The notes under the pieces: model-generated | Database searches by the model: none | Told to the model about the DNA's origin: nothing | Seen by the model: the letters and a program-made list of their open reading frames with translations, nothing else | DNA from: Candidatus Igneacidithiobacillus taupoensis | GTDB taxonomy: Bacteria > Pseudomonadota > Gammaproteobacteria > Acidithiobacillales > Acidithiobacillaceae | Direction of reading: 5' to 3' | Assembly (NCBI GenBank): GCA_021375695.1 | Contig: JAEPKX010000001.1 | Location: 1-64,000, forward strand | Length of the DNA stretch: 64,000 bases | Shown: one piece after another, positions 1 through 64,000 of the stretch | How positions within the stretch are numbered: position 1 is the first letter of the stretch | Layout: every line of letters begins with the position of its first letter | Made by a program: the position numbers and the translations under genes

Positions 1-42
1 TGACAGAAAAGGCTGGCCGCCCGTATGCTTTGCAACCTTGAT

Positions 43-116
43 TGGGGGATCGTCTAGCGGTAGGACAGCGGACTCTGACTCCGTCAACCGTGGTTCGAAT
101 CCACGTCCCCCAGCCA
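43..116 (+). tRNA. tRNA-Gln (anticodon CTG), CCA encoded
   Basis: TGGGGGATCGTCTAGCGGTAGGACAGCGGACTCTGACTCCGTCAACCGTGGTTCGAATCCACGTCCCCCAGCCA folds as a cloverleaf; anticodon loop CTCTGAC. Confidence 0.95.
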
Positions 117-220
117 AATCAAACAAAGACCTGGCATCAATAACAAGCCCCATGTCCTTGGCCCCTTCTGCTCATCCCTGGCAGGCTGCCCAGCCCGGCA
201 AGACCTGCTACACTCCTGCC

Positions 221-1093
221 ATGGAAACCCCAGCAAAAACTAGCCAAGACTCGTGGTCCTTTGTCAAGATGGAGGGTCTCGGCAACGATTTTGTCGTGCT
301 CGATGGCGTTCGCCAACACTTTGCCCTGGGTCCAGAAGACTGTCGCCTCATTGCCGACCGACATTTTGGCATTGGCTGTGATCAAATCCTCTTGGTAGAA
401 CCGGCCCACAGTCCCCACTGCGATTTCCGCTATCGTATTTTCAATGCCGATGGCAGCGAAGTGAATCAATGCGGCAATGGGGCCCGTTGCTTTGCCGTTT
501 TTGTCCGCCATGTGGGCCTCAGCGACCAGGAAAGCATTCGCGTGGAGACCCGGGCCGGTCAATTGCTTTTGCACATTCGCCCCGATGGCCTGGTGGAAGT
601 GGACATGGGTGTGCCCATTCTGGAACCGGCACAGATCCCCTTTCGCCGGAAAAATACTGCTCCACGCTATGACTTGCCATTTCGCACCCAGACCCTGGAA
701 GTCGCAGCAGTCAGCATGGGCAATCCCCATCTCTTATTGCCCGTCGAGGACTGCCAGCAGGCCCCCGTTGCCGATTGGGGGCCAGAGCTGGAAGTGCATC
801 CGGATTTTCCCGAACGGTGCAATGTCGGCTTTGTGGAATTTCAGGATCGGGGGCATCTGCGGCTCCGGACCTGGGAACGCGGCGCCGGCGAAACCCTGGC
901 CTGCGGGAGCAATGCCTGTGCGGCCGTGGTCGCCGGACGTCTCTGGGATCGCCTGGACCCCGATGTGACGGTTACCCTGCCTGGAGGTAAGCTTACGATC
1001 CACTGGGCTGGTCCTGGGCGAAGCCTGCGGATGATCGGCCCGGCACGAATCGTTTATGAAGGAACCTGGCTCAATCTGGGAGAACAGTCATGA
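221..1093 (+). CDS. dapF: diaminopimelate epimerase
   Basis: MEGLGNDFVVLDG, NADGSEVNQCGNGARC and ERGAGETLACGSNACAA (two catalytic Cys). The track ORF runs back through the tRNA; likely start ATG 221. Confidence 0.95.
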   Translation: METPAKTSQDSWSFVKMEGLGNDFVVLDGVRQHFALGPEDCRLIADRHFGIGCDQILLVEPAHSPHCDFRYRIFNADGSEVNQCGNGARCFAVFVRHVGLSDQESIRVETRAGQLLLHIRPDGLVEVDMGVPILEPAQIPFRRKNTAPRYDLPFRTQTLEVAAVSMGNPHLLLPVEDCQQAPVADWGPELEVHPDFPERCNVGFVEFQDRGHLRLRTWERGAGETLACGSNACAAVVAGRLWDRLDPDVTVTLPGGKLTIHWAGPGRSLRMIGPARIVYEGTWLNLGEQS

Positions 1094-1266
1094 AACAGGA
1101 ATTGCTTGCGGCCCTTGCCCACAGTTTGCAGACCCGCCCAACAGAAATCGCGTACCTTGACAAGCTAGAAGAGAGGGAACTGGAGGACTTGTCCAGGCGC
1201 ATTGCTGTGTTGGAGTTGCATGCCAGAGACGAACAATATACCGATACCCATTGGGAGGACGACTGA
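1090..1266 (+). CDS. small hypothetical protein (58 aa), coupled to dapF by ATGA overlap
   Basis: ATG 1090 overlaps dapF stop; MKQELLAALAHSLQTRPTEIAYLDKLEERELEDLSRRIAVLELHARDEQYTDTHWEDD; below the size cutoff of the ORF track. Confidence 0.6.
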   Translation: MKQELLAALAHSLQTRPTEIAYLDKLEERELEDLSRRIAVLELHARDEQYTDTHWEDD

Positions 1267-1269
1267 GGC

Positions 1270-1932
1270 ATGGAAGAAGACATGGCTTTGCAAGCCGCCC
1301 GGTGCCGTGCCTTTTTACAGCAACATCCGGATTTTTTCCTGCATGATACCGAACTGCTGCAACACCTCACTCTCCCCCACCTGGGTGTGGGCTCTGCCAG
1401 CAGCCTGCTGGAACGCCAGGTGCAGGTTCTGCGTGCCGATCGCGAGCGTCTGCAAGGCCAGGTGGATGCCCTAGTCGAACGTCTGCGCGAGCAACAGGAA
1501 TGGAATGGCCACCTATTGCGCCTGGCTGGCAAGCTGTTGCTAGCAGCGGATGCCCCCACTGCCATTGCTGCCTTGCAAGCCAGCCTGCAAAACGACTTTG
1601 CCGTCGAGGGCCTGGCCTTGCTGGAATGTGGCAACTGCAAGCTGGCCGATGCCCAGTCCATCGACGAAGCGACCTGGCAGAGCCTGGGCGGTGAGCATCT
1701 GGCCCAGGTCGGTCTGCAGCTGCCTGCCAGCGATATCCAACAATATTTTGGCGAGGGTGCAGCAAGCTTCTGTTCCTTTGCCAGCCTTCGCCTGCATCAC
1801 GCCCATCCACGCGGAATCCTGTTACTGGGCAGTGCCGATCCAGATCGGTACGGACCCTCGGTGGGAACTGCTTTTTTGGAAGAAATCGCCCGCCTCATGC
1901 ACAGCAGCCTGGACCGCTTCGTCCATGACTGA
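1270..1932 (+). CDS. DUF484 family protein
   Basis: RCRAFLQQHPDFFLHDTELLQHLTLPH N-terminus typical of DUF484; located immediately upstream of xerC as in other proteobacteria. Confidence 0.85.
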   Translation: MEEDMALQAARCRAFLQQHPDFFLHDTELLQHLTLPHLGVGSASSLLERQVQVLRADRERLQGQVDALVERLREQQEWNGHLLRLAGKLLLAADAPTAIAALQASLQNDFAVEGLALLECGNCKLADAQSIDEATWQSLGGEHLAQVGLQLPASDIQQYFGEGAASFCSFASLRLHHAHPRGILLLGSADPDRYGPSVGTAFLEEIARLMHSSLDRFVHD

Positions 1933-2833
1933 GAACCTGGACCAACAAATCCATGCCTTTCTGCAAGGTTCCGCGGCACTCCTGGCGCAGCGGACCCTCC
2001 AGGCTTACCGCGCCGACCTAAAGCAATGGTCCCTTTTCTTTCAGGAACAGGGAATCGAGCAACTCGCGACGGTGAACGTGCGCCACCTGCGACATTTCCT
2101 GCTACGGGAACGGCAACGAGGCATTGGGGTACGGAGCCTGCGCCGGCGCTTTGCGGCCTTGCGCGCTTTCTATCGCTGGGTACGGCACAGCGACCCCAGT
2201 TTGGCAGACCCGAGCATTGGCATGCCCCTACCCAAACTGGAACAACATTTTCCCGACTGCCTGGGGGTGGATCAGGCCCGTGAACTGCTGGAACAAGCCC
2301 GTCCCCAGGGTGATTCCTTCCTGACCCTTCGCAATCAGGCCATCCTGGAGTTACTGTATTCCAGTGCCCTGCGCGTCTCGGAACTTGCCCAACTGGAGCT
2401 GAAAGACCTGGATGCTCGCAATGGCCTGGTGCGCGTCCTGGGCAAGGGTAGCAAGGAACGGATCGTGCCTGTGGGCCGCTATGCACTGACCGCCCTGACA
2501 GCCTATCTCCCCCTGCGGGCCCAACGGGTCAAAAATACGAACATATTATTCATCAGTCACAGGGGAAGCCCTCTGGGCGTGCGGGGCATCCAGTATCTGG
2601 TGGACAAGGCCGGGCGGGAACGTCTGGGACAACGACTCCATCCCCACACCCTGCGCCACAGTGCCGCCAGTCACCTGCTCCAGTCTTCGGGCGATCTGCG
2701 TTCTCTCCAGGAATTCCTGGGCCATGCCCAGATCGATACCACCGCCATCTATACCCACCTGGATTTTCAGCACCTGGCCCAGGTCTATGACCAGAGTCAT
2801 CCACGGGCCCGTTCACCGGAGAAAAAAACATGA
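1925..2833 (+). CDS. xerC: tyrosine recombinase XerC
   Basis: [54 protein letters not shown] (R-H-R-H-Y signature); starts inside the DUF484 stop. Confidence 0.93.
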
Positions 2834-3366
2834 GGGAAAGCCTCCATGGAACCACCATCCTCTCGGTTCGGCGTGGCGAAAACGTGGTCATGGCCGGCGA
2901 TGGTCAGGTCACCTTTGGCAACACCGTCATGAAGGCCAATGCACGCAAGGTGCGCCGCTTGGAGGCCGAGGTCCTGACCGGTTTTGCTGGCGCCACCGCC
3001 GATGCCTTTACCCTCCTCGAACGCTTCGAAGCCAAGCTGAAGGCCCATCCGGGTCAGCTGGCCAAGGCTGCCGTGGAACTTGCCAAGGAGTGGCGGACCG
3101 ATCGGGTGCTGCGCCGGCTGGAGGCCATGCTGGCCGTAGCTGATCGCAAACAAAGCCTGATCATCACCGGTCAGGGTGATGTTCTCGAGCCAGAATTTGG
3201 CATCATTGCCATCGGCTCTGGCGGCCCTTATGCCCTGGCCGCTGCCCGGGCCTTGCTGGAACACAGTGAACTGTCCGCCCGCAGCATTGCCGAACGGGCG
3301 CTGGCCATTGCCGGCGATATCTGCATCTACACCAACCAACAACACACCGTGGAAGAACTCCCATGA
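2830..3366 (+). CDS. hslV: ATP-dependent protease subunit HslV
   Basis: [38 protein letters not shown]. Confidence 0.96.
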
Positions 3367-4691
3367 AAATAACCCCAATGACTCCCCGCGAGATCGTCCA
3401 GGAACTGGATAAATACATCGTGGGCCAGACAGCAGCCAAACGTGCGGTGGCCATTGCCCTGCGCAATCGCTGGCGGCGCTCCCAGGTGGAAGGCCCCCTA
3501 CGGCAGGAAATCACCCCCAAGAACATTCTTATGATCGGTCCCACGGGGGTAGGGAAAACCGAGATCGCTCGCCGTCTGGCACAGTTGGCCAAGGCCCCTT
3601 TTGTCAAAGTGGAAGCCACCAAATTCACGGAAGTGGGTTATGTGGGTAAGGATGTGGAATCCATCATCCGCGACCTGGCCGAGATCGCCATCAATCTGCT
3701 CCGGAAAGAACGCCAGGATGCCAATCGCCAACGCGCCGAGGAACTCGCCGAAGAGCGTCTCCTGGATATTCTCCTGCCCGGTCCAAGGGATGCCAGCCTG
3801 CCCCGGGAAGATGAAGGTACCCGTCAAAAATTTCGCAAAATGCTCCGGGAAGGCCGTCTAGATCAGCAGGAAATCGAAGTGGAATTGACCGTTCCCAAAG
3901 CGCAGGTGGAAATCATGACCCCTCCGGGGATGGAGGAAATGAGTGCCCAGTTGCGGGATCTATTCAGCAATCTCAGCCCCCAGAAGACCAGCAAGCGCAA
4001 ACTGCCCCTTGCCGAAGCCCGCAAGTTACTCGTTGAGGAAGAAGCGGCCAAATTGGTCAACGAAGAAGAGCTGCGCAGCCTGGCCATGGAGCGTTTGCAA
4101 AATGATGGTATTGTCTTCATCGACGAAATCGACAAGGTCACGCCCCGGGGCGGCCAATACAGTGGTCCTGATGTTTCCCGGGAAGGGGTACAGCGGGATC
4201 TCCTCCCACTCATCGAGGGGGCGAGCGTCAATACCCGCTATGGCGTGGTCAAGACCGACCACATCCTCTTCATTGCCTCCGGGGCCTTCCACCTCAGCAA
4301 GCCCTCGGATCTGATCCCTGAGTTACAGGGGCGACTCCCCATCCGGGTAGAATTGGAGGCCCTCACGGCAGCGGATCTGGAGCGCATCCTGCGGGAACCC
4401 GAAAACGCCCTGACCCGTCAGTATACTGCCCTTTTGGCTGCCGATGGCGTAGAGATCCAGTTTACCGACGACGGCATTACCCGCATTGCCGAAATCGCCC
4501 AGCAGGTCAATGAGCGCGTCGAGAACATCGGGGCCCGTCGCCTGCATACGGTCATGGAGCGACTCCTAGAAGAATTGGCTTTTCAGGCCCCCGACCACCC
4601 GGAAAAAGCGATCATCGTCGACCGTGATTTTGTAGATAGCCGTCTGGGGGATCTGGCTGCCGACGAAGACCTTTCGCGCTACATCCTTTAG
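3363..4691 (+). CDS. hslU: ATP-dependent protease ATPase subunit HslU
   Basis: [34 protein letters not shown], Walker [11 protein letters not shown]-terminal DEDLSRYIL. Confidence 0.97.
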
Positions 4692-5761
4692 GAAAGCGTC
4701 GTAGGCTGGACAAGCTCCAGACGACTTTCCAGCAAACGCACATCCTGTTGCTGACGGGCCACGGGAATCTTTGCTGCAAGCAGGGCTTCCATGACACCGG
4801 CGCGCAGATCGGTCTGGACATTAAAAGACTTGTTGCAATCATTGATATACACCCGCAAATAGACCACCACCCCATTGGTATTCACATCCAGGATCAAGGC
4901 CGAAGGGGGGATGATACTGGGGTCATCTTGCATGACATCGGGGTGCTTGCGGGCCACTTCCACCAAAATGGACTTCACTTGCTGAAGATTTGCCTCATGG
5001 GTCACCGTGAAGGGCAACATCAAGCGCAACACACTATTGGAGTACATCCAGTTGGTGACCTGGCCAGAGATGATCTCGGAGTTGGGAACAAAGACTTCGG
5101 TGCGGTCAAAGGCCAGAATCAGGGTGTAGCGTATGCTGATTTTTTTGACATAGCCCTCGGTGCTACCCACTTTGATCCAATCCCCAACCTTGATGGGCCG
5201 CTCAAAGATCAGGATGATTCCGGAAACAAAATTATTGACCATGGTTTGCAAGCCAAAGCCCACCCCCACCGATAGGGCACTGGCAATGAGGGCAAATTTC
5301 CCCAGAGGTACCCCAGCCAGACTCAAGCTAATGGCCACACTCAAAATTATGGAAAGGTATTTGCTCAGGGTAACGAGGGAATAGCGAGCCCCACTATCCA
5401 GAGAAAACATGCTCAAGAATTGATCCAGGCGCTGCGCGGAAAACTCCACCAACCGCAAGAGGAACAACAACACCAGCAGGGCAACCAGGATATGCGCCGG
5501 ATTGATCAATACCCCACTAATGACAAAACCATCCAGAAACCTCTGGCCCAGAATTTCCAAAGTAGCATGGGGCAAACCCCAATTTACCGCCAGCGCAAGC
5601 ATTGCGCCAAGGAGGAGTACAAGCTTCAGGAACAATCGGAACAAATAAATGGGCAAGGAAACAGTTTGGGAATGTCGTTGAAAGTAGCGGCTTTGCAACC
5701 ACCACAAGAGCATGAAAACAAAAAGAATGGCAACCGTGAAGACCAGTTTGTGCGCTGGCAA
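4688..5761 (-). CDS. MscS family mechanosensitive ion channel
   Basis: [50 protein letters not shown]; convergent with and overlapping the hslU stop. Confidence 0.88.
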
Positions 5762-5810
5762 AACTCCTCCTTGTTTTACTGAGAGATACCCTACAGGAAA
5801 AGGGGGTTGG

Positions 5811-6140
5811 TCAGGGCTTCAGGTAAGAATAACCAGCTTCTTGGGCCTCAGCAATGGCTCGGACTCCCGCCGGTACCACCTTACTACCCAAGGGGCGCCC
5901 TGCCGGATCCAGGTCCATGGCAGTCAAACTATTGTGGCAAAAGTACACCTCAACCCCTTGGGACAATAATTCTTCCAGTTCTCGCCGCCAGCGACTGTCA
6001 GCCCAGAGCGCCACGGGGGCGGTACCATTGGCAACAACACGCAATCTACCCAGTGAAGGCTCCCCCAGGCTGTTGCGCAAGTTACCAAGGAGCACTGACC
6101 ATGCACTTGGGTCATCGATATGGAAAACGATACCGTTCAT
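5811..6140 (-). CDS. DsrE-like family protein
   Basis: MNGIVFHIDDPSAWSVLLGNLRNSL...VEVYFCHNSLTAMDLDP; small single-domain alpha/beta protein with DsrE-like pattern and one Cys. Confidence 0.6.
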   Translation of the reverse strand: MNGIVFHIDDPSAWSVLLGNLRNSLGEPSLGRLRVVANGTAPVALWADSRWRRELEELLSQGVEVYFCHNSLTAMDLDPAGRPLGSKVVPAGVRAIAEAQEAGYSYLKP

Positions 6141-6997
6141 TGACTCGATACTGGTGGCTGGAGCAGTTTACGGAGTTTTCCCATACTTGACTTTTCCAAC
6201 TGCCGGATCCGCTCGGCGGAAACCCCCAATTCATCTCCCAGGGACTGCAAGGTCTTGGGCTCCTCCCGCAGCCAGCGACTCTCGATGATGTAGCGATCTC
6301 GCGGTGGCAACTGGTTCAAGGCCTGCAGAAGCCCGCGTTGCTGGCTTTCGCTCCAGTCCCGGTCAATGAACTGATCAATGCTCGAAAGCGATGGATCTTC
6401 CACGTCCCACACTCGAGCCCGGCCTTCTTCGTCCTCGTTGCCAAGATCAAGGGAAAGATCCTGACCCGACATCCTTCCTTCCATCTCATAGACATCGGCC
6501 TGGCTGACACCCAGCTCTGCCGCCAGAGCCGCGCCCTCTTCGGGACCAATCCATCCACTCGCACTGCGACTGGAACGGAGATTGAAGAATAACTTCCGCT
6601 GTGCCTTGGTAGTAGCTATTTTGACGATGCGCCAATTTCGGAGGATAAACTCCTGTATCTCTGCCTTGATCCAATGCACTGCAAAAGATACGAGGCGCAC
6701 ACCGTGATCGGGATCAAAGCGTTTGACAGCCTTCATCAAACCAATGTTACCTTCCTGGATCAAGTCCGCTTCGGGCAGACCATAGCCACGATAAGCCCTT
6801 GCTACTCGCACCACATAGCGCAAATGACTGAGGATCAATCCCTTGGCGGCATCCAGATCACCCTCATCCCGCAAACGCCGGGCATAGCTTTGCTCCTCTT
6901 CCAGGCTAAGGAGAGGCTGGGCATGGACAAAGCGAAGGTAGGCTGCCATCCCATCAACGGTAGCCAACTCTTTATTAATCAATGCCAAGTCATTCAT
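6137..6997 (-). CDS. rpoH: RNA polymerase sigma factor RpoH (sigma-32)
   Basis: GYGLPEADLIQEGNIGLMKAVKRFDPDHGVRLVSFAVHWIKAEIQEFILRNWRIVKIATTKAQRKLFFNLR (RpoH box). Confidence 0.94.
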   Translation of the reverse strand: MNDLALINKELATVDGMAAYLRFVHAQPLLSLEEEQSYARRLRDEGDLDAAKGLILSHLRYVVRVARAYRGYGLPEADLIQEGNIGLMKAVKRFDPDHGVRLVSFAVHWIKAEIQEFILRNWRIVKIATTKAQRKLFFNLRSSRSASGWIGPEEGAALAAELGVSQADVYEMEGRMSGQDLSLDLGNEDEEGRARVWDVEDPSLSSIDQFIDRDWSESQQRGLLQALNQLPPRDRYIIESRWLREEPKTLQSLGDELGVSAERIRQLEKSSMGKLRKLLQPPVSSQ

Positions 6998-7099
6998 TGC
7001 CGTCCTCCATTCACTTTGCTGGGTTAGACCCTCAAAAACGCAGAAGGTTTACGTCATCGCCCATAACCAGAACCCATGTGAGGGCGAGCAAGGAAGATT

Positions 7100-8005
7100 T
7101 CAAGAGAAAGTATTGTTCAGGTAGCGACCGACTGCCAAACGAGAACCCAGCCAGCCCAGGAGCGCACTGATCAGGATCAGGAGAATACCATCTTCTACGT
7201 GCAGTCCCTGCAAGGGGAAGGTAGTGCCATAGAGGCTGGCGAGATGGTTCACGGGTCCTTGCAATAGCCCAAAGGAAATCGCCACGATGATCCACGCCAG
7301 CGCTCCGGCCAACAGCCCCTGGATCAAACCCTGGTATAGGAAGGGACGACGGATAAAGGTCCGGGTCGCCCCGACCAAGGCACTGATTTCGATCTCGTCC
7401 CGGCGCTGTTCGATGTGCAGGCGAATGGTATTGCCCATCACCAAGACAGCGCCGATCGCAAGTAGTGCCCCCAAGAGATAGACGGCGCGCGTACCCAGGG
7501 CAACAATGGCCTGCAGACGTGCCACCCACTTGAGGTCCGATTGGGCACTCTGGACGATGGCTTCGTGGCTCCATTGCTGTACTTGCCGATCCAGCTCCCG
7601 GGAGCTTTGCGCCAGGGGATTGAGCACCACAATCAAGGACGCGGGCAGGGGATTGGTACCCAGGGTATGAATGGCTGCCATCATCCCAGCATAGTGCTGA
7701 AAATCCGCCAAGGCCTTTTGTTTGTCGACAAAGTGTACCGCAACCACCCCCGGGCTTTGTTCCAGTTGCATGCGCAGCTTGGCAATGGCTTGGGGGCTGG
7801 CATCGTCGCGTAAATACAGTGAAATCTGGGCTTGATCGTGCCATCGGGCTAGCAGTTGCTGGAGATTGGCAAGGGCGGTGAAGAGTCCAACGGGCAAGGC
7901 CAGCACCACGGCCAGTGCCAAGACGGTCAGCAGAGTGGCTATGGGTTGGGCCAGCAAGGTGTTCTTGGCATTTTCCAGGGCATGAAGACGAATGTGTAGG
8001 CTCAT
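7100..8005 (-). CDS. ftsX: cell division protein FtsX
   Basis: Four-TM permease, directly downstream of ftsE with 4-bp overlap. Confidence 0.92.
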   Translation of the reverse strand: MSLHIRLHALENAKNTLLAQPIATLLTVLALAVVLALPVGLFTALANLQQLLARWHDQAQISLYLRDDASPQAIAKLRMQLEQSPGVVAVHFVDKQKALADFQHYAGMMAAIHTLGTNPLPASLIVVLNPLAQSSRELDRQVQQWSHEAIVQSAQSDLKWVARLQAIVALGTRAVYLLGALLAIGAVLVMGNTIRLHIEQRRDEIEISALVGATRTFIRRPFLYQGLIQGLLAGALAWIIVAISFGLLQGPVNHLASLYGTTFPLQGLHVEDGILLILISALLGWLGSRLAVGRYLNNTFS

Positions 8006-8661
8006 GAAGACTCCCGCAGGCTGCCTTGATCCAGGTGCAGGGTACGGACCTGCAAACGCTCTACCTGTTGCTGATCGTGGGTGGCCACCAGGACCGTAGT
8101 ACCGTGGCGGTAAAAGTCCCGGAACATATCCAGAATCTCCGTACTCAAGGCCGGGTCCAGGTTGCCCGTCGGTTCATCTGCCAGCAGGATCTCCGGCGTA
8201 TGGACAATGGCCCTGGCAATTCCCACCCGCTGCTGCTCCCCCCCCGAGAGGGTTTCTGGAAACTCCCGCCAGTGTTCACTCAAACCCACCTTGTCCAGGG
8301 CTGCCCGCACCCGATTGTCCAACTGTCGCGCCGAGAAACCAGCTACTTGCAGGGTAAGGGCAACATTGTCGTACACATTGCGATCCAACAGCAATTTATG
8401 ATCCTGAAACACCACACCCACCCGCCGCCGATGGGCGGGGATCTGGCTCCGTCTCAGCCTGGTGAGATCCACTCCGCCCACCAGCAAGGTCCCACTGCTG
8501 ACCGCCTCCAATCGGGTCAGGAGTTTGAGCAAGGTACTTTTGCCCGCTCCCGAAGGGCCCGTGATCAGGACCATTTCCCCTTTTTCCAGGCGGAGATTCA
8601 ACTCCCGCAAGACATGGCGACGACCAGGATAGTGCTTGTGGACATTGATGAATTCAATCAC
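8002..8661 (-). CDS. ftsE: cell division ATP-binding protein FtsE
   Basis: GPSGAGKSTLLKLL, LSGGEQQRVGIARA, LLADEPTGNLDP. Confidence 0.95.
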   Translation of the reverse strand: MIEFINVHKHYPGRRHVLRELNLRLEKGEMVLITGPSGAGKSTLLKLLTRLEAVSSGTLLVGGVDLTRLRRSQIPAHRRRVGVVFQDHKLLLDRNVYDNVALTLQVAGFSARQLDNRVRAALDKVGLSEHWREFPETLSGGEQQRVGIARAIVHTPEILLADEPTGNLDPALSTEILDMFRDFYRHGTTVLVATHDQQQVERLQVRTLHLDQGSLRESS

Positions 8662-9941
8662 GACGGGTCTCCTGTCAGGAGGGCATCGACAAAGCTCTCG
8701 GCATCAAAGGGACGGAGATCCTCCACCCCCTCGCCAATACCAATATAGCGGATGGGGACGGGGAGGGCTTTGGCGATGGCGGCCACTACTCCCCCCTTGG
8801 CAGTGCCATCGAGCTTGGTGATACAGATCCCCGTCAGACCGACTGCTTCATGGAATTGCTGGGCCTGAACCAGGGCATTCTGCCCAGTCCCGGCATCGAG
8901 AACCAGCCAAATCTGGTGTGGGGCCTCAGGATCCTGCTTGGCCAGGACCCGTTTTACCTTTTTCAACTCCTCCATGAGGTGATTCTGGGTGTGGAGACGA
9001 CCGGCAGTATCGGCAATGAGGAGGTCTGCGCCCCGGGAGCGGGCGGCAGCAAAGGCGTCAAAAAGCACCGAGGCGCTGTCGGCGCCGCTGCCCTGGGCAA
9101 TGACAGGTACCTGCACCCGTTGCCCCCAACCCTGGAGTTGCTCCACTGCGGCGGCCCGGAAGGTATCGCCGGCACCCAAGAGAATCCCATAGCCCTCTCC
9201 TTTCCAGCGAGCTGCCAATTTGCCAATGGTGGTCGTCTTGCCCGCGCCATTGATCCCCACCATCATCAACACTTGGGTCCTCCCCCGCGTGGGGGCCCAG
9301 GTCTGCACACGGGGCCGCAGCAACTCCAGAAGAGCCCTGCGGATAGCTCCCTGGAGGGCAGCTGGATCACGCAGCTCTTGCCGCCGTACCTGCTGGGTAA
9401 CTTCGTCGAGGATACTGCGGGTGACCGGTACCCCCATGTCGGCCTGCAACAGGAGCCCCTCCAGTTCTTCGAGCAATTCCTCGTCGATGATCTTCTTGCC
9501 CAGAACCAGCTGGGCAACCCCTTCTTGCAGTTGCTCCCGACTCCGTCGCAGACCCGACTTCAGCCGAGCAAAGAACCCCCTGCCTTCCTCCGCCGTCTGT
9601 GGCGAAGGGCGGGATGATGCTCCTGATAGAAGGGAAGAATCTTCGCCCTCCCCCCGGGGATGGAAGGCCGAATTTTCTGCCGGTTTCTCCAGGGTAGAGA
9701 TCGGTGCCGATTCCTGCGTCACAGAGACCGCCGTACCCAGGGTGCCAAGATGGTCTGCTGGCAGCGCTGCAGCCGGTGTCCTGGGATCGGGGGTTTCTGG
9801 CGCACTCGCCTGCGCATCCTCCACCAAGACTTGCGCAGAAGACTCCGCCGGCGCCATCCCCTGGCTGGACGGAGCAGGAGCCTCGTCCTGCGTTTCCTTG
9901 GCAGGGGTGCTTTTGTTACGCTTGAACCAAGCAAAAACCAT
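8658..9941 (-). CDS. ftsY: signal recognition particle receptor FtsY
   Basis: GINGAGKTTTIGKLA, DTAGRLHTQNHLMEELKKV, TKLDGTAKGG; long acidic N-terminal region. Confidence 0.95.
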   Translation of the reverse strand: MVFAWFKRNKSTPAKETQDEAPAPSSQGMAPAESSAQVLVEDAQASAPETPDPRTPAAALPADHLGTLGTAVSVTQESAPISTLEKPAENSAFHPRGEGEDSSLLSGASSRPSPQTAEEGRGFFARLKSGLRRSREQLQEGVAQLVLGKKIIDEELLEELEGLLLQADMGVPVTRSILDEVTQQVRRQELRDPAALQGAIRRALLELLRPRVQTWAPTRGRTQVLMMVGINGAGKTTTIGKLAARWKGEGYGILLGAGDTFRAAAVEQLQGWGQRVQVPVIAQGSGADSASVLFDAFAAARSRGADLLIADTAGRLHTQNHLMEELKKVKRVLAKQDPEAPHQIWLVLDAGTGQNALVQAQQFHEAVGLTGICITKLDGTAKGGVVAAIAKALPVPIRYIGIGEGVEDLRPFDAESFVDALLTGDPS

Positions 9942-10018
9942 AGGTTCCGGACCAACCTCTTATTGATGAATCATTTTATTATCGCCCGAACCCCATGGTG
10001 GGACAATCGGCCCCGGCC

Positions 10019-10588
10019 ATGAGTGTCCGCATCATCGCCGGACGACATCGCGCCCGCGTGCTGCAAACCCCAAAGGACCAGCGCGTCCGACCCACTCCCG
10101 GGGTCGTGCGGGAGCGGCTCTTCAATTGGTTGATGGGGCAATTGGAGGGAGCGGTGGTCCTGGATCTTTTTGCCGGAACTGGGGCACTGGGGCTGGAGGC
10201 CTGGTCCCGGGGTGCGAGGCGAGTGGATTTCGTGGAAAAAGACCCAGGCATCCGCAAACTCCTTGCGCACAATCTGCAACGCTGTGCCCTGTCGCCCAAG
10301 GAGAGCATCGTCGGCGGGGATGCGCTGGATTTCCTCCTGACCAGGGGGGATAGCTATGACCTGGTCCTTGCCGACCCCCCCTTTGGTCAGGACTGGAGCG
10401 AACGCCTCCGGCCGCAGCTCCTGGGTCCGGAAAGTCCGGTGCGGATCGGTGGATGGCTCTACCTGGAGAGCTCGGCCCAGGAAATGTGGTCGCCAGAGCT
10501 GTTGCCGGCCGGCTGGAGCTGGTACCGTCAAGGCCATTGTGGTCAAAGTCACTATGTCTTGTTGCACCATGGGGAGCACGTAGCATGA
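10019..10588 (+). CDS. rsmD: 16S rRNA (guanine(966)-N(2))-methyltransferase RsmD
   Basis: MSVRIIAGRHRARVL...VRPTPGVVRERLFNWL, DLFAGTGALGLEAWSRGA, LADPPFG. Confidence 0.9.
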   Translation: MSVRIIAGRHRARVLQTPKDQRVRPTPGVVRERLFNWLMGQLEGAVVLDLFAGTGALGLEAWSRGARRVDFVEKDPGIRKLLAHNLQRCALSPKESIVGGDALDFLLTRGDSYDLVLADPPFGQDWSERLRPQLLGPESPVRIGGWLYLESSAQEMWSPELLPAGWSWYRQGHCGQSHYVLLHHGEHVA

Positions 10589-11076
10589 GTCCATGTCTTC
10601 GCCGGATTATTTATCCCGGTACCTTTGATCCCATTACCTTGGGCCATGAGGACTTGGCCCGGAGGGCAAGCCAGCTCTTTGATGAAGTCGTAGTAGCTGT
10701 TGCTGCCGAAACCCCCAAACAGACCATCTTTCCCTTGCAGGAACGGGTTGCCTTGGCCGAGGCCTGTTTCGCCAACCTACCCGGTATCCGCGTCCGGCCA
10801 TTCCAGGGACTGTTGCTGCATCTCCTGGCCGAAGAAGGGGTTCAGGTGATCCTGCGGGGCTTGCGGGCCGTCTCGGACTTTGAACACGAGTTTCAGCTGG
10901 CTTCGATACAACGGCGCATGGATCAACGGGTGGAGACCTTGTTTCTCATGACTTCCGATGCCCACACCTTTCTCTCCTCCAGCCTGGTTCGCGAGATCAG
11001 TCGCCTGGGGGGAGATGTCAGCGCCTTCGTGCAGCCAGTGGTAGCCGAGGCCCTGCGCCAGCGCTTTGCCCTTTGA
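10585..11076 (+). CDS. coaD: pantetheine-phosphate adenylyltransferase
   Basis: RRIIYPGTFDPITLGHEDLARRA, LRGLRAVSDFEHEFQLA, SSSLVREISRLGGDVS. Confidence 0.95.
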   Translation: MSPCLRRIIYPGTFDPITLGHEDLARRASQLFDEVVVAVAAETPKQTIFPLQERVALAEACFANLPGIRVRPFQGLLLHLLAEEGVQVILRGLRAVSDFEHEFQLASIQRRMDQRVETLFLMTSDAHTFLSSSLVREISRLGGDVSAFVQPVVAEALRQRFAL

Positions 11077-11373
<297 letters not shown>

Positions 11374-11382
11374 GGTGCCTGT

Positions 11383-13365
11383 CTAGCCCAGAATGGCTCG
11401 CAAGCGCTCAGCCGTTCTTGCCAGAGATCGACCCTGCTCCGCCAACACGTCTTGCTTTGCACGTAACAGCTCGACCCGGGTGTCGATACTCTCCAGGGTC
11501 TTGGAAATCCTTTCCAAAGCGCGCAGCTCTTCCTGGGCTTTGTCCCGATAGCTTTCCAAATACTGGTTCAAAACTCCCATCACTTCGTCGACCCAGGCCT
11601 GTGCATCCCTCCGGGTTTCCACGATGTAGTCCCGGACCTTGCCAGCTACCGTCAGAAAGGCTTTGCGCACTACGGCGCTTTGGGTATTGACGGCAATCTC
11701 CAACATCATGCCAAAACGCTCATAACTCTCGGCCATGGCCAGCAGCTCCGCCCGCCGCGGCAACATGGCATAGGGCAATGTCCTAAGCGCAGGGAGGGCA
11801 TAGCGACCCTGCAAGCCAGCATACTCCTTGGCAATTTCCTCGTTGACTCGTTCGGCACCGGCAAGGGCAGCATCAAACTGGCGGATGGCCTCGGCAAAAA
11901 AACTGTGAAAGCGCTCGACGATTCCCGCCGTAGTCCAGGCCGAAAGCATCTCACTTTTGGCATTACTGATGAGCAAATCAAAGGTGCTCGTGGACAATGG
12001 CAGCAGCAGCAATTCCTGTACTAGCTCTTGAAAGGCCCGCTTGCGCAACTCGAACTGCTGCCGATCTTCCTCGAACTGGGAAAGACGATGCTGGTGTTGC
12101 CGCAGCAATTTGGGGACCTTTTCGCTACTGCGCTCCTTGAGGTCAATCAGCTCGGCAATTTGTTTGCCAAGCTGTTGGGCCTGGTCTTGCAGCAAGACCT
12201 GTTGCTCGGCCAGGATCTGTTGCTCCAATTGTTGGCCCTGCTGTGCCAATTGCTGCCGTCTTGCTGGAATCAGCAAGTCGGCCACCGCCCGTTCCAACTC
12301 CGGAATTCCACTGCGTTCGAGAAGATCCACATCGCCGCGAATGCGCGCCAGCAAGCCCTTTTGTCCACTCACGGGGATCACCTGCGCGCGATCGATACAA
12401 AGCCGGGTGGCCGTTCGCTCGGCCTGAAGCTCGATCTCCTCGGCGATTTCAAAGGGGTCACGCAATTCATCCCAAAGCGTGTCGATCTTATTGAGTACGA
12501 CCAACTGCCGTTGTTTGGTATTTTTTTTGAGATATTGCTCCCAAATGATCAGGTCACTTTGGGTCACCCCCGTATCGACTCCCAGCAAAAAAATGACCGC
12601 TTCGGCCTCGGCCAACATACTGAAAGTCAGCTCCGGTTCGGCGCCTATGGCGTTCAAGCCCGGGGTGTCGAGGACGGTCAAACCGGCATCGAGGATCGGA
12701 TGGGGTAAAAACAACATAGCATGACGCCAGCGGGGGATCAGGACTTTACCCAAGCCGCAGGAAGGACAAACTGTATTTTCTCGATTCTTACTGACCCGAT
12801 TCAAGGGCGGACAAAGTCCGAGACGCCGCGCCTCTTCAATGGGGACACAAATGGTTTCGGTCAAGACCTTCAGACGACTGCCGCTTGCCTTACCATCGGC
12901 TTCCCAAGCCATTCGGGTCCAGGCACTCCCGGCCCTTTTCAGTTTCTCGATGCTGACATCCATACTTCGAGTGGAGATGGGCAAGAGTTGCAAGCCCGGC
13001 CGTCCCTGGGGTGCTCCGCGAATCTCCACCGGACACATGGTGGTCTGTCCGGAGCTGGTCGGCAGAAATCGTTGCCCCATATCGGCAAAAAACAAGGCGT
13101 TGATCAATTCGCTCTTGCCCCGGGAGAACTCGCCCACCACCGCCAGGCGCAACGTATCTTGCTCAATGGCAAATGCCTGGTTTTCGATGCGCAGGATACT
13201 GCCACCAGGCAGGAGTCCCAGTTCGCTGGTCAACTCCGCCAACTGATGGAGCGAGTCAGCGAGTTCTGCTCGCCAAAGGGCGAAGGATTCCAGGCTGCTG
13301 AGGATGGGCGAAGAGCGTACCCAGTCGGACATTAGCTTCCCGTTCAATGTTGACAATGAGGACAA
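11383..13365 (-). CDS. bacterial dynamin-like GTPase
   Basis: G1 VVGEFSRGKSELINALF; G3 DTPGLNAIG; G4 VVLNKIDTL; long coiled-coil/helical C-terminal half. Confidence 0.85.
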   Translation of the reverse strand: MSSLSTLNGKLMSDWVRSSPILSSLESFALWRAELADSLHQLAELTSELGLLPGGSILRIENQAFAIEQDTLRLAVVGEFSRGKSELINALFFADMGQRFLPTSSGQTTMCPVEIRGAPQGRPGLQLLPISTRSMDVSIEKLKRAGSAWTRMAWEADGKASGSRLKVLTETICVPIEEARRLGLCPPLNRVSKNRENTVCPSCGLGKVLIPRWRHAMLFLPHPILDAGLTVLDTPGLNAIGAEPELTFSMLAEAEAVIFLLGVDTGVTQSDLIIWEQYLKKNTKQRQLVVLNKIDTLWDELRDPFEIAEEIELQAERTATRLCIDRAQVIPVSGQKGLLARIRGDVDLLERSGIPELERAVADLLIPARRQQLAQQGQQLEQQILAEQQVLLQDQAQQLGKQIAELIDLKERSSEKVPKLLRQHQHRLSQFEEDRQQFELRKRAFQELVQELLLLPLSTSTFDLLISNAKSEMLSAWTTAGIVERFHSFFAEAIRQFDAALAGAERVNEEIAKEYAGLQGRYALPALRTLPYAMLPRRAELLAMAESYERFGMMLEIAVNTQSAVVRKAFLTVAGKVRDYIVETRRDAQAWVDEVMGVLNQYLESYRDKAQEELRALERISKTLESIDTRVELLRAKQDVLAEQGRSLARTAERLRAILG

Positions 13366-14156
13366 TAGACCGTGCTCCGACCAGCAAGGCGCACCTCCCG
13401 CAGACAGTTGCCACAGTACTGACAGGATTGTCCCGCTCGACCGTACGCCAGTAGAGATAGTCGAAAATAGCCGGATTCGCCATCGGGATGGGTAAAGTCC
13501 CGTAACGTGGTACCACCCTGGGCAATGGCTTCCTGCAAGACCGTAACCACGGTCCGGGCCAGAAGTTCATAGCGAGCAAGGGAAATCCTGCCAGCGGCGC
13601 GACGTGGATCAATACCGCTGCGAAAAAGGGATTCATTGGCGTAGATATTGCCAACCCCCACCACCGTCTGATTATCCATCAAAAAGCCTTTTACCGGCTG
13701 TTGACGACCGCGACTACGGCGAAACAGATAAGCGCCGTTGAAGCAGGAATCGAAGGGTTCTGGTCCCAATTTTGCGAGCAGGGGATCCGCAAACCAATTG
13801 CTTCCCCAAAGCACCAGCCCAAAACGCCTGGGATCATGGAAACGCAAGACCTGGTCGTGATCCAAATAAATATCCACATGGTCATGGGTCCGCAGGGGGG
13901 TATGTCGGGGCAAGACCCGCAAACTGCCGCTCATCCCCAGATGCAAGAGCAGCTGCCCTTGATCCAGGTGCAGCAACAGGTATTTTCCCCGCCGTTCTAG
14001 GGCTTGTATCCTTTGTCCCACCAGCAGCTCGGCAAGGTCCTCGTTTACGGGTCGACGCAAACGCCCATCCCGCACCAGCACCCCAACGATCCTGCGATCC
14101 TTAAGATGGGAGGCGATCCCCATCCGAGTGACTTCCACTTCCGGCAGTTCAGGCAT
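13344..14156 (-). CDS. mutM: formamidopyrimidine-DNA glycosylase
   Basis: [15 protein letters not shown]-terminal zinc finger CQYCGNCLREVRLAGRSTVYCPHCQH; upstream 160 codons of the track ORF are antisense to nothing and belong to an overlapping frame of prmC. Confidence 0.95.
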   Translation of the reverse strand: MPELPEVEVTRMGIASHLKDRRIVGVLVRDGRLRRPVNEDLAELLVGQRIQALERRGKYLLLHLDQGQLLLHLGMSGSLRVLPRHTPLRTHDHVDIYLDHDQVLRFHDPRRFGLVLWGSNWFADPLLAKLGPEPFDSCFNGAYLFRRSRGRQQPVKGFLMDNQTVVGVGNIYANESLFRSGIDPRRAAGRISLARYELLARTVVTVLQEAIAQGGTTLRDFTHPDGESGYFRLSLLAYGRAGQSCQYCGNCLREVRLAGRSTVYCPHCQH

Positions 14157-15018
14157 GGCCATACCGCCAAAGACCACCGCTGATGCGTTCCCGTCCAGCC
14201 AGATCCCGTTGAGTAAAGATCTCTTGCCAGCCGTGCTGTGCCAGCAGCGCCCGCAGCATCTCCCCTTGGCCAGCGCCATGTTCCAGGCCCAAACGTGCTC
14301 CTGGCAGGAGGTGTTCGGGCAAACCCGCCAGAATCCGTTCATAGGCCTCGCTTCCCCTCTTCCCCGCCACCAGCGCCATACGGGGTTCGGAGCAGAGCTC
14401 GGGCAAATGGGGATCGTCCTCGGCCAGGTAGGGAGGATTGGCAAGCACCAAAGCAAAGCGGAGCCCTGGGGGTAGCTGCGCAGTCCAATCACTCCAACAG
14501 AATTGGATGGGCAGACCCAGGATTTGGGCGTTTTCCTGAGCCACCGCCAAGGCCTCGCGGGAATGATCAACGGCCCAAACTTCTCGATCGGGACACGCCT
14601 TGGCAATGGCCAGGGCAATGGCACCGGAACCCGTTCCCAGGTCAAGGATGGGGCCTGCGGTGGTCTTCAGTTGCGATAAAGCCCAACGCACCAGGGTCTC
14701 CGTATCCGGACGGGGAATCAGGACATGGGAATTGACCCGCAGCCGTAGATCCCAAAAATCCCAATGACCCAAACAATACGCCAGGGGCTCGTTGTCCAGG
14801 CGCCGTTGTAATATCGTTTGCAACTTTTGGGCAGCGCCATCGGGCAAGGGAGATTCGGGTGCCCGCCAAAGGCCAAGGGCATCACCGGAAAGGGCTTCTT
14901 CCAGGAGAACTCGCGCCTCCCAAGCCGGATCGTCAGTAACTGCCGCCAAAGCCTCCACGAGCCAGCGCAGCCAAAGCCGCCGCGCTGCTCCAGCCCCAGG
15001 CTCATGGTTCATCGTCAC
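14149..15018 (-). CDS. prmC: peptide chain release factor N5-glutamine methyltransferase
   Basis: [38 protein letters not shown]; adjacent to prfA. Confidence 0.94.
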
Positions 15019-16102
15019 CCAGGCTTGCCAACAGTTCCAGCTGATGGGCCTGGAGCAAGGCTTCGTACAATGGGTCCAGATCGCCAGCCAGGACGTCCTC
15101 CAGCCGATACAGGGTCAGATTGATGCGGTGATCGGTGATCCGCCCCTGGGGAAAATTGTAGGTGCGAATCCGTTCTGACCGGTCACCGGAACCCACCAGT
15201 AACTTGCGGGTAGCCGCCGTGGAGCGCTCCTGCCGTTCTCGTTCCTGTTCCAGGAGGCGGGCCTGTAGCAGGGCCATGGCCTTGGCGCGATTTTTGTGCT
15301 GGGAGCGGTCTTCCTGGCAGACAACCACCAGGCCCGTGGGGAGATGAGTGATCCGCACGGCAGAATCGGTTTTATTGACGTGCTGACCACCAGCACCGCT
15401 GGCGCGAAAGGTATCGATTCGCAAATCCGAGCCTTGGATTTCTACCTCTTCGATCTCTGCCACCGCAGGTAAAACAGCAACGGTACAGGCAGAGGTGTGA
15501 ATACGTCCCTGGGCCTCGGTTTCGGGCACCCGCTGGACCCGATGACCGCCCGATTCAAATTTGAAACGGGAAAAAGCCCCCCGTCCGGCAATCTCCAGGA
15601 TAACTTCCCGATACCCCCCTCGCTCGGACTCCGAACTATGGAGAATGGCCACCTGGAAGCCTTTGTTTTCGGCGTAGCGGATATACATCCGCGCCAGGTC
15701 ACCCGCAAATAGGGCCGCCTCCTCCCCACCCGTACCGGCGCGGATTTCCAGAAAGACATTGCCATCGTCCCGAGTATCCCTGGGGAGCAAGCGCAGCTGC
15801 AAGGCGCGCTCGATCTCGGCGAGTTCCGCTTTGCCCTGGGCCAGATCTTCGGCAGCCATGGCCCGCAGCTCCGGATCGTCTTCCTCGCGGAGAATTCGTT
15901 CTGCCTCCAGACATTCCAGTTGGAGACGCTCTTGCCGGGTCAACAGCTCGCGCACAGGTTGGAGTTCCCCCAGTTCCCGGGAGAGAGATTGATACTGCTG
16001 GGGATCTTGCAGGACTTCGGGGCTCGCCAACCGGTACTCGATCTCCTCGGCCCGCAGCGTCAATTGTTCGAGCTGCTGGCGCCAACGACTGCTGGAACTC
16101 AT
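15002..16102 (-). CDS. prfA: peptide chain release factor 1
   Basis: [38 protein letters not shown] (GGQ). Confidence 0.97.
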
Positions 16103-17343
16103 CCTTCGGCGTCACTAAGATGAAAGAGTATGTCCAAAGAGGCAACCAAGGCCCGGCTGGTGGCATCCTGACAAGGCTGGCGTAATGTCGAAATGGGATC
16201 GTGGAGAATTTTATTCATGAGGGCCTTGGAAAAGGCATCCATCACCGCGTGGGGATCCTGTCCTTGATCCAGATAATGTTGAAAACGGTGCAGTTCCGAA
16301 AGCCGCGCCTGCTCGACACGGTCACGCAAGCGGCGAATGGCCGGGACCACCGCAAGACTATCCCGCCATTGCTGAAACGCCTTCACTTCTTCGTCGATAA
16401 TCTGGCGCGCGGCAATGGTTGCTTCCTGCCGGGCCCGCAGCCCCGCCTGGGCAATGTCGTTGAGATCATCGATGGTATGCAGATAGCACTGGTCCAATTG
16501 TCCGACGCTGGGCTCGATATCTCGTGGAACGGCAAGATCCAGGAGAAGAAGGGGACCACGCTGGCGGGGCAATCCGGGTTGAACGTCCGATACCCGCAGA
16601 ATGGGCAAGGTGCTGGCCGTGCAACTGAGCACCAAATCCACCTGGGGAATCAATGCCGCCGCTTCCTCCAGCGGATGGGCCTGCCCTTGTAGCCGTTCGG
16701 CCAGCAAGCGTGCGCGTTCCGGACTACGGTTGGCCACATGAAAGGATGCGATATCATGTTCCCGCAGGTGGGTGGCGACCAGCTCGATGGTCTCCCCCGC
16801 CCCAATGAGTAAAACGCTCTTGCCCTGGAGAGAGCCCAGGCGTTGTCGGGCGAGACTGACCGCGGCATAGGCCACACTCACGGGTGCCGAGCCAATGGCC
16901 GTTTCGCTACGAACCCGCTTGGCCACCCGAAAAGCCCAATGGAGCAATCGATTGAGCACAGGTCCGGTGCAGTCAAGATCTGCCGCAATTTGATAAGCAT
17001 CCTTGACCTGACCCAGGATTTGGGGCTCCCCGATAATCATGGAATCCATGCCACAAACCACGGCAAAAAGATGCCGGGTTGCTTCCGCATCCCGATAATA
17101 GTAATCGTTATCCTGGAGAATCTTGGGATCCGCGTGATGAAAGGCGCAAAGCCAGTTGCGCAAACGCTCGGGATGGGGACCCTCGCCACCGTAGCCATAG
17201 ATTTCCGTACGATTACAGGTAGACAGGATCAAGCCTTCCCTGGCCAGGCCAGAATCCAATAACTCCTGATGTGCCCGAGCCAGCTGTTCCGGGGCGAAAG
17301 CAACTTTTTCGCGCACATCAATGGGAGCGCTGTGATGACTCAA
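16099..17343 (-). CDS. hemA: glutamyl-tRNA reductase
   Basis: [43 protein letters not shown]. Confidence 0.96.
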
Positions 17344-17460
17344 ACCGTAGCAAAAAATAATGATACCGTCCTATGGGTGGACAAGCTTTGTTGCTATGGC
17401 ATTTTCCGCAAGGAGATGGCCGATTGCAAGCAGCATAGGCAAGCGCTATCGTGCTGCCAA

Positions 17461-19131
17461 ATGGGAATGCCAGGAGTGCTCATGGGTTGGAAAGTTTGGC
17501 GATTGGGGTTTGGCTTACTCCTAAGCCTCGCCTGCCCATGGGTCCACGCCAGCAGTGGGCTCACGGGTGCGGAGCTCAATGATCTCTTGATCGCCCAATT
17601 TGCCACCCAGGCCCGGGATCGCGCTCTGGCCATTTCTGCCTGGCAGCGGAGCGTAGAGCGATTGCCCAACCCGCAGGTTTTGGCAGCAGCAAGCAAGGCA
17701 GCAGCCGACCTGGGGGATTTGCCCCTGGCCTTACAGTGGGCCAAACGCTGGCACAACCTGGATGCAGACGACAGCGAAAGCGCTCTCTATGAAGCCGGAT
17801 TACTGCTGGCTTTGGGCCAGGACCATCAGGCGATTGCCCTGTTGGAAGCCACCCTGGCTCGCTTCCCAGACAACACCCAGGTTAGCGAAGAACTGGCAGA
17901 ACTTCTCGCCCGGCAAGGGCGAATTGGCGATGCCACCCGACTGCTGCAGGAAGTGGTCCAGAAAAACCCCCCATCGGCAGGCACCCAAATTATCCTGGGC
18001 AAAATTAATCTGCTGCAGAAAGATTTTGCTGGCGCTGAGCAAGCCTTTTCCCGGGCCTTGGAAATCCAGCCAGACAATGCCGAAGCCGCAATCCTGCTCA
18101 GCGAAAGCTTCCGCCAACAAAACCAGCCCACAGCGGCACTCCAGACCCTACAACAGTTCTGTGCCCAGCATCCCGAGATTGATTCTGCCCAAACCTCCCT
18201 GGCGGCACTCTATCTCTCTTTAGGAGGCCAGCGGCAGGCGTACCGGATCTACCAACGGCTCAGCACCCAACATCCTGACGACCCGGAAATCTGGCTCCGG
18301 CTGGTTTCCCTGGCGCTGCAAGAAAATGACCTCACCGAAAGCAGGCAAGCCCTGCAGCACTTGCAGTCTCTTATTCCCCATTCGCCTCTCCTTGTGTATC
18401 TTCGTGGGCGCTTGGCTGAAGCCCAGCAACAATGGCCCGAGGCATTACGTGAATATGGCAAACTGAGCGACGGACCTTTGGCCCAGGACGCCCTCCTACG
18501 CATGGTTGCGGTCTATACCGCGCAAGGACAATCAAGCAAAGCCTTGTCCATCCTGGCCAAGCTTGCCAAAGAAAAACCGCAGAATCCGAAGCTTGCCATT
18601 CTCTTGGCGCAGGGTTACCAAAGTAATGGGCAACCCGATACCGCCCTACGGGTATTGCAAAAAGCATTGGCCAGGGACCCGGAAAATCCCGACCTCTGGT
18701 ATGCCTTGGGCGCTTTGGCCGAGAGTCAACACAATTACACCCAGATGGAAATGGCCATGAAAAGGGTCATTGCCCTTTCGCCAGAAGATGCCCAAGCCTA
18801 TAATTTTCTTGGCTACAGTCTCTTAGAACGCCGGGAACGCTTGCAAGAAGCTGCCGATTATCTGCACAAGGCCATCGCTTTGGCACCTGATGACCCCAAT
18901 ATTCAAGACAGTTTAGGCTGGCTCTACCATCTCCAGGGGAACCAGGAAAAGGCCCTATTCTATCTCCAGGAGGCCCGCAAAGGTCTGGGCGATGAACCGG
19001 AAGTGCTCAGCCATCTGGGTCGGGTCCTGTGGAGCATGGGTCGGAAAAACGAGGCCCGCAGCATCTGGCAAAAGGGCCTGCAAGCCCATCCCGATAACCG
19101 CACCTTACAACAGGATTTGCTCCATCCATGA
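17461..19131 (+). CDS. secreted/periplasmic TPR repeat protein upstream of lolB
   Basis: Signal-like MGWKVWRLGFGLLLSLACPWVHA; many TPR units (e.g. PDNAEAAILLSESFRQQNQP, PEDAQAYNFLGYSLLERRERLQEA); start chosen downstream of the hemA divergent region. Confidence 0.85.
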   Translation: MGMPGVLMGWKVWRLGFGLLLSLACPWVHASSGLTGAELNDLLIAQFATQARDRALAISAWQRSVERLPNPQVLAAASKAAADLGDLPLALQWAKRWHNLDADDSESALYEAGLLLALGQDHQAIALLEATLARFPDNTQVSEELAELLARQGRIGDATRLLQEVVQKNPPSAGTQIILGKINLLQKDFAGAEQAFSRALEIQPDNAEAAILLSESFRQQNQPTAALQTLQQFCAQHPEIDSAQTSLAALYLSLGGQRQAYRIYQRLSTQHPDDPEIWLRLVSLALQENDLTESRQALQHLQSLIPHSPLLVYLRGRLAEAQQQWPEALREYGKLSDGPLAQDALLRMVAVYTAQGQSSKALSILAKLAKEKPQNPKLAILLAQGYQSNGQPDTALRVLQKALARDPENPDLWYALGALAESQHNYTQMEMAMKRVIALSPEDAQAYNFLGYSLLERRERLQEAADYLHKAIALAPDDPNIQDSLGWLYHLQGNQEKALFYLQEARKGLGDEPEVLSHLGRVLWSMGRKNEARSIWQKGLQAHPDNRTLQQDLLHP

Positions 19132-19727
19132 CCCGATTTTCCCTGTTTTTTGGGACGTTTCTTGCTCTCTTCCTGGCGGGTTGTGCCAGTGTACCCCCGC
19201 CGCCCGCTTCCCTGGGCCCGCTGCCCATCGCCCAACGGCAGGAGGTCCTTGCCGCGGTCTCGCACTGGGTGGCCCAGGGCCAGGCATCCGTGCGCAGCCA
19301 GCAAGGCGCCCAAAGCTTTGCTTTTCGCTGGCAACAGGGTCCCAAGGAACAACACCTGCGCATTTCCGGACCCTTGGGCACTACCCTTGCCGAGCTTAGT
19401 GAGGATCGTGGACAGGCCTTGTTGGTGGAGGCCAACGGCCACCGGGCTACTGCCCCGGACATGGGTACTTTGCTAGAGCGGGTCCTGGGCGTTACCTTGC
19501 CTGTGGCCGAACTCCCCAGGTGGTTGCTGGGCATCCCCATGACTACCCAGGTTACCCAGTATGACCACTCCGGACTCCCGGTGCAGGCCCAATGGCAGGA
19601 CTGGCAACTACACTATCTCCGCTACCAAAGCATTGGGAGTCTGGAACTACCCGCCCTCCTGGAAGCCCGTGGACCCCAGGGGTTGCAGTTACGGATTGCC
19701 ATAGAAAGCTGGCGCCTGGGACAATGA
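19128..19727 (+). CDS. lolB: outer membrane lipoprotein LolB
   Basis: Lipobox FLALFLAGC; position between TPR gene and ispE. Confidence 0.85.
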   Translation: MTRFSLFFGTFLALFLAGCASVPPPPASLGPLPIAQRQEVLAAVSHWVAQGQASVRSQQGAQSFAFRWQQGPKEQHLRISGPLGTTLAELSEDRGQALLVEANGHRATAPDMGTLLERVLGVTLPVAELPRWLLGIPMTTQVTQYDHSGLPVQAQWQDWQLHYLRYQSIGSLELPALLEARGPQGLQLRIAIESWRLGQ

Positions 19728-20575
19728 CGGAAACGAACTGGTATCCTGCCCCCGCCAAGCTCAACCTCATGCTCCGGATCGTTGGTCAACGAGCCGATGG
19801 CTATCACCTGTTACAGAGCATTTTCCAGTTCACGGATCTGGAAGATCAGCTGCACTTTGCCTCGGCCCCGCCCGGGATTTTTCGCTCCCATGGCGGTCCC
19901 GCCCAGATTCCACCCGAACGGGAACTCACCTTGCGGGCTGCCCGTTTGTTGGCACAGCACTGCGGGCTCCAGGAAGGGGTTAGCATTACCCTGCGCAAGC
20001 AACTACCCGAAGGCGGAGGGGTGGGTGGCGGTTCCTCCGATGCCGCAACCACTCTCCTGGTCCTCAACCATCTTTGGGGTTGCGGACTCCAGCGTACCGA
20101 ATTGATGGAGCTTGGCCTGCAGCTGGGTGCCGACGTCCCGATCTTCCTCTTTGGTCGCAGCGCCTGGGCAGAAGGCATTGGGGAGCGCCTGCAAGCACTT
20201 TCCCCTCTCCCCGAAGACCGCTACTTGCTCATTCATCCAAGCGTTTCCGTGGCAACCGCTGGGATTTTTGCCGATCCCGAATTGACACGCCAACACCCTC
20301 CCCTCACAATAGCTTCGGTTTTGGGAGGAGAATGGGATAATACCTTGGAGCCACTCGTTCGTCGCCGCTATCCTGCCATCGATACCGCTCTTCGATGGTT
20401 GGCGAACCATGGGCTGGAGGCACCCAGATTGACGGGAAGTGGTGCCTGTTGCTTCGCCAGGATTCCCGATGGGATTTCCGTAGCTGCCTTGGGCAGTAAA
20501 GTCCCGTCGGCGTGGCGTTCCTGGGTGGTGCAGGGTAGGAATACCCATCCCTTGTACGATCTGCTCTCAGACTAA
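19724..20575 (+). CDS. ispE: 4-diphosphocytidyl-2-C-methyl-D-erythritol kinase
   Basis: YPAPAKLNLMLRIVGQRADGYHLLQSIFQF, LPEGGGVGGGSSDAATTLLVLN. Confidence 0.95.
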   Translation: MTETNWYPAPAKLNLMLRIVGQRADGYHLLQSIFQFTDLEDQLHFASAPPGIFRSHGGPAQIPPERELTLRAARLLAQHCGLQEGVSITLRKQLPEGGGVGGGSSDAATTLLVLNHLWGCGLQRTELMELGLQLGADVPIFLFGRSAWAEGIGERLQALSPLPEDRYLLIHPSVSVATAGIFADPELTRQHPPLTIASVLGGEWDNTLEPLVRRRYPAIDTALRWLANHGLEAPRLTGSGACCFARIPDGISVAALGSKVPSAWRSWVVQGRNTHPLYDLLSD

Positions 20576-20580
20576 CCCAT

Positions 20581-20655
20581 TGGGGCGTAGCCAAGCGGTA
20601 AGGCACCGGATTTTGATTCCGGCATTCCCAGGTTCGAATCCTGGCGCCCCAGCCA
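20581..20655 (+). tRNA. tRNA-Gln (anticodon TTG), CCA encoded
   Basis: TGGGGCGTAGCCAAGCGGTAAGGCACCGGATTTTGATTCCGGCATTCCCAGGTTCGAATCCTGGCGCCCCAGCCA. Confidence 0.97.
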
Positions 20656-20694
20656 CTTCCTGCACAAAACATTTGCCAAAAGGACCGAAGCCGG

Positions 20695-21642
20695 ATGTCG
20701 CATGGTAGCCTGATGGTATTCAGCGGGAATGCCAATCCCGCCCTGGCGGCCCAGGTCGTCAAATTCTTGCAGATCCCCCTCGGCCGGGCCGAGGTCAGCC
20801 GCTTCAGCGATGGGGAGGTTTTCGTCGAGATCCTCGAAAACGTCCGTGGGCGCGATGTCTTCGTCATTCAACCCACCTGCGCCCCAACCAACGATCATCT
20901 CATGGAATTGCTGACCATGATCGATGCACTGAAGAGGGCTTCGGCCAACCGGATCACCGCAGTCATGCCCTATTTTGGCTACTCCCGCCAGGATCGCAAA
21001 TCCCGCTCCCGGACGGCCATCACCGCCAAGCTGGTGGCCGATCTCGTGACCACCGCCGGTGCCCATCGGGTCCTGACCATGGATCTCCATGCTGATCAGA
21101 TTCAGGGCTTTTTTGATGTCCCCGTCGACAACATCTACGCCTCTCCCATTCTGCTGGGGGATATTTGGCGGCAGAATCCCGAATCCCTCATGGTGGTCTC
21201 CCCCGATGTGGGAGGCGTGGTTCGCGCCCGTGCCATTGCCAAGCGACTCGAAGTCGACTTGGCCATCATCGATAAACGGCGCCCTCGGCCCAACGAGTCG
21301 GTGGTAATGAACATCATCGGTGACGTGGCTGGACGGAGCTGCGTCTTGGTAGACGACATGGTCGACACCGCCAATACCCTCTGCGAAGCAGCCCACGCCC
21401 TCAAGGCCCAAGGAGCCCTGCGGGTCAGCGCCTACTGTACCCACCCCGTTCTTTCGGGCCGGGCCGAGGAGCGGGTGCTAAATTCAGAACTCGATGAGCT
21501 GGTAGTGACCGACACCATTCCCTTGCAGCCCTGGGCAGCTGCCTGCAAAAAGATCCGCGTCCTTTCGGTGGCTGAGCTGCTCGCCGAAACCATCCGCCGC
21601 ATCACCGAAGAAGACTCGGTCAGTTCTCTCTTCATGGATTAG
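20695..21642 (+). CDS. prs: ribose-phosphate pyrophosphokinase
   Basis: [53 protein letters not shown]. Confidence 0.97.
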
Positions 21643-21652
21643 CCAGCACAGG

Positions 21653-21841
21653 CTATAACCGTGGCGTACTCTCCGACGCGCTTGATGCCGAAGAGAGGGG
21701 CTGCAGGGGATGGGGATCGGGGCGGTCCACACCGTGCACCAACCAGGCGTGCAGCAGCACATAAAGAATGATCACCAACGCCAGAACCAGTAGCGTTGCG
21801 ATCCAGGAAGGTGCCTTCGGCTTCTTCTTTTCTTCCTCCAC
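21653..21841 (-). CDS. small single-TM membrane protein (62 aa)
   Basis: MEEEKKKPKAPSWIATLLVLALVIILYVLLHAWLVHGVDRPDPHPLQP; charged N-terminus plus one TM; 11 nt downstream of the PBP1A-like gene. Confidence 0.5.
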   Translation of the reverse strand: MEEEKKKPKAPSWIATLLVLALVIILYVLLHAWLVHGVDRPDPHPLQPLSSASSASESTPRL

Positions 21842-21851
21842 TCCACCCTCC

Positions 21852-24341
21852 TTAGAAAATCTTCATCAAGGCGCGCACGAAGCTCTGTTCCTCCCGTTCT
21901 TTCCTTGTCTGGGGCTTGGGCGGCAGATAGCCCGCCAAAAAATAACCGACCTTCCCACCGTGCCTTGCAACTTTACCCATGGGGGGATCGAGCAAGGTCC
22001 CCGTGGTCGGATCATAGGTCGCCTTGACTACATCCGGGGGTCGATAGAATCCCGTATCGGGCTCGTCCCGCAGCGCAGTCGCCATATACCGGATCCAGAT
22101 GGGCAAGGCTTCCCGTGCCCCTGCAGCCCAGGTCCCCATGCTATGGTTATCATCATAACCAACCCAAACCGAAGTCACGATCTGCGGATTGAAGCCATTG
22201 AACCAGGCATTGGTTTCATTATTGGTTGTACCGGTCTTGCCAGCCAGATCATGGCGATGGAGGATCTGTGCTGCCACCCCGGTACCCACTCGAATCACCC
22301 GCTCCATCATGCGCGTGAGCAAATAGGCAACCCCAGGCGGGATCACGGTTTGCTCGGATGGGGGGGAATAAGCCAATGGACAATGGAGCAAGGCCACCCG
22401 CGTGCCATTGGCCGTTAGCACCTTCTTGATCAAATAGGGATGGGGTAGGAAACCACCGTTGGAAAATACCGCATAGGCGCGAGCCATTTGCAGCGGGGTA
22501 AAGTCCCCTGCACCTAGGACCATGGAAGGGGTTGCCGGCACCTGCCGAGCAGGAAAACCAAAGCGTTGCACATAGGCTTTGGCATAGGGAATCCCCACAT
22601 CCATCAGTAGTCGCACACTAGGAACATTATGGGAGTCAGCCAGATCTTCCCAAATCGGGAACGGGGTTTGGGAAAAGGTGCGGCTGTAATTGGTTGGGGC
22701 GTAGATTTGCCCATCGGGCAAATGGATCAGCAACGGCGTATCAGGAATCAACGAAACCGGAGTGAAATAACCCTTGTGGCCGCTAGCAAGGAGTGCTGGT
22801 GCATCAATGGCAGCAGCGTACACAAAGGGCTTGAACCCAGACCCCGGCTGGCGGTAGGCATACAGTGCCCGGTCAAAATGACTCAGTTCATAACTAAATC
22901 CACCGGCCAAGGCCAAAATGGCGCCAGTATGACTATTGAGTGAAACCAAGGCCCCTTGCACATGGGGAATTTGGGCCAGCTGCCAACCAGCGTGGGGCAC
23001 CCGATGCCAGACCCGGGTACCCCAGACCGGATTTCCTGTTCCCGCCGTAGCAGCAGCCACATAGGGACGAACCCAGACCAAGTCCCCCCGAGCCAGGACC
23101 TGATCTACCCGTTGGGGACGGGCGCCATTGGGCCGTAACCGCGCCCAGGCAAGATCGCGAAGGCTCATAGTGATGTTGCGCTTTCCCTCCAGAGATAGCT
23201 CAGCCTGCTGCGGCCCCACTTTTTCTACCACCGCCCAGCGGAGGTTGGCCGGATCATAGTCCGGGAGCATGGGGGGACGCTGGCCTTGCAACGCTGCAGC
23301 CAGCATTTCACCGCGCAGGGTGGCAATGGGTCCTCGCCAGGCCTTGGGATCCATGCTGTCCAAACCCATGGCGTAGTTTTCCAGACCAATGGCCAAATCC
23401 CGGGACGCCGCCCGCTGATCTTGGGGATTGATACTGGTATAGACCCGCAACCCCCGTCGATAGGTAAAGTCGGGTCCAAAGTGCTTTTCCAGCCAGGTGC
23501 GGATCCAGTCAGTGGCATAGGGTGCCACATTGCTTGACGGGGCATGATAGCGGGCTCGGATCGGCTCCGCCATGGCTGCCTGGGCCTGGGCCTGGGTAAT
23601 AAAGCCTAGCTGAGCCATGCGTCGCAATACATAATCCCGGCGTACCTTGGCCGCCTTCTTGGAAACGATGGGGTTGAAGACCGAAGGTGCCGCTGGCAAG
23701 CCCGCAAGGGTGGCCATTTCACCCAATGTCAGTTGCTGCACGGTCTTACCATAATAGGTTTCGGCCGCAGCCTGGACCCCGTAGCTCCCTTCGCCCAGAT
23801 AGATCTTGTTGAGGTAGAGATCCAGAATCTGTGAACGCGGAAGCCTCTGGGCAAGCTTGTAGGCCAACAGGATCTCTGCCACCTTTCTGGTTATGGTCTT
23901 TTTGGGGGTCAAATAAAAATTGCGAGCCACCTGTTCGGGAATGGTACTGGCCCCTTGCACCGGTCCCCAATGGATCAGATCCACCCAGGCAGCGCGAAAA
24001 ATGCCAGGGAAGCTGACAGGATAATAGAGCGGGTTATGACTATAGAAATTGGCATTTTCCGCAGCAATGAAGGCATCCTGCAGGTGTACCGGGATCTGCT
24101 GCAAGGGCAAGGCGTAGCGTAACTGGGGGCCGATCACTTGCAGGAGCTGCCCGTTATCAGCATAGATGCGTAAGGGTTCCGCCGGATGCCAGTGTTCCAA
24201 ATCCGCTACTGCAGGTAGTTGCACCCAAATTCGATAGGTCCAGACCCCCACGGCCAAAAACCCATTGAGCAAGACCAGCAGCAACGCCAGGAGTAGCCAA
24301 AAACGCCGGCTACGCTGCCGAAAAACCGTTGACACACTCAT
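21852..24341 (-). CDS. PBP1A-like bifunctional penicillin-binding protein (GT51 + transpeptidase)
   Basis: YLNKIYLGEGSYGVQAAAETYYGK, transpeptidase PGSGFKPF / DSHNVPS / GKTGTTNNETNAWF; start taken at MSVSTVFRQRSRR. Confidence 0.9.
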   Translation of the reverse strand: MSVSTVFRQRSRRFWLLLALLLVLLNGFLAVGVWTYRIWVQLPAVADLEHWHPAEPLRIYADNGQLLQVIGPQLRYALPLQQIPVHLQDAFIAAENANFYSHNPLYYPVSFPGIFRAAWVDLIHWGPVQGASTIPEQVARNFYLTPKKTITRKVAEILLAYKLAQRLPRSQILDLYLNKIYLGEGSYGVQAAAETYYGKTVQQLTLGEMATLAGLPAAPSVFNPIVSKKAAKVRRDYVLRRMAQLGFITQAQAQAAMAEPIRARYHAPSSNVAPYATDWIRTWLEKHFGPDFTYRRGLRVYTSINPQDQRAASRDLAIGLENYAMGLDSMDPKAWRGPIATLRGEMLAAALQGQRPPMLPDYDPANLRWAVVEKVGPQQAELSLEGKRNITMSLRDLAWARLRPNGARPQRVDQVLARGDLVWVRPYVAAATAGTGNPVWGTRVWHRVPHAGWQLAQIPHVQGALVSLNSHTGAILALAGGFSYELSHFDRALYAYRQPGSGFKPFVYAAAIDAPALLASGHKGYFTPVSLIPDTPLLIHLPDGQIYAPTNYSRTFSQTPFPIWEDLADSHNVPSVRLLMDVGIPYAKAYVQRFGFPARQVPATPSMVLGAGDFTPLQMARAYAVFSNGGFLPHPYLIKKVLTANGTRVALLHCPLAYSPPSEQTVIPPGVAYLLTRMMERVIRVGTGVAAQILHRHDLAGKTGTTNNETNAWFNGFNPQIVTSVWVGYDDNHSMGTWAAGAREALPIWIRYMATALRDEPDTGFYRPPDVVKATYDPTTGTLLDPPMGKVARHGGKVGYFLAGYLPPKPQTRKEREEQSFVRALMKIF

Positions 24342-24366
24342 GGCAGGTACCCAGACGCAAGCCTGA

Positions 24367-25521
24367 TCAAAGCCACGATCGCAAATGATGCCATAGTCGA
24401 TCCATCCAACTGGCTTTGCCCACGGACTCCTGGGCCAAGACCGTCTCACTGCGCAAGGTCTTCCCCTGCCACTGCAGGTTCAAGGTACCCACCGGCTGCC
24501 CTGCATGGATCGGGGCCGCCAGGTGGGCCATCGGCACAAAATGACTTTGGACCGCTTTGTCCGGGCTCCCTTTGGGAAGCACCACCGAGAGGGCTGCGGG
24601 GGTAATGACGCTGAGGGTTTCGGGACTCCAGTCACTCTGGCGAAGCTTCGCCACCACACCATTGGCAGGATAGACCAGGTGTTCTTGCCACCCATGGAAA
24701 CCATAGTGGAGCATAGCGGCACCATCAGCCCCCGCCACTGCCCGTGAGCCAGCCCCCAATACCACGGCAACCAAGGATCTTCCCTTTTTTGTGGCACTTA
24801 CGGCCAAGTCCCAGTCATGGGCAGACGCCAACCCAACGCCCAACCCCGTGATGCCCCTTTGACCTGCCAGTGGGTTGTAATTGAATTGGGTAATCTTGTT
24901 GTATCGGTAACTGGCTTGTCCGGCTACCTGGGCAACCTGCGGATACTTACGTAGCAGGTCCCGGCCCAAACGGGCTATGTCCAGGGCGGTACTCTTTTCC
25001 TCTGGGGCTGGCATCCCATCGGGATTGACAAAATGGGTATGATGCAGACCCAGTTGTTGAGCCTCCTGATTCATCAGGTCAACAAAACCCGACTCACTAC
25101 CGGCCACGGCCTGGGCAATCGCAATGGCTGCATCATTCCCTCCATCAATTAGCAAGCCATGGGTAAGCTGAGCTACCGTCACCGGCAGCCCCGGTTGGAG
25201 GAACATCCGGGAACCTGGCGCATGCCACGCCTGCACCGAGACTTCCACCCGTTGCGCGGGTGTCAGCAGCTTTTGCGCCTCGGCCTGATACAAAAGATAG
25301 GCGGTCATCAGCTTGACCAAACCCGAAGGATCCAATTCGGTGCTACCGTTTTGGTCCAGAAGGACCTGCCCGGTATGGACATCCAGCAGAACGGCCGCCT
25401 TGACCCCAGCGATTTGCGGAGCTGGCAAGGGGGGAGGAGTAGGCGGGGTGGGCACCGGGACCATCGCCCGGGCAGCCACGGAAAAGTATAGGGCAGAAAT
25501 AACGAGAGCGGCTCGGATCAT
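24367..25521 (-). CDS. DacA/PBP5-like (S11) protein with degenerate catalytic motifs
   Basis: Co-linear with S11 carboxypeptidases (LLDVHTGQVLLDQN, MFLQPGLPVTVAQLTHGLLIDGGNDAAIAIAQAVAGS, THFVNPDGM) but with GLVK, GGN and GVG at the motif positions; signal peptide MIRAALVISALYFSVAARA. Confidence 0.88.
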   Translation of the reverse strand: MIRAALVISALYFSVAARAMVPVPTPPTPPPLPAPQIAGVKAAVLLDVHTGQVLLDQNGSTELDPSGLVKLMTAYLLYQAEAQKLLTPAQRVEVSVQAWHAPGSRMFLQPGLPVTVAQLTHGLLIDGGNDAAIAIAQAVAGSESGFVDLMNQEAQQLGLHHTHFVNPDGMPAPEEKSTALDIARLGRDLLRKYPQVAQVAGQASYRYNKITQFNYNPLAGQRGITGLGVGLASAHDWDLAVSATKKGRSLVAVVLGAGSRAVAGADGAAMLHYGFHGWQEHLVYPANGVVAKLRQSDWSPETLSVITPAALSVVLPKGSPDKAVQSHFVPMAHLAAPIHAGQPVGTLNLQWQGKTLRSETVLAQESVGKASWMDRLWHHLRSWL

Positions 25522-25594
25522 GATTGCGGCAAACTCTATTGTGCAAGCAGATTGCCTTTTGGAAAATCCGATGCGAGGAAAGTTCCCGACAGGC

Positions 25595-27214
25595 TTAGTC
25601 GCGCCCTTGCCGATATAGTGCAATCAGGGCCTGGGTAGAGGGATCGTGGGCATGCTGGGTGGTACCCATTATGTCCGTTTCAACGCGTTGCGCCAGGATC
25701 TTTCCCAACTCCACCCCCCACTGATCAAAGGAGTCAATGTTCCAGATCACTCCCTGGGTGAACACGCTATGTTCGTAAAGGGCAACCAAAGCACCCAGGC
25801 TATAGGGAGTCAATGCGTCCACGAGTAAGAGATTATGTGGACGATTGCCCGGCGTCACCCGATGGGGAATCAAGTCTTCTGGCACCTGGGCAGCACGCAA
25901 TTCTTCTGCCGAACGACCAAAGGCCAGGGCTTCACTCTGGGCAATATAATTGGCCATGAGGAGATCATGTTGTTGCTGCGAGGGACTGAGCGATTTGATA
26001 AAACCCAACAGATCACATGGGATCAAGCGCGTTCCCTGATGCAATAGTTGAAAGAAAGAATGCTGGGCATCGGTACCTGGCTCTCCCCAAATGACGGGGG
26101 CGCTGTTCACCCCCAGGGGTCTGCCTTCCAGATCCACCCTTTTGCCATTGCTTTCCATGACCAACTGTTGCAGATAAGCGGGAAATCTTGCCAAATCATG
26201 GGCATAGGGCAAGATAGCCTGGCTTTGCGCACCCCAGAAATTGTTATACCACACCGCCAAAAGACCCAGGAGCACTGGCAAATTACCCTCGAGGGGGGCC
26301 GTCAGAAAATGCTGATCCATGGCGTGAAAGCCTGCGAGCATATTACCAAAGGCTTGGGGACCGATGGCCAACATGGTGGCCAAACCAATGGCTGAATCCA
26401 TGGAGTAGCGCCCACCGACCCAATCCCAGAATGCAAAACTGTGCTCGGGATCCATGCCAAAGGCGCGCACTGCCTCCAGATTGGTAGAAACGGCCACAAA
26501 GTGCCGGGCCACTGCCTCCTCTCCCAGGGCTGCTACCAACCATGCCCGTGCCATTTTGGCATTGGTCATGGTTTCCAGGGTGGTAAAGGTTTTGGACGAA
26601 ATGATAAAGAGGGTCGCAGCAGGGTCCAACTCCGCCAGGACCTGAGCCAAAGCCGCCCCATCGACGTTGGCAACGAAATACTCGCGAATCCCCGGATGGC
26701 GGCAGGACCGCAGGGCGTGATAGGCCATCTCGGGTCCCAGATAGGAACCACCAATCCCGATGTTAACAATGTGACGGAGGACTTTTCCCGTTACTCCCTG
26801 CCATTCACCCGAATGCACGCGCTCCACGAAAGAGGCCATTTTGGTCAGCACCTCATGGACCCCAGGCACCACGTTCACCCCATCCACCCACATGGAGCTC
26901 CCCGCCGGTGCCCGCAGGGCCATATGCATGGCCGCCCGCTGCTCGGTGACATTGACCTTTTCGCCGGCAAAAAGGGCTTCTCGACGCTCAGGAAGCTGCC
27001 GCTCCCGTGCCAACGCAAGCAGCAACGCCAAGGTTTCCTGCCGCAACCAGTTCTTGGAAAAGTCCAGGCGAATGCCGCAAGCCTGCACTACCATGTTATG
27101 TGCCCGCTGCGGGTCTTCGGCAAAGAGCTCTTGAAGGGTTCCTTGCCAATGATGCTGATGCTCTTGCAAACGCGCCCAGGCGGGACTTTGCTGCAGCAAT
27201 TCGATCTTCGACAT
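25595..27214 (-). CDS. pgi: glucose-6-phosphate isomerase
   Basis: [41 protein letters not shown]. Confidence 0.97.
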
Positions 27215-27499
27215 CGCGCTTTACTCCAATAATGGGGGCACATTTGGAGAGTAGGACATGGTCCAACGAACGGCAAGCCAAGGACGCTTATATTGATTAA
27301 TAATATATTTATATATGCTTATATTTGTTTATTTCACACTTACTGGTGGAAATAAACCACGACAATGGTTCATTTCCCGTAGCATCTTCCATGCAATATC
27401 AGTAACCCCTTATTTTGTCGGGATCAAAGCGGCTCCACAAGCTGGCACGACCCTTGCTCATGTTCTGACGTGGATTTTCTTCACCCTACGGAGTCAGCA

Positions 27500-28963
27500 A
27501 TGATTATCGAGAATAGTTTGCCGGTTTTGCTGAGCCGCCTGGATTTTGCCTGGATCACCACCATGCATATCCTCTGGACGCCACTGACCATTGGCATGTC
27601 CTGGCTGCTCTTCCTTTTGGAAGTTGCCTGGCTTCGTACTGGCGATGAACGCTGGTACAAGCTCAATCGTTTTTTCGAGAAGATCTTCATCATCAACTTT
27701 GGCGCCGGGGTGGCGACCGGGGTGACCATGGAGATGGCCTTCGGGATTCTCTATGGGCCGTTCTCCCAGGCCGTCGGGCCCTTCTTTGGTAACATCCTGG
27801 GCTTTGAGACCATTACTGCCTTCATGTACGAGGCGGGCTTCATTGGGCTCATGGTCTTTGGTTGGGGCAAGGTCAGCAAGGGTATGCATGCCTTTGCCAC
27901 CTTCAACGTGGGCCTGTCTTCCAGCCTTTCAGCCATGTGGATCCTGGTGGCCAATTCCTGGATGCAGACCCCCAACGGGGTAGTGCTCAAGAATGGCCTC
28001 TTTCAGGTCACGAACTGGTGGAGTGCTATCCTCAATGAAAACTTCCGGTGGGGCTTTCCCCACATGTGGGTGGCAACGGTGGAGCTGGCCCTTTTTGTCT
28101 TTGCCAGTGTCAGCGCCTGGTTCATTCTCAAGAACCGGAACGCCGATCTCTTCACCAAGCTGCTCAAGCCCACCCTCCTGGCCTTGCTGATTGTCACCCC
28201 GTTGCAGATTTATATTGGCGATAGCGTTGGCAAGGACGTGGCTGACACCCAACCTACTTCTCTCGCGGCCATGGAAGGGCACTATCACACCTACCTGCCC
28301 GATGGCAAACCCAATACCAGCTGGAATCTCATTGCCATTCCCAATGCCAACAATGATGGCAATGTCTTTCAGATCGCCATTCCTCACGTCCTGAGTCTCC
28401 TCGAAACCCATACCTGGAATGGGGTGGTCAAAGGCCTGGATCAGTTCCCACCCGAAGATCGCCCCAATGTCTGGGTACCCTTCTATGCCTTCCGGACCAT
28501 GGTGGCCATTGGTTTCTTCCTTTTCTTTGTGGCCCTCTGGGGCAACTGGCTGCGGCTGCGGGGCAAGCTCAATGCCCAGGACTTGCAGAAGCATCCCTGG
28601 TTCCTCCGTGCAGTAGTGTTCTCTGCCTTCCTTCCCTATTTGGCTATCTGGACCGGCTGGTGGGTACGGGAGATCGGCCGTCAGCCCTGGGTGGTCTATG
28701 GTCTCATGCGCACCTACCAGGGGGTGAGCAATATGAGCGTTACCCAAGAAATTGTCTGGTTTGCAGGGTACATCGTCTTTGAGCTGGTGGTCTGGGCAGG
28801 GGCCTGGTATTACTTCACCCGGGTCATTGCCAAGGGAGTGGACAGTATCGCTCCTTCGGATACCCTCTTCCATCACCCGGAGGAAGAGGACAGCACGGTG
28901 GCCGGCGGCGGCTTTACGCAGCCGACCTTTGCTAGCAAGCCGATGCTGGAGAAAAGCCGGTAG
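27500..28963 (+). CDS. cydA: cytochrome bd-type quinol oxidase subunit I (short Q-loop, Cyd/Cio type)
   Basis: FAWITTMHILWTPLTIGMSWLLF, VATGVTMEMAFGILYGPF, WWVREIGRQPWVVYGLMRT. Confidence 0.93.
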   Translation: MIIENSLPVLLSRLDFAWITTMHILWTPLTIGMSWLLFLLEVAWLRTGDERWYKLNRFFEKIFIINFGAGVATGVTMEMAFGILYGPFSQAVGPFFGNILGFETITAFMYEAGFIGLMVFGWGKVSKGMHAFATFNVGLSSSLSAMWILVANSWMQTPNGVVLKNGLFQVTNWWSAILNENFRWGFPHMWVATVELALFVFASVSAWFILKNRNADLFTKLLKPTLLALLIVTPLQIYIGDSVGKDVADTQPTSLAAMEGHYHTYLPDGKPNTSWNLIAIPNANNDGNVFQIAIPHVLSLLETHTWNGVVKGLDQFPPEDRPNVWVPFYAFRTMVAIGFFLFFVALWGNWLRLRGKLNAQDLQKHPWFLRAVVFSAFLPYLAIWTGWWVREIGRQPWVVYGLMRTYQGVSNMSVTQEIVWFAGYIVFELVVWAGAWYYFTRVIAKGVDSIAPSDTLFHHPEEEDSTVAGGGFTQPTFASKPMLEKSR

Positions 28964-29028
28964 ACAACAACCCGAATCGGCTGGGGGGGTCATAACCCCC
29001 CTGGCCATTGGTGACGGAGGTTTTTCCA

Positions 29029-30105
29029 ATGCTTGAAATTGCCCGTATTGCTTCCAGCCTTTCCACCTGGTGGTGGTTACTGCTAGGACTTTTTTTTCTG
29101 CTTTATATCGCCCTGGATGGGGCCGATCTAGGAGCCGGCATCTTTGCCCTGTTTTCCAGGGACGAAGAGGAACGGGGTGCCATCATGGCTTCCATGGCCG
29201 GTTTTTGGGACGGTAACGAAACCTGGCTGGTGGTGGCCGGTGGCGTGCTCTTTGGTGCCTTCCCGTTGGTTTACGGTTCCGCCTTCAACTATCTCATGAT
29301 CCCTCTCATGCTTGCCCTGTGGGCCATCATCATGCGCGCCGTGGCCTTTGAGTTTCATATCCACGCCCGCGGCAGCAAAAAGCTCTGGGGCTGGTTTTTT
29401 GCCCTTGGCAGTCTGATCGCTCCCTTCTTTGCTGGAGTTGCCTTGGGTGCCACTCTGCAAGGCTTCCCTATGAAAGCGGGTCTTGCCGCCCAGATTGCGA
29501 GCACCGGATACCATACCCCAGTGCTCCATTTTGCTGGCGGTGCCCTAGACTTCCTTACTCCCTTTAGTCTGTGGACCGGGGTGGGTGCCGTCATTGCTGC
29601 CAGTCTGGCTGGTGGGCTATATCTGTGTGCCCGCTTTGTTCCTGGCGACGTTATCCATGAGCGCGCCAGGAGATGGACCAGCCTGTTCTCCTATCTGGCA
29701 CTCCTTGCCATTGTCGTCACCCTGATTTGGTCTTATGCCATTTTCCCCTGGGCTGCAGCCAAATGGACGGGTCCTTATTGGTGGATTTGGGCTGCCTGGT
29801 TTGTTGTGGTGCTCTTTTTCGCCTTCAAATCCATGAGCAATCATTCGGCTGGGCATGATTTTATTGCCCTGCTCTGGGGCGAAGGGGTAGTAGCACTCCT
29901 GTGGGCTGCCATGTGGGCAAGCATGTATCCCTACATCGTCCCTGGCACCTGGACCATCGACGAGGCAGCGAATCCCGCCAATTCCCTGGCGGTGTTTACC
30001 TTGTTCATGACCGGCTTCGTTCCGGTGATGATCATGTACAACTGGTATCAGATTTGGGTCTTCCGTGGTCGTTTCACCAAGAAGAGTGTCTACGGTAGCC
30101 ACTGA
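29029..30105 (+). CDS. cydB: cytochrome bd-type quinol oxidase subunit II
   Basis: LYIALDGADLGAGIFALF, DGNETWLVVAGGVLFGAFPLVYG. Confidence 0.94.
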   Translation: MLEIARIASSLSTWWWLLLGLFFLLYIALDGADLGAGIFALFSRDEEERGAIMASMAGFWDGNETWLVVAGGVLFGAFPLVYGSAFNYLMIPLMLALWAIIMRAVAFEFHIHARGSKKLWGWFFALGSLIAPFFAGVALGATLQGFPMKAGLAAQIASTGYHTPVLHFAGGALDFLTPFSLWTGVGAVIAASLAGGLYLCARFVPGDVIHERARRWTSLFSYLALLAIVVTLIWSYAIFPWAAAKWTGPYWWIWAAWFVVVLFFAFKSMSNHSAGHDFIALLWGEGVVALLWAAMWASMYPYIVPGTWTIDEAANPANSLAVFTLFMTGFVPVMIMYNWYQIWVFRGRFTKKSVYGSH

Positions 30106-30134
30106 ACGGAAGACCATCCTGCATTTTTCCAGGT

Positions 30135-30158
30135 GGGGCCTTGCGCCCCGTTTTTTTT
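30135..30158 (+). terminator. rho-independent terminator after cydAB
   Basis: GGGGC-CTTGC-GCCCC stem-loop followed by G and eight T. Confidence 0.8.
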
Positions 30159-30224
30159 CGCAACTTTCGCGGCTCGTAGGGGTCCTAAGAATGACAAATC
30201 ATATTCGCCGCGCCGCAGGTCATC

Positions 30225-30524
30225 ATGGATAGCATCCAAATCATCCGCAAAATCTGTAATTCTTCCAACATCAACACTACCGACTGCCTGGTCATCCTGG
30301 ATGCATTGCTCAGCGATCAAGAACAACTGGATCAACGCTGGCATCGCTTGTTGGCTGATTTACAGGATGCGAAGCCCGACCAACTACTGGCCCAGGTCTT
30401 GGCGGTCGATCAAGAACTCCGCCAGTATCGTCGCGCCATGATCTTTCTGCGCGCCAATCTGGCAAGCCGCATCCCCAAAGCTCATCGCACTTTTTTCGTT
30501 GACAGTCGCGGAGCGTCCGGGTAA
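30225..30524 (+). CDS. hypothetical protein (99 aa)
   Basis: [39 protein letters not shown]...; ORF only, no recognised family. Confidence 0.4.
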
Positions 30525-30527
30525 TCT
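30499..30527 (+). promoter_or_regulatory. candidate sigma70 promoter for rplM-rpsI
   Basis: TTGACA - 17 nt - TAATCT, 41 nt upstream of the rplM ATG. Confidence 0.5.
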
Positions 30528-30568
30528 TTCGCCCCTTGATAGTAGCGGCGCGTTTAGCGGAGTACTCC

Positions 30569-30997
30569 ATGAAAACCTATTCTGCCAAGTCCCATGAGGT
30601 ACAGGGTGACTGGTTCGTGATCGATGCCAGCAACCAGATCCTGGGCCGTCTGTCCAGCGAGATCGCACGCCGATTGCGCGGTAAGCACAAACCGGAGTTT
30701 ACCCCCCATGCCGATATGGGCGATTACATTATTGTCATCAATGCCGACAAGGTGGCAGTTACGGGCAACAAAGCCAAGGACAAGATGTATTATCGGCATA
30801 CGGGTTATGTGGGCAACCTGAAAAGCGCTTCCTTTGAGAAGATGATGGAAACGCATCCAGAACGCGTCATCGAGATCGCTGTCAAAGGAATGCTTCCCAA
30901 GAATCCCCTGGGGCGCGCCATGTATCGCAAACTCAAGGTTTACGCCGGCGGTCAGCATCCGCATGCGGCGCAACAGCCCATACCACTGGAAATCTAA
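30569..30997 (+). CDS. rplM: 50S ribosomal protein L13
   Basis: [59 protein letters not shown]. Confidence 0.97.
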
Positions 30998-31009
30998 GGC
31001 GAAATTGAC

Positions 31010-31396
31010 ATGGAACAATACTACGGAACGGGTCGTCGGAAGAGCGCTACCGCACGGGTCTACCTGCGGCGGGGGAGCGGCAAAATCGTCATCAACAAGC
31101 GCAGCCTGGAAGAGTATTTCGGCCGGGAAACTTCGCGGATGGTGGTTCTCCAACCTCTGGAACTCACTGGCCACGGCCAACAGTTCGATATTCTCATCAA
31201 CGTCAGTGGTGGTGGAGCCAGTGGCCAAGCTGGTGCCATTCGTCATGGCATTACCCGGGCCTTGCTGTCCTACGATGAAACCCTGCGACGCCCGCTGCGG
31301 AGCGCTGGTTTTGTTACCCGGGACGCCCGCGAGGTGGAACGGAAGAAGGTTGGCAAGCACAAGGCCCGTCGCAGTCATCAGTTTTCCAAGCGCTGA
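31010..31396 (+). CDS. rpsI: 30S ribosomal protein S9
   Basis: [23 protein letters not shown]...[14 protein letters not shown]. Confidence 0.98.
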
Positions 31397-31415
31397 TCTG
31401 CTGTGCTTGTGGTGT

Positions 31416-31443
31416 AGCCGCCTGCGGGCGGCTTTGTTTTTTT
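31416..31443 (+). terminator. rho-independent terminator after rpsI
   Basis: AGCCGCC-TGCG-GGCGGCT followed by TTGTTTTTTT. Confidence 0.85.
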
Positions 31444-31463
31444 GTCGGTAGGAGGGAAAGAGC

Positions 31464-32498
31464 TTGATCCGTGTGGGTGTCGTTGGCGGTACGGGCTATA
31501 CGGGAGTGGAGCTGTTGCGCCTGCTTTTGCCACACCCCGAAGTAGAGGTCGCTCTGGTGAGTTCCCGGGCCGAAGCTGGCCAGCGGATTGATGAAATCTT
31601 TCCCAACCTTCGCGGCCACACGGATCTCTGCTTCTCCCTTCCCGATACCAACACCCTGCGCCAGCTCGATGCGGTCTTTTTTGCAACACCCCATGGGGTG
31701 GCTATGGAAATGGCGCCCGCATTATTGGCAGCGGGGACCCGGGTCATTGATCTGAGCGCCGATTTTCGTCTCTCCGATCCTTCGGTATATCAACATTGGT
31801 ATGGGTTGGCGCATCAGTGTCCGGAACTTCTGTCAAAGGCCGCCTACGGTTTGCCCGAACTCTTTGGCCCAGAGATTGCGCGCAGTTCCCTGATTGCCAA
31901 TCCCGGCTGCTATCCCACCGCAGTTACTCTGGGCCTTGCCCCCCTGCTGATGGCTGGCTGGGCCGACAGTGAAGGGCTCATTGCCGATTGCAAATCAGGA
32001 GCCAGCGGAGCCGGCCGCAGTGCCCGCATTTCCCTCCTGCTGACCGAAAGTGGCGATAATGTTGCCGCCTACGGGGTTAGTGGCCATCGTCATCGCCCAG
32101 AGATCGAAGAAACGCTGGGTCGCCTGGCGGGACAGCCCATCCAGTTGCAGTTTACGCCCCATCTCATGCCGATGATTCGCGGCATCCATGCTACTCTCTA
32201 TGCCCGACTCCGAAGCCCCCGTAGCAATGAAGAGCTGCAAAGCCTGTTCCAGGAATGCTATGGGCCAGAACCTTTTGTCGATCTCCTCCCCTTTGGCAGC
32301 CATCCCAGCACTCGCAGTGTACGTGGTGCCAATATCTGCCGTTTGGCTATTCACCAGCCGCGGCCCGGTCAAGTGCTGGTTCTGGCAGTCATTGACAACC
32401 TCGTCAAAGGGGCAGCCGGACAGGCGATCCAAAACCTCAATCATTCCTTCGGCTTGCCGATCACAGCGGGGCTTGAGCAGATCGCTCTGTTACCCTGA
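31464..32498 (+). CDS. argC: N-acetyl-gamma-glutamyl-phosphate reductase
   Basis: [54 protein letters not shown] start. Confidence 0.95.
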
Positions 32499-32645
32499 AG
32501 CGAAGATCGGTCGACTCTCCCCTACTGTTTCACAAAAGTTACGCTTTGTATCGCACTTTTCATTACAAATCGAAAACTTGCCGAATATATTTGTTCGACT
32601 ATATTACATGAAGAAGACTTCCTCCGGAAAAGCAGGTTTGCAAAA

Positions 32646-33806
32646 ATGCCTTACCCATTCCAATCTTTTCCTGGCAAGGTTTGCCATGATGCGCCCAGAG
32701 AGGTTTGTGGGGCTCCGACCAGGCCAGAGCAGATCGGAATACCAGGTCGCGATACCTGCTGGCGCTTTCCTGAGGATGTTTTTGCCCAGTTTCAACCCAT
32801 TTTTTCCACGACGCGCAATCAAATTGTAGGGATCGAGGCCCTTGCGCGGGTACGCTTGCAGTCGGGTCAGGTTCTGGCTCCCTATCAATTTCTCCCTTTT
32901 CTCCACGCGCAACAGCGTCGTGAACTCAGCCGGATGATGTTGCTGGAAGGGATTCGTGTCCTGGAAATTCTGGAAGCGGAGGGTATTCAAATCGATCTAT
33001 CCTTCAACGTCGACCCGGATTTTATGGAAGATGCCGATTGTACCCCCTGCTTCCTGGACGTCATGAAAGGTACATCCATCAAGCCGGAACGGATCACCCT
33101 CGAATTACTCGAAAGCGGGGATTTCCTCAATGGGGAAATTGTCACGGAGAGATTGCAAGCCCTACGCGAAACAGGTGCCCATATCGCCTTGGACGACATT
33201 GGTAGCGCCTATTCTTCCTTGCTTCGCCTGAAGAAACTACCCATTTCCAAAATCAAGCTGGATCAGGAATTGGTCAGAGATTTGGATCGCGATCCAAAAA
33301 TCCTGTCATTTATCCAAAGCATAAAATTCCTGGCCGACGGGCTGGGTGCCACCCTCATCGTCGAAGGAGTGGAAACCCCAAGTATCCTCGATGCGGTATT
33401 TCAACTGCGCCAAGACCTGGTGCAGGGCTTTGCGATCGCCAGGCCGCTGGATTTCCCCGAATTGCTGGACATGATCCGACGCGGGAGTGCAGGAATCCTT
33501 CCTGGCCTCCCGGAAGAGCCCATTTCCCTCCTCGGTGCATACGCAGCGCATGTGCTTCGGCGCCCCCTCCTGTATAGCTTGTCCCATGGCGGAAAAGATT
33601 TCTCTTTGGCTAACTTCATTGAACTGTGTCCACTTGTACAGTTTCTGCGGGAACATCCGTGCCCGGAGGGCCAAGAGATCCTTGCCGCATATTGCCGCTT
33701 GCTCCAGGACGGCAATAAGCTGGGAGCCGTGGCCTGCCAAGAACGCATCCTCCAAACCGAGCAGGAAGTGCAACGCATTCTCCTTGCTGCCATGCATCCC
33801 GCATAA
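32646..33806 (+). CDS. EAL-domain c-di-GMP phosphodiesterase (no GGDEF) with C-terminal helical extension
   Basis: GIEALARVR, ITLELLESGDF, LDDIGSAYSSLLRLKKLPISKIKLDQ, IVEGVET. Confidence 0.88.
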   Translation: MPYPFQSFPGKVCHDAPREVCGAPTRPEQIGIPGRDTCWRFPEDVFAQFQPIFSTTRNQIVGIEALARVRLQSGQVLAPYQFLPFLHAQQRRELSRMMLLEGIRVLEILEAEGIQIDLSFNVDPDFMEDADCTPCFLDVMKGTSIKPERITLELLESGDFLNGEIVTERLQALRETGAHIALDDIGSAYSSLLRLKKLPISKIKLDQELVRDLDRDPKILSFIQSIKFLADGLGATLIVEGVETPSILDAVFQLRQDLVQGFAIARPLDFPELLDMIRRGSAGILPGLPEEPISLLGAYAAHVLRRPLLYSLSHGGKDFSLANFIELCPLVQFLREHPCPEGQEILAAYCRLLQDGNKLGAVACQERILQTEQEVQRILLAAMHPA

Positions 33807-33857
33807 AATGCTTCGTAATTGCAACTTGCTGCAAAAAATCACGGCTAACAGCTTTCC

Positions 33858-36800
33858 ATGAGCTTTCGCCTGGGTCCGGAACTACTAACTACTATCTCAC
33901 TCCCAGCGCCGGGGGCAGCAAGACGCGTAGGATACCTACGTCTGAATTTCCTGCTGGCCCTTGCCAGCCTGCTCCTGGCTGCCTTGAACGCGTGGATCTT
34001 CAGCGCTTCTACCAATGCTCATTTCTGGCCCATCTGGCTGGGGGCAGGGGTGAGTGCCTATGGAATACTCGCTTGGGGACCGGCGGTGATTCCTGGCCTT
34101 TTTCTTGCCCACTGTCTGGCCGACGCGGTTTTTTTGCATTTACCCCTGGGAATCAATCTCTGGGTAAATTTGGGGGGAATGCTGGCGTTATGGCTCGGCG
34201 CCCTACTCCTGCGTCGAGCCAGACCGCAATGGGCGGGGTTTCAAATCCTTCCAGATATCAGTCTGTATCTAATACTTTTTGCCCTGCTTCCCAGCCTTTT
34301 GAACGCCGCCTGGATTGCGGGCGGGGCGCTATTGCTTACCCATGCCAGCCCACCCACGACCATTTCCCATCTTTTTTTATATTGGGTGCTGGCCCAGCTG
34401 GGGGGAGTGATCAATGTCGGCATCCTGTTGCTCTTGTACCTTCATGGAAAAGCGCAAGGCCCCCTGCGGCTGCGCCCTGGTTTTGTGCTGGTTGCGGCAG
34501 GGATTCTATGCAGTATCGTCCTGATTTTTTTCCACCGGCTTTCCCCAAATAGTCTTACAGAAGCCTTTGTTCTCCTCATTATTCTCCCCTTCTTGTGGCT
34601 CTTGGCCCATTATCCCATGCAGTTGGTCTATCCTCTGGCCGCCATTTCTTCTTTTTTGGCCTTGGTGGGAACGAGTTATGGTCTCGGCCCTTACACGGAA
34701 CATGTATCCCTCCTGCCAGAAACCATGGCGCAACTGGTAAGCCTTACCCTGGAGGTCATCGGCCTCCTTGCTGGAGCCATGATGGCCGAGCGCATCCACG
34801 CAACCCTTACCCTGCATGATCTCAACCAGGATCTGGAAAAGCGGGTTGCGGCGCATTCCTTTTCATTGCAGCAGCAAAACCGGGAACTCCAGGCCCGCGA
34901 TGCATTTCTCCAATCGGTAACCGAAGTCAACCGCCTCTTTGCCAGCAGCGAACAACAGACTCCAGCAGAAACGCTGGAGCGATTCTGCCAGATTTTGGTG
35001 AAACACATGGGACTGGCAGCCGCCTGGATCGGTAAAGCCGATGTAAACAGAAACCAAATCTTGTTCCAGGCCATTGCAGGGCCCTTGGCGGAGGTCGTGC
35101 AGGGTCTCCAATTGCATCTGCGGGGTCCGGCGGAACAAGCCCTTTCCCCCTCGGGATTGGTGATCCAGGAAGATCGCACCCTATTCATTGACGCCAACGA
35201 TCCCCTTTTTCATCCTTGGCGGGATTTGATCGAGCAATACAATATGGGCGGCAGCATCTATACCCCCCTGCGCTGGCCCGATGGCAGCTCTGGTGTTCTT
35301 ACCCTGTACCGCTTCAAGGATACGGATTTCCCCCAAGAGATCGCGGAGATGCTGGAGCGCCTGAGTGAGGATGTCAGCGTCTTTCTTCGGCGGCGACAGA
35401 CCGAAAGTCAATTAAAAGACACCCGCATCCTGCAACAGACCATGTTGATCAGCGGTGATCTTGCCTTGCAAGCACGTGAAGCCCCAAGCATGCTTCAAGA
35501 GATCTGTGACGAGTTGATCCAAAGCGGGCTTTTCAATGCCGTTTTTATCATTCGTCCCGATGCATCGGGGGTCTTCCAGGCCCTGGCCTGGGCAGGCAGG
35601 CAGGTTGATTGGATTCTGCAACGACACTGGACCATCGATCCTGAAGACTTTCCCCATGGCCAGTCCCTGACTGCACGAGCCTGGCGAGAGCAACGACATT
35701 TGATCATTCAGGATTACCTGGCCGCCATTGGCACCGACAGTGCCTGGCGGGAAGAGGCAAGCGCGAATCAGTGGCGAGCCGCAGCTACCTTCCCCATCTA
35801 CCACATGGAAGAACCTTGGGCAATGCTCAATCTGATTGGTGACCGGGTCCAGTTGTTCACCGAGGAGCTGGTGGAAGTCCTCCAGCGCATTGCTCTGCTC
35901 ATTGGCCATGGCTTGGATGAAATCCGCCTGAAGGCGGATCTTCTCGAAGAACGCAAGCGCCAGAGTTATCTGGCCCAGCATGATGCCCTTACGGGCTTGG
36001 CCAATCGACGAGGTCTCACGGAGTTCCTCGAGCCTGCCATGGCCAGGGCCCGGCGTTCCGGACAATTGTTGGCAGTAGCCATGCTGGATCTGGACGATTT
36101 CAAACCCGTCAACGATCTCTATGGACATCCCGCAGGGGACCGTCTGTTGCAGGAAGTAGCCAAGCGCTTACGGCAATCCTTGCGGCAAAGTGATCATGTA
36201 GCCCGATTGGGCGGTGACGAGTTCGTCCTGGCCTGGGATGGCATCCCCGATCGTCAGCAGATCCAAAACATCCTGAGCAAGATCGGGGAAAGTCTCAGTA
36301 AGCCCTATTTTCTGGAGGGGCTACCCCTGATCCGGATTCGCATCAGCGCCGGGGTGACCATCTATTCACAAAACCAAAGCGACAGTGCCGATCCCGATTT
36401 ACTGCTGCGGCAGGCGGATCATGCCCTTTACGAAGCCAAGCAAAACAAGGTGACTCGTAGCCAGTTCTGGACTTTTTTTCACGAAGAAGAATCCAGCGAG
36501 CGACAACGAATGCAGACTTTGCTGCGCAACGGCAGCTTTCATCTCCAATATCAACCCGTTCTCGACCAGCGCCAAGACCGCACGGTGGGCGTTGAGGCCC
36601 TGGCCCGACTCGCCGGTACCGACTGCGCCATCTCTCCAGGAGATTTTCTGCCCCTTCTTTCTGCCGAAGATCAATGGACCCTCACCAAACTGGTACTGGA
36701 ACAGATCGCCAGGGACTGGCAGGCATGGGGGAAAGCGGCAGAAAATCTATGGATCTCTTTCAATATCCCCCCCAATTTCCTGGCCAATGGAGCTGCCTTG

Positions 36801-37628
36801 GAGCGCCTGGAAAAATTGCTGGAAAACTGTCCCGTCCCGCCATGTGCTCTGATCCTGGAAATCCTCGAAAGCGACGAATTACTCTCTTTGCAGTTTAGTG
36901 CCCAGTCCATTCAAAGCCTCCAAGCACTGGGATATCGGGTTGGTCTGGATGATGTTGGTACTGGCTATGCTTCCTTGCTGTATCTCAAGGAGCTTCCCGT
37001 GGACGAGATCAAGATCGACCAGGCTTTTGTGCGTCACTTGGGGGAGAATCCCAACGATCTCCATTTTCTCCGGGCGCTCCTGGATTTGGGGCTATCCCAG
37101 GGCTTCGAGGTCATTGTGGAGGGAGTCGAGAACCAGACCATTCGCAATGTCCTTGCCCTGATGCAGGTCCCTCTCCTGCAGGGCTACGCCATTGCCAGCC
37201 CGATGTTTGCCGAGACCCTGCCGGACTGGCTGAGCCAGCAGCAAGCACGGAACCGGGAACAGCAAAATGGCCGGTATGACCTGCTCCAATTGTACGCTGA
37301 GGTTATTGATTACCAAAAAACCATCTCCGGATTGGTGCTCTTAAGCCCTGCTTGGTTTTTGCAGATTGACTCCTGGCATGCGTCGAACTGTCCTATTCAT
37401 CATCGTCTGCGAGAATTATCATTTTCTGGCAGGGAACTCATCTTGCGCGCTCACGAGCGGTACCACACCGCTCTGGAAGAGATCGCCCAGCGGCTACGAT
37501 GTGGACAACAACCCGACCTCTTTGCCCTGCGGGCAACTGGCGATGCCGTTCTCGAAGAGATCAGTCTGGCTATGGGTGCTGACCAGAAGATGCTGCAGCA
37601 GGCAGTGGGTCATGGCGTCAGCCACTAA
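33858..37628 (+). CDS. membrane sensor GGDEF-EAL protein (MASE1-like multi-TM N-terminus, GAF-like regions)
   Basis: About eight hydrophobic segments in the N-terminal 300 aa; GGDEF with RxxD I-site (RQSDHVARLGGDEF); EAL (VGVEALARL, LDDVGTGYASL, VEGVEN). Confidence 0.9.
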   Translation: MSFRLGPELLTTISLPAPGAARRVGYLRLNFLLALASLLLAALNAWIFSASTNAHFWPIWLGAGVSAYGILAWGPAVIPGLFLAHCLADAVFLHLPLGINLWVNLGGMLALWLGALLLRRARPQWAGFQILPDISLYLILFALLPSLLNAAWIAGGALLLTHASPPTTISHLFLYWVLAQLGGVINVGILLLLYLHGKAQGPLRLRPGFVLVAAGILCSIVLIFFHRLSPNSLTEAFVLLIILPFLWLLAHYPMQLVYPLAAISSFLALVGTSYGLGPYTEHVSLLPETMAQLVSLTLEVIGLLAGAMMAERIHATLTLHDLNQDLEKRVAAHSFSLQQQNRELQARDAFLQSVTEVNRLFASSEQQTPAETLERFCQILVKHMGLAAAWIGKADVNRNQILFQAIAGPLAEVVQGLQLHLRGPAEQALSPSGLVIQEDRTLFIDANDPLFHPWRDLIEQYNMGGSIYTPLRWPDGSSGVLTLYRFKDTDFPQEIAEMLERLSEDVSVFLRRRQTESQLKDTRILQQTMLISGDLALQAREAPSMLQEICDELIQSGLFNAVFIIRPDASGVFQALAWAGRQVDWILQRHWTIDPEDFPHGQSLTARAWREQRHLIIQDYLAAIGTDSAWREEASANQWRAAATFPIYHMEEPWAMLNLIGDRVQLFTEELVEVLQRIALLIGHGLDEIRLKADLLEERKRQSYLAQHDALTGLANRRGLTEFLEPAMARARRSGQLLAVAMLDLDDFKPVNDLYGHPAGDRLLQEVAKRLRQSLRQSDHVARLGGDEFVLAWDGIPDRQQIQNILSKIGESLSKPYFLEGLPLIRIRISAGVTIYSQNQSDSADPDLLLRQADHALYEAKQNKVTRSQFWTFFHEEESSERQRMQTLLRNGSFHLQYQPVLDQRQDRTVGVEALARLAGTDCAISPGDFLPLLSAEDQWTLTKLVLEQIARDWQAWGKAAENLWISFNIPPNFLANGAALERLEKLLENCPVPPCALILEILESDELLSLQFSAQSIQSLQALGYRVGLDDVGTGYASLLYLKELPVDEIKIDQAFVRHLGENPNDLHFLRALLDLGLSQGFEVIVEGVENQTIRNVLALMQVPLLQGYAIASPMFAETLPDWLSQQQARNREQQNGRYDLLQLYAEVIDYQKTISGLVLLSPAWFLQIDSWHASNCPIHHRLRELSFSGRELILRAHERYHTALEEIAQRLRCGQQPDLFALRATGDAVLEEISLAMGADQKMLQQAVGHGVSH

Positions 37629-40600
37629 CAGATCTTCCTCCTCCATTGCTAGCAAGCACGCCATCAAGGAGGAGCGCCAACGCCTGCACCGGGTCGTCCA
37701 GATCTTTTTTCTGAGCATGGGCATCTTGGTTACCGCCTTGTTTTTCTGGGAGGCCCAAACCAGTATCCAGCGCGAACAGCAACGGCAAATCAATCAGACC
37801 CAGGTCAGGCTATCCCTCCTTGCCGATCGCATTGCGCGAACCATTACCGAGAACTTCCATGACTTAGTCTTTCTTCGGCAGTTGGTACAGTATTCCCAAG
37901 TTTCCCAAGGACTACCCGATGCCCACAGCCTGCGTGCCCTGCGCAGCTTCCAGGCCACCCACTCCAGCTCGTTTGCCATCAATCTCTTCGATGCCAGCGG
38001 CAATCATATCCTCTGGTCCACCCCTGGCTTCCACTCCAAAGCTCCCGTAGTTCCCCTCTCAGACTTCGTTCCCGGGGGCAACCATCACGACTGGTTGGTG
38101 GCTCTGCCTCGCTATGCCCATCGGTACGGCAGCTGGATCATCCCCATGCGCGTGCCCATCTATTCCCCAAACGGAAGCATTCAGGGCTATCTGGGGCGCC
38201 CCACTCGTTTACTGGAGATCCTTGCCCAGGATCCATTCCCCGCGAGCAGCGCACTCGCTATCAAGCATGGAAGCCAAACCGTCTGGCTGCCGTCAACGCA
38301 ACCCTTGGCGGCAAGATCCACGTTCACGGGTACAGATCTTTTCCTTGCGGCCCCTATTCCCAGCTATCCCTGGGTTCTGGAAATACGTTGGCCTAAAGCA
38401 AGCTGGCTGACCAGCCTGCCGCCCCTGTCTTGGATCTCCCTGACAGCACCCTTTCTTGCCATCCTCATCCTGCTCATCTTTTTGCAACGCTTGACGCTAC
38501 GCGGCTTGGATCGGATGCTAGAGCTGCGTCGGCAACAAGCCGCTGCCCTGGCCATCCATCAACGATTATTGGAAGAGCCATCTCCCGCCCAGCTCCCACA
38601 AACATTTTGTGAAACTCTTGTGCAAGTGAGCGGGATCCCGGTTTGTCTCCTGTTTGACTATCACGTCGAAGTGCGCCGGCTCCATTTGTTAGCGGCTGCC
38701 GATAGAGCCGGTCACTCCATTTCCATCGAGGACGTCATCCTTCCGGAGGCTATCGACCCCCAGGACCCCCACTTGCCCCTGGCCCAACGGGCACTTCTCC
38801 AGGGCAGACAACTCCGCAGTAGCCGACTCGAAGAATGTCATCTCGCGAGCACCCTCCGCCACCAACTCCAGCTGGAGGAAATCTGTTGTGCCGTTGCACA
38901 ACCCATCCTCTTGCGAGAACGATTGGAAGCTCCTTGGGGAGTCCTGATTTTTCTCATGGACCAGCCACTCGCCAAGGGGCAACTGCTCGACGCCTTCATC
39001 ACGCAGGTGAGTGAAATCTTTGGCCTCTTGCAGAGCCTCTGGGATCGAAACCATGCATTGGAACAAGCCACTGTTCGACTCTCCTACCTGCGCGACTTTG
39101 ACCAGCTGACGGGTGCTGCCAATCGCCAGCAGCTAGACCGCTTTTTTGCGGCGTTGATCCACCGAACGGGGGAAAGCAATCAAACCGCTGCTCTAGCCAT
39201 TGTTGATCTGGATGATTTTCATCAAGTCAATAAAGTACAGGGCAAAGAAGTGGGTGATTGGATCCTCCGTTGCCTGCGGGAGCGCTTCCAAAAGATTGTT
39301 GGAGACACTGGCATCGTGGCCCGCGTTGGTGGTGATGAGTTCATTTTGCTGTTTTCCTATGATGGAACTCGGGAAGCACTCTTGGCAAGACTATCCCAGC
39401 TGGAGATAACCTTGCAGCAACCCCTGGAACAGCGAAGCAAGCCCATTTTGCTATCCGCCAGTATGGGGGTTGCCATCCTTCGTCCAGATGACGAGCATTT
39501 TCTCGATAACCTCATGCGTCGCGCCGATCAAGCACTGGCCGAAAGCAAGGCCCACAAAGCGGATCGTAGCCATAATTGGGCTATCTATGGCGAGGCGATC
39601 ACCACCCGCCCACAGTCCCTTGCCCAACGTCTCTTGGCCGAAGAGGCCCTGGAAGTATGGTATCAACCCATTATTGAAGGAGAGGAAGGTCGGGTAGTGG
39701 GGGTAGAAGCATTGGCGCGCCTGGTGGATCATGAGGGGCAAGTCCTTTCTCCAGCACAGTTCCTACCTCATCTTCCGCTTGCAGAAATCCAGCAGCTTAG
39801 CTGGATGGTGTTGACACGAGCCTTGGAAGACTTGGAAAAACTGGAACAATCCGGGTGGCCACTTTGGTTTTCTTTCAATGTACCTGCGGAATCCTTCACC
39901 CAATACTGTATGCCTTGCCTGCGTGGCAGCTTGGCCAACACACGCTTGTCACCGGAGCGTATTACCATTGAAATTCTGGAAGGCGGAGATTTTCTGGACC
40001 AATCCGTTGCAATAGAAGTCCTCCAGGAAATTCGCCAGATGGGTATCCACTTGGCGTTGGATGACGTGGGCACCGCCTATGCTTCCCTACAACGGCTCCA
40101 TGATTTACCCGTAAACAAGATCAAAGTAGATCAACACTTTGTCCGAGGATTGGAAGAACATCCCCAAGATCTGCACTTTATTCGTATTCTCCAGGATCTG
40201 GCCATCGAGACTGGGTTGGAAATGGTCGTAGAAGGGGTAGAAACGGCAGAAATTCTGGATGCGCTGGTGAGCCTGGGGGTATCGCAACTCCAAGGATATG
40301 CCATTGCTCGCCCCATGCCATTACCACAGCTGCTGCGCTATCTGGAAAATCCAATCAGGGCACAGGTGACAAGGCCGGCGACCTTGCTAGGATTTTATGC
40401 CGGAATCATGGCAACCCATACCCTCATCAAAAGAACCTTGCAGCCATTGGGCCGTCAAGTCCTCATCCTGGAATCGGCACTGCGACGAGAGGGACCTTAT
40501 GACGAGGCACTCCAGCGTCTGGGCTATACTGTCGGTGATCCGCTACATCTTGCTTACCGCCATTATCAAACGGTTTTGACCAGGGCATTGGTGGGTCGGG

Positions 40601-40716
40601 CCAATGATCTTCGCGGCGTCCACTGGCAAAGTGTAGAACTTGCTTGGAACACCTTGCAAAAACAAATTCTCGCAGAGCGGGATCGAGATGTCTGCGCAAC
40701 GGAAGCTAAAGGGTAA
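37612..40716 (+). CDS. membrane sensor GGDEF-EAL protein with periplasmic domain
   Basis: TMs at IFFLSMGILVTALFFW and WISLTAPFLAILILLIFL flank a likely periplasmic region; ARVGGDEFILLF; VVGVEALARL; LDDVGTAYASL; start overlaps the preceding gene by 17 nt. Confidence 0.88.
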   Translation: MASATNRSSSSIASKHAIKEERQRLHRVVQIFFLSMGILVTALFFWEAQTSIQREQQRQINQTQVRLSLLADRIARTITENFHDLVFLRQLVQYSQVSQGLPDAHSLRALRSFQATHSSSFAINLFDASGNHILWSTPGFHSKAPVVPLSDFVPGGNHHDWLVALPRYAHRYGSWIIPMRVPIYSPNGSIQGYLGRPTRLLEILAQDPFPASSALAIKHGSQTVWLPSTQPLAARSTFTGTDLFLAAPIPSYPWVLEIRWPKASWLTSLPPLSWISLTAPFLAILILLIFLQRLTLRGLDRMLELRRQQAAALAIHQRLLEEPSPAQLPQTFCETLVQVSGIPVCLLFDYHVEVRRLHLLAAADRAGHSISIEDVILPEAIDPQDPHLPLAQRALLQGRQLRSSRLEECHLASTLRHQLQLEEICCAVAQPILLRERLEAPWGVLIFLMDQPLAKGQLLDAFITQVSEIFGLLQSLWDRNHALEQATVRLSYLRDFDQLTGAANRQQLDRFFAALIHRTGESNQTAALAIVDLDDFHQVNKVQGKEVGDWILRCLRERFQKIVGDTGIVARVGGDEFILLFSYDGTREALLARLSQLEITLQQPLEQRSKPILLSASMGVAILRPDDEHFLDNLMRRADQALAESKAHKADRSHNWAIYGEAITTRPQSLAQRLLAEEALEVWYQPIIEGEEGRVVGVEALARLVDHEGQVLSPAQFLPHLPLAEIQQLSWMVLTRALEDLEKLEQSGWPLWFSFNVPAESFTQYCMPCLRGSLANTRLSPERITIEILEGGDFLDQSVAIEVLQEIRQMGIHLALDDVGTAYASLQRLHDLPVNKIKVDQHFVRGLEEHPQDLHFIRILQDLAIETGLEMVVEGVETAEILDALVSLGVSQLQGYAIARPMPLPQLLRYLENPIRAQVTRPATLLGFYAGIMATHTLIKRTLQPLGRQVLILESALRREGPYDEALQRLGYTVGDPLHLAYRHYQTVLTRALVGRANDLRGVHWQSVELAWNTLQKQILAERDRDVCATEAKG

Positions 40717-40851
40717 ACGCTACCGATCTGTAGACCAATGGCGACAGCTCCGTCTACTCAGATATATTCCAACAGATTGAATTATTTTATATATTAATTT
40801 GGCATGCAATTTGCTTTGATCCAGTGGTTCTTGAAAAAGTGGAGATTTTCC

Positions 40852-41172
40852 ATGCAAAGTGCAATTGCGTCATCTCATTGGCTTCGAATCCGGATCATTG
40901 CCATCAGCACCCTGCTGCTATTGGGGATCAGCAGTAAAGCGTTGGCCGATGATCTTGCCATTGGCTTGGCAACCCCGGGCCTGCAAGTGTACCTGGGCAA
41001 TACCCCACGGTATCCCCAGCCAATCTACTATGCGCCTGTAGACCCGGTCTATTATGTTCGCCCGCCGACTGTGGTGTACTATCCAGCGGAGCGTTGGCGT
41101 CCCGGTCCACCCCCATGGGCCCATCGTTGGCACCATCCTCATCACAAGTGGGACCGGGACTGGGATCGCTGA
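40852..41172 (+). CDS. secreted Pro/Tyr-rich protein with His-rich tail
   Basis: Signal peptide ...IIAISTLLLLGISSKALA; PRYPQPIYYAPVDPVYYVRPPTVVYYP...WAHRWHHPHHKWDRDWDR. Confidence 0.6.
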   Translation: MQSAIASSHWLRIRIIAISTLLLLGISSKALADDLAIGLATPGLQVYLGNTPRYPQPIYYAPVDPVYYVRPPTVVYYPAERWRPGPPPWAHRWHHPHHKWDRDWDR

Positions 41173-41205
41173 TTGACCCATTGGCAAGAGAGGAGCGAAT
41201 TTGCA

Positions 41206-41454
41206 ATGCCTACACGTACGCTTGTCCGTAATGTTCTGATTATTGGGGTCATCATGGGCCTTGCCGGTTGTGCCAACATGAGCCCTACCGGCCAGCGGGC
41301 CTTGAGTGGTGGGGCCATCGGCGCGACTGGCGGGGCCGTGCTGGGAGCCGTCGCCGGCGGCAATCCAGCGGTGGGCGCCGCTGTGGGGGGAGCCGTGGGC
41401 GCAGGAGTTGGAGCAGCCTTGCCCAAGATCGAGCGGACCTTTAGCGGCAACTGA
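41206..41454 (+). CDS. glycine-zipper lipoprotein
   Basis: Lipobox MGLAGC; GGAIGATGGAVLGAVAGGNPAVGAAVGGAVGAGVGAAL. Confidence 0.75.
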   Translation: MPTRTLVRNVLIIGVIMGLAGCANMSPTGQRALSGGAIGATGGAVLGAVAGGNPAVGAAVGGAVGAGVGAALPKIERTFSGN

Positions 41455-41551
41455 TTTCTGTCCACCCATCCAGGGTGACCTTGACGCTGGATCAGGGCCT
41501 TTGCGATTATGGCAGATGTTTTGGAATTTTCTGACAAAATCCAGGAGGACC

Positions 41552-42538
41552 ATGGAAGCTAGCGATCAACGGCGCCTGCTACGGGAGATGCTCTTCGCCC
41601 GTCGCTTTGAGGAGCGGTGCGCTCAAGCCTACCAAGAGCGCGAGATTGGCGGTTTTCTCCATCTCTACCCAGGCCAGGAGGCCTGTGCCATTGGTGTCCT
41701 GGAAAAGGCGCGCAAGGGGCAGGATTATGTGGTCACCGGGTATCGTGACCATATCCACGCCATCCAATGTGGCGTCGATCCCCGGGCCGTCATGGCCGAA
41801 CTCTTTGGTAAAGAGACGGGAACCTCCCGTGGTCGTGGGGGTTCCATGCATATCTTTGATATTGATCGACATTTCATGGGTGGCTATGCCTTGGTTGGTG
41901 GCCCCTTTCCCCTTGCCATTGGCTTCGCCAAGGCCATCCAATTACGCGGGGGTGACGAAATCGCCATCTGTTTCCTTGGCGATGGTGCCAACAATCAAGG
42001 CACCTTCCACGAAACCATGAATATGGCGAGCCTGTGGAACTTACCCGTGCTTTTTGTTTGTGAAAACAATCTCTACGGTATTGGCACGGCCATCGAACGG
42101 GCCTCTTCGGAAATCAATCAATATCTGCGCGTTGCCCCCTACAAGATTGCTGCCAGCCAGGTGGACGGGCAGGATCTGGATGTGGTCATGGCCGCGGCAG
42201 AAACAGCCATTCAATATGTTCGCGGGGAACGCAAACCCTATTTCCTGGAATTGATGACCTACCGTTTACGTGGTCATTCCATGTCGGACTCCGGCGCCTA
42301 TCGGAGCAAGGAAGAGGTGGAACGCTGGGCCCAGCGGGACCCCATCGGGATCTATAAACGGCGCCTGATCGATGCTTCGGTGATCGATGAAGCAGGTTTT
42401 CGCAGTATGGATGAGGAAATTCTCCAGGACATTGAGGACAACATCATTCGCTATGCCCGGGAGAGTGCGGAACCTCGCGTGGAAGATCTGGAGCGCTATG
42501 TGTATGTGGAAGGAGGTCCAAAGCCATGGCTGAAATGA
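41552..42538 (+). CDS. pdhA: pyruvate dehydrogenase E1 alpha subunit
   Basis: GTSRGRGGSMHIFD, FLGDGANNQGTFHETMNMASLWNLPVLFVCENNLYGIGT. Confidence 0.93.
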   Translation: MEASDQRRLLREMLFARRFEERCAQAYQEREIGGFLHLYPGQEACAIGVLEKARKGQDYVVTGYRDHIHAIQCGVDPRAVMAELFGKETGTSRGRGGSMHIFDIDRHFMGGYALVGGPFPLAIGFAKAIQLRGGDEIAICFLGDGANNQGTFHETMNMASLWNLPVLFVCENNLYGIGTAIERASSEINQYLRVAPYKIAASQVDGQDLDVVMAAAETAIQYVRGERKPYFLELMTYRLRGHSMSDSGAYRSKEEVERWAQRDPIGIYKRRLIDASVIDEAGFRSMDEEILQDIEDNIIRYARESAEPRVEDLERYVYVEGGPKPWLK

Positions 42539-43503
42539 TGTACTGGCAGGCCATCCTGCGTGCCCACGACGAAGAATTGGCCCGAGATCCCCTGGTTTTT
42601 GCCATGGGCGAAGATATTGGCGTGGCTGGCGGTACCTACAAGGCCACTTCGGGGCTCTATGCCAAATATGGCGCTGATCGGGTTATCGATACTCCCATCT
42701 CCGAAAATAGCTACACGGGGCTCGGTATTGGAGCGGCCATGTTAGGTTGCCGCCCCATCGTCGAGATCATGAGCGTCAACTTTGCCTGGCTGGCCATGGA
42801 CCAGCTGATGAACAACGCTGCCAAGATTCATTATATGTCCGGCGGCAAAATCCGCTGCCCCTTTGTTCTGCGCGTCCCGGGTGGTACCGCCCATCAATTG
42901 GGTGCCCAGCACTCCGCCCGGATGGAAAAGGTCTTCATGGGCGTGTCTGGATTGCGGGTAGTGACCCCGGCCACCCCCAGGGATGCCTACGGACTCCTCA
43001 AGAGCGCTGTGCGTTGCGATGACCCGGTAGTGCTCATCGAACATGAGAGCATGTACAACCTCAAAGGCGAAGTTCCCGACGAGGAATTTTTTACTCCCCT
43101 GGAAGGGGTGGAAATTTGTCGCACCGGCAAAGATCTCAGCATTTTTGCCTATAACATCAGTGTCCACTGGGCCTTGCAGGCTGCAGACCAACTGGCAAAA
43201 GAAGGTATTGATGCCGAGGTGATCGATTTACGGGCGCTAAAGCCTCTGGATCGGGACGGTATTGCCGCCAGCGTGCGCAAAACCCATCGTGCCATCATCG
43301 TGGAAGAAGACGAGGCTCCCGTTGGGGTTGGCTCCGAGGTTATCGCTATTCTCAACGAAGAAGCCTTCTTTGCATTGGATGCAGCTCCCGTGCGGGTTCA
43401 TGCCCGGGATGTGCCCATTCCCTACAATCGTCGACTGGAGAAGGCTGCCATTCCCAATGCGGAAGAAGTAGTTGCTGCCGCCCGCAAGCTCCTGGGTAGA
43501 TGA
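42526..43503 (+). CDS. pdhB: pyruvate dehydrogenase E1 beta subunit
   Basis: MGEDIGVAGGTYKATSGLYAKYG, DTPISENSYTGLGIGAAM, VPGGTAHQLGAQHSARME. Confidence 0.93.
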   Translation: MAEMMYWQAILRAHDEELARDPLVFAMGEDIGVAGGTYKATSGLYAKYGADRVIDTPISENSYTGLGIGAAMLGCRPIVEIMSVNFAWLAMDQLMNNAAKIHYMSGGKIRCPFVLRVPGGTAHQLGAQHSARMEKVFMGVSGLRVVTPATPRDAYGLLKSAVRCDDPVVLIEHESMYNLKGEVPDEEFFTPLEGVEICRTGKDLSIFAYNISVHWALQAADQLAKEGIDAEVIDLRALKPLDRDGIAASVRKTHRAIIVEEDEAPVGVGSEVIAILNEEAFFALDAAPVRVHARDVPIPYNRRLEKAAIPNAEEVVAAARKLLGR

Positions 43504-43560
43504 TTTTCATAGCCAACAATGCTTACCCCCTCCTCCCCTCCTGAAGTAACGTGGTGAAAC

Positions 43561-46500
43561 ATGGCTGAACCCTATGTCATTAAGATGCCCCAACTCTCGG
43601 ATACCATGACCGAGGGGGTGCTGGTTTCCTGGGAAAAACAACCCGGTGATCGGGTGGAACGGGGCGACGTAGTAGCAACCGTCGAAACCGACAAGGCCAT
43701 CATGGATGTGGAGGTCTTCCAGAGTGGCTACCTCTCTGGACCCTTGCTGGCGCCGGACTCTACGGTTCCCGTCGGCACCGTCATGGGGTATTTGGTAGAA
43801 GACCCCGCCCAGGTTCAGCATAGTGCGGCTGACACCCCTCTTTCGGGCAGCAGCGCAAGTCGTCAGTCCGTATCCAGCCCGGCTCCTGCAACTAGCGAAA
43901 CACAGAAAGAAAAAACACCCGCCATCGCTGGCCAGGCGATCAAAATGCCCCAACTATCGGACACCATGACCGAGGGGGTGCTGGTTTCCTGGGAAAAACA
44001 ACCCGGCGATCGCATCGAACGGGGCGACGTAGTGGCAACCGTCGAAACTGACAAGGCCATCATGGATGTGGAAGTCTTCCAGAGTGGCTATCTCTCTGGA
44101 CCTTTGCTGGCACCGGACTCCACGGTACCCGTCGGTGAACCCATTGGGTATCTGGTGGAGAGTCCGGAACAGGTCTTGCGAGAGACCCACAAGGTCCCGA
44201 GCACCACTGCCCCAAGCGGAACGGAGGCTGCTCCGAAACCGCTCCCGGCCACTACTCCTGCTGCCTCCGCTTTCAGCCCAGCAGCAAGGTCTGCACCCAG
44301 CCAGCAAAATGACGCCCAACCCGCACCTCGTCCCAGCCATCGCCCTGCCAGTCCCTATGCGCGGCTTCTGGCCGGGCAACGGGGCATGTCCCTGGAAGGA
44401 ATGACTGGAAGCGGTCCAGGGGGAGCTATCATCGCTGCCGATGTGCTCGGCGCCAACACGACTTCGTCTTCCGGATCGACTCCCACGGTTTTGGCCACCC
44501 CCGGGGAAGGGCGGCCCATGACCGCTATCGAAAAGGTCATCAGCCAGTCCATGACGGCGTCTCTCAGTATTCCGGTCTTCCACGTCACCATCCATGTCCA
44601 GCTTGATGCCCTCAGTCGGATCGCCAAGGCGCAAGGCGCCTCGATAACCGTGGCCTTGGCCAAGGCCGCATCCGTAGCCCTTACCCGGCACCCGCTCGTC
44701 AATGCCTGCTATCAGCCTGGAGATCGCATCATCGAAAACCGGCCCCACGATATCGGCATTGCTGCTACTACCGACGATGGTGGGCTGGTCGTTCCCGTAC
44801 TGCGAGATGTTGCCGAGCAATCCTTGCCTGCATTGCAAAAGCAATGGGTTCCCCTCCTGGAAAAGGCACGCAAGCGCCGCCTGCGTCCAGAAGAATATCA
44901 ACACCCTACCTTCACCATTTCCAATATGGGCATGTATGGGGTAAGCCAGTTCGATGCCATCGTCACCCCTGGTACAGCTGCTATCCTGGCCATTGCTGCC
45001 AAAGGTCCCCAAGGGATGCCCATTACCATTACTGCCGATCATCGGGTAATCAATGGTGCCGAGGCCGCGAGCTTCCTGCGCGACCTGAAGAGTGCCATCG
45101 AGCATCCCGAGACCTGGGCTGGCAGTCTGGGGCCGGCCATTCCCGAAGGAGACTTCGATACCCAGGTATTGGTCATCGGCGCGGGTCCAGGCGGTGAGGA
45201 TTGTGCGCGAGAGCTGGCGGAGCACGGTATCCAAGTCACCATGGTCAACAATGCTCCCTTGCCCGGTGGCGAATGCCTCTGGCGCGGCTGTATTCCCTCC
45301 AAGGCCTGGCGCGCTGCTGCGGATCGCATTCGCAACCGGGCCCACGATGCCATGATGGGATTGCACCTGGGTGAACCCCAACTGGACTGGGAACAGTTGG
45401 AAAAACATCGACGTGGAATTGTTCAGACCCGCGGCGAAATGGCTTTGAAGACGGATCAAGGGGTCAAGATCCAGGTATTGGAAGGCTTTGCCCACTTTAC
45501 CAGCCCCCATAGCGTGGAAATCACTGGCAAAGATGCCCGTACCCTTCGTTTTGGTGCCTGCGTCATTGCCACTGGTGCGCCAGCCTACGTTCCCCCTATC
45601 CCCGGGGCGCAAGAGGCACTGGCCAACAAAGCTGCCGTTACCTCTGATACTATCTGGGAATTATCGGCACCACCCAAGCGTCTATGCATCATTGGTGCGG
45701 GAGCCATTGGCATGGAAATGGCCCAGATCTTTCATGACTTTGGTGCGGAGGTCCTGGTGCTGGAGGCTTTGCCCCGCGCCGTTGCCGAAATGGAAAAGGA
45801 GGTGGCTGAACAGCTCCTGGCAGCCATTGGCAGGAACAGCCCCCGTCTGACCGTGCTAACCGGTGTCAAGGTAGCTGCCATTGCCGGAGAACCCGGACAA
45901 GTGCGGATTCGCTACAGCCAGAATGAGGATGCCGAGCAGGAATATGAGGCGGATCTGCTTCTCATCGCCACTGGGAAACGTCCCGATACCAGGGACCTGC
46001 AGCTGGAACAGGCCGGGGTTCAGCTAGGGGAACGTGGGGCCATTGCCGTGGATAGCAGCTGTCGCACCAATGTCTCCCATATCTATGCCGTAGGGGATGT
46101 CATTGGCGGCTATATGCTGGCCCACACCGCGGCCCAGCAGGGCCGTGTAGCTGCCCACAATTTATTGGGGGAACCCGCACGCTATGATGCCAGCAAGGAT
46201 TGTGGAGTAACCTTTACCAGGCCGGAAGTAGCTTTTGTAGGCCTGTCGAGCGAACAGGCAAAAGCAGCGGGCTTTGATGTGAGCGAGGTCAAAGTACCGC
46301 TGTCCATTGATGCCAAGGCCATGATGACCGGGGAAACTGATGGCTTGATCAAGCTGGTGGCCGACAAGAAAAGTCATCGCATCCTTGGGGTACACTTCCT
46401 GGCCGATCATGCGGATACGCTGGTGGGGGAGGCAGTCCTCATGGTTCATGGCGAAATGACTCTCGAACAGGTTGCGAGCGCCATTCATCCCCACCCCACC

Positions 46501-46575
46501 CAAACCGAGCTCTTTGGCGAATTGGCACGCCGACTGTTGTCGCGGCTGCGACGTTCGGCGCGGGCTGGACATTGA
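43561..46575 (+). CDS. fused PDH E2-E3: two lipoyl domains, peripheral subunit-binding domain, acyltransferase core and dihydrolipoamide dehydrogenase (1004 aa)
   Basis: Two VETDKAIMDVEVF lipoyl motifs; SPYARLLAGQRGMSLEGMTGSGPGGAIIAADV; ITADHRVINGAEAASFL; VIGAGPGGEDCA; GGECLWRGCIPSKAW; C-terminal IHPHPTQTELFGE. Single ORF with no internal stop. Confidence 0.93.
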   Translation: MAEPYVIKMPQLSDTMTEGVLVSWEKQPGDRVERGDVVATVETDKAIMDVEVFQSGYLSGPLLAPDSTVPVGTVMGYLVEDPAQVQHSAADTPLSGSSASRQSVSSPAPATSETQKEKTPAIAGQAIKMPQLSDTMTEGVLVSWEKQPGDRIERGDVVATVETDKAIMDVEVFQSGYLSGPLLAPDSTVPVGEPIGYLVESPEQVLRETHKVPSTTAPSGTEAAPKPLPATTPAASAFSPAARSAPSQQNDAQPAPRPSHRPASPYARLLAGQRGMSLEGMTGSGPGGAIIAADVLGANTTSSSGSTPTVLATPGEGRPMTAIEKVISQSMTASLSIPVFHVTIHVQLDALSRIAKAQGASITVALAKAASVALTRHPLVNACYQPGDRIIENRPHDIGIAATTDDGGLVVPVLRDVAEQSLPALQKQWVPLLEKARKRRLRPEEYQHPTFTISNMGMYGVSQFDAIVTPGTAAILAIAAKGPQGMPITITADHRVINGAEAASFLRDLKSAIEHPETWAGSLGPAIPEGDFDTQVLVIGAGPGGEDCARELAEHGIQVTMVNNAPLPGGECLWRGCIPSKAWRAAADRIRNRAHDAMMGLHLGEPQLDWEQLEKHRRGIVQTRGEMALKTDQGVKIQVLEGFAHFTSPHSVEITGKDARTLRFGACVIATGAPAYVPPIPGAQEALANKAAVTSDTIWELSAPPKRLCIIGAGAIGMEMAQIFHDFGAEVLVLEALPRAVAEMEKEVAEQLLAAIGRNSPRLTVLTGVKVAAIAGEPGQVRIRYSQNEDAEQEYEADLLLIATGKRPDTRDLQLEQAGVQLGERGAIAVDSSCRTNVSHIYAVGDVIGGYMLAHTAAQQGRVAAHNLLGEPARYDASKDCGVTFTRPEVAFVGLSSEQAKAAGFDVSEVKVPLSIDAKAMMTGETDGLIKLVADKKSHRILGVHFLADHADTLVGEAVLMVHGEMTLEQVASAIHPHPTQTELFGELARRLLSRLRRSARAGH
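43582..43775 (+). repeat. direct repeat copy 1 (lipoyl domain 1)
   Basis: My count: 15 mismatches in 194 nt against the copy exactly 360 nt downstream. Confidence 0.92.
43942..44135 (+). repeat. direct repeat copy 2 (lipoyl domain 2)
   Basis: Same phase, offset 360 nt; encoded stretch MPQLSDTMTEGVLVSWEKQPGDR(V/I)ERG...DSTVPVG differs at one residue. Confidence 0.92.
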
Positions 46576-46578
46576 GGG

Positions 46579-47061
46579 ATGACCCTGCGGGCCATGGAGC
46601 AAGAGCCACCGGCCAATTATAGCTCCGTAAGTGGGCTACGGGGTGTCATTCTCCGCTTTTATGGCAAGACTCTGGATGTCATCGTCAGCATCCTCGTCTT
46701 TTTGATGCTGCTTACCCTTTTTATCGCCCTGTGGAATCTCATTGGCGATCTCTCTGATACTTTTCAAACCCTCCAGCAAGATCGCGTCATCTCCAGCCTG
46801 GTTTCGGATGTTCTTTCGGTTTTCGTCCTCATTGAACTGTTTCGGACCTTTACGGATTATTTGGAATTCCACCGTATTCGCCTGCGGGTACTGCTGGAAG
46901 TAGCCATTGTTTTTATCCTGCGAGAGCTCTTCATTGGGCTCTACGCCCATCGCCTTGGTCCCCTGGATCTCCTTGCCACGGCTGCACTACTTGCCGTACT
47001 CATCGGTGGGCGGATCGCTGCAGTGCGTTTCAACCCATCCAGGCATGGCCAGGGTGTCTGA
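46579..47061 (+). CDS. PsiE-family membrane protein
   Basis: Four TM segments; DVLSVFVLIELFRTFTDYLEFHRIRLRVLLEVAIVFILRELFIGLY. Confidence 0.75.
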   Translation: MTLRAMEQEPPANYSSVSGLRGVILRFYGKTLDVIVSILVFLMLLTLFIALWNLIGDLSDTFQTLQQDRVISSLVSDVLSVFVLIELFRTFTDYLEFHRIRLRVLLEVAIVFILRELFIGLYAHRLGPLDLLATAALLAVLIGGRIAAVRFNPSRHGQGV

Positions 47062-47143
47062 GGGAAACCTTGACGAACCGGGTTAAAGGCGAGCAAACTT
47101 ATCAGGTATTGGAATGATGCGCGGTGCGCGAGGAGAGTCTTTC

Positions 47144-47515
47144 ATGAGTACAGCAACAGAAAGTTTGACCAACCTAGATAGCCTGCCACCAGTGATGACC
47201 CTCACCAACAGTGCTGCCGAAAAAATCAAGGCATTAATTGAAGAAGAAGGTACCCCAGATCTCAAATTACGTGTTTTTGTAACGGGAGGCGGCTGCTCCG
47301 GTTTCCAGTATGGCTTTACCTTTGATGAGAATGTCAACGAAGGCGATACCGAGGTCGAGCAGTTTGGGGTGAGTCTGCTGGTGGACCCCATGAGTTATCA
47401 ATATCTGGTCGGTGCTGAAATTGACTATACGGAAGGGCTGGAAGGGGCACAATTCGTGATCAAGAACCCCAACGCCACTACTACCTGCGGTTGCGGCTCT
47501 TCATTCTCGGCCTGA
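47144..47515 (+). CDS. erpA: ErpA/IscA-type iron-sulfur cluster insertion protein
   Basis: [64 protein letters not shown] upstream of ATG 47144. Confidence 0.93.
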
Positions 47516-47537
47516 GCTTTTCCATTTTGGGCTGCAG

Positions 47538-47567
47538 AGGGAGACATTCTGGTCTCCCTTTCTTTTT
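47538..47567 (+). terminator. rho-independent terminator after erpA
   Basis: AGGGAGAC-ATTCTG-GTCTCCCT followed by TTCTTTTT. Confidence 0.85.
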
Positions 47568-47619
47568 GCCCACAGGATATGATGAAGCATCATTACCCTG
47601 ACTAGACCCGGAGCCCGTC

Positions 47620-48780
47620 ATGTCCGATCCCACCGTCGTTCCTGGCCTTGAAGGCATCCCTGCTACCCACTCTGCCATTTCTCAAATCGATGGCGCTGCC
47701 GGTCAGCTGTTCTATCGCGGTTATCCCATCGCCGAACTGGTCGCCCAGAGTCATTACGAGGAAGTGGCGCTTTTGCTTTTGGATGGGGAATTACCCAATG
47801 CCCAGAGCCTGGAGCGCTTTGATGCCGGCCTGCGTGCCCACCGTCAGGTCAAGTATAATGTTCGGGAAATCATGAAATTCCTGCCCGTCACTGGTCATCC
47901 CATGGATATGCTCCATTGCGCGGTGGCGAGCCTGGGCATGTTCTACCCGCAGCAAGAACTTTCCGATGCCGAGCGGGAAAATGCTTCCCACCTGGACTCC
48001 ATGGCCATGCGGATCATTGCCCGCATCCCCACCATCGTCGCCATGTGGGATCAGATGCGCTTCGGCAATGATCCGATCCCTCCCCGTGCCGATCTCTGCC
48101 ACGCTGCCAATTTTTTGTATATGCTCCATGGTCAGGATCCTGATCCTCTGCATGTGCGAATCCTGGATGCCTGTTTCATCCTCCACGCCGAACACACTAT
48201 CAATGCCAGCACTTTTTCCGTGCTGGTCAGCACCTCTACCCTGACCAATCCCTATCACGTCATTGCCGGTGCCATAGGCACCCTGGCCGGTCCTCTGCAT
48301 GGTGGGGCCAACCAGCAAGTGGTGCAGATGCTGGAGGAAATCGGCAAGATCGAGCGGGTGGAAGCCTATCTGGAGAGCAAGCTGGCGGCCAAGGAAAAAA
48401 TCTGGGGCTTTGGTCACCGGGTCTATAAAACCCGTGATCCCCGCGCCACCATCCTCAAGGGAATGATGCAGGATCTGGCACAGGCTGGGCACCTTCGCCA
48501 TAGCCGATTGTTCGAGATCGCGCTGGGTCTGGAAGCTGCCGCAGAGAAACATCTCGGACCCAAAGGCATTTATGCCAATGTCGACTTCTACTCCGGGGTA
48601 CTGTATCACGAAATGGGGATCCGCGCCGATCTCTTCACGCCCATCTTTGCCATGGCCCGGAGTGTGGGCTGGTTGGCCCATTGGCGGGAACAGTTGAGCA
48701 ACAACCGGATCTTCCGCCCTACCCAAATCTACACGGGTGCGGCCCCACGATCCTATCTCCCTTTGGCGGAGCGTCCATGA
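47620..48780 (+). CDS. gltA: citrate synthase
   Basis: YRGYPIAELV, HAEHTINASTFSVLVSTSTLTNPYHVIAGAIGTLAGPLHGGANQQV, GFGHRVYKTRDPRA. Confidence 0.95.
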   Translation: MSDPTVVPGLEGIPATHSAISQIDGAAGQLFYRGYPIAELVAQSHYEEVALLLLDGELPNAQSLERFDAGLRAHRQVKYNVREIMKFLPVTGHPMDMLHCAVASLGMFYPQQELSDAERENASHLDSMAMRIIARIPTIVAMWDQMRFGNDPIPPRADLCHAANFLYMLHGQDPDPLHVRILDACFILHAEHTINASTFSVLVSTSTLTNPYHVIAGAIGTLAGPLHGGANQQVVQMLEEIGKIERVEAYLESKLAAKEKIWGFGHRVYKTRDPRATILKGMMQDLAQAGHLRHSRLFEIALGLEAAAEKHLGPKGIYANVDFYSGVLYHEMGIRADLFTPIFAMARSVGWLAHWREQLSNNRIFRPTQIYTGAAPRSYLPLAERP

Positions 48781-50093
48781 TCGCCATTCTGGAGAACACC
48801 CCGCGTCTGGCCACCAATCAAATCGAGCCGCTCCATGATCTGGAGCGCCATCTGATTCAAGAGCAATGCGCCATCGAGCGGTGGTTTCGCTGTCAATGGC
48901 AACAAACTCCGCCGCCCTTTTATGGCTCGGTGGACCTGCGCAATGCTGGCTTCAAGTTAGCACCCGTGGACACCAACCTGTTTCCAGCCGGTTTCAATAA
49001 TCTCAACCCCAGCCACGCCACTTTATATATCACGGCCATCCAGCACTACCTGGACCAATACCATCCAAGCTTAGAAAGGCTGTTGCTGATTCCCGAAAAC
49101 CACACGCGCAACGGCTTCTATCTGGAGAGTCTAGCCCAGCTGAGCGAGCTCCTCCGCGAGGCGGGTTTGGATCTTCGCATTGCTTCCTGGGCCCTTTCTG
49201 CCCCCCAAGAATTTTCTTTACCCTCGGGAGGGAAACTGCAGATGGAGCCTTTGGAGCGTCGGGGCGAGCGCCTCGGGGCAGGGGACTTTGATCCGGAGCT
49301 GATCCTACTCAACAATGATCTTTCGGGAGGCGTCCCCGAGATCCTGAAAGGAATCAGCCAGGAGTTCACTCCTCCCTTGGCAGCAGGTTGGACCAGCCGT
49401 CGCAAAAGCCAGCACTTTGCCCACTATCATCATTTGGCCCAGGAGTTTGCTCAGGTCATCGACATCGATCCGTGGTTCATCGATCCGGCCTTCCGCCAGT
49501 GCAGCCAGGTGGATTTCCTGCATGCCGAAGGGATGGATTGTCTGGTAGAAAGCGTGGATTCGGTCCTCCAGGAGATCCGGGAAAAGTATCAACAGTATGG
49601 AATTCAATCGCGCCCCTTTGTTATCGTCAAAGCCGATGCCGGTACCTATGGCATGGGGGTGATGACTGCCCACTCCGGCGCCGAGCTGCGCGAACTCAAT
49701 CGCAAGGCACGTACCCGCATGGCCAAGAGCAAAGAGGGCCTTGCCATTAGTGATGTCTTCATCCAGGAAGGGGTTTATACCTTCGAACAGACCCCCGAGG
49801 ACTTTGTCGCCGAACCGGTGGTCTATTTGCTGGGGCAACAGGTCCTGGGCGGATTCTACCGGGTCCATCGGGAGCGTGGTGTCGATGAGAACCTCAATGC
49901 CCCCGGCGCCCATTTTGAACCCATGGCCTTTGTGGAACCAGGCATCAATCCCTGTCGCAAGTCGGCCCCCGATGCACCCGCCAACCGCCACTATGCCTAT
50001 GGCGTCATTGCTCGTTTGGCCCTGCTGGCAGCAGCCCGGGAAATCCAGGACTGGCAGCAGGGGAGGATCCTAGCATGCAGATTGCCGTCCTGA
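48777..50093 (+). CDS. gshA: glutamate--cysteine ligase (proteobacterial GshA type distinct from the E. coli family)
   Basis: GSVDLRNAGFKLAPVDTNLFPAGFNNL, VIVKADAGTYGMGVMTAHSG; overlaps gshB. Confidence 0.88.
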   Translation: MIAILENTPRLATNQIEPLHDLERHLIQEQCAIERWFRCQWQQTPPPFYGSVDLRNAGFKLAPVDTNLFPAGFNNLNPSHATLYITAIQHYLDQYHPSLERLLLIPENHTRNGFYLESLAQLSELLREAGLDLRIASWALSAPQEFSLPSGGKLQMEPLERRGERLGAGDFDPELILLNNDLSGGVPEILKGISQEFTPPLAAGWTSRRKSQHFAHYHHLAQEFAQVIDIDPWFIDPAFRQCSQVDFLHAEGMDCLVESVDSVLQEIREKYQQYGIQSRPFVIVKADAGTYGMGVMTAHSGAELRELNRKARTRMAKSKEGLAISDVFIQEGVYTFEQTPEDFVAEPVVYLLGQQVLGGFYRVHRERGVDENLNAPGAHFEPMAFVEPGINPCRKSAPDAPANRHYAYGVIARLALLAAAREIQDWQQGRILACRLPS

Positions 50094-51004
50094 TGGACCC
50101 CATCCAGGGGATTCACCCTGCCAGGGATACCAGCTTTGCCATGCTGCTGACGGCCCAGTCCCGGGGACATAGCTGTTGGGTGATGACCATGGCGAGCCTG
50201 GAACTGCGGGATGGGCAAGCCTGGGGACAATTGCAAAAGGTCCATGTTGTCGACCAGGAAACCGACTTCTGCCAGCTGCAAACCCCAGAGTTGCGGCCGC
50301 TGGCTGCCTTTGATGTGGTGCTCATGCGCAAGGATCCGCCCGTGGATCTGGATTACCTCCACGCCTGCCAGATCCTGGAACATGCGGGAACCTGGGTGGT
50401 GAATGATCCCCAGGCTCTCCGTCTGGCCAACGAGAAACTGTTTCCATTGCGCTTTTCCCGCTGGTTACCTCCCTATCTGGTCAGTCGAAATTTGGAGGAT
50501 CTCCGTCAATTTCTGGACGAGCAGGGAGAGATCGTCGTCAAACCCTTGAGCGCCCGTGGAGGAGAAGGGGTTTTTTACCTACACGGCAAGGATCCCAATG
50601 TGGGCTCCATTCTGGAAACGGCGACGGGACGGGGTGAACACTATGTCATGGCGCAGCGTTTTTTGCCGGCCATCCGCCAGGGTGACAAACGGATCCTCCT
50701 GGTCGATGGGGAGGCCATTCCCGGGGCACTCCTGCGGGTACCGGCAGCGCACGACTTTCGGGGCAATCTGGTAGCCGGGGCAACGGCCCAAGCTGCGGAA
50801 CTGAGTCCTTCCGATCGGGAACTTTGTGCCGAACTTGGCCCGATCCTGCGGGAGCAGGGCCTGCTTTTTGTTGGCATTGATGTCATCGGCGGCCATTTGA
50901 CCGAAATCAACGTAACCAGTCCCACCGGGGCCCGAGAAATTCACCGTTTCTTCGGCGTTGATCCAACCACGCGGCTTTGGGAGCGTCTCGAACGGGGACC
51001 TTGA
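50075..51004 (+). CDS. gshB: glutathione synthetase
   Basis: FDVVLMRKDPPVDLDYLHACQILE, PLSARGGEGVFYL, INVTSPTGAREI. Confidence 0.95.
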   Translation: MQIAVLMDPIQGIHPARDTSFAMLLTAQSRGHSCWVMTMASLELRDGQAWGQLQKVHVVDQETDFCQLQTPELRPLAAFDVVLMRKDPPVDLDYLHACQILEHAGTWVVNDPQALRLANEKLFPLRFSRWLPPYLVSRNLEDLRQFLDEQGEIVVKPLSARGGEGVFYLHGKDPNVGSILETATGRGEHYVMAQRFLPAIRQGDKRILLVDGEAIPGALLRVPAAHDFRGNLVAGATAQAAELSPSDRELCAELGPILREQGLLFVGIDVIGGHLTEINVTSPTGAREIHRFFGVDPTTRLWERLERGP

Positions 51005-51058
51005 TTCTCCCCTTGCGGGGGCTGCCCATGCCCACCCAAAAACAGGTATCATAGAACC

Positions 51059-51616
51059 ATGGAATTCTCCTCCCTAAAAAATCATCTTCTGATAGCCATG
51101 CCCAACCTGCACGATGGCATGTTTGATCGTAGTGTCATATTGATCTGCGAACATAATGCCGAGGGGGCCATGGGTGTGGTTGTCAACCGCCTGCTCGACA
51201 TCAATATGGCCGATGCTCTCAAGGCCCTGGATATCCGTCCCCCTGAAGAAATGATCCATCGTCCCGTCTACTGGGGTGGACCCGTCAGCCCCCAGCATGG
51301 TTTCATTCTGCACCAGCCGGTAGGTGCGTGGGGTTCGAGCCTGGTCATCAGTCCGGATTTGGCTCTTACCAGCTCTCCAGATATTCTGGAAGCCATTGCA
51401 GAGCATCGTGGGCCCTCCCAGTATCTCTTGGCGCTAGGCTACGCCGGCTGGGGTGGGGGTCAGTTAGAACAGGAAATCCGCGAGAATTCCTGGCTGCACG
51501 GCCCCGTCGACCAGAGTGTACTCTTTGCACTGCCAGCAGCAGAGCGTTGGGCGGCAGCTGCCAAGGGTCTGGGAATCGATATGCGCTTACTTACCGGGGC
51601 TGCTGGTCATGCCTGA
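51059..51616 (+). CDS. YqgE/AlgH family protein
   Basis: LKNHLLIAMPNLHDGMFDRSVILICEHNAEGAMGVVVNRLL, GYAGWGGGQLEQEI. Confidence 0.93.
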   Translation: MEFSSLKNHLLIAMPNLHDGMFDRSVILICEHNAEGAMGVVVNRLLDINMADALKALDIRPPEEMIHRPVYWGGPVSPQHGFILHQPVGAWGSSLVISPDLALTSSPDILEAIAEHRGPSQYLLALGYAGWGGGQLEQEIRENSWLHGPVDQSVLFALPAAERWAAAAKGLGIDMRLLTGAAGHA

Positions 51617-52046
51617 GGGCCCCTGGCTCGGGATCGATTACGGCACGCGAAGAATTGGCATTGCTTTCTTGGGGGAAAGTGGCCTGGCAGCACAACCTTT
51701 GGGAAGGGTTCACAATGGCCCAAACGGCCCGGACTGGCTTGCCCTGGATCGATTGATCCAGCGCTGGCAGCCGCGTGAACTGGTGATTGGATTGCCCAGG
51801 CGCGCCGATGGCAGCGAAGGATCGGTGGCGCAGGCAGCGCGCCGCTTTGCCCGAGCGTTACAGGCCCGGCATCCCCTGCCATTGCACTGGATCGATGAAC
51901 GACTGAGCAGTTATGCCGCCGAAGCCCTGCTCCAGGAAAGGAGGATGGCGCGGGTAGATCGGGAGTTCCTACGGGACTCCCTTGCTGCTTGCGCCATCGT
52001 CCAAAGCTATCTCCAGGAGAAAACATGGTCGCCAGCTGGGATCTAA
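51609..52046 (+). CDS. ruvX: Holliday junction resolvase-like protein RuvX (YqgF)
   Basis: LGIDYGTRRIGIAFLG, LHWIDERLSSYAAEALL, SLAACAIVQSYL. Confidence 0.92.
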   Translation: MPEGPWLGIDYGTRRIGIAFLGESGLAAQPLGRVHNGPNGPDWLALDRLIQRWQPRELVIGLPRRADGSEGSVAQAARRFARALQARHPLPLHWIDERLSSYAAEALLQERRMARVDREFLRDSLAACAIVQSYLQEKTWSPAGI

Positions 52047-52528
52047 GCAACCTTCTGGATAGCTTGAGTGACGACCTTGCCAGGCAGCTGGATCCCCAGC
52101 ATTGTGTCATGGTGGGGATCTACACGGGAGGAGTCTGGATCGCCCGGGAACTCCATCGTCGACTGGGAATCACAGCCCCTTTGGGGGAACTGGATATTTC
52201 CTTTTACCGGGACGATTTTAGCCGCGTGGGATTACACCCTGAGGTGCGGGCATCGCACTTGCCCTTCGCTCTGGACGGACGCCATTTGATCCTGGTGGAT
52301 GATGTCCTGTACACCGGACGGACCATTCGCGCAGCACTCAATGAGCTTTTTGATTATGGCCGGCCCGAGCGGGTAACCTTGGCAGTCCTGGTAGACCGGG
52401 GCTTGCGTGAACTGCCCATATGTCCTGACTTCGTCGCTCTCAAGCTGCGCAGCCATCCCGACGAATATGTCAAACTCCGCGGCCCCCATCCGTTGCGGCT
52501 GGAATTCCTGCGGCAAGATCTTCCATGA
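52025..52528 (+). CDS. pyrR: bifunctional pyr operon regulator/uracil phosphoribosyltransferase PyrR
   Basis: VGIYTGGVWIARELHRRLG, ISFYRDDFSRVGLHP, LILVDDVLYTGRTIRAALNELFDYGRP. Confidence 0.93.
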   Translation: MVASWDLSNLLDSLSDDLARQLDPQHCVMVGIYTGGVWIARELHRRLGITAPLGELDISFYRDDFSRVGLHPEVRASHLPFALDGRHLILVDDVLYTGRTIRAALNELFDYGRPERVTLAVLVDRGLRELPICPDFVALKLRSHPDEYVKLRGPHPLRLEFLRQDLP

Positions 52529-53499
52529 AAACCTGGCGCATGGGCAGCGGTGATCCCCAACGGAATGCACAAGGGCGTTTATGTCACTTGCTGACCCTCG
52601 AAGGTCTCCGCGACGTGGAGATTATCGAACTCCTGGATACCGCTGCGTCGTTTCTGGATCTGGGCTCGCGCACGGTCAAGAAAATCCCCTTGTTGCGTGG
52701 TCGCACCATTGTGAACCTTTTTTATGAAAACAGTACCCGCACCCGCAGCACCTTCGAATTGGCGGCAAAACGCCTGTCAGCGGACGTTCTCAACATGGCC
52801 ATCGCCAGCAGCAGTGTCAACAAAGGAGAAACCCTGCTCGATACGGTTGACAATCTCCTTGCCATGCAGGTTGATGGCTTCATCCTTCGCCACTCCGAGG
52901 CCGGTGCTGCGCATCTGCTGGCCCGACATTTGGGCGAACAGGCCTGGGTGGTCAATGCTGGCGATGGCCAACATGCCCATCCCACCCAGGCTCTGCTCGA
53001 TCTCTTTACCATCCGCCACCTGGTAGGGCCTATCCACGAGCGGGTGGTGCTCATATTGGGTGATGTTCTCCACTCCCGGGTAGCCCGCTCCTTGATTCAA
53101 GGATTATCCATTCTGGGCTGCCCACAGATTCGCGTCTTGGGTCCGCGTACCCTGGTCCCACCGGAGCTCGTCCACCTAGGGGTCCACGTCTTCCAGGATG
53201 ATCGAGCGGCTCTGGAAGGTGTCGATGTGCTCTATGCCTTGCGCATGCAAAAGGAACGCATGGATGTTCAGCCCCTGCCGAGCCTGGAGGAATACCATCG
53301 TCGCTTTGGATTAACGCCGGAACGGATCCGGCTGGCAGCCCCCGGGGCGGTCATTCTGCATCCCGGTCCCATGAATCGGGGTGTGGAATTGACGAGCGAG
53401 CTTGCCGATGGTCCCCAGGCCCTGATCCTAGACCAGGTGACCCATGGCCTTGCCTTGCGCATGGCCGTGCTGGCTCGCTTGGCAGGAGGGTCCGGTTAA
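52525..53499 (+). CDS. pyrB: aspartate carbamoyltransferase catalytic subunit
   Basis: FYENSTRTRSTFELAAKRLSADVLN, HPTQALLDLFTI, HPGPMNRGVEL. Confidence 0.96.
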   Translation: MKTWRMGSGDPQRNAQGRLCHLLTLEGLRDVEIIELLDTAASFLDLGSRTVKKIPLLRGRTIVNLFYENSTRTRSTFELAAKRLSADVLNMAIASSSVNKGETLLDTVDNLLAMQVDGFILRHSEAGAAHLLARHLGEQAWVVNAGDGQHAHPTQALLDLFTIRHLVGPIHERVVLILGDVLHSRVARSLIQGLSILGCPQIRVLGPRTLVPPELVHLGVHVFQDDRAALEGVDVLYALRMQKERMDVQPLPSLEEYHRRFGLTPERIRLAAPGAVILHPGPMNRGVELTSELADGPQALILDQVTHGLALRMAVLARLAGGSG

Positions 53500-54779
53500 T
53501 GGAGGGGTTGGCTCGTTACATCCGCGGAATTCGAATCCTTGACCCCGCCCATGGCCGCGATGAACTGGGTGACCTAGTCCTTGCCCAGGGTTGCATCCAG
53601 GATCCACAGACCTTTCCTTTGGATCAAATTCAAGAAGAGTTGGACGGCAAGGGCCTCTTTGCCTGTCCTGCTTTCATTGAAACCAGCTTTCAGGCCCATA
53701 CCCCAGGCCATGGACGAGACGGCGATCTGGGCTCGGAACTGCGGGCGGCAGCGGCGGGGGGTTTTGCACAGGTATTGTTGCGTCCCGATACCAATCCGGT
53801 GGCGGACCATCCGGGCGTCCTCTGGGAACAGCGCCGGCTGGCAGACCAGGAAGGTCTGCTTCGTGTCCATCTGAGCGCTGCCTTGACCCACGCCTTGGCT
53901 GGCGAAAGCCTGAGTGAATTGGGGAGGCTTGTTGATGCGGGTGCCAGGGCCTTCAGTCAAGCCCTTCAGGGGATCCCTAACAGCCGCATCCTTCGTCTGG
54001 CATTGGAATACGCTGCCGATTTGCGACTTCCTGTTTTTTTGTTTCCGGAGGACAGCACGCTGGCCGCCCATGGGGTGATGGACGAAGGTCCCACCAGCTT
54101 GCGTCTGGGTCTGGCAGGGCGTCCCATGGCAGCCGAGGAAATCGGGGTCGAACGAGATCTCCGAATAGCCGCCAACAGTGGTGCGCGCATTCATTTTCCC
54201 CATCTTAGCAGTGCTGCGGCAATTGCGCGGGTAGCAGCGGCTCGACATCGCGGCCAGGCCGTGAGCTGCGCGGTCAGCTTGCACCATCTTCTGCTGCAAG
54301 ACCACGATGTCGGCTATTTTCAGACCGCTTTCAAGACCCTCCCGCCCCTCCGTAGCCAGACCAATCGCGAAGCCTTGTTGCGTGCCCTGGCTAATGGGGC
54401 CATCCAGGCGCTGACCAGTGCCCACACCCCCTGGGGTAGGGATTGGAAGGGCATGACCTTTGCCCAAGCCCCCTTTGGCATCGGCACCATCGAGTGGACC
54501 ATTCCCTTGGCCTTGCGGCTCGTGCAGGAGGGGGTTGCCGATCTGTTGACGGTCCTCGGCCTGCTGACGGTGGGGCCTGCCCGGATTTTGGGTTTAGCAG
54601 TTCCCGATCTGCGGCCCGGCAGTCCCGCAGATCTCTGCATCATTGATCCCGACGCAGCCGTGATTCCGGCATCCAATCGCTGGAGTCGGGCGTACCAGAA
54701 TCCCTATGTAGGTTGGCCTTTGCAGGGGCAGCTTCGTTATCTGTTTGTGGACGGCCGATTGGTTTATCTACATCCATGA
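53499..54779 (+). CDS. dihydroorotase-like protein, probably non-catalytic (PyrC'/PyrX type)
   Basis: PRPDTNPVAD-like RPDTNP, SLHHLLLQDHDVGYFQTAFKTLPPLRSQTNREALLRAL; lacks HxH (ETSFQAHTPG) and SDHAPH (SAHTPW). Confidence 0.88.
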   Translation: MEGLARYIRGIRILDPAHGRDELGDLVLAQGCIQDPQTFPLDQIQEELDGKGLFACPAFIETSFQAHTPGHGRDGDLGSELRAAAAGGFAQVLLRPDTNPVADHPGVLWEQRRLADQEGLLRVHLSAALTHALAGESLSELGRLVDAGARAFSQALQGIPNSRILRLALEYAADLRLPVFLFPEDSTLAAHGVMDEGPTSLRLGLAGRPMAAEEIGVERDLRIAANSGARIHFPHLSSAAAIARVAAARHRGQAVSCAVSLHHLLLQDHDVGYFQTAFKTLPPLRSQTNREALLRALANGAIQALTSAHTPWGRDWKGMTFAQAPFGIGTIEWTIPLALRLVQEGVADLLTVLGLLTVGPARILGLAVPDLRPGSPADLCIIDPDAAVIPASNRWSRAYQNPYVGWPLQGQLRYLFVDGRLVYLHP

Positions 54780-56236
54780 GTCGTCCCAGTTCCATTTCCT
54801 GGCTCACGGTCTTTGGCTTTGGCCTGGCCATCATCCCCCTGGTGCTGGTCATTGTCAGCATCACCCTGACCATCGCCCGCTTTGCCGAAGAGGGACAGAG
54901 CAGCATCCTCCGGGCGGTGGCCTTGAGTGACAGCGCCAACCGTATGAACGATGCCGTTCGCTCCATGGAGCGCTACGGTCTGCAATATAGTGTTTTGCAG
55001 GACTCCGCCCTTTTGGTACTTTTCCAGCAGAGTTATGAACAGTATCGACAGGTCAGTGCCCGATTTACCCGAGCTGGACCCAGCCCTGCGGATCAACAAC
55101 ATCTGGCGCACCTCAACCAATATTTGCAACAGGCACGTCGCAACCTTCCTTTGGCCGCCCTTGAGGACAGTCGCAGCCGCCTGGAAGAAAATTTCAGTGC
55201 TGCCAATCGGGAAATGCAAAGACTCCAGGAAGACGTCAATGATGGGATTAGTGCCCAGGTCAGGGAACTTGGGGATCGGGCGCTGCAAATCAAACGCCAG
55301 ACCCTGGTGGAGGTGCTCCTTGCGTTGCCCCTCACCATTGGCGTTGCCGTTCTTTTTATTGTTCTCATTACCCGCCCCATCAAACGCTTGGATCGGGCCA
55401 TCACCGCCTTGGGGGACGGTGATCTGGATAGCCCCATTGCCGTCAGCGGACCCAAAGACATTGCCGCCTTGGGAGATCGACTGGAATGGCTCCGGCAACA
55501 CCTCAACGAGCTGGAAGCGACCAAGATTCACTTTCTTCGCCAGCTTTCCCACGAGCTCAAAACCCCACTGACCGCCATTCGGGAAGGATCGGAACTGTTG
55601 CAAGAAGATCTGGGGGCGGGACTGGCTGCGGAGCAAGTGGAAATCGTCCATATTGTTCGCGATAACAGCCTGCGCCTGCAAAGACTCATTGAAGATCTCC
55701 TCCGCTTTAGTGTTGCCGAAGGGCCGGTGAGTGCAGGTATGCTCCAGACGATCCCCCTCCATGAGGTTTTGGAAGAATTGGTGATCAGTTACAAGCCAGT
55801 GCTGCGCTCCAAGGGGCTGCGCCTGGAAAACCAGTTGCAGGAGCTCTGGGTCAAAGGTCATCGCGAACGGATTCGCACCATTTTTGACAATCTCCTTTCC
55901 AATGCCGTGAAGTTTTCTCCCCAAAACGGTACCATACGCACAATTCTTTCCCGCGATGGAGATTTTGCCATCATTGATGTCATTGATGCCGGGCCCGGTG
56001 TTGCGCCCGAGGAACGAGAGAAAATATTCGACATTCTCTACCGGGGATCTGCCGCCGATTCCGGAAAAATCGAAGGGAGCGGGTTAGGTTTGGCTATTAC
56101 CAAGGAATATGTCATCAGTTATGGGGGAACCCTTGAAATCCTCACTACCGAAGGCCCCGGTGCGCACTTTCAAGTGCGCTTACCGTTGGTTGGTGCTCAG
56201 TCTGACCATTCTGATCAGCCTGACTGGATGCGCTGA
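54776..56236 (+). CDS. sensor histidine kinase (HAMP-HisKA-HATPase; GlrK/QseE-like)
   Basis: HFLRQLSHELKTPLTAIREGSELL (H box), FDNLLSNAVKFSP (N box), EGSGLGLAI; followed by lipoprotein and sigma54 regulator as in glrK-qseG-glrR. Confidence 0.9.
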   Translation: MSRPSSISWLTVFGFGLAIIPLVLVIVSITLTIARFAEEGQSSILRAVALSDSANRMNDAVRSMERYGLQYSVLQDSALLVLFQQSYEQYRQVSARFTRAGPSPADQQHLAHLNQYLQQARRNLPLAALEDSRSRLEENFSAANREMQRLQEDVNDGISAQVRELGDRALQIKRQTLVEVLLALPLTIGVAVLFIVLITRPIKRLDRAITALGDGDLDSPIAVSGPKDIAALGDRLEWLRQHLNELEATKIHFLRQLSHELKTPLTAIREGSELLQEDLGAGLAAEQVEIVHIVRDNSLRLQRLIEDLLRFSVAEGPVSAGMLQTIPLHEVLEELVISYKPVLRSKGLRLENQLQELWVKGHRERIRTIFDNLLSNAVKFSPQNGTIRTILSRDGDFAIIDVIDAGPGVAPEEREKIFDILYRGSAADSGKIEGSGLGLAITKEYVISYGGTLEILTTEGPGAHFQVRLPLVGAQSDHSDQPDWMR

Positions 56237-56582
56237 GCAAGCCACTCTCCAGCCGAAGACCAGAACTATCGTCCTACAGCCGGGAGAAGTGGTCATTAGT
56301 GCGGCCGAGCTTGCCAGGCTGCGTCAGGCAGCATCAACTCCCACCAAGGAGCCTAGTGGTGTTACTGCCACCTGCAGTTCGGATGCTGCGCAGATTGCTC
56401 ATCTTTCGGAACAAATTGCCGCAGCGCGCGCTGGCGATCCAGGCTATCAGCGCTTGCAGGCCAAAGTCGATGACCTCCAAAATCGCCTCAACCAGGCGCA
56501 GCAACGCGAAAGTGACCTCCGCAAGAAATTGAATGAACTGATCCAAATCGAAAAAAGTGCTCACCTGAGTCCAGGGAAGTGA
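56160..56582 (+). CDS. QseG-like outer-membrane lipoprotein with coiled coil
   Basis: LVLSLTILISLTGC lipobox; helical LQAKVDDLQNRLNQAQQRESDLRKKLNEL; start (GTG 56160) uncertain, overlaps kinase gene. Confidence 0.65.
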   Translation: MRTFKCAYRWLVLSLTILISLTGCAEQATLQPKTRTIVLQPGEVVISAAELARLRQAASTPTKEPSGVTATCSSDAAQIAHLSEQIAAARAGDPGYQRLQAKVDDLQNRLNQAQQRESDLRKKLNELIQIEKSAHLSPGK

Positions 56583-56586
56583 TGCA

Positions 56587-57960
56587 GTGAATAAAGGGAA
56601 AATCCTCTTGGTAGACGACGACGCCGACCTGTTGCGTCTCCTTTCCCTGCGCATGAAAAATGCGGGCTATCTGGTCAGTGTCGCCACCAACGGTTCTGAA
56701 GCCTTATCGAAATTGGCGGTGGAGCATCCTTCCTTGGTCATTACCGATCTGAAAATGGATGAAATGGACGGCATGGCTCTCCTCGATGCCATCCGTCGCG
56801 ATTATCCCACCCTGCCGGTGATCATTCTCACTGCCCACGGCTCCATTCCTGATGCCCTCCTTGCCGCCAACCAGGGAGTCTTTGCCTTCCTGACCAAGCC
56901 TTTCGATGGCAAGGAACTCATGGCCGAAGTAGAGCGTGCCTTTCAGCTGACTGCACCGAACCAATCCGACAAGATCGGGAGCAAAGGGACAAGTCCCTGG
57001 AGTCGCATCTTGACCCGCAGCCCCAAAATGCAGTCCCTATTGGATCAGGCCCGATTGGTGGCGGCCGCCGATGCCAGTGTTTTCATCCACGGTGCCAGTG
57101 GCACGGGTAAGGAATTGCTGGCCCAGGCCATTCATCAGGCCAGTAGTCGGCGAGATCGACCCTTTGTCGCAGTGAATTGCGGCGCCTTTCCCGAGCAACT
57201 CCTGGAATCCGAGCTCTTTGGGCATCGCAAAGGGGCCTTTACGGGCGCCGCCAGCAATCACGAGGGCTTGTTTCAGGCGGCCGATGGTGGCACCTTGTTC
57301 TTAGACGAGATCGGCGACATGCCCTTGTCTTTGCAGGTCAAGTTGTTGCGCGCACTCCAAGAGCGCCAGGTCCGGCCCGTAGGTGCCACCGAAACCATCC
57401 CAGTCGATGTGCGGGTGCTTTCGGCAAGCCACCGGGATTTGGAAAGAGAGATGGCCGAGCGGCGCTTTCGGGATGATCTCTATTATCGGCTGTGTGTGGT
57501 TACCCTGGAGCTGCCTTCGCTTGCCGAACGTCCCGAGGACATTCCCTTGCTTGCGGAGCATTTCCTGCGCGAAGCCGCCCAACGGAATCGCAAGGACGTG
57601 CGGGGAATTGCCCCGGAGGCCATGGAGCTTCTGGTCAGCGCTCCTTGGCCTGGCAATGTTCGGCAATTGGCCAATGTCATCGAACAGGCGGTGGTGCTCT
57701 CTACCACCCCTCGCATTGGCGCGCCACTCATCCGCCACGCCCTTCGGGATCGGGAGGGGGAGGTCATGCCCCTGGCCGATGCCAAAGGGCGTTTCGAAAT
57801 GAATTATCTCATCCAGATCATGCGCATGACCCGAGGGAATGTGAGTCAGGCAGCCCAATTGGCCCAACGCAATCGCACGGAATTTTATCGCTTGCTCCGC
57901 CGCTATCACTTGGACCCCGCCAGCTTCAAGGAGGGGGAAAGTGATGCTGCAGAGGACTGA
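56587..57960 (+). CDS. sigma54-dependent response regulator (GlrR/QseF-like)
   Basis: ILLVDDDADLL, ITDLKMDEMDGMALLD, GASGTGKELLAQAIHQ, RKGAFTGAASNHEGLFQAADGGTLFLDEIGDMPL, C-terminal Fis-type HTH; GTG start. Confidence 0.93.
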   Translation: MNKGKILLVDDDADLLRLLSLRMKNAGYLVSVATNGSEALSKLAVEHPSLVITDLKMDEMDGMALLDAIRRDYPTLPVIILTAHGSIPDALLAANQGVFAFLTKPFDGKELMAEVERAFQLTAPNQSDKIGSKGTSPWSRILTRSPKMQSLLDQARLVAAADASVFIHGASGTGKELLAQAIHQASSRRDRPFVAVNCGAFPEQLLESELFGHRKGAFTGAASNHEGLFQAADGGTLFLDEIGDMPLSLQVKLLRALQERQVRPVGATETIPVDVRVLSASHRDLEREMAERRFRDDLYYRLCVVTLELPSLAERPEDIPLLAEHFLREAAQRNRKDVRGIAPEAMELLVSAPWPGNVRQLANVIEQAVVLSTTPRIGAPLIRHALRDREGEVMPLADAKGRFEMNYLIQIMRMTRGNVSQAAQLAQRNRTEFYRLLRRYHLDPASFKEGESDAAED

Positions 57961-57987
57961 AGCCCAAGCTACGCAAGGAGGCTGAAA

Positions 57988-58341
57988 ATGCCCATGGTGC
58001 ACCTACTCGCAGTCCTGGAAACCATCATTGCCCTAGTGGTTTTACTCTTCCTCCTGCTGACTTTTACCTATCTGGTCGCACCTCAGTCGCTGGATCGCTT
58101 TCTCAAAGGACTTGGTCTTCGGCAGGGCCTGCAAATCTTCAATGCCCGCACGGTCTTTGCGGGGCTTCGTCAGCTGGGCTTTTTGCTGGTGGTGCTCGGA
58201 GTCATCACCCTCTTCATGATCTTTTTTCAGCAATGGCCAAGGGGTTGGCTCATTCCCGCCATTCAGGAACTGTTCATGGCCGTGGTCTTGATCATTGTGG
58301 GTGTCCTGGGGGGGAAAAACCGGATGCGAGACAAAAAGTAA
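57988..58341 (+). CDS. small multi-TM membrane protein (117 aa)
   Basis: Three hydrophobic segments; 27 nt downstream of the sigma54 regulator. Confidence 0.6.
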   Translation: MPMVHLLAVLETIIALVVLLFLLLTFTYLVAPQSLDRFLKGLGLRQGLQIFNARTVFAGLRQLGFLLVVLGVITLFMIFFQQWPRGWLIPAIQELFMAVVLIIVGVLGGKNRMRDKK

Positions 58342-58386
58342 CACTCCCTGGAACTGCTCCGGTATCAAGCGAGCCTTGCAAGGGAG

Positions 58387-58839
58387 CTACTCTGTAGTTT
58401 TTGCATCCGGTGGGGGCAACTGTTGGACAAAGTGCAGGGCTGCAGAGTTGAGGCAGTATCGCAGTCCGGTTGGCGCAGGTCCATCGGGAAAGACATGGCC
58501 TAAATGGCTATCACAGCGGGCGCAGCGAATCTCCGTGCGGCGCATCCCATAGCTTTTATCCAGGACCTCACGGAGATGGTCCGGAGCAAAAGGGGCCCAA
58601 AAACTTGGCCAACCGGTGCCTGACTCAAATTTTTCCTGGGAACGAAACAAGGGCAACGAGCACAGGGCACAGAGGAAGAACCCAGGGCGTTTTTCCGTCA
58701 GCAAGTCACCGCAGAAGGGAGGCTCGGTGCCATGGTCAAAGAGTACCTGCCGCACCTCGGCCGGCAAATGCTGACCCAAGCGATCCCGCTCTGCGCGCGT
58801 AATGGGCTCCAGATCGTAGCCTGCACTGGAGGGTTTCAT
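58387..58839 (-). CDS. msrB: peptide-methionine (R)-S-oxide reductase
   Basis: FESGTGWPSFWAP, CARCDSHLGHVFPDGPAPTGLRYCLNSAAL. Confidence 0.95.
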   Translation of the reverse strand: MKPSSAGYDLEPITRAERDRLGQHLPAEVRQVLFDHGTEPPFCGDLLTEKRPGFFLCALCSLPLFRSQEKFESGTGWPSFWAPFAPDHLREVLDKSYGMRRTEIRCARCDSHLGHVFPDGPAPTGLRYCLNSAALHFVQQLPPPDAKTTE

Positions 58840-59423
58840 GGCTTTTTCTCATACTGGGGAAAGATCGCAGCCAGGGCCTGGATTTTGGGCTTCGCTACCG
58901 CACAAACATAGGGCTGATGGGGATTACGTCGGGCATAGTCCTGGTGGTAGTCCTCGGCTGGATAGAAGGCCACAAGGGGCTCGATCTCCGTCACAATGGG
59001 GCTTGCAAAACAGGAGGCTCGCTCCAATTGGGCAATATAGGCGCGGATCATATCGGCTTGGGCATCGTTGACAAAAAAAATGGCGGAGCGATATTGCCGT
59101 CCCCGATCATTGCCCTGCCGGTCCTTCTGGGTGGGATCATGGGCCACGCCAAAAAAAACCTGTAAAATTTGGCCAAATTGAATCTGGCCTGGGTCATAGA
59201 GGATTTCCACTGCCTCGGCATGCCCGGTGGTGCCACTGCAGACCCGTTCGTAATTGGCGTCCTCGGCCCGCCCTCCGCAGTAGCCTGAAACCGTCGAGAG
59301 GATCCCTGCTACTTGCCGAAAAACCCCTTCCACACACCAAAAACACCCCCCCGCCAAGACTACTCGGGCGGGTTGATCCGCCTGGGGATCCTGCCATTCC
59401 GGTATTGGTAGGGAAACTGCCAT
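58836..59423 (-). CDS. msrA: peptide-methionine (S)-S-oxide reductase
   Basis: VLAGGCFWCVEGVFRQVAG, GTTGHAEAVEILYDP, FYPAEDYHQDYARRNP. Confidence 0.95.
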   Translation of the reverse strand: MAVSLPIPEWQDPQADQPARVVLAGGCFWCVEGVFRQVAGILSTVSGYCGGRAEDANYERVCSGTTGHAEAVEILYDPGQIQFGQILQVFFGVAHDPTQKDRQGNDRGRQYRSAIFFVNDAQADMIRAYIAQLERASCFASPIVTEIEPLVAFYPAEDYHQDYARRNPHQPYVCAVAKPKIQALAAIFPQYEKKP

Positions 59424-59537
59424 AGGTGCCCATACTCCGTATGCCTTCCTTACTAGAAAGCATAGGGAGGTCCAGCACTGCTGGCAAGGCCAAAGGTTGA
59501 CCCTGTGACCATCGGCAACGCATAATTCCACCTCCCA

Positions 59538-59613
59538 GGGGGTGTAGCTCAGTCGGTAGAGCAGCGGCCTTTTAAGCCGTGGGTCGAGGGTTCGAATCCC
59601 TCCGCTCCCACCA
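59538..59613 (+). tRNA. tRNA-Lys (anticodon TTT), CCA encoded
   Basis: GGGGGTGTAGCTCAGTCGGTAGAGCAGCGGCCTTTTAAGCCGTGGGTCGAGGGTTCGAATCCCTCCGCTCCCACCA. Confidence 0.97.
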
Positions 59614-59614
59614 A

Positions 59615-59974
59615 TCAGGCAAGTAATCGTCCACGCTCAATGCGGACCCCCACATCCCGACTTCCGCGGACTGCCGCTGGTTTGTGAACTACCACCCGCA
59701 CCCAGGGTGCGCCAAATTCCTCCCGAACGATGCGAGCGATCTCTTCGGCAACGGTTTCCACCAGTTCCGTTTCCGCCTCTTCCAGGTAATCCACCACACG
59801 ATCGCAAACACTCTGGTAGTTGATGGTCGCCTCTACCTTGTCAAGGCGGGCGGCAATCGCGGCATCGGCGGCAATCTCCAGATCAATCAAAACGGTCTGG
59901 GGTACCTGGCGTTCCCAGTCATAGATCCCTATCCGGGTCTGGACCTGAAGTTCGCGCACAAAAAGGATATCCAT
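59615..59974 (-). CDS. folB: dihydroneopterin aldolase
   Basis: MDILFVRELQVQTRIGIYDWERQVPQTVLIDLEIA...INYQSVCDRVVDYLEEAETELVETVAEEIARIV. Confidence 0.92.
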   Translation of the reverse strand: MDILFVRELQVQTRIGIYDWERQVPQTVLIDLEIAADAAIAARLDKVEATINYQSVCDRVVDYLEEAETELVETVAEEIARIVREEFGAPWVRVVVHKPAAVRGSRDVGVRIERGRLLA

Positions 59975-60019
59975 GGATGGGCTCTCCGACGGGCACTGTG
60001 CTGGTAGATAGAATGCTTT

Positions 60020-60667
60020 ATGATACCCACTTCCAGCATCTCTGCCATGGGGGCACCCATCGACAGCAATTCTTTCCTTTGGATGGTCCCCCTCGGGATC
60101 GTGATCGCCTACCTGGTGGGCTCGTTGGCCACAGCCATCTTCGTCAGTCGGCTTCTTGGTCTGCCTGACCCTCGCAGTGCTGGCTCTGGTAATCCGGGTG
60201 CCACCAATGTGCTTCGTCTCGGGGGCAAAAAGGCAGCCTCGTTGACCCTCCTGGGGGATCTCGGCAAGGGTCTTTTTCCAATATTGCTGGCGCGCTGGAC
60301 GGGATTTCCGCCCTGGGGCATTGCCCTCGTTGCCCTGGCTACCTTTTTGGGTCATCTCTACCCAGTGTATTTTGGCTTTCGCGGCGGCAAGGGGGTAGCT
60401 ACCACCTTGGGGATCCTGCTGGCACTGAACCTTTGGCTTGGTCTCGTCACACTCTGTACCTGGCTTTTGGTGTTTGGACTTTTTCGCATTTCTTCCCTGG
60501 CAGCATTGGTGGCAACCCTGCTAGCTCCAATCTATGGCTGGTGCTTACTGGATAACCCGCCATTACGCCTGCTCATCCTTGTTCTTGCGCTCTGGGTGCT
60601 ATGGCGACATCGAAGCAATATCGCACGCCTGCTGCGCGGAGAAGAGCAGGCTTTTGGCCGAGACTAG
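60020..60667 (+). CDS. plsY: acyl-phosphate glycerol-3-phosphate acyltransferase
   Basis: YLVGSLATAIFVSRLLGLPDPRSAGSGNPGATNVLRLGGKKAA, GHLYPVYFGFRGGKGVATTLG. Confidence 0.95.
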   Translation: MIPTSSISAMGAPIDSNSFLWMVPLGIVIAYLVGSLATAIFVSRLLGLPDPRSAGSGNPGATNVLRLGGKKAASLTLLGDLGKGLFPILLARWTGFPPWGIALVALATFLGHLYPVYFGFRGGKGVATTLGILLALNLWLGLVTLCTWLLVFGLFRISSLAALVATLLAPIYGWCLLDNPPLRLLILVLALWVLWRHRSNIARLLRGEEQAFGRD

Positions 60668-60688
60668 GGGCTCCAACGCAGCCCCCCC

Positions 60689-60718
60689 AAAAAAAAGGCA
60701 TCCGCCAAGGGATGCCTT
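60689..60718 (-). terminator. rho-independent terminator of speD
   Basis: On minus strand AAGGCATCC-CTTGGC-GGATGCCTT followed by a T tract (plus-strand A run 60689-60696). Confidence 0.8.
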
Positions 60719-60741
60719 CTGCCGAACGCAATGTGATCGAT

Positions 60742-61143
60742 TCAGGCACAGAGGACGGGCTTGACCCGCACTTCCTGGGCGGGAATACCCATCATTTCCA
60801 CTTGCCCACGCTTCATTTCCATGGTGGAAACCTGCGCTGCCCCAAAAGTTTCCTTGAGATAATTCAAGGCATCTTCAGGCTGGATGACGTCACCACATGT
60901 GAAAACATCCACAGCGGCATAGCCATATTCCGGCCAAGTGTGAATCGCCAGGTGGGATTCGGCAACAATGACCGCACCACTGACTCCATAGGGAGAAAAA
61001 TGATGGAAGGTCTGGGTAACGATGGTGCAGTTGGCACGACGAGCGGCCTCGAGCATGGCATCGGTAACAAAATCTACATCCGACAAGGTACTGCTGTCGC
61101 ATCCGTAAAAATCAGCGACGATTTGATGTCCCAATGAGCGCAT
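60742..61143 (-). CDS. speD: S-adenosylmethionine decarboxylase proenzyme
   Basis: HHFSPYGVSGAVIVAESHLAIHTWPEYGYAAVDVFTCG (Ser self-cleavage motif ESH). Confidence 0.95.
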   Translation of the reverse strand: MRSLGHQIVADFYGCDSSTLSDVDFVTDAMLEAARRANCTIVTQTFHHFSPYGVSGAVIVAESHLAIHTWPEYGYAAVDVFTCGDVIQPEDALNYLKETFGAAQVSTMEMKRGQVEMMGIPAQEVRVKPVLCA

Positions 61144-61456
61144 AGGTGCCCCCCCTAACTAGCAAAAAGGTTAAGAAGCAGCTCCCGTGCACCCCCAGAC
61201 AGTACGTGGTTTTATGCCCTACCTTGTGGAACCGGCTCTGCCGCGCTCCAATTTTTCTGAGGACTGACCCCCTTGTAACTGCTTTCGGTGCCGTGGAAAC
61301 AGAGCCGCAACTATACTCGCTTTGCGCAGCGATGCAATACCTGGAAAGTCCCATCAAGCCTTTGCCCAATTTCACTTTTTTGTCATCTTCTTGTCATGAA
61401 ATGATTGCATTTTTTGGCCACAGCACCACCATTGGCTTCCCCATGGGCCAAGGGTT

Positions 61457-61462
61457 TATAAT
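61457..61462 (+). promoter_or_regulatory. candidate -10 (TATAAT) for the mla operon
   Basis: Exact TATAAT upstream of mlaF; the possible -35 TTGGCT is at non-optimal 19 nt spacing. Confidence 0.4.
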
Positions 61463-61471
61463 CAGAAACCT

Positions 61472-62302
61472 TTGGAGATAAGCGGAACGAGTAGCTTGGC
61501 CAACAGTGATTTGATCCATATTACGAACCTGCACTTCGCCCGGGGCGAGCACGCGGTGCTTTCCGGCATCGATCTGCGGGTAGCACCAGGTTCAGTAGTA
61601 GCCATCATGGGAGCCAGTGGCGGCGGCAAGACCACGCTGCTGAATCTCATTGCAGGCACTTTGCGCCCCCTCCAAGGCGAGATTCTGGTACATGGCCGCA
61701 ATCTCGCAACACTGAGCAGCGCGGAGCTCTATGATCTACGCCGGCGGATGGGGATGTTATTTCAACATAGTGCCCTTTTTACCGACCTTACCGCCTTCGA
61801 AAACGTTGCGTTTCCCTTGCGTCGGCACTTTCGCCTTCCCGAGGACTTGTTGCGCAAAATCGTCCTGCTCAAATTGGAGGCCGTCGGCTTGCGTGGTGCC
61901 GCTGATCTCTTCCCTGCCGAGCTCTCTGGGGGCATGTCCCGACGGGTAGCACTGGCTCGCGCCGTGGTCATGGATCCTCTGCTGATCCTCTATGACGAAC
62001 CTTTCACTGGACTGGACCCCATCAGTGTCGGCATCATTGCCAGCTTGATTCGCCGTCTCAACGACGCCCTCGGGGCAAGCAGTATCGTGGTCAGTCACGA
62101 TGTCCAGGAAACCTTTTCCATTGCCGACTATGGTTACATCCTGGCCGGGGGAAAAATCATTGCCGAAGGAACTCCGGAAATGCTGCGAGCCGATCCATCG
62201 CCCCTTGCCCAGCAGTTTCTCCGTGGTGAGCCCGAAGGCCCCGTACCTTTTCATTATCCCGCCAGAGGGAGTTTTGCCGCGAGCCTGGGAGTGCCCAGCT
62301 GA
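61472..62302 (+). CDS. mlaF: ABC transporter ATP-binding protein MlaF
   Basis: IMGASGGGKTTLLNLIAGTL, ELSGGMSRRVALARAVVMDPLLILYDEPFTGLDPISVGII; N-terminal start uncertain (TTG 61472, 61496 or 61511). Confidence 0.92.
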   Translation: MEISGTSSLANSDLIHITNLHFARGEHAVLSGIDLRVAPGSVVAIMGASGGGKTTLLNLIAGTLRPLQGEILVHGRNLATLSSAELYDLRRRMGMLFQHSALFTDLTAFENVAFPLRRHFRLPEDLLRKIVLLKLEAVGLRGAADLFPAELSGGMSRRVALARAVVMDPLLILYDEPFTGLDPISVGIIASLIRRLNDALGASSIVVSHDVQETFSIADYGYILAGGKIIAEGTPEMLRADPSPLAQQFLRGEPEGPVPFHYPARGSFAASLGVPS

Positions 62303-62303
62303 C

Positions 62304-63080
62304 ATGAGCGAAAGTTTCATTCCCAGGCTCGGACACACCGTTTGGCAAACGATCCCCAGGCTCGGGGCAGCAACTTTGCTGCTCTTTTCGGGTCTTTTCG
62401 CAGTTACCCATCGTCACTTCAGCTTTTCCCAGTGGCTCCGCCAGACCTATGGCCTGGGGGTCCTTTCGCTCTTGCTCATGATAGTCGCAGCACTCTTTAC
62501 GGGAATGGTCCTGGCCTTTCAGGGCTATTACGCCCTGGTTCGCTTTGGCGCAACCTCCGCATTGGGAACACTGGTAGCCTTGTCTTTGCTGCGGGAATTG
62601 GGGCCCGTGCTCACAGCCCTGCTCTTCGCCGGACGGGCGGGATCGGCGCTCACTGCTGAAATTGGCTCCATGAAAGCCACGGAACAACTGAGCGCCATGG
62701 AAATGATGGCGGTCAACCCCATTGCCTGGGTGCTCGCACCGCGCTTGTGGGGAGGGATTGTCGCCGTACCCATCCTCTGCGTGATCTTTGACCTGATCGG
62801 TATCTATGGCGGATATCTGGTCGCCGTCCCTGTTCTTGGGGTGAATGGCGGTACCTTCTGGGCCCAGATGCAGTCCAGTATCAGCTTCCAGGGAGACATC
62901 CTCAATGGACTGTTCAAGGCCCTGTGCTTTGGCCTGGTGGTGACCTGGATTGCCGTCTGGCAAGGCTTTTCGGCACGGCCTACGGCCGAAGGGGTGGGCG
63001 AAGCGACGACCCGAAGCGTCGTCATGGCCTCCCTGGCCGTCCTGGGACTTGATTTCATCCTCACAGCCTTGCTGTTTTGA
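62304..63080 (+). CDS. mlaE: MlaE family lipid ABC transporter permease
   Basis: ELGPVLTALLFAGRAGSALTAEIGSMKATEQLSAMEMMAVNPIAWVLAPRLWGGI. Confidence 0.94.
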   Translation: MSESFIPRLGHTVWQTIPRLGAATLLLFSGLFAVTHRHFSFSQWLRQTYGLGVLSLLLMIVAALFTGMVLAFQGYYALVRFGATSALGTLVALSLLRELGPVLTALLFAGRAGSALTAEIGSMKATEQLSAMEMMAVNPIAWVLAPRLWGGIVAVPILCVIFDLIGIYGGYLVAVPVLGVNGGTFWAQMQSSISFQGDILNGLFKALCFGLVVTWIAVWQGFSARPTAEGVGEATTRSVVMASLAVLGLDFILTALLF

Positions 63081-63094
63081 ACACGAGGGATTTT

Positions 63095-63577
63095 ATGAGT
63101 CAACGGTCTGTAGATTGGTGGGTAGGAATCTTCGTACTCCTCGGCATTGCCGCTCTTACGGTTCTTGCCCTGCGCGTGGGGAACCTGTCGGGCTTTCGAT
63201 ATGAGAATGGCTACATCCTCCATGCCACCTTCAACAATGTCGGCAGCCTCAAAGTCCGTAGTCCTGTCAAGTTGGGGGGAGTCAGCATTGGCGAAGTCAC
63301 TAAGATCCAGCTCGATCCCAAGACTTTCCTTGCCGACGTTACCATGCGCATTGACCCCAAGATCAAATTACCAGTGGATACGGGCGCATCCATCTATACC
63401 GAGGGCCTTCTCGGAGAACAATTCATTGCCATTCAACCTGGGGGTATGCCCCAGGATCTGCAGCCGGGAGCGACCATCACCCTGACCCAGGGTGCGGTCA
63501 ACATCGACCAGATGATCGGTCAAATGGTATTCAACAAGGCTTCGGGCACTGGACCCAGCGTTTCCACTACTTCCTGA
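63095..63577 (+). CDS. mlaD: MlaD/MCE domain protein
   Basis: VDWWVGIFVLLGIAALTVLALRVG, VRSPVKLGGVSIGEVTKIQLDP. Confidence 0.93.
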   Translation: MSQRSVDWWVGIFVLLGIAALTVLALRVGNLSGFRYENGYILHATFNNVGSLKVRSPVKLGGVSIGEVTKIQLDPKTFLADVTMRIDPKIKLPVDTGASIYTEGLLGEQFIAIQPGGMPQDLQPGATITLTQGAVNIDQMIGQMVFNKASGTGPSVSTTS

Positions 63578-63597
63578 TCTCGATGAGGAGAACACCG

Positions 63598-64000
63598 ATG
63601 TCGTCAAGCATTGCCCGGAAATTTTGGCTGTGGGCCCTCTTCGCTCTGGCCCTAAGCTGGGGTCCACTGACCCTTGCCAATGATAATGCCCAAGCCGCTG
63701 CCCAGGTGGTGGAAAGAATGACTCACCAGGTCCTGCAAATTCTGCAAAAGAATCAGGGCAAGCCCGTCACCCCTGCCATCAAGAAGGAGGTTGCCGATGC
63801 CATCGTCCCGCACATTGATTTCCAGACCATGTCGGCCTATGTCATGGCAGCCTACTGGCGGCAAATGTCCCCAGCGCAACAGCAACGATTCAGCCAACTT
63901 TTCCAGGATCTGTTGGTGAAGACCTACAGCAACGCCCTCAACCAATACCATGGACAGCAGGTCACGATCCAGGGCAGCCAACAGATTTCCCAGAATCCCC
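63598..64000 (+). CDS. mlaC: MlaC-like phospholipid-binding protein (truncated by window end)
   Basis: Signal peptide KFWLWALFALALSWGPLTLA; VVERMTHQVLQILQKNQG...IVPHIDFQTMSAYVMAAYWRQMSPAQQQRFSQLFQDLLVKTYSNAL. Confidence 0.9.
   Translation, partial: MSSSIARKFWLWALFALALSWGPLTLANDNAQAAAQVVERMTHQVLQILQKNQGKPVTPAIKKEVADAIVPHIDFQTMSAYVMAAYWRQMSPAQQQRFSQLFQDLLVKTYSNALNQYHGQQVTIQGSQQISQNP

Follow-up and report, generated by a model that had tools for sequence, protein, structure and literature searches.

psDac, a PBP5-like protein of the Acidithiobacillaceae with all three catalytic motifs replaced: a conserved pseudo-DD-carboxypeptidase with a probable regulatory role

Introduction

In the E. coli laboratory mutant PBP5(S44G), penicillin binding and carboxypeptidase activity are abolished and the protein is dispersed (PMC2909392). 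The FRET state of the dimer is altered, and cells bulge through the presence of the dead protein and not through the missing activity, which has been suggested to titrate proteins of the divisome or to interfere with elongation (PMC5596342). The mutant protein makes cell shape worse at both pH 5 and pH 7.5 (PMC4916385). The greater disturbance of E. coli by PBP5(S44G) than by the absence of PBP5 is a laboratory finding so far unexplained. According to one report, E. coli PBP6a seems to be inactive and may shield pentapeptides (PMC4916385). Among dead LytM proteins, DipM uses its degenerate groove to dock and regulate partner enzymes and autolysins (PMC10336132). No description of a pseudo-DacA, an inactive S11 protein or a pseudo-PBP was found in the openly licensed literature searched.

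The window considered here is a stretch of 64,000 nucleotides from a 1.73-Mb Acidithiobacillaceae assembly whose nearest named relatives are Acidithiobacillus sp. YTS05 and Candidatus Igneacidithiobacillus taiwanensis. It encodes a pseudo-DD-carboxypeptidase of PBP5/DacC architecture, termed psDac (Table 1). A first-pass annotation had described this protein as co-linear with S11 carboxypeptidases over its length and devoid of all three catalytic motifs, and had proposed a selected non-catalytic role, for instance as a sensor of peptidoglycan, as a scaffold or in regulating PBP1A.

Protein architecture and predicted fold

The psDac reading frame runs from the ATG at 25521 to the stop at 24367 and is uninterrupted by stops. 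Co-linearity with S11 enzymes holds over the length of the protein: the Peptidase_S11 profile PF00768 is matched at 226 of 239 positions (E=1.6e-53; 182 bits for a cut-off of 27.6), and a PBP5_C domain is also present. The best solved relative in sequence searches is P. aeruginosa PBP5 (4k91, E=1.5e-56); other close solved sequences are the V. cholerae S11 protein 5tr7 and then E. coli PBP6. The solved relatives also include PDB 4drt, a ‘de novo designed serine hydrolase’ with a PBP5-like sequence, apparently a PBP5-based design scaffold.

The AlphaFold2 model, computed from 26 aligned sequences, has a mean pLDDT of 87.3 and a pTM of 0.83. Foldseek matches it to PBP6 and PBP5 structures over its length, with TM scores against 4k91_B of 0.82 by query and 0.91 by target length. 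By its profile match psDac is a true S11 homologue, and the model predicts that its PBP5-type fold is intact, as first supposed; neither profile nor Foldseek assigns it to the M23 LytM fold. The export signal likewise appears to be kept, as a putative signal peptide placed by eye. At the mature N-terminus, the proline-rich spacer is longer than in the intact paralogs, and its prolines P24, P27, P30, P31, P33 and P35 are invariant in 12 orthologs. At the other end, the amphipathic helix is the element that serves as membrane anchor in PBP5; in psDac, the last 14-mer has a hydrophobic moment within the top 4%, and the helix appears to be retained across the orthologs.

Table 1. Coordinates of psDac, its features, its neighbours and related loci
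Feature	Position	Strand	Basis or remark
psDac, pseudo-DD-carboxypeptidase ORF	24367..25521	(-)	384 aa; PBP5/DacC architecture
Putative Sec signal peptide, residues 1-20, MIRAALVISALYFSVAARAM	25462..25521	(-)	Hydrophobic stretch; cleavage site by eye
Proline-rich spacer PVPTPPTPPPLPAPQ, residues 21-36	25414..25461	(-)	Alignment of orthologs
Former A-SxxK, S66-GLVK, residues 66-70	25312..25326	(-)	GLVK = residues 67-70 = 25323-25312
Former SxN, GGN, residues 127-129	25135..25143	(-)	Codon check, alignment
Former KTGxT, GVGLA, residues 228-232	24826..24840	(-)	GVG = residues 228-230 = 24840-24832
Ala263, equivalent to PBP5 Arg248	24733..24735	(-)	Alignment; Ala in all orthologs
PBP5_C domain (domain II), residues 279-369	24415..24687	(-)	PF07943 E=1.6e-10, 41 bits; AF2
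C-terminal amphipathic helix, predicted, residues 372-383	24370..24408	(-)	AF2; hydrophobic moment
pgi (glucose-6-phosphate isomerase)	25595..27214	(-)	73 bp upstream of psDac
PBP1A-a, class A PBP	21852..24341	(-)	25 bp past the psDac stop
Second PBP1A paralog, 70% identical to PBP1A-a	G000:C22:2435-4729
Rhodanobacteraceae psDac locus	L054 8001-9044		All three replacements kept
Rhodanobacteraceae psDac locus	L134 8267-9472		All three replacements kept

Replacement of the catalytic motifs

The codons agree with the motifs GLVK, GGN and GVG of the first reading. Glycine occupies the nucleophile position (Ser67 to Gly), the serine position of SxN (Ser127 to Gly) and the lysine position of KTG (Lys228 to Gly, together with T229V); further changes within the motifs are A66S, T69V and T232A. 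An SxxK serine and an SxN serine are absent from every ortholog, and Gly228/Val229 is present in all of them. The loss of the three motifs needs one refinement: every ortholog still has the lysine of SxxK (K70), the asparagine of SxN (N129) and the final glycine of KTG (G230), and the GSRMF segment is mostly kept. Arg248 of PBP5 binds the substrate-side carboxylate (PMC4979060), and its position is held by alanine. Trp237, Trp278, Trp351, Phe328, Glu81 and Arg260 are newly fixed in the dead clade.

These assignments are not an alignment artefact, since the SxxK and SxN region aligns without gaps, PASLTK facing PSGLVK and DSGND facing DGGND. For the same reason, a serine hidden by an alignment shift is ruled out; the closest one is Ser66, which lies one residue ahead of the old nucleophile and is both new and invariant in the dead clade. 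Canonical SxxK catalysis is, to judge from the alignment, very probably absent from psDac. A re-engineered enzyme, in which Lys70 and Asn129 would assist Ser66 in acting on some other substrate, is conceivable insofar as the A66S switch is as absolute as S67G and neither Lys70 nor Asn129 is ever lost. Such an enzyme is nevertheless highly improbable: no indel brings Ser66 into register, KTG and the SxN serine are also gone, and, because the predicted helix begins at residue 66, Ser66 is more simply read as a helix cap that may replace Ser67.

Distribution and origin

Orthologs with the same substitutions are found throughout the family. Among 57 related genomes searched, psDac orthologs (54-75% identity) occur in 26 of the 28 other Acidithiobacillaceae genomes, the two without being only 61% and 71% complete; the gene is thus carried by 27 Acidithiobacillaceae genomes in total, that is, by all those at least 81% complete. 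The orthologs uniformly read PSGLVK, (D/E)GGND and GLGVG. When 84,980 species genomes were scanned with patterns taken from the most conserved psDac stretches, 21 psDac-type loci were recovered, 20 of them in Acidithiobacillaceae or in metagenome bins grouping with them and one on a Rhodanobacter-labelled contig (L054); in the remaining 59 loci, which come mostly from Betaproteobacteria, the motifs are intact throughout. No further psDac turned up in 369 genomes sampled across the class, where the six other strong matches are intact.

In a Rhodanobacteraceae sample, psDac is present in 2 of 198 genomes, where it adjoins a patatin-like gene and the rpsF-dnaB-alr region. On the Rhodanobacter-type contig (L054), whose G+C content is 63-72%, psDac lies beside ribosomal genes, dnaB and alr, and the genome also retains a canonical S11 protein. 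The second genome (G481, on a contig of 2.1 Mb) carries this locus with all three replacements, 91% identical at the DNA level. These copies are best explained by a single lateral transfer from one lineage of acidic habitats to another, the habitat being that suggested by the record name.

Maximum-likelihood analysis of 103 sequences groups the dead proteins in a single clade, which has 100/100 support and a stem of 0.94 changes per site. The wider group around this clade also holds two intact DacC-like paralog lineages of Acidithiobacillaceae. The tree topology shows that psDac arose once, at or before the base of the family. The source genome encodes four S11 proteins, and the three besides psDac keep SLTK/SGN/KTG or SLSK/SGN/KSG. 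The source cell thus apparently has working DD-carboxypeptidases, and the dead copy would add to trimming and not replace it. The membrane-vesicle proteome of F. caldus lists DacC and MrcA (PMC10853474); the DacC listed there may be the dead or an intact copy.

Conservation and selection

Comparison of 27 dead with 72 intact sequences identifies exactly seven columns fixed for different residues (one residue shared by at least 93% of the dead sequences, and a different one by at least 80% of the intact sequences): A66S, S67G, T69V, S127G, K228G, T229V and T232A. All lie in SxxK, SxN or KTGxT. Random placement of seven out of seven in the 20 motif columns of 330 has a probability of about 1e-9, a rough figure because alignment columns are not independent. 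Positional entropy in the dead clade is 0.26 bits around the motifs, 0.80 in the rest of domain I and 1.22 in domain II, and the longest invariant run of psDac, PSGLVKLMT (residues 65-73), is the altered SxxK itself. By these measures, the altered groove is the most conserved part of psDac. Mere loss of function would let the groove drift; here it is conserved.

Pairwise dN/dS values for psDac have a median of 0.127 (50 pairs, dS 0.05-1.2), with medians of 0.089 for pgi and 0.077 for PBP1A; close psDac pairs range from 0.05 to 0.25. They were obtained with our own script by the simple method of Nei and Gojobori, and values at dS near 1 are approximate. A decaying gene or a sequencing artefact could be imagined from the lost catalytic residues and from a run of N in one metagenome copy (L012/L037), yet the probability of either is negligible: the same replacements stand in intact frames in 29 genomes (27 Acidithiobacillaceae and 2 Rhodanobacteraceae), no frameshift or decay was seen in these relatives, and the dN/dS of close pairs is low. 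The selected non-catalytic role first proposed is borne out by the shared replacements, the single clade and the dN/dS median; these sequence comparisons show psDac to be a selected pseudoenzyme under purifying selection and not a decaying gene.

The conserved groove would also fit ligand binding. Thus psDac might bind peptidoglycan stems without hydrolysis, shielding or reporting on pentapeptides as a decoy or sensor. The groove-lining stretches are its most conserved part, Lys70 and Asn129 are retained, and PBP6a, which perhaps protects pentapeptides, would be a precedent (PMC4916385). The contacts to D-Ala-D-Ala are however jointly lost (both serines, the Lys and Thr of KTG, the next Thr and the equivalent of Arg248), and S44G alone already costs PBP5 its substrate-dependent localisation (PMC2909392). 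Stem binding is therefore rather unlikely, and the sensor role first envisaged is weakened: groove conservation and the retained Lys70 and Asn129 still speak for it, while the invariant A263 in place of Arg248 speaks against it.

Genomic neighbourhood

The most conserved neighbour of psDac is pgi, which adjoins it in nearly every Acidithiobacillaceae locus with enough sequence. The order pgi-psDac-PBP1A is kept in most species (about 14 loci), and co-transcription of the three genes is likely. Most Acidithiobacillaceae species have two PBP1A paralogs, 66-70% identical. A dead or divergent PBP1A neighbour is ruled out by the transpeptidase motifs SGFK, SHN and KTG and by the transglycosylase Glu, in a comparison that leaves out the out-of-frame L040 row. 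In both paralogs, GT51 motif 1 is unusual (AAENANFYSHNPLYYPVSFPG in PBP1A-a): many copies have E then N, some have D, and NPLYYPVS follows the His of the motif in place of the usual HxGxD.

A dedicated scaffold or regulator of PBP1A-a, as suggested by the first-pass annotation, would agree with the immediate proximity of the two genes on the same strand and with the conserved order. The distribution of the genes speaks against it. PBP1A-a is not next to psDac in A. ferriphilus, A. ferrivorans DSM 22755, A. ferruginosus and two metagenome bins. Seven genomes (G005, G011, G019, G020, G022, G025 and G026) have only the second PBP1A (66-69% identical) and keep psDac, a loss of the linked PBP1A that affects at least two lineages, namely G005 and the A. 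ferrooxidans/ferrivorans group. Both Rhodanobacteraceae copies lie away from any PBP1A. PBP1A-a is dispensable for psDac retention, which counts against a partner model; an obligate pairing is ruled out, and an exclusive partnership is unlikely. A dedicated PBP1A-a regulator is accordingly unlikely, although the second PBP1A paralog could still partner psDac. In G005, the PBP1A-a slot is taken by a cation/proton antiporter-like gene in opposite orientation (L045 9137-10936).

Proposed role

psDac probably has a non-cutting, regulatory job in cell-wall building. As to its nature, we tentatively favour, at somewhat below even confidence and by analogy with dead enzymes elsewhere, a membrane-tethered, groove-dependent inactive partner that would tune DD-carboxypeptidase or peptidoglycan-synthase activity. 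By family resemblance, psDac would be exported, tethered through its C-terminal helix to the periplasmic side of the inner membrane, and incapable of acylation or penicillin labelling at the SxxK site. The dead groove and the two-domain body would dock on active DD-carboxypeptidases and/or class A PBPs, either as a hetero-oligomer or as a competitor for the same sites, and pentapeptide trimming would thereby be restrained or positioned. psDac would in this way be a natural, fixed counterpart of the PBP5(S44G) effect. Since E. coli PBP5(S44G) loses septal localisation, the dead protein may need another recruiter.

A bolder extension, possible and held with less assurance, is that a single recruitment in the ancestor of this acidophile family turned the dead PBP fold into an allosteric subunit or recruiter dedicated to wall enzymes, with the empty site as docking pocket, and that it was later passed laterally to another acidophile lineage. 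It would then be the serine-PBP counterpart of the LytM regulators.

Comparison with known systems

Among the intact relatives in the family, the DacC-type paralogs L001 and L002 are about 41-45% identical to psDac, share its architecture and fall in the same wider clade. Unlike psDac, the paralogs of the same genome (L001, L002 and L003) have intact SLTK or SLSK, SGN, and KTG or KSG, and the paralog loci examined are without the pgi-PBP1A neighbourhood. Intact and dead paralogs form a clean comparative set, with only seven fully fixed differing positions. Automatic annotation likely mislabels psDac proteins as active carboxypeptidases.

The E. coli enzymes PBP5, PBP6 and PBP6b (DacA, DacC and DacD; MEROPS S11) have the same fold and two domains, as well as the export signal and amphipathic helix that psDac also appears to have. 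In psDac, by comparison, the three motifs and the carboxylate-binding Arg are replaced, with three exchanges of a functional residue for Gly, and the N-terminus is extended and proline-rich. The degenerate LytM regulators EnvC, NlpD, ActS and DipM are, like psDac, dead peptidoglycan hydrolases, but their M23 metallopeptidase fold is unrelated and the analogy is functional only.

The laboratory mutants PBP5(S44G), PBP6a S66G and PBP6b S63G carry a nucleophile Ser-to-Gly exchange identical to that of psDac; PBP5(S44G) is reported to be inactive, to alter the dimer and to affect cell shape dominantly (PMC2909392, PMC5596342, PMC4916385). psDac differs from PBP5(S44G) in being natural and conserved through a bacterial family: nature has fixed the same exchange, erased the SxN and KTG motifs as well, and kept the protein family-wide beside working enzymes, which offers a natural system for testing what DD-carboxypeptidases do besides catalysis.
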